Program-made: the position numbers and the translations under genes
Part shown: positions 1 to 33,662 of the stretch, piece after piece
How the letters are laid out: the number at the start of each line of letters is the position of its first letter
Numbering within the stretch: the stretch's first letter is position 1
Notes under the pieces: model-generated
Told to the model about the DNA's origin: nothing
Seen by the model: the letters and a program-made list of their open reading frames with translations, nothing else
Databases searched by the model: none
NCBI GenBank assembly: GCA_938008015.1
Contig: CALLMA010000115.1
Coordinates: 1-33,662 of the forward strand
Reading direction: 5' to 3'
Source: an uncultured Celeribacter sp.
GTDB taxonomy: Bacteria > Pseudomonadota > Alphaproteobacteria > Rhodobacterales > Rhodobacteraceae
DNA: 33,662 nt

Positions 1-288
1 ATTACACCGCATGAACTTACAATATTATTTGATGAACCTTTACAAAACCGAACTATTCGAGAAGACCCTGCAAAATTAGAACTTATAAAATACTCTTGGT
101 ATTTAATTGAGGCAGATATTCCACTAACTCGTTTCTTTGAACGTCTTAGTGAAGATCACCAATATACATTCGCCAAACACTTAAATTCCACACAACACAA
201 CGGTGATACCTATCGGAACAGTTACAAGAACTTGCCTAGAGATATATATCTTAAATATCTTAACCCTCTTGAGATAAGGAGCAGTTGA
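1..288 (+). CDS. 3' end of an unrecognised AT-rich gene (partial)
   Basis: Frame 1 is open from the first base of the window for 95 codons to a TGA at 286-288, so this is the C-terminal part of a gene that starts outside the window. The visible peptide is polar and mostly helical in character, with stretches such as LIKYSWYLIEADIPLTRFFE and DIYLKYLNPLEIRSS at its end. I recognise no motif and assign no function. The codons are visibly more AT-rich than those of icd next door, which fits a recently acquired or accessory gene, but this is inference. A 95-codon open frame in AT-rich DNA is unlikely by chance, yet a decayed gene remnant cannot be excluded. About 140 bases separate it from icd, which has its own leader. 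Confidence 0.6.
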   Translation: MTPHELTILFDEPLQNRTIREDPAKLELIKYSWYLIEADIPLTRFFERLSEDHQYTFAKHLNSTQHNGDTYRNSYKNLPRDIYLKYLNPLEIRSS

Positions 289-310
289 GGCAAGCAACAC
301 AACAGCGCAA

Positions 311-330
311 ATGTATACAACGGTACACAT
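311..330. promoter_or_regulatory. Imperfect inverted repeat upstream of icd (possible operator)
   Basis: ATGTATAC at 311-318 and GTACACAT at 323-330 form an inverted repeat with one mismatch and a 4-base spacer. It directly abuts the candidate -35 hexamer of icd. The shape resembles operators of dimeric repressors such as the GntR family, but no regulator is identified. Confidence 0.3.
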
Positions 331-358
331 TGACTTTTGGCGACGCATAGACTACCGC
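330..358 (+). promoter_or_regulatory. Candidate promoter for icd
   Basis: TTGACT at 330-335 is followed, after a 17-base spacer, by TACCGC at 353-358. The -35 is good and the -10 is weak. It lies about 75 bases upstream of the icd start codon, with a small inverted repeat CTTAAA/TTTAAG (358-375) over the likely start of transcription. Confidence 0.3.
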
Positions 359-431
359 TTAAAGGATAATTTAAGAGCCTATGCTTATAGGCCATTTAAC
401 TCGATTAAATTTTGCGAATGCGGAGAAATTC

Positions 432-2618
432 ATGAGCCAGCAAACACCTGATATCATTTATACAATTGTTGATGAAGCCCCTGAGCTTGCACGCGGCTCT
501 CTTTTGCCAATCATCGAAAGCTTCTCTGAAGCCGCCGGTATCAAAGTTGCCACAAAAGATATTTCACTTGCGGGCCGCATTCTTGCCCTCTTCCCTGATC
601 TTCTCACTGATGAGCAGCGCATCAGCGATGATTTGGCCGAGCTTGGGCGCTTAGTCAAAACACCAGATGCGAATGTGATCAAACTGCCGAATATTTCTGC
701 TTCCGTGCCACAGCTCCAAGAAGCCATCGCGGAATTGCAATCACAAGGCTACCCGATCCCAGACTATCCAAGAGATCCGCAAAGCGACGCCGAAAAAGCC
801 GTACGCGCTAAATATGATACGGTAAAGGGCTCAGCCGTGAACCCTGTATTGCGCGAAGGCAACTCCGATCGCCGCTCTGCGAAGGCGGTCAAAGAATATG
901 CGAAAGCCAATCCGCACCGCATGGGCGATTGGAGCAAAGAATGTAAAACAACCGTTGCGTCAATGTCTGGCAATGATTTCTTCGCTAATGAAAAATCCGC
1001 AACGATCACAGCTGCACAAGCCGGGGGTGCGCGCATCGTTTTCATAAGCAAAGACGGCACTGAAACAGTGCTTAAAGATGGGCTTTCATATGAAGAAGGT
1101 ACAATCGTCGATGCGACATTCATGTCTACGAAAGCCCTGCGCGCCTATATCAGAGCAGAAATTGCTTCTACGCCAGATGATGTGCTTTTCTCGGTTCACC
1201 TCAAAGCGACCATGATGAAAGTCTCCGATCCTATTCTCTTTGGTCACTTTGTGGCAATCTTCATCGAGGATTTCTTGGCAAAACATGGCGATAAGATCGA
1301 TTACAATCCAAATTCAGGGATCGGTACGCTGGAGAAACTCATTGCTGGCAATACAGAAATGGAAGCGGATCTAAAAGCGGCCCTTGCTGGCAAACCTGCC
1401 CTTTATATGGTCGATAGTGATCGCGGCGTCACGAATTTGCACGTCTCATCGGATGTGATCATTGATGCGTCCATGCCTGCAGTTATTCGCGCCGGCGGCA
1501 CGGGCTGGGGCCCAGATGGCAAACCTGCCCCAACAAAATGCTGCATCCCAGATAACTGCTATGCAGGTGTTTATAGCGAAACAATTGATTTCTTCAAAGA
1601 AAACGGCAAGCTTGATGTCACAACTTGCGGCTCCGTTTCCAATGTTGGCCTGATGGCGCAAAAAGCAGAAGAATACGGCTCACACCCAACCACATTCGAA
1701 GCCGCCGAAGATGGCACAATCGCGCTTGTCTTAGAAAATGGCGGCGTATTGCATAGCCATGATGTTGAAAAAGGTGATATCTGGCGTTCTTGTTCTGCAA
1801 AAAAAGCTCCGATTTTGGACTGGATCAAAACAGGCATTGAGCGCTTTGATGTGGAAGGCACGGCAGCGTTTTGGCTTGATAGCGCCCGCGCGCATGATGC
1901 TGAATTGATCAAATATGTCACCCCTGCCCTTGAAAAAGCTGGGAAAAATATTCCAATTCTTGCACCATCACAAGCAACACGTTTCACTTGGGAAGAAATG
2001 ACCAAAGGCAAAAACGTTGTAACGATAACGGGCAATGTTCTACGCGATTATCTAACAGATCTTTTCCCAATCTTAGAGTTGGGAACATCTGCAAAAATGC
2101 TTTCGATTGTAAAACTTATGAATGGCGGCGGCTTGTTTGAAACAGGTGCTGGCGGTTCTGCGCCAAAGCATGTGACGCAGGTTCAAGAAGAAAATCACCT
2201 GCGTTGGGATTCTCTCGGAGAATTCTGCGCCTTGGGTGAAAGCTATAATTTCTTGGCCAGCAAATCGCGCCCAAAAGCTGCTGTGCTTGGGGCTGCTGTT
2301 GAAGACGCAACGCAAAAACTCTTGCTTGAAGGCCACTCTCCACAGGGCCGCGTTGGCCAAAATGACACACGCACATCACACTTCTGGTTTGCACGTTACT
2401 GGGCAGAAGCTTTGGCGGCACAAAATGATGATGCAGAACTCAAAGCCCATTTCGCACCAATCGCTCAAAATTTGGCGGATAACACAGCCCTCATTTTAGA
2501 AGAATTCGCAGCAGCAGAAGGTGAACCCGCTGATCTTGGCGGCTACTATAAAGCCGACCTCGCAAAATACACATCCATCATGCGCCCATCGGCAACATTG
2601 AATGAGATCATAGGCTAA
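432..2618 (+). CDS. icd: Monomeric NADP-dependent isocitrate dehydrogenase
   Basis: Predicted to oxidise isocitrate to 2-oxoglutarate and CO2 with NADP in the citric acid cycle, in the cytoplasm. The 728-residue product has the length and full-length pattern of the monomeric IDH family (about 740 residues, as in Azotobacter), unrelated in fold to the dimeric Icd of E. coli. Family blocks seen include IIYTIVDEAPELA at the N-terminus, VLREGNSDRRSAK, HLKATMMKVSDPI, DSDRGVTNLHV, CYAGVY, GNVLRDYLTDLFP, GGGLFETGAGGSAPKHV and MRPSATLNEI at the C-terminus. An ATG 51 bases upstream is in frame, but I chose 432 because the family begins at this point and GGAGA sits 5 bases before it. It appears to be a single-gene unit ending in a strong terminator. 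Confidence 0.96.
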   Translation: MSQQTPDIIYTIVDEAPELARGSLLPIIESFSEAAGIKVATKDISLAGRILALFPDLLTDEQRISDDLAELGRLVKTPDANVIKLPNISASVPQLQEAIAELQSQGYPIPDYPRDPQSDAEKAVRAKYDTVKGSAVNPVLREGNSDRRSAKAVKEYAKANPHRMGDWSKECKTTVASMSGNDFFANEKSATITAAQAGGARIVFISKDGTETVLKDGLSYEEGTIVDATFMSTKALRAYIRAEIASTPDDVLFSVHLKATMMKVSDPILFGHFVAIFIEDFLAKHGDKIDYNPNSGIGTLEKLIAGNTEMEADLKAALAGKPALYMVDSDRGVTNLHVSSDVIIDASMPAVIRAGGTGWGPDGKPAPTKCCIPDNCYAGVYSETIDFFKENGKLDVTTCGSVSNVGLMAQKAEEYGSHPTTFEAAEDGTIALVLENGGVLHSHDVEKGDIWRSCSAKKAPILDWIKTGIERFDVEGTAAFWLDSARAHDAELIKYVTPALEKAGKNIPILAPSQATRFTWEEMTKGKNVVTITGNVLRDYLTDLFPILELGTSAKMLSIVKLMNGGGLFETGAGGSAPKHVTQVQEENHLRWDSLGEFCALGESYNFLASKSRPKAAVLGAAVEDATQKLLLEGHSPQGRVGQNDTRTSHFWFARYWAEALAAQNDDAELKAHFAPIAQNLADNTALILEEFAAAEGEPADLGGYYKADLAKYTSIMRPSATLNEIIG

Positions 2619-2642
2619 GAAGACAGACACTTTAAAATTTTA

Positions 2643-2667
2643 AAACCCGCCAAGTTTTGGCGGGTTT
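2643..2667. terminator. Two-way terminator between icd and glmM
   Basis: A perfect 11-bp stem (AAACCCGCCAA, 3-base loop, TTGGCGGGTTT) runs straight into a T tract on the plus strand and into TTTTAAAATTTT on the minus strand. It ends icd transcription on the plus strand. It probably also ends glmM, whose stop codon is about 40 bases away on the other side. Confidence 0.92.
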
Positions 2668-2707
2668 TTTATTTACAATATCAGATAATGACCAGAAATT
2701 GATAAAA

Positions 2708-4057
2708 TTACCTTGTTGCTTTTTCAACTGCTTCGACAACTTGGTCTACGCTTTGATTCAAGATATTTTCATCGAGGCTTTCCGCCATCACGCGGATTAA
2801 AGGCTCTGTGCCAGATTTTCTGATCAAAAGGCGCCCATTGCCCTGCAGTTTCTTTTCTGCTTCCTCAATCGCCTTCTTAACGCCGGCATCTTCTAGTGGT
2901 TTTTGCCCAGAGCCATAACGCACATTTTTGAGAAGTTGAGGGACAGGTTCAAAAACATTTGCAATTTCAGAAGCTTTTTTACCCGTTTCAATCATCGCGG
3001 CAATGAATTGCAGCCCTGCTAAAAGCCCATCACCTGTCGTTGAGTAATCGCTCATCACAATATGGCCGGATTGTTCGCCACCAAGATTAAAACCGCCTTC
3101 ACGCATTCGTCCAACGACATAGCGATCGCCAACGGCGGTTCTCTCAAGTCCAATCCCCTGCTCGCCTAGAAAACGCTCAAGCCCCAAGTTCGACATGACA
3201 GTCGCCACTAAAGCGCCACCTTTCAACTTTCCAGATTGCGCCCATCGCGAAGCTAAAAGGCCCATCAACTGATCCCCATCAGCGATATGCCCTTTTTCAT
3301 CAATGATCATCACACGGTCCGCATCTCCATCCAGGCAAATCCCGAGATCCGCGCCATTTTCAACGACGCTCGCAGCCGCTGCCTCTGGTGCGGTGGAGCC
3401 ACATTTCTCATTGATATTCGTTCCATCAGGTGAGACGCCAATCGCAATCACCTCAGCCCCTAATTCCCAAAGCACTTCAGGCGCTGTGCGGTAGGCTGCC
3501 CCATTGGCGCAATCTACGACGATCTTCAAACCCGCCAAAGACATATCGCGCGGCAGAGAGCTTTTAACGCGCTCATTATAACGAAACCGCCCATCATACA
3601 CATGATGCGCCCGCCCAATATTGTGGGCTTTGGCTGGTTCAACGCCTTCAATCATGAGGCGTTCAATCTCAAGTTCAGCTTCATCAGAAAGTTTAAAACC
3701 ATCAGGGCCGAAAAATTTGATACCGTTATCTTCCGCCGGATTGTGAGACGCGGAAATCATAACACCCACATCCGCGCGCATGGTACGTGTGAGCATTCCA
3801 ACAGCTGGCGTTGGCACTGGTGAGAGAAGGAGGACATTCATGCCCGTCGATGTGAAACCGGCGGTCAGGGCGTTTTCAAACATATAACCAGAAAGGCGCG
3901 TATCTTTTCCGATCACCACACGGTGCTCAGAACTTGCCGAGGGACGCCTAAAATAGCGCCCTGCAGCGGCCCCTAAGCGCATCACCATTTCTGCTGTCAT
4001 AGGCGCAGTATTTGCTTTGCCGCGCACACCATCGGTGCCAAAAAATTTACGAGACAT
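2708..4057 (-). CDS. glmM: Phosphoglucosamine mutase
   Basis: Converts glucosamine-6-phosphate to glucosamine-1-phosphate, the step before GlmU in making UDP-GlcNAc for peptidoglycan and lipopolysaccharide. The 449-residue length is typical. The N-terminus [13 protein letters not shown] is characteristic. The active-site phosphoserine loop ISASHNP has its catalytic serine at about residue 104, the magnesium loop DGDADR is at 243-248, the sugar-binding loop GGEQSGH follows, and the C-terminal phosphate-binding loop is RKSGTEP. The start has AGGAG six bases upstream. It lies downstream of folP in the same direction with a 115-base gap that carries its own candidate promoter, so it is probably at least partly independent of the folate genes. 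Confidence 0.96.
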
Positions 4058-4093
4058 GACTTTCTCCTGCTGCCTATTTTATTCGTTTTTCAA

Positions 4094-4123
4094 TTTATAA
4101 CCAAAATTTACACATAATTGCAA
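4094..4123 (-). promoter_or_regulatory. Candidate glmM promoter
   Basis: Read on the minus strand, TTGCAA (4123-4118) and TATAAA (4099-4094) are separated by 18 bases, in the AT-rich gap between folP and glmM. Transcription would start about 30 bases before the glmM ATG. Confidence 0.4.
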
Positions 4124-4172
4124 AACTCTATATTCAAGAGCCGCAAATACTGCAAATTATCGCTCGATTTTA

Positions 4173-5180
4173 TTATTTAAGCGCCATTGCAACATCAATG
4201 GCTTGCTTTGTGTCAGAAACATCATGCACCCGAAATATTTGCACCCCTTGCCTTATAGCCTCAACAACAAGAGACAAAGAGCCCGGGAGCCTTTTTTGAG
4301 CCTCTTGCTGGCCTGTGATGTGACCAATCAGTGACTTTCGTGAAACCCCCAGCAAGATTGGGCACCCTAATGTGTGAAAGAGAGAGATGCGCCGCAAGAT
4401 ATTCAAGTTGTGTTCTAATGTTTTACCAAATCCAATGCCGGGATCAATGCAGATATTACCGCGCTTTATGCCTGCCCTTTCTGCAGTTAAAATTCTCTCT
4501 TCCAAAAAGTCATAAACGTCGAAAAGGGCTTCTTCATAATGAGGATTATTTTGCATATTTTCAGGATCGCCCTGTGCATGCATCAAGCAGACCGAGGCTT
4601 GCGCCTGCGCTGCAACATCGGCCATTCTTTGATCATGGGTAAATGCATACACATCGTTGATAATAGATGCCCCAGCCTCGAGCGCCGCCTGAGCAACGGA
4701 TGATTTGCGTGTATCGATTGAAATCGGGATCTCAAGATGTTGCGAAAGCTGCGCAATAATGGGGCGCGTGCGTTCCATTTCTTCATGCGCTTGAACATAT
4801 TGCGCACCAGGGCGTGTACTTTCGCCACCAATATCGAGGATTGCAGCCCCCTCGCGCTCCATTTTTTGGGCTTGTTCAAGGGCTGTATCGGCTTGAGAAA
4901 ACTGACCGCCATCAGAAAAACTATCCGGCGTTACGTTTAAGATGCCCATGATGCTTGGCTCTTGCATAGAAATGCCTGAGAATTTTGTTCTGCCATCCAC
5001 AAGACCCCGCAAAACATCTTTCGGGACATCTAAAGCGGGCATCCTGCGCGGCGCCTTGCCGCGCTGCAATACTTCTACTTCGTCAAACCAGCACCAACCT
5101 GCCGCCAGATCAAGCGCAGCTTGTGAGCGCGTTGGTTCACACTGAGGAATTGGGCGATAATAGAGCTTATTTGAGGCCAT
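4173..5180 (-). CDS. folP: Dihydropteroate synthase with N-terminal extension
   Basis: Joins p-aminobenzoate to 6-hydroxymethyl-dihydropterin pyrophosphate to give dihydropteroate in folate synthesis; this is the sulfonamide target. The core begins at MGILNVTPDSFSDGG and carries GAAILDIGGESTRPG, ISIDTRKSSVAQAALEAGA, INDV, CLMHAQGDP, IDPGIGFGKTLEHNL and ILLGVSRKS, covering the pterin and phosphate sites. About 75 residues precede the core (E. coli FolP has about 17), including GWCWFDEVEVLQRGKAPRR. I infer this is a lineage-specific extension. The frame is open further upstream inside folB, but the ATG at 5180 has GGAG seven bases before it and overlaps the folB stop by 14 bases, which points to translational coupling. 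Confidence 0.94.
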   Translation of the reverse strand: MASNKLYYRPIPQCEPTRSQAALDLAAGWCWFDEVEVLQRGKAPRRMPALDVPKDVLRGLVDGRTKFSGISMQEPSIMGILNVTPDSFSDGGQFSQADTALEQAQKMEREGAAILDIGGESTRPGAQYVQAHEEMERTRPIIAQLSQHLEIPISIDTRKSSVAQAALEAGASIINDVYAFTHDQRMADVAAQAQASVCLMHAQGDPENMQNNPHYEEALFDVYDFLEERILTAERAGIKRGNICIDPGIGFGKTLEHNLNILRRISLFHTLGCPILLGVSRKSLIGHITGQQEAQKRLPGSLSLVVEAIRQGVQIFRVHDVSDTKQAIDVAMALK

Positions 5181-6087
5181 TGAGCTGCTCCAGTTTGGCA
5201 ATATCCTCGAGATCAAAATCTGCGTTTTGACCACCAATCCGCACCATGCGTTCCACTCGCAATTCCCGGCAGAGCCAATCAGCCCAATCTTTAGATGTTG
5301 GCCCCACTTCACTCACCGCATCCAAAATCATTTTTGAAGGGGCCCAAAAAGATTTTAAGCCTTGCTTGAAAGCCCAATCAATTTCTGTTCGCGTTCCACG
5401 CACATCTATATCGCTGCATTGAGCGCAAAGCATCCACGATTTTTGGTCTGCCGACAAAAGCTCAATTCTATTTTGTATGTAACGATCCGAAACACATGCA
5501 GGTCTTTGCGTAAGTTCTAAAACCAAAAGGACAGGAGGCACAACGCCCTTGAGTGCGTCAAAGAAATCAGCAATTTTATCAGAGTTTTGCACATCCTCAC
5601 CAAGATATAGGACCAATGGCGCAGAATGTGCAGAAGGCGCAGCTGTCTTCCCCTTTTCCTCAATTTGGAAATCTAAAACAGTGCGCACGATTTCAACACC
5701 GAGCCGCCCGCCACCGCGATCAAGCTTTTCAATGCGCAAAAAAATCCGATCCACTTGCGGCTCTTGCAAAATGCGAGCTGCAATGCGCTCTGCGAGGGTT
5801 TCCAGAAGATTCAGCCGCTCATATTCCAACTCAGCCGTGATGGCATCGGTAAGTTGATCATAGGATAATATCTTATCAACATCATCCTCAATGCATTCCG
5901 TAGATTTCTTAAGCTCTACGACGATATTGAAAGACAACCTCTGTTTGATACCACGTTCGACTTCAAAAGCACCAATTTCCACTTCGACGATATGATCGCG
6001 CAGGGATAAGCGATCGGCAAGGGCTTGCGGGCATGAGGCCAATGAGCGCGCTTCTGGATGTGCAAAGGCTTGTTGAATTTCTGTCAT
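5167..6087 (-). CDS. folB: Dihydroneopterin aldolase with fused C-terminal domain
   Basis: The N-terminal part (about residues 30-145) matches the FolB/FolX fold: a short lead, then RDHIVEVEIGAFEVERGIKQ with the active-site glutamate region, LSYDQLTDAI, ETLAERIAARIL and FLRIEKLDRG with the expected lysine. Its reaction splits dihydroneopterin to hydroxymethyl-dihydropterin and glycolaldehyde, immediately upstream of FolP in the pathway and in the operon. The protein has 306 residues against about 120 for a classic FolB. The remaining 150 or so residues form a second domain that I do not recognise; it contains LVLYLGED and a hydrophobic strand VVPPVLLVLEL. The ATG at 6087 was chosen because GGAAAG lies seven bases upstream; an in-frame TTG further up is less likely. 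Confidence 0.88.
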   Translation of the reverse strand: MTEIQQAFAHPEARSLASCPQALADRLSLRDHIVEVEIGAFEVERGIKQRLSFNIVVELKKSTECIEDDVDKILSYDQLTDAITAELEYERLNLLETLAERIAARILQEPQVDRIFLRIEKLDRGGGRLGVEIVRTVLDFQIEEKGKTAAPSAHSAPLVLYLGEDVQNSDKIADFFDALKGVVPPVLLVLELTQRPACVSDRYIQNRIELLSADQKSWMLCAQCSDIDVRGTRTEIDWAFKQGLKSFWAPSKMILDAVSEVGPTSKDWADWLCRELRVERMVRIGGQNADFDLEDIAKLEQLNGLK

Positions 6088-6100
6088 ATTCAATCTTTCC

Positions 6101-6134
6101 AAGAAAAATGAGCCACCTATATTAAGTGGCTCAT
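6101..6134 (-). terminator. Terminator or attenuator between the SleB-type gene and folB
   Basis: On the minus strand a 9-bp perfect stem (ATGAGCCAC / GTGGCTCAT, 9-base loop) is followed by TTTTTCTT. It would end the cell wall hydrolase transcript, but its T tract touches the folB ribosome binding site (CTTTCC on the plus strand at 6095-6100). Any folB transcript starting upstream must read through it. Confidence 0.75.
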
Positions 6135-6198
6135 ACTTGTAGCGACTATGAAGAAAAACGCCAAGACCAGAGTTCGCCCAAGCGTAGAGGTTTTGCCT

Positions 6199-6828
6199 TT
6201 ATGCTTTCGGCATGCGGTAGAAATAATGCACACCAATTGAAGCTGTTTTCGGGAAAACACGCGCCCAATTAGGATTTACCGCATTGGTATGATAATGCGT
6301 TGCGCCATGTGTCAACTTACGCGGCGCGCCTGCGAGGATGAGCCGGGCCACTTTGCCGACGCGCAGCCAAGCTTTGCGCTCTGAAATATTTTCCGCGATC
6401 CCATCACATGTATAGCTAAATTGGCACTGGTATTTTTTGCCTGTACCTTGATTAACCACGCCACAGACTGTGTTTGGGAAACGTCTCGAATCGCGTCTAT
6501 TCAATATCACTTCAGCAACCGCGAATTGACCTGCGACAGGCTCTCCCCGCGCTTCAAAGTACAAGGCTTCTGCCAAGCAACGCCACTGAGCATTTCCAAC
6601 ATAATTTGGCTGAAGGTCGATATATTCTTTAGAATAAGTGACGATGACCGGCGCCTTTGGTTTGAGGATCGGCTTAAAGGCTGAGAGGCTTTCAACCTCT
6701 ATCTTTTCGACAACAGCTCGACCCAGGCTTGGGTTTTTTGTGACATTTGCGTCTGTATTCGTAGCCAAAAGAGATTGTAGTACCAAAATACTAAGCACGC
6801 TTTTCAACAAGTTACGCGATCCAAACAT
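6199..6828 (-). CDS. SleB/CwlJ-family cell wall hydrolase
   Basis: A 209-residue exported protein. A hydrophobic N-terminal segment (about residues 7-22, SVLSILVLQSLLA) after a basic start looks like a signal peptide. The C-terminal 130 residues match the Hydrolase_2 (SleB/CwlJ) domain: CLAEALYFEARGEP with the predicted catalytic glutamate, AEVILNRRDSRRFPNTVCGVV, CQFSYTCDG and THYHTNAVNPNWAR near the end. In Gram-negative bacteria these enzymes are thought to cut peptidoglycan glycan strands in the periplasm during growth; the exact role here is unknown. AGGGGA lies shortly before the ATG. It follows the PPDK-like gene in the same direction after 163 bases and has its own terminator. Confidence 0.9.
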   Translation of the reverse strand: MFGSRNLLKSVLSILVLQSLLATNTDANVTKNPSLGRAVVEKIEVESLSAFKPILKPKAPVIVTYSKEYIDLQPNYVGNAQWRCLAEALYFEARGEPVAGQFAVAEVILNRRDSRRFPNTVCGVVNQGTGKKYQCQFSYTCDGIAENISERKAWLRVGKVARLILAGAPRKLTHGATHYHTNAVNPNWARVFPKTASIGVHYFYRMPKA

Positions 6829-6991
6829 ATCTGTCCCCTATGATATAGAAATATCTTTTCATGCTCATTTAAATAAATACACTCAATCCGTCTACCTATT
6901 GAATGGGCGGGATATTCTTCTCAGGATAGAAATGGGACGATTGGCCTTCAAATCCAAATAAAAAATTGTCGAGACAGAGGGTTATCAGGTG

Positions 6992-9538
6992 TTACTTTTT
7001 TGCATCACTTGCCGCCAGTTGTGCCGCAGCCAACCGTGCGACAGGCACTCGGAAGGGAGAGCAAGAGACATAATCAAAGCCAGCTTTCCGACAAAAGGCA
7101 ATAGATTCGGGATTGCCGCCATGCTCGCCGCATAAAGAGACCGTCACCTCAGGGTTGGTTTGGCGCCCACGTTCTGCACCAATGCGCAACAATTCCCCAA
7201 CACCCTCTGTATCTAACATATGAAAAGGATCTTCTGGATAAACAGATTGGCGGACATATTCATTCATGAAACGCCCCGCATCATCACGAGACAAACCATA
7301 GGTCATCTGCGTCAAATCATTGGTTCCGAAAGAGATAAATTGTGCGTGCTGAGCAATCTTATGAGCGATAAGTGCCGCGCGCGGAGTTTCGACCATCACG
7401 CCGAGACGATAATTGAATGTTTCACCCGTTTCATTTCGGACGGTTGCGGCAACGGCATCAATCTGCGTTTTGACAAGCTCGACTTCTTTTTGAGCCGAAA
7501 TAAGCGGAATCATAATTTCAGGCTCAATTTGATGCCCTGCCTTGGACGATTCGATTGTCGCCTCAAAAATCGCACGCGCCTGCATTGCGTATATTTCAGG
7601 TATCGTAATCCCTAAGCGCACGCCTCGCATACCCAGCATCGGATTAAATTCGCTCAAATGCTCAATGCGCCTCGTCACATCAGACAAGGGGCGATCCAGC
7701 GCCATTGCCAATTGTTTCGCACCCGCACGATCATTTGGCAAAATTTCATGAAGCGGAGGATCAAAAAGACGAATGCATACAGGCAAACCAGACATGATGC
7801 GAAATAACTCAATAAAATCTGAGCGCTGCATAGGAAGCAAACGACTGAGTGCTTCATTTCGATCTTCAGAAGAATCTGCAAAAATCATTTCACGCACGGC
7901 CGTCAAACGATCAGCCTCAAAGAACATATGTTCTGTGCGGCACAAACCAATCCCTTGCGCTTGGAAACTCCGTGCCATCGCAGCGTCAGCTGGCGTATCC
8001 GCATTTGCGCGCACACCAATATCGCGAATTTCATCTGCCCAAGTCATTAACTTGAGATACCATTTATCCATAGAAGGCGGCATCATGGCCACAGCACCGT
8101 TTAAAGCTTCCCCCGTACTTCCATCTAAAGAAATGACATCACCTTCTTTGAAGGTTTCGCCACTCTCCGTGGTAAGAGTTCTCTCTTTCAAATCAATTCG
8201 AATGGAAGCCCCAACAACACAAGGAATACCAATACCGCGCGCAATCACCGCCGCATGTGATGTCACACCTCCACGCTCAGTTAATACTCCGACCGAACTG
8301 TGCATGCCGCGAATATCTTCAGGTGAGGTCTCACGGCGAACAAGAATACAAGCCTCTTCTCGCGCTTGGTAACTCTGAGCGGCCATAGAATCAAAAGCGA
8401 TGCGCCCAAAAGCGCCCCCCGGTGAGGCGGCAATCCCTTGTGCAAGAACCTCGCGATTTCCGCTTGGATCAATTTGAGGATGCAAAAGCTCCGTAAGCGA
8501 TCGCGCTGGCACACGGCAAATTGCTTCTTCTCTAGAAATAATGCCATCTTCGGCCAATTGGACAGAAACCCGCAAGAGAGCCTTCGTGCTAAATGGCACG
8601 CGAACAGCATCTAATATCGACAGCTTGCCATTAGATATGGCAAATTCAACCTGCATTTCAGCGCGCAAACGCGCGCGCGAAATTTGCGCAGCCTCCAGCA
8701 ATTGTTGGAAGATTTCTGCATTCTTATCTTCTAACGATATTTTTGAGCCGTCCTTGGCCAAAGGCATCGTCGCATTTGCGCATTTTAAAGCCGCTCGGCC
8801 TTGCGTTTGAGGGGTGTATTTTCCCCGCACCAAACTCTTACCAGTCTTTTCATCAACCAGCTGAATAACACCAATGCCACATTCACCAACACCAACACTC
8901 ACAGACATCTCTTGCACAACCAAGCCAAGCCCAGCATCTGCAGGGGCTCCATTGGCTTGCCGAAGCAATCGCGCGGTCGTCCCTTGCCATGCCTGCGCCA
9001 TTGAGCGCAGAACTCGGAAAAGCTGGGTTTCAATATCTTGTGGAAACGGCTCATCAGTTTCGGCTTCAAAAGCAGTCAGAGACGATTTCAGAGCTTCAGA
9101 ATAAGGCGTTTTTTTATCAAATTCAAAAAACTCAGGATCAAGCCGTTCGACATTCAAAGCATAGGCTTGAACAAAGCGAAAATACAGCAAATCAGCCGCA
9201 TCTGCGCCATGTGTTTGAGAGAGGCGCGCGTGATATGCCTCATTCATCCCAATATTTAAAATCGCCCCAGGGCCGCCCCAATCTGGGTCTTCTGATGAAG
9301 GTCGCACTGAAAGCAACGCATTTTCGCCAAAGTTATCAATCAATGAGTTAACTCGGAGAACCTGCCCTTCCGCAAGCTTATGGACGGTATCAAATGAAAG
9401 TGCGGCTGTTTCTGGGATCGGCAGATCCAAACGAATGAGACGCTGCAAACATTTAGCACGCCCGCCATGAGTGTGCACAGCAATAGGAGCAACGCTGCGC
9501 ACGCTTGTGAACGGTAAAACATTTGCTTCAGTCTGCAT
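6992..9538 (-). CDS. Pyruvate,phosphate dikinase-like PEP-utilising protein with divergent ATP half
   Basis: An 848-residue protein with the PPDK domain order: N-terminal nucleotide-binding half, swivelling phosphohistidine domain, C-terminal PEP/pyruvate barrel. The phosphohistidine motif GGVTSHAAVIARGIG places the histidine at residue 428. The C-terminal half keeps GLCRTEHMF, FGTNDLTQMTYGLSRDDAGR and SLCGEHGG with the acid/base cysteine at 803. The N-terminal half is divergent. GGKGANL of true PPDK reads GGRAKCL, the FTRNP loop is replaced by QLVDEKTG, and the ATP-binding glutamine of the usual LQTR is aspartate 310 (LDAVR). PPDK converts pyruvate, ATP and phosphate to PEP, AMP and pyrophosphate; whether this protein does so is doubtful. 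It lies 59 bases after glyS, probably in the glyQ-glyS operon, with GAGGG before its ATG. Confidence 0.85.
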   Translation of the reverse strand: MQTEANVLPFTSVRSVAPIAVHTHGGRAKCLQRLIRLDLPIPETAALSFDTVHKLAEGQVLRVNSLIDNFGENALLSVRPSSEDPDWGGPGAILNIGMNEAYHARLSQTHGADAADLLYFRFVQAYALNVERLDPEFFEFDKKTPYSEALKSSLTAFEAETDEPFPQDIETQLFRVLRSMAQAWQGTTARLLRQANGAPADAGLGLVVQEMSVSVGVGECGIGVIQLVDEKTGKSLVRGKYTPQTQGRAALKCANATMPLAKDGSKISLEDKNAEIFQQLLEAAQISRARLRAEMQVEFAISNGKLSILDAVRVPFSTKALLRVSVQLAEDGIISREEAICRVPARSLTELLHPQIDPSGNREVLAQGIAASPGGAFGRIAFDSMAAQSYQAREEACILVRRETSPEDIRGMHSSVGVLTERGGVTSHAAVIARGIGIPCVVGASIRIDLKERTLTTESGETFKEGDVISLDGSTGEALNGAVAMMPPSMDKWYLKLMTWADEIRDIGVRANADTPADAAMARSFQAQGIGLCRTEHMFFEADRLTAVREMIFADSSEDRNEALSRLLPMQRSDFIELFRIMSGLPVCIRLFDPPLHEILPNDRAGAKQLAMALDRPLSDVTRRIEHLSEFNPMLGMRGVRLGITIPEIYAMQARAIFEATIESSKAGHQIEPEIMIPLISAQKEVELVKTQIDAVAATVRNETGETFNYRLGVMVETPRAALIAHKIAQHAQFISFGTNDLTQMTYGLSRDDAGRFMNEYVRQSVYPEDPFHMLDTEGVGELLRIGAERGRQTNPEVTVSLCGEHGGNPESIAFCRKAGFDYVSCSPFRVPVARLAAAQLAASDAKK

Positions 9539-9597
9539 AATCTGCCCTCAAATCATTTCAGGCGTCCAACTGCCCGATTTCTTTATCTCACTAGAGG

Positions 9598-11658
9598 CTA
9601 TCCCTCAACGCGTGTCAAATCTGCCACTTGAGCACATATCTCTCGGATGCGGCCTAAAAGATTAAGTCGATTGCGGCGTATGATCTCATTATCAGCATTG
9701 ATTTGAACCGCTTCAAAGAAAGCATCGACAGGCGAGCGCAAACTCGCCATTGCACTCATCGCACGCTCAAACTCTTCATTTGACATCGCGCTCGAGATCT
9801 CTGCTTCCGCTGAATCTAGCGCTTCAAAAAGCGCCTTCTCTGACGTTTCTTCGGCAAATTTAACATCTGGCCCGTAGCTATATTCAACGCCATCTTTTGC
9901 TTCCGCTTGTGACAAAATATTATTGGCGCGCTTAAAACCTTGAATAAGGTTTGATCCATCATCCGTTTTCAAAACATCCGATAGAGCGCGTGCGCGTTTG
10001 ACAAGCAGGGCAATGTCATCAGCGCCCTCCATCATCAAACAAGCATCAATAACATCATGGCGGATCCCCTCGTCTTTTAAGAACACTTTAAGACGATCAT
10101 GAATAAAGCCCATCAGATCGTTAGAGTTTTTGCCTTCAAAAGAAGTTGCAAACACGTCTTTTAAGTTCAATCGCAGATCATTAGTGATAATCAAACGGAT
10201 CACACCAAGCGCGGCGCGGCGCAAGGCAAATGGATCTTTTGAGCCTGTCGGCTTTTCATCAACAGCCCAAAATCCTGTCAATAAATCAAGCTTATCCGCC
10301 AAAGCAATCGTCACAGATACTGGCTCTTGTGGCACTGTATCCGTTGGACCAAGCGGTGAATAATGGTCTCGGCATGCATCCGCAACAGCAGATGATAATC
10401 CAGCAGCTTGCGCATAATACCGGCCCATAATCCCTTGGAGTTCAGGGAATTCATAAACCATTTCTGAGCTCAAATCTGCTTTCACGACCTTTGCTGCCAA
10501 GATCGCTTCTTGTGCATCGACCCCCGTCGCCTCTGATAATTTTTCTGACAGATTTGCAATGCGCTCGATCCGCTCAGCTTGGGATCCCAATTTATTATGG
10601 AATGTCACTTGCTTCAAAGGTTCACATAAAGCGGCCATACCTTCGCGCGCGATCGTGCGGTTGTCATTTTCCCAGAAAAATTTCGCATCTGATAGGCGAG
10701 CAAAAAGGACTTTCTGATTGCCAGATAAAATCGTCGCACCCTGATCTTTTGTTTCACGGTTTGCAACTGTTATAAACTTTTCGATACGATCCGTTTTCGG
10801 GTTTTTAACAGAGAAGAACTTTTGATGTTCCTTCATCGATGTTTGTAAAACTTCTGTTGGAAGCTCATAAAAATCTTCTGCAATGTCGCCCATCAAAACC
10901 ACAGGCCATTCGACCAACCCAGCAACTTCAGCCAAAAGCCCTTGATCTTCGACAACCTCAAGCCCCTCTGATTGCGCTTTTTGGCAGGCATCTTGCCAAA
11001 TTTTCTCCATGCGCTTTTGCGGATCAAGAACAACATAGGCTTTAGCGAGTTTTTCTTGATAGTCTAAAAAGCCATTTACCTCAAAAGGAGCAGGTGCCAT
11101 GAACCGGTGGCCTTGGCTTGTATTTCCTGCAACAATGCCATCAATATCTAAAGGCACAACCTTTGTAAGCGCATCTTTGGTGAGTGTGCAGATAATGGAA
11201 TGCAATGGGCGGACCCATTTTAGAGCACCGCTGCCCCAGCGCATCGATTTTGGCCATGGAAACCCACGCACAGTGCTTTCCAATACCTCAGCCACAATAT
11301 CTTCCGCACAACGGCCAGATTTTGTAATTTTAGCATAATAGACTTGGCCCTTTTTCTCATCGCGAATTTCGAGATCTTCTTGAGAAACACCCGCACCACG
11401 CAAAAAGCCTTCAAGGGCCTTTTCAGGTGCCCCTACGCGCGGGCCCTTCCGTTCTTCTGTGACGGTTGGCGAATGATCTAAAAGCCCCTTCACTGAGAGG
11501 ACAAGACGGCGTGGCGTGGCGTAAACTTCCGAATTTTCGAAACTTAAATCCGCCTTTTTCAGCCCTTCCGTGATCATTTTTTGAAAATCAGTCGAAGCAC
11601 GCTTTTGCATGCCCGCAGGAATTTCTTCTGAAAAGAGTTCGATCAATAAATCAGACAT
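9598..11658 (-). CDS. glyS: Glycyl-tRNA synthetase beta subunit
   Basis: The tRNA-recognising beta subunit of the bacterial alpha2-beta2 glycyl-tRNA synthetase, 686 residues as expected. The N-terminus LLIELFSEEIPAGMQ is the family signature. Internal blocks such as KGPRVGAP, MRWGSGALKWVRPLHSI, GHRFMAP, ADLSSEMVYEFPELQGIMG and VADKLDLLTGFW-type sequence (here ALADKLDLLTGFW) mark the HD-like region, and the C-terminal anticodon-binding region ends in RIREICAQVADLTRVEG. The start lies two bases after the stop of the preceding DUF6446-type gene, with its AAGGA inside the end of that gene, so the two are likely translationally coupled. Works together with GlyQ (12185-13129). Confidence 0.97.
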   Translation of the reverse strand: MSDLLIELFSEEIPAGMQKRASTDFQKMITEGLKKADLSFENSEVYATPRRLVLSVKGLLDHSPTVTEERKGPRVGAPEKALEGFLRGAGVSQEDLEIRDEKKGQVYYAKITKSGRCAEDIVAEVLESTVRGFPWPKSMRWGSGALKWVRPLHSIICTLTKDALTKVVPLDIDGIVAGNTSQGHRFMAPAPFEVNGFLDYQEKLAKAYVVLDPQKRMEKIWQDACQKAQSEGLEVVEDQGLLAEVAGLVEWPVVLMGDIAEDFYELPTEVLQTSMKEHQKFFSVKNPKTDRIEKFITVANRETKDQGATILSGNQKVLFARLSDAKFFWENDNRTIAREGMAALCEPLKQVTFHNKLGSQAERIERIANLSEKLSEATGVDAQEAILAAKVVKADLSSEMVYEFPELQGIMGRYYAQAAGLSSAVADACRDHYSPLGPTDTVPQEPVSVTIALADKLDLLTGFWAVDEKPTGSKDPFALRRAALGVIRLIITNDLRLNLKDVFATSFEGKNSNDLMGFIHDRLKVFLKDEGIRHDVIDACLMMEGADDIALLVKRARALSDVLKTDDGSNLIQGFKRANNILSQAEAKDGVEYSYGPDVKFAEETSEKALFEALDSAEAEISSAMSNEEFERAMSAMASLRSPVDAFFEAVQINADNEIIRRNRLNLLGRIREICAQVADLTRVEG

Positions 11659-11660
11659 GA

Positions 11661-12188
11661 TTAATTTCCTTCAGGGGCTGGAGGGCAGTGCGCAGGAAGG
11701 GGATCGCCTTCGGCATCTGCAAGGCCGCATTCGTTAATTTGGGTCCAGCTATAGCCTCGCCCATCAGGGTATATTGCTGCAACACGGTCGAAACCGTATT
11801 GAAAATTTGCTTCACTCAAGAAAGCAAAAGCCGTGCCATTCTCTAAATCCAAGCCAATTTGCTGTGCGTCGAAGCATTCAAACCAGCCCGGTGCATTTAT
11901 CGGCACAGGATTTTCGTATATTTCAAACGTTTCGGTCATCATCGCGAGAGAAAGCGGTGTTTTAAAACACGCCCTAAATTTCAACGGCGACATTTCACCA
12001 TCAATACCCTCAAAATCACTCGCCAGCACATTTTCTTGTATGCCTTGATAATTCACCAAAGAGATGTTTGCTTGTGTCGTATTCTCTTCAATGGGCTTGT
12101 AGTAAGCATGGTTGGTTGCATACCAAAGCCCAATACCAAATAAAATAGAACTCACGACCAAACCCCCAGCAACGATTTTACCATTCAT
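11661..12188 (-). CDS. DUF6446-type membrane-anchored protein between glyQ and glyS
   Basis: A 175-residue protein with one N-terminal membrane segment (about residues 5-25, [20 protein letters not shown]) and a C-terminal domain predicted to lie in the periplasm. The domain contains three to four cysteines ([31 protein letters not shown]) that could form disulfides, and a [17 protein letters not shown] stretch. It resembles, from memory, the DUF6446 proteins found between glyQ and glyS in Rhodobacterales; function is unknown. It overlaps glyQ by four bases (ATGA) and is followed two bases later by glyS, so it is co-translated with both synthetase subunits. I see nothing linking it biochemically to aminoacylation. 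Confidence 0.75.
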
Positions 12189-13129
12189 GACTGTGTACCT
12201 TGTGCAATATGGCCGCCTGCTTCGGTTAAAACGAACGCATCCGCGCAGGCTTTTGAGAGGGCGCGCACGCGGCCAATATAAGCTTGGCGTTCTGTCACCG
12301 AGATCACACCGCGCGCATCTAGCAAATTAAAAATATGCGACGCTTTAATACATTGATCATAGGCAGGATGAGCCATGATAATACGTTTGCCCGTTTTCGG
12401 ATCAATGTGTTCTTGATCTAAAATAGATTTGCATTCTTTCTCAGCATTTTCAAAATCAGAAAGAAGCTTTGTCGTATTCGCGACATCAAAATTATGGCGC
12501 GAATATTCTTCTTCAGTTTGTTTAAACACATCACGATACGTCAAAGAAATCGGCGCATCAGGATCATTAAATGGCATATCCATCACATGATCCACGCCCA
12601 AAATATACATTGCGAGACGTTCCAAACCATATGTCAATTCGCCAGAAACAGGCTTGCAATCATGCCCACCAACTTGTTGGAAATATGTAAATTGTGACAC
12701 TTCCATGCCATCACACCACACTTCCCAACCAAGCCCCCAAGCGCCTAATGTTGGGCTTTCCCAATCATCTTCAACGAAGCGGATATCGTGCAATTCGAGA
12801 TCAATGCCAATCGCTTTAAGAGAGCCCAAATATAGCTCCTGCAAATCTTTTGGCGATGGTTTTATGACCACTTGATATTGGTAGTAATGTTGAAGGCGGT
12901 TTGGGTTTTCGCCATATCGCCCATCTGTTGGACGCCGTGAAGGCTGAACATATGCCGCTGCCCAAGGCGTTGAACCCAAAGAGCGCAAAGTTGTTGCTGG
13001 GTGAAATGTGCCCGCGCCAACCTCCATATCATATGGCTGCAAAATGGCGCAGCCCTTCCCCGCCCAATACCCTTGCAAGCGCAAGATAATTTCTTGAAAA
13101 GAACGTGGCTTTGTGAGTTCAACCGACAT
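12185..13129 (-). CDS. glyQ: Glycyl-tRNA synthetase alpha subunit
   Basis: The catalytic alpha subunit of the tetrameric bacterial glycyl-tRNA synthetase. The 314-residue product carries the class II core: [39 protein letters not shown], the conserved motif-2 region [51 protein letters not shown] and [10 protein letters not shown] (motif 3). The ATG has AAGGA six bases before it. It is the first gene of the unit glyQ-DUF6446-glyS-PPDK-like, with a 4-base overlap with the second gene. Its promoter must lie in the 180 bases shared with the divergent TusA-like gene. Confidence 0.97.
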
Positions 13130-13198
13130 ATGATTTCCTTCAAATTCAAACTGCGTGCATACCCAACCTCAGACATGCTCACCAAATGCTTTCCCTCA

Positions 13199-13217
13199 TT
13201 ATCGCTATTTATCGCTA
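13199..13217. repeat. Tandem 10-bp-period direct repeat upstream of glyQ
   Basis: TTATCGCTA occurs twice, at 13199-13207 and 13209-13217, giving a one-helical-turn period (read toward glyQ as TAGCGATAA). It lies about 70-90 bases upstream of the glyQ start and could be a pair of protein-binding half-sites or part of a -10 region (GATAAT); no regulator is known to me for it. Confidence 0.4.
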
Positions 13218-13309
13218 AGTTGAAGCAGAACTTCATGAATCACCCGCAAAACATACAAGCAAATACTCAATCGCTAGACCTGCGGAAAAATTATAGCTAT
13301 GTGAGGGGC

Positions 13310-13537
13310 ATGAAATACGATGAAAAATATGATGCACGTGGGCTTTTATGCCCTCTCCCGGTCTTGAAAGCGCGCAAAAAACTCTTGGCAATGGAGGCAG
13401 GGCAAATTCTATGCGTCCTCGCTGATGATCCGGCCGCGATTATTGATATGCCGCATTTTTGCAGTGAGAGTGGTCATGAGTTTATCGATTGCTCAGATCA
13501 TGGGACACATCAAAGCTATTTCATTAAAGCCGGATAA
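13310..13537 (+). CDS. TusA/SirA-family sulfur carrier-like protein
   Basis: A 75-residue protein with the TusA fold signature: YDARGLLCPLPVLKARKKL, with the conserved sulfur-carrying cysteine at residue 14 in the CPxP motif, then ILCVLADDPAAIIDMPHFCSESGHE. TusA-type proteins pass persulfide sulfur for tRNA thiolation, molybdenum cofactor or other sulfur transfers; which one applies here is unknown. I placed the start at the ATG at 13310, where the family begins, with GAGGGG very close before it. The open frame extends further upstream, so a longer form cannot be fully excluded. It diverges from glyQ, and its stop codon is directly followed by the stop of phoB on the other strand, leaving no room for a terminator. 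Confidence 0.85.
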   Translation: MKYDEKYDARGLLCPLPVLKARKKLLAMEAGQILCVLADDPAAIIDMPHFCSESGHEFIDCSDHGTHQSYFIKAG

Positions 13538-14227
13538 TCATCCCAAAGAATAGCCCGCCCCGCGAACAGTGCGCAGGTAGTCCTCACCGCCATATTCACA
13601 TAGAGATTTGCGCAAGCGCCCGACATGCACATCAACTGTACGACTATCTACATAGATATCTCGTCCCCAGACACGGTCGAGCAATTGCTCGCGCGACCAA
13701 ACGCGGCCGGGTTTTTCCATGAAGGTCGATAATAGGCGGAATTCTGTAGGGCCTAGTTTGATGGATTGATCGTTACGTGACACGCGGTGCGTTTCACTAT
13801 CAAGGGTAATATCTTCAAAGGTGAGGATTTTACCCATAGTTGCGGGGCGAACTCTACGAAGCTGCGCACGCACACGTGCCATAAGCTCCATCACGGAATA
13901 TGGCTTTACGACGTAATCATCGGCCCCCGTTTCCAGCCCACGCACTTTATCCACTTCTTCTGAACGTGCAGAAAGCATAATAATAGGTATATCGCGCGTT
14001 TTCGAATTTGATTTCAAGCGACGACAAACTTCTATCCCAGAAACGCCGGGAAGCATCCAATCCAACAAGATTAAATCCGGCATATCTTCTGAGACATATA
14101 AAAGTGCATCGTCGCCATTATCGGCTTTAGAAACAGAGCACCCCTCTGCCTCCAAATTAAAGGCTAAAACTTCCCGCTGAGCTGGCTCATCTTCCACAAC
14201 TAGAACATTTGACTGACCAACGGACAT
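13538..14227 (-). CDS. phoB: Phosphate regulon response regulator PhoB
   Basis: A 229-residue OmpR-type regulator. The receiver domain has acidic residues VVEDE at 11-14, phosphoacceptor aspartate 56 in LLDWMLPG, MLSARS and the lysine of VVKPYS. The C-terminal winged helix includes LGPTEFRLLSTFMEKPGRVW, SREQLLDRVWG and DSRTVDVHVGRLRKSL. When phosphorylated during phosphate starvation PhoB binds Pho boxes, one of which lies upstream of pstS in this window. It is the last gene of the pst-phoU-phoB run, five bases after phoU. The usual partner kinase gene phoR is not in the window. Confidence 0.95.
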   Translation of the reverse strand: MSVGQSNVLVVEDEPAQREVLAFNLEAEGCSVSKADNGDDALLYVSEDMPDLILLDWMLPGVSGIEVCRRLKSNSKTRDIPIIMLSARSEEVDKVRGLETGADDYVVKPYSVMELMARVRAQLRRVRPATMGKILTFEDITLDSETHRVSRNDQSIKLGPTEFRLLSTFMEKPGRVWSREQLLDRVWGRDIYVDSRTVDVHVGRLRKSLCEYGGEDYLRTVRGAGYSLG

Positions 14228-14232
14228 ATGAG

Positions 14233-14952
14233 TTACACCTTGACTGACACGCTTTGACCCGTAGGGAGTCTTCCTTTTTGGCGCGGTTCATCCGGGACTT
14301 CACCAGTCACCAGATAGATCACTTGCTCGGCAATAGAAGTCGCATGATCGCCCATACGTTCAATATTTTTGGCAATAAAATGCAAATGCATACAGGCCGT
14401 AATATGGCGAGGATCTTCCATCATATGTGTCAAAAACTCGCGGAATAAACCATTATACATTTGATCAACATCTAAATCGCGCAAACGAACTTGTTCCGCC
14501 AACTCCACATCACGCTGCAAATAGGCATCGAGCGACATTTTCAGCATTTCTTGGACTTCACCAGACATGCGGCGAATTGAGCGAGCCGCCCCTTCAATCG
14601 GCGGCATATCAATCAAGACAGCCGTTCTCTTGGCGAGGTTTTTTGAATAATCGCCGCAGCGCTCTAGGTTTGTCGCGATTTTCATGACGGTTAAAGCGGT
14701 GCGTAAATCGGAAGCAATAGGCGCACGCAGCGCAATCAATCGAGCGACTTCCTCATTCACTTCTTCTTCAATCGCATCAATTTTCTTATCACCGGCACGC
14801 ACTTGTTGGGCCAACTCAACATCGCCCTCTTCAAAAGCTTGCGCCGCAAGTGTGATTGATTCTTCAACCATTCCGCCCATTTTCATAATGAGAGACTGAA
14901 CCGTCTCTAAATCACGATCAAAAGCAGAAGCGATATGTTTATCATTGTGCAT
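14233..14952 (-). CDS. phoU: Phosphate uptake regulator PhoU
   Basis: A 239-residue cytoplasmic helical protein that represses phosphate signalling by linking the PstSCAB transporter to PhoR/PhoB. It has two PhoU three-helix repeats with the metal-binding motifs NLERCGDYSKN (first repeat) and NIERMGDHATS (second repeat), and the typical start AFDRDLETVQSLIMKMGGMVE. GAGG lies nine bases before the ATG. It sits between pstB and phoB, only 16 bases after pstB, consistent with cotranscription. Confidence 0.96.
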   Translation of the reverse strand: MHNDKHIASAFDRDLETVQSLIMKMGGMVEESITLAAQAFEEGDVELAQQVRAGDKKIDAIEEEVNEEVARLIALRAPIASDLRTALTVMKIATNLERCGDYSKNLAKRTAVLIDMPPIEGAARSIRRMSGEVQEMLKMSLDAYLQRDVELAEQVRLRDLDVDQMYNGLFREFLTHMMEDPRHITACMHLHFIAKNIERMGDHATSIAEQVIYLVTGEVPDEPRQKGRLPTGQSVSVKV

Positions 14953-14968
14953 TTAACTTATCCTCAAT

Positions 14969-15790
14969 TTACCCGATACGGCCCGTAATATAGCTTTCAG
15001 TGCGGCTGTCTTGTGGATTGGTGAAAATCTGCCCCGTATCCCCATATTCAACCAAATTCCCTAAATGAAAAAACGCTGTTTTTTGGGACACGCGCGCCGC
15101 CTGCTGCATGGAGTGCGTCACAATAACCACCGAATAATTTGACCTCAATTCATCAATCAATTCTTCAACTTGCGCTGTGGCAATCGGATCAAGCGCAGAA
15201 CAAGGCTCATCCATCAACAAAACTTCAGGTTCTGTCGCAATCGCGCGCGCAATACATAGGCGCTGCTGCTGCCCGCCTGAAAGCCCTGTACCTGGAGCAT
15301 GCAAGCGGTCTTTCACCTCATTCCATATCGCGCCACGGCGCAGAGATTTTTCGACAATGTCATCAAGCTCTGCTTTGTTTTTTGCAAGCCCATGAATGCG
15401 CGGACCATAGGCGATATTATCATAGATTGATTTTGGAAATGGGTTTGGCTTTTGGAAAACCATCCCGACTTTTGCGCGCAGTTGCACCGGATCAACGCGT
15501 TTGTCATAGATATTTTCATTATCGAGCAAGATTTCACCCTCAACTCGACAAATATCAATTGTATCATTCATGCGGTTTAAACTGCGCAAAAATGTGGACT
15601 TTCCGCACCCAGAAGGACCGATAAAAGCGGTCACTGTTTTATCTTGGATTTCAACATCCACGTCTTTAATCGCATGCGCATCCCCATAATACACTTGCAC
15701 TTTTTTCGCAGAGATTTTTATGTTGTTCATATCCAAGTCTCTTGTTTGGTTGTCGTTATATTGAGTATCAATATCATGTTTTGAAGTCAT
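14969..15790 (-). CDS. pstB: Phosphate ABC transporter ATPase PstB
   Basis: The 273-residue ATPase that powers PstSCA. Walker [10 protein letters not shown] at 58-66, Q-loop [15 protein letters not shown], signature LSGGQQQR, Walker [14 protein letters not shown] and the switch histidine in VIVTHSM are all present. I chose the ATG at 15790, preceded by a GGGGGG Shine-Dalgarno-like run, 13 bases after the pstA stop. This gives an about 20-residue polar leader compared with E. coli PstB. A second in-frame ATG at 15730 would give a shorter family-typical start but has a poorer binding site. Cotranscribed with pstA and phoU. Confidence 0.96.
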
Positions 15791-15803
15791 TTTCGCCCCC
15801 CTT

Positions 15804-17123
15804 TTACCAACGGCGCTCAAAGCGGCGACGCAAGATGACCGCGAGGATATTCATTGTCAGCAAGAAGACGAGTAATATAATAATCCCGCCCCAAGCACGC
15901 TCATAAAAGGCCGGATCGGCGCGTGTTGACCATTGGTAAATTTGCGCAGGCATTGCTGTATTCGGGCCTGCAAAAAATTCTGCGATACTATCAGGCGCCG
16001 AAGCACCCTGAGCGAGAACAAGGCCAATGAGAAGCAAAGGTGCGGATTCACCAAGCGCTTGCGCCAAACCGATGATTGAGCCGGTCAAAATCCCAGGTGC
16101 CGCTAAAGGTAACACATGATGAAATACAGTTTGAAGCTTTGAGGCTCCAAGCCCGAGGGCCGCATCACGGATACTTGGCGGAACGGCCTTGAGCGAGGCG
16201 CGCGTTGCGATAATCACAGTTGGCAAGGTCATTAAGGTCAAAACCATCCCGCCGACAAAGGCAGAGTTGTTTTTAATCCAATCATCTCCAGAAATCGGGC
16301 CAAGGTAATTGATAAAAACAGAAAGCCCTAAAATACCAAACACAATCGATGGCACAGCGGCGAGATTGGAGATATTGACTTCAATGATATCTGTGAAGCG
16401 ATTTTGCGGTGCAAATTCTTCTAAGAAAATAGATGCAGCGACACCCAAGGTGACCGCACAACCTGCCACAACGATCATCATCGCTAAAGAGCCTAAAATC
16501 GCAGGGCCAAAGCCGGCCGCCTCAGGCGAACTTTCAGAAGCATCATTGCCAGTTATAAAGGCAAGGTTGAAGCCTTTTTTCAAAATGCCTGCCTTTTGCA
16601 TTTGATCGACGAGGTCTAACTGGGCAATTGAATAATTCTTAGAGCGTTCCGCATTCTCACGCACAACACGCCCCTTCATATACCCATCGATGAATGAGCC
16701 TGCCAAAAGTTTAAATTCAACCGTTGTACCGATTTGATCTGGGTTTTCTTGAACGAAAGAACGCAATTCCGCAGGCGCACGCCCAGAAATGATGCCCAGC
16801 AGTTCTTTCTCTTTCATCGTTGTCTCGATCCCCGCCTCTGCAAGCTCTGCATAGAGTGCATTCGCGATGATCTTCTTATAAGCCTTAGTCTTTAAAAGAC
16901 CCTTTTCAGCCTTTATGATTTCTTCTTGGACAAGAGGAATATCCATTGTCACGCGCGTTTGGAAGAAAGCGCCCAATCCCGAGGACAAGATCGTATAAAG
17001 CAGATAGACAAGCATAAATACGCCAATGGATATCGCCGTCAAACCATAAGCTTTAAAGCGTTTTTCGGCTCGATTTCTTTTCGTTGTTCGAGCATCTGCT
17101 GTGAAAAGAGACGTTTGGGTCAT
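15804..17123 (-). CDS. pstA: Phosphate ABC transporter permease PstA (with periplasmic insert)
   Basis: Inner-membrane permease subunit. After a first membrane helix (about residues 27-52) there is a hydrophilic segment to about residue 215, the DUF3333-type insert seen in alphaproteobacterial PstA. The usual permease core follows: five further helices with the cytoplasmic coupling loop [28 protein letters not shown] that contacts PstB. At 439 residues it is well above the 296 of E. coli PstA, and the insert explains the difference. The ATG overlaps the pstC stop by four bases. Confidence 0.95.
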
Positions 17124-18613
17124 ACGTAACGCTCCTGATATTTGCGCACGATATAAAGTGCATAGACATTAAGCATGAGAGTTAGACAGAAAAGTGTGAG
17201 CCCAAGCGCGAAGGCAACAAGCGTTTCAGGGGAGTTGAAAGCCCCATCTCCTGTCAACTGAGCGACAATTCTTGTCGTAATGGTTGTCATGATTTCGAAA
17301 GGATTGATAAAGCGGTCTGGACTTTCATAGAAAATAGCCGCCGTTGCCCCTGCCCCCATGACCACAATCATAGTTTCACCAATTGCACGAGAGGCCGCGA
17401 GCAATATTGCTCCCACAACTCCTGGCAAAGCGGCCGGCAAAATAACTTGGCGTACGGTTTCAGACTGCGTTGCACCCAAACCATAAGAACCATCGCGCAT
17501 CGCTTGAGGGACAGAGTTGATGATATCGTCTGAAAGGGAACTCACGAATGGGATCAACATAATCCCCATAACGATTCCCGCCGTTAAAACAGATCGCCCA
17601 TCGGCCATCCATTCAACACCCAAGGCACCGCCTTTTCCAAAGAGGCCAAGTAAGAATGGGCCAAATGTTGTTAGGGCAAAAAGACCGTAAACAATTGTTG
17701 GAATGCCTGCGAGAACTTCAAGCGTTGGCTTGGCCACAGAGCGCATCAAGGGCGAGGCATACTCAGAGAGATAAATCGCTGCAAACAGTCCGATTGGAAC
17801 AGCAACAGCAAGAGCAATCAAAGATATGTACAGCGTTCCCCAAAGCAAAGGCAGTACACCGAGGGCACTGCCACCACGGAAATTGGCCGCCCACTGCGTT
17901 CCGAAGAAATATTGCGATGCTGGGTAAAGTTCAAAAAACCGTAAGGTTTCAAAAGTCATAGAGAGGACGATGCCAATTGTTGTAAAAATCGCAATTGATG
18001 CCGCTGCGACCAACAAAGCAATGATGCTATTTTCAACAACGTTGCGCGCACGAAAGTCTTTATTGGTTCGGATAATCGCATAGATAAGCCCAGCCAAAGA
18101 TATCACAACGATCAAGATATTTCGGATAAAGCTCCATTTTTTCACTCTGTCTTTTAGCGTTTTCGCGCTTTCAAGCATTTCAGCATTTACATCTGCCCCA
18201 AGAACCACACCTGCCTCTTGTATCAATGCTCGAACATCTGCTGTCTGAACATCCAAAGTGGCAATGTTTTCTTCTGCAATCAGCCCATTTTCAACGGCCG
18301 CCTCTAAGCCATTTGAAATTGTTTGCACTTGGGTCATCACCAAACTGCGCGAACCTGTGCTTTCAATTAATTCTGGAGAGATTTCTTTTAAAACGGAATT
18401 CGGAACAACAAGAGCTTGCAGCAACACAAAAGCAACCATCACCAACAAAGCCGGCAAACTTGCGAAGATCGCCACATTCCATCCGTAATGATGTGGCCGA
18501 GAGTGAAGTGCAGCTTGATCGCCTTTTGCCGATTTTAACGCACGCGAACGCCCGATAAAATACCCCAATGCAGCAACAACCAAAATCAATAAAAGCAAAT
18601 TTAACAAAGACAT
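17120..18613 (-). CDS. pstC: Phosphate ABC transporter permease PstC (N-terminally extended)
   Basis: Partner permease of PstA, 497 residues against 319 in E. coli. The extra length is N-terminal: a first hydrophobic helix (residues 3-20), a second (about 47-70), a periplasmic stretch, and a third helix (about 165-185) before the standard core. The core shows the coupling loop region SVPQAMRDGSYGLGATQSETVRQVILPAALPGVV and ASRAIGETMIVVMGAGA. AAGG lies nine bases before the ATG. It is separated from pstS by 77 bases containing a stable hairpin, and it overlaps pstA by four bases. Confidence 0.95.
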   Translation of the reverse strand: MSLLNLLLLILVVAALGYFIGRSRALKSAKGDQAALHSRPHHYGWNVAIFASLPALLVMVAFVLLQALVVPNSVLKEISPELIESTGSRSLVMTQVQTISNGLEAAVENGLIAEENIATLDVQTADVRALIQEAGVVLGADVNAEMLESAKTLKDRVKKWSFIRNILIVVISLAGLIYAIIRTNKDFRARNVVENSIIALLVAAASIAIFTTIGIVLSMTFETLRFFELYPASQYFFGTQWAANFRGGSALGVLPLLWGTLYISLIALAVAVPIGLFAAIYLSEYASPLMRSVAKPTLEVLAGIPTIVYGLFALTTFGPFLLGLFGKGGALGVEWMADGRSVLTAGIVMGIMLIPFVSSLSDDIINSVPQAMRDGSYGLGATQSETVRQVILPAALPGVVGAILLAASRAIGETMIVVMGAGATAAIFYESPDRFINPFEIMTTITTRIVAQLTGDGAFNSPETLVAFALGLTLFCLTLMLNVYALYIVRKYQERYV

Positions 18614-18635
18614 ATTAGAGCCTTATCTATGAGAA

Positions 18636-18661
18636 AGAAGGAGCAGAAACATGCTCCTTCT
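18636..18661 (-). terminator. Intercistronic hairpin between pstS and pstC
   Basis: AGAAGGAGCA and TGCTCCTTCT form a perfect 10-bp stem with a 6-base loop, 30 bases after the pstS stop. On the minus strand it is followed by TTTCTC rather than a full T tract. By position it would partly terminate transcription or protect the 3' end of pstS mRNA, giving more binding protein than permease. That is inference from operon logic. Confidence 0.65.
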
Positions 18662-18690
18662 AGATGTATCTTTTCAGACCAATATATGGC

Positions 18691-19740
18691 TTATTTGAGC
18701 GTTTGACCAGTCGATACAGCTTCTTGCGTTGCCGCCAATTCTGGATCTGACACAAGGCCATATTCTGCCAAAGGACCATCAGGGCCTGCTAAATCATCCG
18801 AGATGAAGAAATCTGCAAAAAGCTGAAGCCCTGGGATCACCGCAAGGTGTGCTTTTTTCATGTAGAAATACAATGGGCGAGACACTGGATATTCGCCTGA
18901 TGCAATTGTGTCTGTGTTCGCTTCAATGCCTGAAACTGTCGCAGTCTTTAAAACATCTGTGTTGTTTTCATAGAAAGCGAGACCAAATACACCGATACCA
19001 TTTGGATTGGCGTTAATAGACGCGAGTGTTTCTGTGTAATCGCCGTCAATATCAACGGATTTTCCGTCTGTACGAACCGCAATACACTGCTTTTCAGCTG
19101 CGTTATGCTTATCCTTATCTGTCGCCCCTTCCGCATTCGCTAAGAACACATCAAGCGCGCCGGCTTCTTCGCACCCTGCAAGAAGCACTTTATCTTCAAA
19201 CACTTCGCGTGTTCCGTGCTTCGTACCAGGAATAAAGGCCGCGATTTCGGCATTCGGCAAATCTGGATTTACATCGCTCCAAGTCGAGCTCGTATTACCG
19301 ACAATCTGACCATCGACAACTTGGTTTGCGCCAAGGGCTTTATAAATATCAATTGGCTCAAAAGCTGTGAATGCTGGGCCATCAATTTGCGAAGCAAACA
19401 CGATGCCATCATAACCGATGCGCACCTCGATGATATCTGTCACACCGGCTTGTGCGCATATTTCAACTTCTGATGCTTTGATTTTGCGAGAGGAGTTTGC
19501 AATATCGATTGTATTTTCGCCAACACCTTCACAAAAGCGCTTCAATCCGGCAGATGAACCACCTGATTCGACAACTGGCGTTGGAAAATCTGTATTTTCA
19601 CCAAAAGCTTCTGCGACGATTGAAGCATATGGGAGAACAGTTGACGAACCCGCAATGGAGACTTGATCGCGCGCGCTTAAAGTTGTTGCGCTCAATGCAA
19701 GCATTGCGATTGCAGAAGAAGACATTTTTACAAAAGACAT
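18691..19740 (-). CDS. pstS: Periplasmic phosphate-binding protein PstS
   Basis: First gene of the phosphate operon, 349 residues. A signal peptide (MSFVKMSSSAIAMLALSATTLSA) is followed by the mature start RDQVSIAGSSTVLPYA, where the SSTV stretch is the first phosphate-binding loop. The next binding segments are VVESGGSSAGLKRFCEG and DIANSSRKIK, and the central IPGTKHGTREVFE follows. It delivers phosphate to PstCA in the periplasm. Expression is likely PhoB-controlled through the Pho box at 19843-19861, about 100 bases upstream of the ATG. Confidence 0.95.
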   Translation of the reverse strand: MSFVKMSSSAIAMLALSATTLSARDQVSIAGSSTVLPYASIVAEAFGENTDFPTPVVESGGSSAGLKRFCEGVGENTIDIANSSRKIKASEVEICAQAGVTDIIEVRIGYDGIVFASQIDGPAFTAFEPIDIYKALGANQVVDGQIVGNTSSTWSDVNPDLPNAEIAAFIPGTKHGTREVFEDKVLLAGCEEAGALDVFLANAEGATDKDKHNAAEKQCIAVRTDGKSVDIDGDYTETLASINANPNGIGVFGLAFYENNTDVLKTATVSGIEANTDTIASGEYPVSRPLYFYMKKAHLAVIPGLQLFADFFISDDLAGPDGPLAEYGLVSDPELAATQEAVSTGQTLK

Positions 19741-19842
19741 TCATTAGCTCCTAGTCATCTTAGATGTCATTTAATCGGCGCCATAAAGCACCCTTTCTCC
19801 GGCCACAAGTACCGAAAGCTTGTGATGGTTTTGTGTAATTTT

Positions 19843-19861
19843 TGTAACAGAAATATGACAG
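19843..19861 (-). promoter_or_regulatory. Pho box upstream of pstS
   Basis: Read toward pstS the sequence is CTGTCATATTTCTGTTACA: two 7-base half-sites, CTGTCAT and CTGTTAC, spaced by ATTT, matching the PhoB direct-repeat consensus closely. A third, poorer half-site ATTACAC follows at the same 11-base period. I do not see a convincing -10 at the expected distance downstream. Confidence 0.85.
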
Positions 19862-19881
19862 CTGTCTCTCTAACTCTATAA

Positions 19882-19917
19882 AATAGGTTAACCTATTGAA
19901 TAAGTATAATTATTCAA
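19882..19917. repeat. Two adjacent palindromes in the pstS/dedA gap
   Basis: AATAGGTTAACCTATT (19882-19897) is a perfect 16-base palindrome. Sharing its last two bases, TTGAATAA / TTATTCAA (19896-19917) forms an 8-bp inverted repeat with a 6-base spacer. Either could bind a dimeric regulator acting on pstS or on the dedA-type gene. They are not obvious terminators because there is no T tract. Confidence 0.6.
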
Positions 19918-19927
19918 ACTTAAATCC

Positions 19928-19948
19928 TTAAAATTTTCTTAAGAAAAT
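19928..19948. promoter_or_regulatory. Third palindrome with CtrA-like spacing
   Basis: ATTTTCTTAAGAAAAT (19933-19948) is a perfect 16-base palindrome. Overlapping it, TTAA at 19928 and TTAA at 19939 have the 7-base spacing of a CtrA box. The stretch is AT-rich, so the CtrA match may be chance. Confidence 0.35.
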
Positions 19949-20001
19949 ACATCCCTAAACTGTATGATTGAAGAATCAGGCCACTTTTTTGGAAACGGAA
20001 T

Positions 20002-20109
20002 ATGACGATGCGCTGCATAGCTCGACTGCGGGATTTTCCTTCGTTTCCTATTGCAAGGCGCAAGAGAACCTTCGATAAGCACATCAACATCAGCACAATA
20101 GCAGTTTAG
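20002..20109 (+). CDS. Candidate 35-residue leader peptide before the dedA-type gene
   Basis: ATG at 20002 opens a 35-codon frame ending in TAG at 20107-20109, three bases before the ATG of the dedA-type gene. GGAAA lies six bases before its start, whereas the dedA-type ATG has no visible Shine-Dalgarno sequence. The peptide is basic (MTMRCIARLRDF, then RRKRTFDK). It could serve to couple translation into the downstream gene. I have no homology evidence, and an open frame this short can arise by chance. Confidence 0.3.
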   Translation: MTMRCIARLRDFPSFPIARRKRTFDKHINISTIAV

Positions 20110-20112
20110 ATC

Positions 20113-20691
20113 ATGATACAAAGATTATACGACTGGACCATGTCCCTCGCTCAAAGCCCTCATGCGCTTTGGGCTTTAGCCTTCATAGCTTTTATTGAAA
20201 GTTCAGTTTTTCCAATTCCGCCAGATATCTTGATGATCCCCCTCATTATTGCCATGCCAAAGCGCGCCTTTTTGATCGCCGGCATTGCGACAGCTGCATC
20301 CGTTTTAGGTGGTATTGCTGGATATCTCATTGGCGCTTTCGCTTTCGATACCATTGGCCAGCCCATTCTTGCCGCTCTGGGCAAAGAACATGCGATGGAA
20401 GGCTTCAATCAAAAGTTCAACGATTTTGGTTTCTGGCCGGTTTTGATCGCAGGTATTACGCCTTTTCCCTATAAGGTGATTACAATCATGTCTGGTTGGA
20501 GCGGTTTGCCTTTTATGACATTCCTTATCACTTCAATAATTGCGCGCGGCATTCGCTTCTTTTTAATCGCATGGCTTTTATGGAAATTCGGCGATCCCAT
20601 ACGTCACTTCATTGAAAAGCGCTTAGGGCTCATGTTTACGCTCTTTATTGTTATTCTTTTAGCCGGCTTTTTTGCTGTGAAACTGATGTGA
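20113..20691 (+). CDS. YqaA/DedA-type (VTT domain) membrane protein
   Basis: A 192-residue inner-membrane protein of the DedA superfamily, closest in length and pattern to YqaA. It shows FIESSVFPIPPDILMIPLI near the N-terminus, GGIAGYLIGAFAFDTIG, and the conserved re-entrant region VLIAGITPFPYKVITIMSG, with four to five membrane helices. DedA-family proteins have been linked to lipid carrier flipping and envelope homeostasis; the substrate of this subgroup is not established. It is followed seven bases later by dsbB, so the two likely form an operon. No ribosome binding site is visible before its ATG. Confidence 0.9.
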   Translation: MIQRLYDWTMSLAQSPHALWALAFIAFIESSVFPIPPDILMIPLIIAMPKRAFLIAGIATAASVLGGIAGYLIGAFAFDTIGQPILAALGKEHAMEGFNQKFNDFGFWPVLIAGITPFPYKVITIMSGWSGLPFMTFLITSIIARGIRFFLIAWLLWKFGDPIRHFIEKRLGLMFTLFIVILLAGFFAVKLM

Positions 20692-20698
20692 GGTCTCC

Positions 20699-21175
20699 AT
20701 GAAAAATCTCTCCGCGTCTTATTCCATTGCACTTGCAACTTTTGGCTCATTTTCGCTTCTGATAGGGGCCTTTATTTTCCAAGCCTTTGGCTATGCGCCT
20801 TGCGCAATGTGTCTTTGGCAGAGATGGCCGCATGGGGTTGCGATTGTTATTGGCATCCTCTTTTTTATAACAAATAAAAAATACTTCCTCCCCCTCGGTG
20901 CCATTTCAGTGGCCACGACAGGAGGGATTGGTGCATTTCATGTGGGTGTGGAGCAAAAATGGTGGGAAGGCCCCTCAAGTTGCACAAATAGCGGAAATGC
21001 TTTCGCAGGCTTGAGTGGGAACGATCTATTGCCCTCGGCTCCTTTGCAAGTTGAAAAGATCGTCTTTTGCGATGATATCGTTTGGGAACTCTTTGGCATA
21101 TCTATGGCTGGATATAATTTCCTAATATCCATTGCGCTTGTCGCCCTTTGGATCAATGGGCTAAGGCGCGCTTAA
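20699..21175 (+). CDS. dsbB: DsbB-family disulfide bond formation protein
   Basis: A 158-residue inner-membrane protein with four helices. The first periplasmic loop has the CxxC pair in GYAPCAMCLWQRWPHG, matching the PCxLCxxQR motif of DsbB. The second loop has cysteines in GPSSCTNSG and VFCDDI. DsbB reoxidises the periplasmic dithiol oxidase DsbA and passes electrons to quinone. AGGT lies just before the ATG, seven bases after the YqaA/DedA-type gene. Its stop overlaps the stop of the convergent anmK by four bases. Confidence 0.92.
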   Translation: MKNLSASYSIALATFGSFSLLIGAFIFQAFGYAPCAMCLWQRWPHGVAIVIGILFFITNKKYFLPLGAISVATTGGIGAFHVGVEQKWWEGPSSCTNSGNAFAGLSGNDLLPSAPLQVEKIVFCDDIVWELFGISMAGYNFLISIALVALWINGLRRA

Positions 21176-22275
21176 GGCAAGGCCAGTTGACCACCTGAAA
21201 GGGGCTGTTTTACTCCTGTTGTCATGGGAGCAGAAAGCGTCATGCCTTGAAAACTGCGCGCGGCAAGATACGCAAAAGCCTGCGCTTCAATGAAATCGCC
21301 ATCAAAGCCAATCGCTTCAATCGGCATCACATTACACGCCAACTCTTGCTCTAATAGCTGCATTAGAAAACGGTTTTTCCGCCCGCCGCCACAAACATAA
21401 AGCGCCTCAATGCGCTGCGGGCAAAGCTCCAACGCTTTGCGGACTGATGACACACATAAAGCAGAGGCCGTTGCCACCCCATCATGCGGATTAAGATCAT
21501 CGAGACAGGTTAAAAAGTCGCCAAAACTATTGCGATCGAGCGATTTTGGAGCCGATTTCTGAAAATAGGAATGGTTTAAAAAACGCTCCACAATCTGAAC
21601 ATCAACTTGCCCCGCCTTTGCAATCTCACCATCCAAATCAAAACCTTGGTTAAAATGGCGGTACATAAGATCATTAATTGGCGCATTTGCTGGGCCTGTA
21701 TCAAAGGCTATCAAAGCGCCCGCTTGAGCCGGATCAAGAAGAGAGCGATCCACCAAAGAGATATTGCCCACACCGCCTAAATTCAAAAAGGCAGTTTGTT
21801 GAAATTTTGGAATCTGTTTTGCAATGGCATGATGATAAAATGGCGCCAAAGGGGCACCCTGCCCGCCGTGCGCAACATCATGAGACCGCATATCCCATAT
21901 AACGGGGGCTTTCATTCTCTGTGCAAGGATATTCCCACGCCCCGCTTGAAACGTGCGCCCATTATCTGGATCATGTGCAAATGTTATGCCGTGGAAACCA
22001 ATAAGATCGTAATGTGCAACTTGGCTTAAGGCTTCGCAATGAGCCTCTTCTATCAGCTCCAGCACCTCAATCGATACATCCCACGCCCCAAGGCAGCCCC
22101 GCAACACCGCTTGCTCTTGCTCGCTATAAGCGCGGAAATAAGTCTCGCCAATATCTAAAACATCGCGACCATCCGTCTGAATAAGGGCAACATCAACCCC
22201 ATCCAAAGACGTTCCAGACATGCACCCCGCCACCCAAAGTGCTTTTCTATCGTGATTCCTATCATCAACTTGCAT
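21172..22275 (-). CDS. anmK: Anhydro-N-acetylmuramic acid kinase
   Basis: Phosphorylates 1,6-anhydroMurNAc, released by lytic transglycosylases, to MurNAc-6-phosphate for cell wall recycling. The 367-residue product matches the family length. The ATP-binding start CMSGTSLDGVDVAL, then WDMRSHDVAHGGQGAPLAPFYH, FLNLGGVGNISLV and AFDTGPANAPINDLM are all present, as is the C-terminal VCGGGRKNRFLM. The frame is open upstream with other possible starts (for example at 22323), but the ATG at 22275 fits the family start about 19 residues before MSGTSLDG. It is divergent from tyrS with about 70 bases between them. Confidence 0.94.
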   Translation of the reverse strand: MQVDDRNHDRKALWVAGCMSGTSLDGVDVALIQTDGRDVLDIGETYFRAYSEQEQAVLRGCLGAWDVSIEVLELIEEAHCEALSQVAHYDLIGFHGITFAHDPDNGRTFQAGRGNILAQRMKAPVIWDMRSHDVAHGGQGAPLAPFYHHAIAKQIPKFQQTAFLNLGGVGNISLVDRSLLDPAQAGALIAFDTGPANAPINDLMYRHFNQGFDLDGEIAKAGQVDVQIVERFLNHSYFQKSAPKSLDRNSFGDFLTCLDDLNPHDGVATASALCVSSVRKALELCPQRIEALYVCGGGRKNRFLMQLLEQELACNVMPIEAIGFDGDFIEAQAFAYLAARSFQGMTLSAPMTTGVKQPLSGGQLALP

Positions 22276-22347
22276 CACACTCTTTCCCTTTTGTCTCAGC
22301 CTAGATATATCAAGGTAAGCCATAATTTGTGAATGGAAAATATTGAT

Positions 22348-23604
22348 ATGAGCTATACCCCAAAGTCCGAGTTTCTGCGCATCATAATTCAACGCGGATT
22401 TCTTGCAGATTGTACCGACCTGCAAGAACTAGATGAACGCCTTCTTAAAGGAAGCTTAAGCGCTTATATCGGCTATGATGCAACCGCTGCCTCATTGCAC
22501 GTTGGCCACCTACTCAATATCATGTTGCTGCGCTGGTGGCAAAAAACGGGCAATACAGCCATTACCCTCATGGGCGGCGGCACAACCAAAGTTGGTGACC
22601 CCTCTTTTCGCTCAGATGAACGCCCCCTCCTCGGCCCTGAGCAAATTGATGCCAATATTGATGGGATGCAAAAAGTATTTGCGCGCTATCTCGATTATTC
22701 AGCGAGCACAGGTCATGGCGCCTTGATGTGCAACAATGCTGAATGGCTTGATACATTAAACTATCTTGATTTCTTGCGCGACATTGGCCGCCATTTCTCG
22801 GTCAACCGCATGCTCTCCTTTGAGAGCGTTAAATCCCGCCTTGACCGAGAGCAATCGCTCTCATTCCTTGAATTCAACTATATGATTTTGCAAGCTTACG
22901 ACTTCTTAGAGCTCAACAATCGATATGGCTGTGTGTTGCAGATGGGGGGTTCAGATCAATGGGGCAATATCGTCAATGGTATTGATTTGACGCGCCGCGT
23001 TGCAAATAAAGAAATCTTCGGTCTGACCACACCATTGCTGACAACATCAGATGGCCGCAAAATGGGCAAATCTCAAGGCGGTGCAATCTGGCTGAATGGG
23101 GATATGTTAAGCCCTTATGAATTCTGGCAGTTTTGGCGCAATACAACAGACGCGGATGTCGCACGTTTCTTGAAGCTTTATACAGAGCTCCCCGTTGAGG
23201 AATGTGAACGCCTTGGCGCGCTTGAAGGCTCCGACATCAATCAAGCCAAAATCATTCTCGCCAATGAAGTTACCAGCCTTCTTCACGGTCAAGAAGCGGC
23301 ACAAGCTGCGGAACAGACCGCGCGTGAAGTCTTTGAGAAAGGCGGCGTTGGTGATGATCTCCCAACCCTCGAACTTTCTCAATCCGACATAGGCGATGGC
23401 ATGTCGATTGTGCAACTATTTGTGAAATCTGGCCTTGCGAAAACGGGCAAAGATGCAAAGCGCTTGTTCAAGGAAAATGGCGCCAAAGTGAATGATCAGC
23501 CGCATTCGGATGCAGGTTGGGTCGTATCGGCTGCAGATCTTGAAAAGCCTTTGAAACTATCTGCTGGTAAAAAGCGCCACGCCCTCGTGATTTTGAACAC
23601 ATAA
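22348..23604 (+). CDS. tyrS: Tyrosyl-tRNA synthetase
   Basis: A class I synthetase of 418 residues. The HIGH motif appears as HVGH (51-54), the tyrosine pocket includes [12 protein letters not shown] and MILQAYDF, and GGSDQWGNI and the KMSKS-type KMGKS (238-242) follow. The C-terminal part from about residue 350 has the S4 RNA-binding pattern ([20 protein letters not shown]). I chose the ATG at 22348 because GGAAAA lies seven to eight bases before it and the family starts here; an in-frame ATG at 22333 has no binding site. Confidence 0.96.
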
Positions 23605-23607
23605 ATA

Positions 23608-23639
23608 TTTTAAAGGCATGCCACAGGTTGCCTTTAAAA
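23608..23639. terminator. Inverted repeat just after tyrS
   Basis: TTTTAAAGGCA and TGCCTTTAAAA form an 11-bp perfect stem with a 10-base loop, starting three bases after the tyrS stop. The 3' arm is T-rich but there is no T run beyond it, so it is an imperfect terminator or a 3'-end protecting hairpin. Confidence 0.55.
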
Positions 23640-23758
23640 ATATCCACATCGATGAAGCACCCTCTTTTCGCGCTCTTTTCACTTTCTTTTCAGGCGTGAG
23701 AATGGTGTAACATCACAAACACGAATCTTTATTCATATGAATTTCAGGAGGCCCCAGC

Positions 23759-24256
23759 ATGGCAGGCTCAGTTAATAAGGTAATTTTGGTCGGCAATCTT
23801 GGCCGCGATCCAGAAGTGCGCACATTTCAAAACGGTGGCAAAGTTTGCAACCTTCGCATTGCAACATCTGAGACATGGAAAGACCGCAACACAGGCGAAC
23901 GCCGTGAGCGCACAGAATGGCACTCTGTCGCCATTTTTTCAGAGCCCCTCGCACGCACTGCCGAGCAATATCTGCGCAAGGGTTCAAAGGTCTATATCGA
24001 AGGCCAACTCGAGACGCGCAAATGGCAAGATCAAAACGGGCAAGATCGCTATTCAACTGAAGTAACAATGCGCCCCTACACATCAACACTCGTCATGCTT
24101 GATGGGCGTTCTGGCGGCGGCGATCAAGGCGGCGGCGGATATGATCAAGGCGGCAACGGCGGATATGGCGGCGGAGGCTATAATCAAGGCCCATCCAGCA
24201 GCCAATCCTCTGGCCCTGCGCATTCCACAATGGATGACGACGAAATCCCATTTTAA
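23759..24256 (+). CDS. ssb: Single-stranded DNA-binding protein
   Basis: A 165-residue SSB. An N-terminal OB fold of about 110 residues begins [18 protein letters not shown] and includes [22 protein letters not shown] and [19 protein letters not shown] glycine-rich linker with GGYDQGG-type repeats follows, then the acidic C-terminal tip MDDDEIPF that recruits replication and repair proteins. AGGAGG lies seven to eight bases before the ATG, an unusually strong site suited to an abundant protein. A single-gene unit with its own strong terminator. Confidence 0.98.
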
Positions 24257-24291
24257 AATAAAAAGCCCCGCTCATAGCGGGGCTTTTTATT
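24257..24291. terminator. Strong ssb terminator
   Basis: A perfect 16-bp stem with a 3-base loop (CAT) begins right after the ssb stop codon. Its GC core is GCCCCGCT / AGCGGGGC, and it is flanked by A and T runs on both sides, so it can act on both strands. Confidence 0.95.
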
Positions 24292-24397
24292 AGCCGCGTT
24301 GTTATAATACAAAACCTTATCACCCCTATCGTAAACTTGAATAGACCAAAGCCATCAGCCATAAAAAGATGTTTTTTTTTAAAAGGAAGGAGCGGCG

Positions 24398-24413
24398 TTA
24401 ATGCTTTATTAAC
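24398..24413. promoter_or_regulatory. CtrA-type box upstream of the first lipoprotein gene
   Basis: TTAATGCTTTATTAAC matches the TTAA-N7-TTAAC consensus of the alphaproteobacterial cell-cycle regulator CtrA exactly. It is 60 bases before the lipoprotein ATG and about 27 bases upstream of a candidate -10 TATAGT (24440-24445). Function is inferred from sequence only. Confidence 0.5.
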
Positions 24414-24472
24414 TTTACTTCTATTGGCGTATTTGCTTTTATAGTAAAAAAATAACGATGACAGGGGTTAAA

Positions 24473-25429
24473 ATGACCATTTACAGAATGAAGTCGGTTG
24501 GCTTTATTACACTTCTTCCTATAATTCTAGCTGCATGCTCTGGCTCTTCTAGCGATGTTGAACAGTCTACAGCTGATGAGATGAATACTGCCGAAACTCA
24601 ACAGCCTGAATATGCGTCCCTAAATAGCCGTACTAACGATAGCAGCACTCTAGGCGGCGCTGGTTACAGTGGATATAAAAAAGACGGTGAATCATTTCAT
24701 GGCGCCGCACAAGTGTCAGGCACACTCAACCACGACACCAACGAAATTCAGATTACAGTAAATGATCTCAATATCATCGATGAAGATGGCTTTGATCAAA
24801 ATGGCAGGATTTCCAACAGTGAAATCACACTCATAAACCTAACAGAAGATAAGTTTGATAATCATTACGAATATGTGAATGTGTTTCAGCATAACAACAA
24901 TCCTTATTATATAGAAGGAAATGATTTATCCGGTCAGAAGACATCTGAAAAACATCATATTGTTGCTGGGATAATCACCAATGAAGTGGATGTGCCTCTT
25001 GATGGGATTGCAACTTACTCCGGCGAGGCCACAGGCCGCTATATCTCACTCCCTGCTGATAACCTTGATGAATCTGTGTTACATAACCTTAACAACGGCA
25101 CGAGCCTTGTTACCGTTGACTTTGGGCAAGGTGTGGTCACAGCAGAATTGAACAACTTTGATTCACACGCCGCAAATGGCGAAGATCTATTAATTGATGA
25201 AATCATTGTGAGAAATATGCAAATCACGGGCAACGGTTTCTCTGGTGGTGATTTAGAAATTTACAAAGATGGCGCAGAAATTGCGTTCATCGATAGCACA
25301 GGCGATATTCAATCTCATGGCGCATTATTTGGCTTCGATGAGACGCAAGCCATACCTGATGAGGTTGGCGGAGTGATACATGCACAAGATAATGAAAATA
25401 CACTCGAAGCTGTTTTCTTAGCCGACTAA
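24473..25429 (+). CDS. TbpB-like beta-barrel surface lipoprotein 1
   Basis: A 318-residue predicted lipoprotein. The signal peptide ends in a lipobox LAAC with the lipidated cysteine at 22, followed by a low-complexity acidic linker (to about residue 55). An unassigned N-terminal domain contains LGGAGYSGYKKDG and NDLNIIDEDGFD. The C-terminal half has the pattern of transferrin-binding-protein-type eight-strand barrels: ATYSGEATGRY, SLVTVDFGQGVVTAELNNFD, ITGNGFSGGD and the closing HGALFGFDETQAIPDEVGGV (282-301). Such proteins are often moved to the cell surface by Slam proteins; no Slam or TonB receptor gene is in the window. The ATG at 24473 has AGGGG five bases upstream. It is a paralogue of the next gene. 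The ligand is unknown. Confidence 0.8.
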   Translation: MTIYRMKSVGFITLLPIILAACSGSSSDVEQSTADEMNTAETQQPEYASLNSRTNDSSTLGGAGYSGYKKDGESFHGAAQVSGTLNHDTNEIQITVNDLNIIDEDGFDQNGRISNSEITLINLTEDKFDNHYEYVNVFQHNNNPYYIEGNDLSGQKTSEKHHIVAGIITNEVDVPLDGIATYSGEATGRYISLPADNLDESVLHNLNNGTSLVTVDFGQGVVTAELNNFDSHAANGEDLLIDEIIVRNMQITGNGFSGGDLEIYKDGAEIAFIDSTGDIQSHGALFGFDETQAIPDEVGGVIHAQDNENTLEAVFLAD

Positions 25430-25444
25430 CCAAACCGCTATTAA

Positions 25445-25539
25445 AAATCTCACTAGACGTTTTTCTCTATAAGAATGGGGGCTTCAAACCCCCACCTAAA
25501 AGAAAAATTATCCTTTCAATCTGAGCTCTAGTGAGATTT
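25445..25539. repeat. Nested inverted repeat between the two lipoprotein genes
   Basis: Three inverted-repeat pairs are nested: outer AAATCTCACTAGA / TCTAGTGAGATTT (13 bp, 25445-25457 and 25527-25539), middle TTTTTCT / AGAAAAA (25460-25466 and 25501-25507), inner TGGGGG / CCCCCA (25476-25481 and 25489-25494, 7-base loop). The 95 bases fill most of the gap between the genes. This could be a structured RNA element, a terminator for the first gene, or a small MITE-like insertion; I see no clear target duplication. Confidence 0.7.
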
Positions 25540-25570
25540 AATCACTGTAACAATAGTGGGTGGAGTGAAG

Positions 25571-26452
25571 ATGGCTTATAAAACATTCAAATCAGTTGCG
25601 TGCATAACGTCTGCGTCAATTCTTCTAACGGCTTGTTCGAGTGGGAGTGACGAACAATCACGATACGCCACGCTCACGAGCACAGAAGATCGGGTGAGTG
25701 AGTTAGGGGGCGCAGGTATCAATCGATACCAACGAGATGGCAAAGGATTTTATGGAAATGCGATAATCTCGGGACAAATCGACCATGGAAACAAAATAAT
25801 TGACATAACCTCAAATGATCTGACAATTATCGATGAGAACGGGTTTGATAGATATGGGAACATCTCTCACAACGGTATAACGCTGACAAACGAGACGCGC
25901 TCAACTTTTGATGCTCAATATGACTATGTCAATTATTACTATTATGAAAACCCAAGCGATCAAATATTCGACAGACATTTGATTACAGCTGGTATAATCA
26001 CACGTGAAGATGATGTTCCAACAGATGGGACTGCTGTTTATCATGGTGAAGCTGCTGCCATTTATCAGCACGATTCTTATGCAGACACTTTTCACTATCT
26101 GAATGAGGGAACAAGCACGGTAACTGCAAATTTTGGTTCAGGCCTTGTTACAGCAGAGCTATCGAATTTTGCCAGCGTCCAAGATTCGGATCGCAATGCT
26201 CTTTCTGATTCACTCATAGACAGCATTATTGTACGTGATATGGAAATTCGTGAAAATACTTTTTTTGGTAGGGATATAGAAATATACAAAGACGGCGTAG
26301 AGATTAATTTTATCGCGAGTTCAGGAAGTGGGCGCAGTCATGGTGCCTTCTTTGGATATGACGAAAATAACCAGATTCCTGACGAAGTTGGTGGCGTGAT
26401 CTACACGGCTGGTTCTGACTCTTACGTTGAAGCCGTATATCTCGCAGATTAA
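25571..26452 (+). CDS. TbpB-like beta-barrel surface lipoprotein 2
   Basis: A 293-residue paralogue of the preceding lipoprotein. The lipobox LTAC has its cysteine at 22, the same position as in lipoprotein 1, but the linker after it is shorter. Shared blocks include LGGAGINRYQRDG, NDLTIIDENGFDRYGNIS, HLITAGIITREDDVPTDG, FGSGLVTAELSNF, EIYKDGVEINFI and the C-terminal HGAFFGYDENNQIPDEVGG (257 onward) ending in EAVYLAD. The pattern fits a C-terminal barrel of the TbpB type. GGAG lies five bases before the ATG at 25571; an in-frame GTG at 25556 is less likely. The pair arose by tandem duplication and has since diverged. Probable outer membrane or surface location; ligand unknown. Confidence 0.8.
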   Translation: MAYKTFKSVACITSASILLTACSSGSDEQSRYATLTSTEDRVSELGGAGINRYQRDGKGFYGNAIISGQIDHGNKIIDITSNDLTIIDENGFDRYGNISHNGITLTNETRSTFDAQYDYVNYYYYENPSDQIFDRHLITAGIITREDDVPTDGTAVYHGEAAAIYQHDSYADTFHYLNEGTSTVTANFGSGLVTAELSNFASVQDSDRNALSDSLIDSIIVRDMEIRENTFFGRDIEIYKDGVEINFIASSGSGRSHGAFFGYDENNQIPDEVGGVIYTAGSDSYVEAVYLAD

Positions 26453-26459
26453 ATCAAAA

Positions 26460-26479
26460 TAGCCCCAGCTATGGGGCTA
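26460..26479. terminator. Hairpin between lipoprotein 2 and the DUF1223 gene
   Basis: TAGCCCC and GGGGCTA form a 7-bp stem with a 6-base loop. On the minus strand it is followed by ATTTTGATTT, so it best fits as the DUF1223 terminator. It also sits a few bases past the stop of lipoprotein 2 and may serve both convergent genes. Confidence 0.7.
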
Positions 26480-26504
26480 AATCACTCTCGTTCAACAAAA
26501 AACT

Positions 26505-27224
26505 TCAATTCAATCTCGCAGCCGCAATGATGGCGCCGTAGTTATCTGCTTGCACGAGAACAGCTGCCTCTTCATTGGCCTCCAGTGCCACCGGTATTTT
26601 CAGATCGCTCATACCGTCCCAATGTTTAAGAACTTTGATCGATGTGACAACATTTGCATATTCAACTGTACGCCCTGCGTTTTCACCGCGCCCAATATGA
26701 GAGACAACCTTTGGGATAAATCTCACCAGCTGTAATTTCATCTTGGAGGGCAAACGGCCTTGCTTTTGAAAGGAAAGAATAGAATTTTTGCCGTCTTCCG
26801 TGTAAGATATAGCAACCGGCGTCTCACTTAGATTGCCGCGATACTGATCAATCACATCCATCAACTCACCGCGCCGAGCCCCGATCACATGATCGCGCCC
26901 CATAATCACAGCCTGCGGCGTATAAACCGTCTTTGTGCCTGCGACATGTGCGTATTTTTTCTGCCGATTCGTAAAAAAGGCCTGCGCATGAGGGTCTTTC
27001 CAACCCAAATAATCCCAATAATCAACATGCAGCGACAGAGGGAGTATATCTTCTTGTTGCGCTAAATCTACAGCAATTTTATCGGCAGCCGGGCATGACG
27101 AACACCCCTCCGATGTAAACAACTCCATCACGACCATAGGCCGCTTTTCTTCTGAATGCATCGGCAAAGCAAAAAGCATTCCCACCGATATGAGCGCTAA
27201 ATGTTTTGCAAAAAATCGTTTCAT
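26505..27224 (-). CDS. DUF1223 thioredoxin-like exported protein
   Basis: A 239-residue protein with an N-terminal signal peptide (KRFFAKHLALISVGMLFALP). The DUF1223 signature follows: VVMELFTSEGCSSCPAAD, a thioredoxin-like CxxC, then LSLHVDYWDYLGWKDPHA, RQKKYA and VYTPQAVIMGRDHVIG. Function is not established; the CxxC and export suggest a periplasmic thiol-related role, which is inference. I chose the ATG at 27224 (GAGGG about eight bases upstream) over an in-frame TTG two codons before. It converges on lipoprotein 2, and a 291-base gap separates it from the cyclophilin genes. Confidence 0.88.
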   Translation of the reverse strand: MKRFFAKHLALISVGMLFALPMHSEEKRPMVVMELFTSEGCSSCPAADKIAVDLAQQEDILPLSLHVDYWDYLGWKDPHAQAFFTNRQKKYAHVAGTKTVYTPQAVIMGRDHVIGARRGELMDVIDQYRGNLSETPVAISYTEDGKNSILSFQKQGRLPSKMKLQLVRFIPKVVSHIGRGENAGRTVEYANVVTSIKVLKHWDGMSDLKIPVALEANEEAAVLVQADNYGAIIAAARLN

Positions 27225-27515
27225 ACCCAATCCCTCTTCTCCCCCACTTGATATCCCAATTCTTCATCAACTGCCAATAAACGATTTGCGAGCAAGTATT
27301 ACAATCCAACATGCCTTTTTAGTTAATAAAAAACTGGCCATTTTGAGTATCGAAATTCTATTCCGTTGCGAATTCTTGTTTCGCAAGCAATTGATCAAAT
27401 TAAATAAATAGTAAATCGCGCTTAAAATCGGCGCCAGAAACATAGTTTGTTTCTATAAACACTTATGCCCCAGAAACGCAAATTTCTGAGGCATATACAT
27501 TAGATTTTAACAGAT
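27225..27515. other. Intergenic gap with small inverted repeats
   Basis: The gap holds no credible gene. It contains TTGCGAA / TTCGCAA (27366-27386), AGAAACA / TGTTTCT (27436-27454) and the hairpin at 27464-27495 that probably ends the cyclophilin transcript. The DUF1223 promoter should lie at its left side, but I see no clear hexamers. Confidence 0.5.
27464..27495 (-). terminator. Hairpin downstream of the exported cyclophilin gene
   Basis: TATGCCCCAGAAA and TTTCTGAGGCATA pair over 13 positions with one mismatch and a 6-base loop, 20 bases after the cyclophilin stop on the minus strand. There is no real T run after it, so its efficiency as a terminator is uncertain. Confidence 0.55.
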
Positions 27516-28076
27516 TTACTTTGTTACAATAACAGAACTCATCCGGTCAGGCTCGCCAATGACGGCACCATTGCGGCCGCCCCCTTTTTTAATGGCGTGA
27601 ACGATATCCATGCCTTCGCTCACTTTGCCAACAACAGTATATTGGCCATTCAAATGTGGAGCGGGAGCAAACATGATAAAAAACTGACTATTGGCAGAAT
27701 GTGGGCTGCGGCTACGCGCCATACCAACCACCCCCTCTTCAAAAGGAATATCGCTAAATTCAGATTGAAGATTGGAGCGATTAGATCCCCCCGTGCCAGC
27801 CAATCGAAGCGCATAATCCTTTGAAGAAGAATCGCCATGTTTCACATCACCTGTTTGCGCCATGAAACCATCAATGACACGGTGAAAGACAACGCCGTCA
27901 TACTGCCCTTCAGCAGCTAAAGCCGTAATTTGAGCAACGTGATTTGGGGCCTGATCCTCAAAAAGATCGATCACAATCTTTCCATTAGCTTCCCCTGCAA
28001 CGGTAATTTCAATTTCCGTTGCGAAGGCTGAGCTGGCAGCGAAGAGCCCGAAAGCGGTTGCAACAGCTTTAAGCAT
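27516..28076 (-). CDS. Exported cyclophilin-type peptidyl-prolyl isomerase
   Basis: A 186-residue cyclophilin with a signal peptide (LKAVATAFGLFAASSAFA), so it acts in the periplasm. The core has GVVFHRVIDGFMAQTGD, the catalytic arginine and phenylalanine of the FHRVI region, ARSRSPHSANSQFFIMF and LNGQYTVVGKV. It speeds cis-trans isomerisation at prolines in folding proteins. Its ATG lies inside the end of the preceding cytosolic cyclophilin gene, with an 8-base overlap, so its translation is likely coupled to that gene. Confidence 0.94.
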   Translation of the reverse strand: MLKAVATAFGLFAASSAFATEIEITVAGEANGKIVIDLFEDQAPNHVAQITALAAEGQYDGVVFHRVIDGFMAQTGDVKHGDSSSKDYALRLAGTGGSNRSNLQSEFSDIPFEEGVVGMARSRSPHSANSQFFIMFAPAPHLNGQYTVVGKVSEGMDIVHAIKKGGGRNGAVIGEPDRMSSVIVTK

Positions 28077-28575
28077 CTGCAGCCACTTTCACAGAGATCA
28101 TCATATCTGGTTCGCGAGGCGGTTCGCCGCGTGTGATTTTATCAACTGCATCCATGCCTTCAATCACTTGCCCGTAGACTGTGTACTGGCCATTAAGGAA
28201 GTTATTATCGTTAAAGTTGATAAAGAACTGGCTGTTTGCTGAATTCGGATTCTGGCTGCGCGCTGCGCCAAGAGATCCGCGTGCATGTGGAAGTTTCGAA
28301 AACTCTGCAGGCAGATCAGGAAGATCAGAACCACCTGTTCCAGCGCGGCGAATTTCAAAATCTTTATTTTTATTGCCATGCTGCACATCGCCTGTCTGCG
28401 CCATGAAGCCATCAATCACGCGGTGAAAGACAACGCCATCATAAGCGCCAGAACGTGCAAGTTCCTTCATACGCTCACAATGCTTCGGCGCTACATCTGA
28501 ATGAAGCTCAATAACAACATTGCCATCTTTTAGCTCGATGATGATTGTGTTCTCTGGATCTTTGATCTCAGCCAT
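28069..28575 (-). CDS. ppiB: Cytosolic cyclophilin-type peptidyl-prolyl isomerase
   Basis: A 168-residue cyclophilin without a signal peptide, therefore cytoplasmic. Core motifs are GVVFHRVIDGFMAQTGD, identical over this stretch to the exported paralogue, EFSKLPHARGSLGAARSQN, NSANSQFFINFND and LNGQYTVYGQV. The ATG at 28575 has GGAG six bases upstream and was preferred over in-frame starts at 28590 and 28605. It is divergent from pgk with about 156 bases between, and its end overlaps the start of the exported cyclophilin. Confidence 0.94.
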   Translation of the reverse strand: MAEIKDPENTIIIELKDGNVVIELHSDVAPKHCERMKELARSGAYDGVVFHRVIDGFMAQTGDVQHGNKNKDFEIRRAGTGGSDLPDLPAEFSKLPHARGSLGAARSQNPNSANSQFFINFNDNNFLNGQYTVYGQVIEGMDAVDKITRGEPPREPDMMISVKVAADA

Positions 28576-28731
28576 TTTTATCTCCGTCATATTATGTGCC
28601 TGCACTATAATGAGGCAAATTAAGATGTAAACTTATATCAGGCGATGACAAGATGTTGACGAAGAGACAAGAAGCACTCAGAAAGAAATAATAAGCAGTA
28701 TTGCACAGCACATTCTTTGAGAGGATAGCCC

Positions 28732-29910
28732 ATGGCTTGGAAAACACTTGATGATATAGATTTAAATCAAAAAATCGTTTTAACCCGTGTGGACATTAAT
28801 GTGCCCATGGAAGCAGGCGTTGTGAGCGATTATACGCGCATTGAGCGGATAAAACCAACGATCGACGATATTCTTGCCAAAGGGGGTAAGCCCGTCCTAT
28901 TGGCGCATTTCGGACGACCAAAAGGCCAACCCAATCCTGATATGTCGTTAAAACTCGTGCAACCCGCTCTTGAAAAGATTTTAGGACAATCAATCACTTT
29001 TATCGAGCGCCCCTCTCGCGAGGAAATCGAAGGATTGCCGCAAAACACCATTATACTTGTTGAAAACACGCGTTTCACCAATATGGAAACCGAAAATAAT
29101 CCACAAATGGCGCAATTTCTGGCCTCACTTGGTGATGTTTATTGCAATGATGCTTTTTCAGCGGCCCACCGCGCGCATGCGTCAACTGAGGGTGTTGCCC
29201 ATCTTCTTCCTGCATGTGCAGGGCGGCTGATGCAGCAAGAGCTCAGCGCCCTTGAAAGCGCTTTATCGACACCCAAACGCCCCGTTGTTGCCGTTGTTGG
29301 GGGCGCGAAAGTATCGACAAAACTGGATCTTTTAGAAAATCTTGTGCGTAAGGTCGATCACTTGGTTATTGGTGGCGGGATGGCAAATACATTCCTTGCC
29401 GCGCAAGGTGTATCGGTTGGCAAATCTCTTTGCGAACACGATCTGTCAGAGACGGCTAAAAAAATCTTAAAAGTCGCCGATGAAGCGGGTTGCGAAATTG
29501 TTTTGCCCGCTGATGTCGTGGTTGCTAAAGAGTTCGCAGCCAATGCACAGAATAAGGCGGTTGCCGCCCATCAATGCCCCGATGACGCCATGATCTTAGA
29601 CGCGGGGCCGGAAGCGATTAAAAAAATCATCTCTGTTTTTGAAAAATCCGAAACATTAATCTGGAACGGCCCGCTAGGCGCTTTTGAAATAGAACCATTC
29701 GACAAAGCAACAAATGCCGCAGCTGCTAAGGCGGCTGAGCTTTCAAAAGCCGGCAATCTTATCTCTGTTGCAGGGGGAGGAGATACAGTCGCAGCGCTGA
29801 ACAAATCAGGTTCTGCACAAGATTTCACCTATATTTCTACCGCTGGTGGCGCTTTCTTAGAATGGATGGAAGGCAAAACCTTGCCAGGCGTTGCCGCACT
29901 GAGTGCATAA
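28732..29910 (+). CDS. pgk: Phosphoglycerate kinase
   Basis: Transfers a phosphate from 1,3-bisphosphoglycerate to ADP in glycolysis and works in reverse in gluconeogenesis. The 392-residue length is typical. Motifs are [79 protein letters not shown] and the nucleotide loop [15 protein letters not shown] precedes the ATG. It is divergent from the cyclophilin pair and is followed by a hairpin before the ABC exporter gene. Confidence 0.97.
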
Positions 29911-29947
29911 GGCAGCCAATGAAGCGGCGGATTTACGCAGCAGAGAG

Positions 29948-29980
29948 CTCTCAAAGCCAAGTCACTCTTGGCCTTGAGAG
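29948..29980 (+). terminator. Hairpin after pgk
   Basis: CTCTCAA-A-GCCAAG and CTTGGC-C-TTGAGAG pair over 14 positions with one mismatch and a 5-base loop, about 37 bases after the pgk stop, followed by TATTTCTATA. A moderate terminator. Confidence 0.65.
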
Positions 29981-30062
29981 TATTTCTATATAAAGGGTTA
30001 GAAAACTAAGGCGCGCGTCCCCTTAAAATCATAATGCAATTTATCAAGTCAGAGAGGCTCTT

Positions 30063-31841
30063 TTGACACCCTTGCAAAACCAAAATGCCGCACATGAGAA
30101 CGAAGCTCCACACTCGAAGGAGCTTATCGTTTGGTTGTGGAAAAACTACCTCTCAAACTATACGCCAATTATCATCTTTGCCGCCATATGTATGATTTTT
30201 GAAGGCGCAATGGTTGGCGCTCTGTCATATTTGATAAAACCCATGTTCGATCAAGTTTTGACCGTTGGAAATACTGGGGCTGTTTTTTGGGTGGCCGCCG
30301 CCGTTTTTGCTGTATTCTTTATTAGAGCGATTGCTGCGTTTGGGCATAAATCCTCTGTAGGTTATGTAAACAATAAAATTTTCTCTCGCCTGCAAAGCAA
30401 TTTACTTGCACATATGCTCACACTCGATGGGAAGTTTTTTCAAGAGAATGCCCCAGGCACATTGATAGAAAGAACGCGCGGCGATACCGCTGCCGCCTCG
30501 ACGATTTGGAGTTCCATGCTCACCGGTGTTGGGCGCGATATGGTGGCTTTAATCTCTTTATTATCGGTTGCGATTTTAGCGGATTGGGTCTGGGCGTTGA
30601 TGGCCATCGCAGGGCTACCGCTCATCGCACTCCCAATTTCATCTCTCCAAAAACGTGTTCGTAAAAAAGCAACGCTCGCCCGCCAAACAGCAGCGCGCCT
30701 GTCAACACGCCTCGATGAAATATTTCATGGCGCAAATATCATCAAATTATCTGGCACAGAAAAAAGAGAAACGGCACGTTTCAAAGCAGAGGCTGATAAT
30801 TTCGCGTCGCTCCAGCAAAAAACACTCATAAGTCAGGCAGGCATTCCCGTTTTAATCGACATCATCGCCGGCCTCGGCTTCGCAGGTGTGCTTATTTATG
30901 GCGGACTGCAAATTATTGACGGCACAAAAACTGTGGGCGAATTCATGTCGTTCTTTACAGCTATTGGTTTGGCCTTCGACCCTCTGCGCAGACTTGGAAA
31001 TCTAACAGGCCAATGGCAAGCCGCACGTTCTTCAATCGAGCGAGTAACAGCCGTTTTTGATGAAACTGCGACGATTACAGATCCACCCTCCCCAAAATCT
31101 TTAAGCATCATCCCTACAAAAGCCGATATCAACTTCGAAAACGTCGTCTTTTCATATAGTGAAGCTCCCGTTCTGCGCGGCATATCATTCACAGCGCAAG
31201 CAGGCAAAATGACGGCTCTTGTAGGGGCTTCAGGCGCTGGTAAATCCACTATTTTCCACCTCCTAACACGCCTCGCAGATCCTCAATCTGGAACAATTAA
31301 ATTTGCAGACACCTCAAGCAAAGAGCTCACAATAAAAGACCTAAGAGGCCTTTTTTCTGTGGTATCTCAAGAAAACCTACTCTTTGATGAAAGCCTTCGT
31401 GAAAACATTTTGATGGGATCAGATGCGACCGAAGAAAACTTTCTTAAAGCCCTTCAAGCTGCACATGTCGATGACTTTGCAGGCACCTTAGAGCACGGCT
31501 TAGATACCGCCGTTGGCCCGCGCGGTTCAGCTCTTTCTGGCGGGCAACGTCAGCGTGTCGCAATTGCACGCGCCATTTTGCGCGACAGACCTATTTTATT
31601 GCTCGATGAAGCAACATCAGCATTAGATACAAAATCGGAAACAATTGTACGCGAAGGCTTAGAGAAACTATCTGAGGGGCGCACAACACTTGTCATCGCG
31701 CATAGACTTTCGACAATCCAAAGCGCCGATAAAATCATTGTAATGGATAAGGGCCAAATTGTCGATCAAGGCACGCATGATGAGCTTCTGTCGCGTGGGG
31801 GCGTCTATTCGGATTTGCACCGTTTGCAATTTTCTGAGTAA
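30063..31841 (+). CDS. MsbA-type lipid/multidrug ABC exporter
   Basis: A 592-residue half-transporter with a fused membrane domain (six helices, about residues 30-310) and a C-terminal ATPase. Walker A is GASGAGKST (388-396), the Q-loop is VVSQENLLFDESLRENI, the signature LSGGQRQR is at 491-498, Walker B is LLLDEATSALD and the switch histidine is in VIAHRLS. The pattern fits the MsbA family, which flips lipid A core across the inner membrane, but a drug or other lipid exporter cannot be ruled out because no lipid A genes are nearby. The start is a TTG: GAGG lies five bases before it and the next in-frame ATG falls inside the first helix. Confidence 0.9.
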   Translation: MTPLQNQNAAHENEAPHSKELIVWLWKNYLSNYTPIIIFAAICMIFEGAMVGALSYLIKPMFDQVLTVGNTGAVFWVAAAVFAVFFIRAIAAFGHKSSVGYVNNKIFSRLQSNLLAHMLTLDGKFFQENAPGTLIERTRGDTAAASTIWSSMLTGVGRDMVALISLLSVAILADWVWALMAIAGLPLIALPISSLQKRVRKKATLARQTAARLSTRLDEIFHGANIIKLSGTEKRETARFKAEADNFASLQQKTLISQAGIPVLIDIIAGLGFAGVLIYGGLQIIDGTKTVGEFMSFFTAIGLAFDPLRRLGNLTGQWQAARSSIERVTAVFDETATITDPPSPKSLSIIPTKADINFENVVFSYSEAPVLRGISFTAQAGKMTALVGASGAGKSTIFHLLTRLADPQSGTIKFADTSSKELTIKDLRGLFSVVSQENLLFDESLRENILMGSDATEENFLKALQAAHVDDFAGTLEHGLDTAVGPRGSALSGGQRQRVAIARAILRDRPILLLDEATSALDTKSETIVREGLEKLSEGRTTLVIAHRLSTIQSADKIIVMDKGQIVDQGTHDELLSRGGVYSDLHRLQFSE

Positions 31842-31864
31842 GCCATGAGCCATCAAACGAAAGA

Positions 31865-31896
31865 AGCTCAGATGAAAGCGACCAGCAATCTGAGCT
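31865..31896 (+). terminator. Hairpin downstream of the ABC exporter
   Basis: AGCTCAGAT and ATCTGAGCT form a 9-bp stem with a 14-base loop, 23 bases past the exporter stop. No T run follows, so it may mark a processed 3' end rather than a factor-independent terminator. Confidence 0.4.
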
Positions 31897-31979
31897 GACA
31901 TCAGCACATCTCACTTTCTCAGGCAGCGCCACATCACCAGCCGCCTCGACAGTAGAAACAACACAATAAGACAAAACAC

Positions 31980-32009
31980 TTTACTCACACAGATTTTAAT
32001 CATTATAAC
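31980..32009 (+). promoter_or_regulatory. Candidate ygfZ promoter
   Basis: TTTACT (31980-31985) and TATAAC (32004-32009) are 18 bases apart. Transcription would begin about 30 bases before the ygfZ TTG start. Confidence 0.4.
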
Positions 32010-32046
32010 CTTACGTAAAGCGAACTCCAACATCGAGGTAAAGTCT

Positions 32047-32811
32047 TTGCAACAAACGATTGGCAGGCAGTTTATTCTCATATCGGGCAGCGATACGCTA
32101 AAATTCATGCAAAGCATGATGACCAATGATATAAACAAACTTACAGTCGAAAACATGATCTATAGCGCTTGCTTGTCAGCGCAGGGTAAATTTTTGTTTG
32201 ATTTTTTCCTATCATATCATGAGCATGGCTTATTAATGGATATTCATGAATCCGTTGCTCAGATGGCAAAAAAGCATTTAACCCTTTATAAACTCCGCTC
32301 AGATGTGCATCTCGAATTTATAGATTTGAACGTCTCAACAGGCATCTGCCCAACCTACCCTGGCGCATTCCGCGATCCGCGCCATAAATCTTTGGGCTGG
32401 CGTGCCTATGACAACCGCGCAACAGAAACAGTCTATTGGGACGCATTGCGCGTGAAATACGTCATTCCCAAAACATCCGTTGAGCTCACACCAGAGACAT
32501 ATATCTTAGAAGCTGGTTTCGAGCGCCTCAAAGGCGTCGACTTCAAAAAAGGGTGTTTCCCAGGCCAAGAGGTCGTCGCGCGTATGAAGCACAAAACGAC
32601 GCTCCTTAAAGGGCTCGTCAAAGTAAAAGCCAGCCAAACTGTTCCGGTTGGTACTGACATCATCAATGCGGACGGCAAAGTCGCAGGCACTATTTATACC
32701 CAAGACAATAATGAAGCGATTGCATTCTTGCGCTTTAATCGTGCAACCGATTCCATGACAGCAGGCGAGGCGCAGATCACGTGGCAAGACCACCGCGAAT
32801 TATGCCACTAA
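32047..32811 (+). CDS. ygfZ: YgfZ/GcvT-domain protein (Fe-S cluster maintenance)
   Basis: A 254-residue folate-binding-type protein related to GcvT. The family signature KGCFPGQE is intact, with its invariant cysteine at 170, followed by VVARMKHKTTLLKGLV. The N-terminus has LISGSDTLKFMQSMMTNDI, the usual YgfZ opening. In E. coli YgfZ helps assemble or repair certain iron-sulfur enzymes in a tetrahydrofolate-dependent way. The start is a TTG with GAGG eight bases upstream, and no better ATG exists at the family's start point. Its stop overlaps the stop of the convergent mrp by four bases; Mrp is also an iron-sulfur protein. Confidence 0.92.
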   Translation: MQQTIGRQFILISGSDTLKFMQSMMTNDINKLTVENMIYSACLSAQGKFLFDFFLSYHEHGLLMDIHESVAQMAKKHLTLYKLRSDVHLEFIDLNVSTGICPTYPGAFRDPRHKSLGWRAYDNRATETVYWDALRVKYVIPKTSVELTPETYILEAGFERLKGVDFKKGCFPGQEVVARMKHKTTLLKGLVKVKASQTVPVGTDIINADGKVAGTIYTQDNNEAIAFLRFNRATDSMTAGEAQITWQDHRELCH

Positions 32812-33662
32812 GCAAATCCACCAGCAATAAGGCGCGTTGCCAATTGCTCATAAGGTTCTCTGATCTCTTTATCTTCAAGCGCAGCAGGAGCGCCTAAATC
32901 TCCGCCCCTTCGTGTCTCTATGGTCAAAGGCAGCTGAGCAAGCAAAGGCGTATTTAAACTCTCTGCTTCTTTCACAACCCCACCAACACCAAAAGGATGG
33001 CTCTGATGCCCACATTGCGGACAAGAATACATAGACATATTCTCAATCAACCCAAGCACAGGCACTTTGAGCTTTTCAAACATTGACATCGCGCGCCTTG
33101 CATCAATAAGCGAAATATCTTGCGGCGTTGATACAACCAAAGCCCCGCTCAACTTGGCCTTTTGCCCAAAAGTCAGCTGAACATCGCCCGTCCCTGGTGG
33201 CATATCAATGAGCAGCACATCCAGCTCCCCCCAGCGCACTTCACCAAGCATTTGCTGCATTGCGCCCATCAACATCGGGCCTCGCCAAACAATAGCCTCC
33301 CCTTCCGGCACCATCATCCCAATAGACATCATCGTCACACCATGCGCCTGCGCCGGAATAATCATCGAGCCTTCTTGGGAAACAGAGCTTTGATGAACAC
33401 CTAGCATCTTAGGCTGTGAAGGGCCGTAAACATCCGCATCTAAAATGCCGACCCGACGCCCCATTTGCGCTAAAGTGACGGCCAAGTTAGATGTCACAGT
33501 CGATTTTCCAACGCCGCCCTTGCCCGATGCGATGGCCAAAATATTTTGGACGCCATCTGGAATCATCTTGCCCTTTTGAGGAAGGGGATGACGCCCTATT
33601 TTCAGGGATTTGTTTTGATCAGGCTTTGCAGAAGTTTCCTGCGATACAGGAGCAGACATCGC
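32808..33662 (-). CDS. mrp: Mrp/ApbC iron-sulfur cluster carrier ATPase (partial, N-terminus outside the window)
   Basis: The P-loop ATPase part of Mrp. The deviant Walker A is GKGGVGKST in IASGKGGVGKSTVTSNLAV, followed by LDADVYGPSQPKMLG, DMPPGTGDVQLT, STPQDISLIDARRAMSMF and the cluster-binding CxxC in MYSCPQCGH. It carries 4Fe-4S clusters to target proteins. The frame is open to the window edge, with an ATG at 33659 directly at the border. The residues before the Walker A (KIGRHPLPQKG) look like the linker that follows the N-terminal MIP18/DUF59 domain in alphaproteobacterial Mrp, so I treat the gene as cut and its true start as lying beyond 33662. Confidence 0.93.
   Translation of the reverse strand, partial: AMSAPVSQETSAKPDQNKSLKIGRHPLPQKGKMIPDGVQNILAIASGKGGVGKSTVTSNLAVTLAQMGRRVGILDADVYGPSQPKMLGVHQSSVSQEGSMIIPAQAHGVTMMSIGMMVPEGEAIVWRGPMLMGAMQQMLGEVRWGELDVLLIDMPPGTGDVQLTFGQKAKLSGALVVSTPQDISLIDARRAMSMFEKLKVPVLGLIENMSMYSCPQCGHQSHPFGVGGVVKEAESLNTPLLAQLPLTIETRRGGDLGAPAALEDKEIREPYEQLATRLIAGGFA

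Follow-up and report, generated by a model that had tools for sequence, protein, structure and literature searches.

The window, the whole stretch of 33,662 nucleotides analysed here, is contig C115 in full and belongs to a genome of 2.01 Mb in 137 contigs that is 85.7% complete. Two lipoprotein genes, here called LP1 and LP2, lie in tandem on the forward strand, flanked by ssb on one side and a convergent DUF1223 gene on the other. LP1 (24473..25429, + strand) encodes 318 residues and LP2 (25571..26452, + strand) 293 residues, both from an ATG start and with the stop codon included in the coordinates. Each protein begins with a signal peptide and a lipobox, read directly from the sequence by pattern and by eye: LAAC in LP1 (24473..24538, + strand) and LTAC in LP2 (25571..25636, + strand), with the predicted lipidated cysteine at residue 22 in both (24536-24538 and 25634-25636, respectively). 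Signal peptide and lipobox were also found by pattern search in many homologues. BLASTP aligns LP1 and LP2 over their full length with 150 identities in 322 positions (47%) and an E-value of 2e-78, so the blocks common to both reflect homology and not chance. These data confirm the initial annotation, which had described tandem paralogous lipoproteins with Cys22 in both and blocks shared along the whole length; the terminal and N-terminal motifs it quoted are seen in both proteins in their alignment. The longest versions of the two open reading frames begin 15 bases upstream (24458, ATG, for LP1; 25556, GTG, for LP2) and would add five residues each, which would leave the reading unchanged.

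The intergenic region contains an inverted repeat (25445..25539, + strand) with perfect arms of 13 bp at 25445-25457 and 25527-25539 and an inner G+C hairpin. The RNA fold of positions 25430-25570 has a z-score of -4.76, and none of 200 shuffles was as good. A repeat spread over the genome was considered for this palindrome and rejected, as the genome contains it in full only once, besides a chance match of 16 bases; an Rfam scan of the window gave no match. Between LP2 and the DUF1223 gene lies a terminator-like hairpin with a T-run (26460..26479, - strand), a weak feature in that three such sites were found and 1.5 are expected by shuffling.

The 27 other open reading frames of the window that were scanned are all ordinary chromosomal genes, among them those for isocitrate dehydrogenase, glycyl- and tyrosyl-tRNA synthetases, a phosphate ABC transporter, ssb, two cyclophilins and phosphoglycerate kinase. 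The cyclophilin-type peptidyl-prolyl isomerase genes form a tandem pair of their own (27516-28605), and the start of one looks signal-peptide-like by eye. Within its genus the genome is a reduced one, because it is smaller (2.0 Mb, 86% complete, versus 3.1-5.0 Mb in 19 congeners) and lower in G+C (44-48% in the stretches read, versus 51-64% in 14-kb stretches of 12 congeners). With a genome so reduced, the free-living lifestyle that had been assumed is not established; as a side reading, the organism may be host-associated or streamlined. In 12 congeners, stretches of 14 kb around ssb contain no tyrS, DUF1223 or cyclophilin genes, and since the genes flanking LP1 and LP2 are absent there, no empty site is demonstrable in these congeners.

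Family and predicted fold

TbpB_B_D (PF01298) is the sole Pfam match of LP1 and LP2 at E-values up to 1. Scanned individually, LP1 scores 29.8 bits and LP2 26.0 bits, which barely passes the cut-off of 26; in the whole-genome search the scores are 31 and 28.3 bits. The NCBI model slam_lipo (NF041636) is matched at 25.5 and 25.7 bits, far under its curated cut-off of 80, and both proteins fall outside this equivalog. A family profile of 14 sequences, comprising LP1, LP2 and 12 relatives, was searched against the sequences of solved structures and found LbpB (7.4e-14, 4e-11 and 9.6e-8, the best being 7jrd) and the TbpB C-lobe 5kkx (1.6e-8), besides weak matches to fHbp (0.003-0.65) and GNA2132/NHBA (from 0.025). 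The assignment to the TbpB type in the initial annotation is thus borne out by the profile and by the Pfam cut-off that both proteins reach.

AlphaFold models were obtained with a mean pLDDT of 83.3 for LP1 and 84.5 for LP2. Predicted structures lacking an eight-strand barrel had been named as grounds for giving up the family call; instead, each model has about eight main strands from the Pfam start onward, by our own grouping of DSSP elements, and the modelled C-terminal domain is an eight-stranded beta-barrel. The comparison with TbpB, HpuA and fHbp folds that had been proposed was carried out with Foldseek against the PDB. For both models the top match is the TbpB C-lobe 5kkx (8.4e-9 for LP1, 2.1e-9 for LP2), and the 50 matches listed per model all belong to TbpB, LbpB, fHbp, NHBA or HpuA or, with LP2 as the query, also to HphA. 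TM-scores by query length among the matches listed are modest (0.31-0.48), and therefore the handle or its orientation appears to differ from that of TbpB. On the models, the fold class is firm and the N-terminal domain superposes only loosely.

The barrel, as delimited by PF01298, the models and Foldseek, is encoded at 24992..25423 in LP1 and 26015..26440 in LP2 (both + strand). A beta-rich domain precedes it in the models, at residues 57-141 of LP1 (24641..24895, + strand) and residues 42-128 of LP2 (25694..25954, + strand). This N-terminal domain, left unassigned in the initial annotation, would most simply be the handle or pedestal that precedes such barrels; the available text of PMC12282271 names the handle position with the terms 'pedestal' and 'effector'. 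Conservation is higher in the C-terminal half than in the N-terminal one in each of the eight comparisons made with LP1. The position of LP1 residue 87 (24731-24733), which lies in a turn of the N-terminal domain, is occupied by histidine in six and arginine in three of the nine rows of one family alignment, and by histidine in only six and arginine in three of 14 rows in a larger one.

The Slam gene and the distribution of the family

A search for Slam (DUF560), proposed together with the family call, found one SlipAM/DUF560 (PF04575) gene in the genome at E <= 1, located on contig C106 (74 bits with a cut-off of 22, E 9.8e-21) and carrying TPR repeats ahead of the SlipAM part. It starts 15 bp downstream of a third paralogue, a lipoprotein of 306 residues with the lipobox LAGC that shares 30% identity with both LP1 and LP2 along their length. 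A fourth paralogue (282 residues, lipobox LTAC) lies on contig C18; it was missed by the Pfam scan and found only with the profile of the genome's own family (E 3.7e-35). A Hint_2-domain protein is encoded near it on this contig (L013:2787-3695). Because the Slam gene is on C106, a contig other than that of LP1 and LP2, these two and the C18 paralogue are cargo candidates unlinked to Slam. In a poorly resolved tree of 17 lipoproteins, in which three of 14 inner branches are firm, LP1 and LP2 are joined firmly; the tree does not place the other paralogues of the genome.

A profile of three members gave a match at E <= 0.01 in two of 60 other genomes (a fragment in one, G025, and a weak match in the other, G033) and in none of the 19 congeners. 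A scan of genome contigs with three of the genome's own lipoproteins matched 108 stretches, none of them a relative.

At the level of whole genomes, PF01298 and Slam occur together more often than expected. The PF01298 and PF04575 searches of each survey were taken to cover the same genomes, as equal numbers and handles suggest. Of 289 alphaproteobacterial genomes, 16 have PF01298, 26 have PF04575 and 14 have both, where 1.4 are expected (Fisher 4.5e-15, shared ancestry not corrected for); leaving out the genome under study, 13 have both, of 15 and 25, respectively (Fisher 4.4e-14). The corresponding numbers for 248 genomes of the same family, each from a different genus, are 29, 56 and 18, with 6.5 expected (p 1e-6, again uncorrected for shared ancestry). 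None of 14 control genomes matched PF04575. PF01298 occurred without Slam at E <= 1e-5 in 2 of 16 genomes of the class survey and 11 of 29 of the family survey. A looser Slam search of these 13 raised four over the Pfam cut-off and gave matches only below it in three and none at E <= 5 in six; a recognisable Slam may thus be dispensable for some TbpB-type barrels, or a Slam was missed. One surveyed genome has four PF01298 matches in less than 5 kb (G352:C1:2219043-2223818), and tandem arrays of such genes are therefore not peculiar to the window. Another, G288, which is rated 100% complete, has ten PF01298 matches, yet only a weak Slam match (24.8 bits).

Proposed surface display and candidate ligands

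These results make it very probable that LP1 and LP2 are surface lipoproteins and cargo of the single Slam of their genome, encoded away from it. Each would comprise a signal with lipobox, followed by a short linker, the beta-rich handle or pedestal and the C-terminal barrel. Made as lipoproteins, they would be taken to the outer membrane via the Lol route and moved to its outer face by the Slam (T11SS) translocon, which would recognise the conserved barrel, and the more variable parts, the N-terminal half and the loops, would bind the ligand. Such a pathway is in line with the available parts of three reports: Slam1 translocates TbpB in a reconstituted assay (PMC9090332), the Neisseria cargo proteins TbpB and LbpB can be unlinked to Slam (PMC5449769), and Slam with barrel cargo is described in Rhodobacteraceae and Roseobacteraceae (PMC12282271). 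Several points weigh against this assignment, namely the slam_lipo matches far under the curated cut-off, the remoteness of the Slam gene, so that the proposed link is drawn from sequence, the PF01298 genomes without a Slam match (six with none at E <= 5), the modest TM-scores (0.31-0.48) and the absence of a three-member-profile match in 19 congeners.

Among the closest described counterparts are the predicted T11SS cargo lipoproteins of 282-375 residues from Rhodobacteraceae and Roseobacteraceae, which in the available text of PMC12282271 resemble LP1 and LP2 in size, lipoprotein signal and C-terminal barrel and come from related bacteria. Their loci hold the T11SS gene together with DUF1194, ThyX and glyoxalase genes (PMC12282271), whereas LP1 and LP2 lie away from Slam. 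Of the 145 cluster 3 T11SS genes in that paper, only eight have TbpBBD as a neighbour, and 102 have DUF1194. Membership of the genome's own Slam in this DUF1194-linked cluster 3 type was considered and rejected, as the genome has no match to DUF1194 (PF06707). A literature search for such proteins in Rhodobacteraceae or marine alphaproteobacteria yielded PMC12282271 as the only directly relevant paper, and no paper on LP1 or LP2 themselves was found. The two are well supported and ordinary in kind, the latter because that paper already describes comparable Slam loci from the same bacterial group.

Regarding the ligand, we would tentatively guess at a target borne by a partner cell or contained in the surrounding matrix and hence an adhesin-like role, and consider this more likely than an iron protein passed to a TonB receptor. 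Rather unlikely is a function in iron or haem acquisition like that of TbpB, HpuA or hemophilin, in which the metal source would be handed to a TonB-dependent receptor. It has in its favour the fold shared with TbpB, LbpB, HpuA and the hemophilin HphA, and iron uptake is common among the experimentally verified cargo, which comes entirely from an animal-associated T11SS cluster in the accessible text of PMC12282271. A PF00593 search of the genome at E <= 0.001 found a single TonB receptor; it is closest to BtuB (PDB E 6e-35) and reaches 255 bits with the NCBIfam model TonB-B12, under that model's cut-off of 600. The adjoining gene encodes a binding protein with weak similarity to BtuF and better matches to other ABC binding proteins. 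As the sole receptor found is BtuB-like, a TbpA/TbpB-type or haem co-receptor is disfavoured, in a genome that is 86% complete and from which a receptor could be missing. Furthermore, there is no TonB receptor among the 27 other open reading frames scanned in the window, and none of the histidines is invariant in the family alignments of 9 and 14 rows. The BtuB-like nature of the sole receptor found fits the earlier guess at a ligand other than a host iron protein.

The TbpB/LbpB C-lobe of Neisseria and Pasteurellaceae is alike in being lipidated, in combining a beta-rich domain with a barrel, in sequence homology and as the top fold match, and profile alignment reveals a common G-x-F-(F/Y)-G ... 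E-x-G-G stretch. TbpB and LbpB have two lobes, whereas LP1 and LP2 have one in the models, they come from a different bacterial class, and no receptor like their partners TbpA and LbpA was found in the genome. A TbpB transferrin receptor proper was therefore rejected, given the single lobe and the absence of a TbpA-like partner from what was found in the 86% complete genome. HpuA and the hemophilins (HphA) are alike as single handle-barrel units of similar size, with structural matches to the HpuA/hemophilin entries 5ee4 (both models) and 8gm3 (LP2), but differ in that the LP1/LP2 family alignments lack an invariant histidine. Hemophilin homologues in the available part of PMC12282271 are unlipidated, unlike the lipobox-bearing LP1 and LP2. 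With fHbp and NHBA the likeness consists of the fold and weak profile matches. The ligands of these two proteins are human complement factor H and heparin, and there is no reason to expect either for LP1 and LP2.

It is improbable that LP1 and LP2 are retained at the inner surface of the outer membrane, facing the periplasm. The unlinked Slam gene, and the fact that we infer their surface exposure, would allow it; against it stand the surface-exposed state of the nearest tested proteins, TbpB, LbpB, fHbp and HpuA (PMC5449769, in the part available), the genome-level co-occurrence with Slam and the Slam-adjacent paralogue in the same genome. Transport to the surface by a route other than Slam has even less to recommend it: six of the 13 PF01298 genomes mentioned above still have no Slam match at E <= 5, but the genome in question has a Slam beside a family member. 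The least probable idea is a surface capture of a corrinoid or corrinoid-bearing protein together with the BtuB-like receptor, as a B12 counterpart of TbpB-TbpA, in that the reduced genome retains four TbpB-type lipoproteins and Slam alongside this sole TonB receptor found and PMC12282271, in its available text, speculates that some T11SS serve cobalamin uptake, whereas no sequence or gene-neighbourhood link between lipoproteins and receptor was found.

Slam-dependent display of LP1 and LP2 would add a reduced alphaproteobacterial genome to the range of this system. One Slam, one adjacent and three unlinked cargo candidates and no iron-type TonB receptor found make it a clean setting in which to look for the ligands of these proteins and to ask if a single Slam handles several unlinked cargo proteins.

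Slam loci in named relatives

By scanning genome contigs with a nine-row Slam alignment, 23 named loci were found whose Slams are 22-43% identical to that of the genome under study. Their titles, which include Oceanicola, Actibacterium, Pelagimonas, Thalassobius, Palleronia and Poseidonocella, are presumably mostly Rhodobacterales. With the family profile, a related lipoprotein is detected close to Slam in 12 of the 23; those of L131, L133 and L139 themselves make up rows of the profile, and the match in L148 is short and weak (2.6e-4). A broader profile, which is not independent because some of its training sequences are these same proteins, matches at E < 1e-4 in 20 loci, several matches being weak or short; in two of the three loci without such a match (L138 and L142), the Slam reading frame starts within about 420 bases of the sequence end. 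The lipoprotein gene directly precedes or overlaps Slam on the same strand in nine of the 12 loci, with further such pairs in L137, L140 and L151, and three lipoprotein genes follow each other in L136. When 15 lipoproteins encoded beside or near Slam were scanned with Pfam TbpB_B_D, only five passed the cut-off, four stayed below it and six had no match at E <= 0.1, and surveys relying on this model will therefore undercount cargo in this bacterial group. DUF1194 is present somewhere in 15 of the 21 genomes searched (L138, L147 and L150 were left out).

Some of the lipoproteins beside or near Slam are short, with 201-220 residues. In three of them (L135:5246-5878, L137:5243-5905 and L140:5326-5961; 210-220 residues) the Pfam barrel match is below the cut-off or missing, and two (L130:2467-3111 and L132:2331-2936) match the broad profile only; these proteins are possibly barrel-only cargo devoid of a handle. 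The Slam reading frames L132:5341-7287 and L074:1498-3444 encode 648 residues, and that of L074 has about 220 residues ahead of the part aligned to the genome's own Slam, either an extension or a wrong start.
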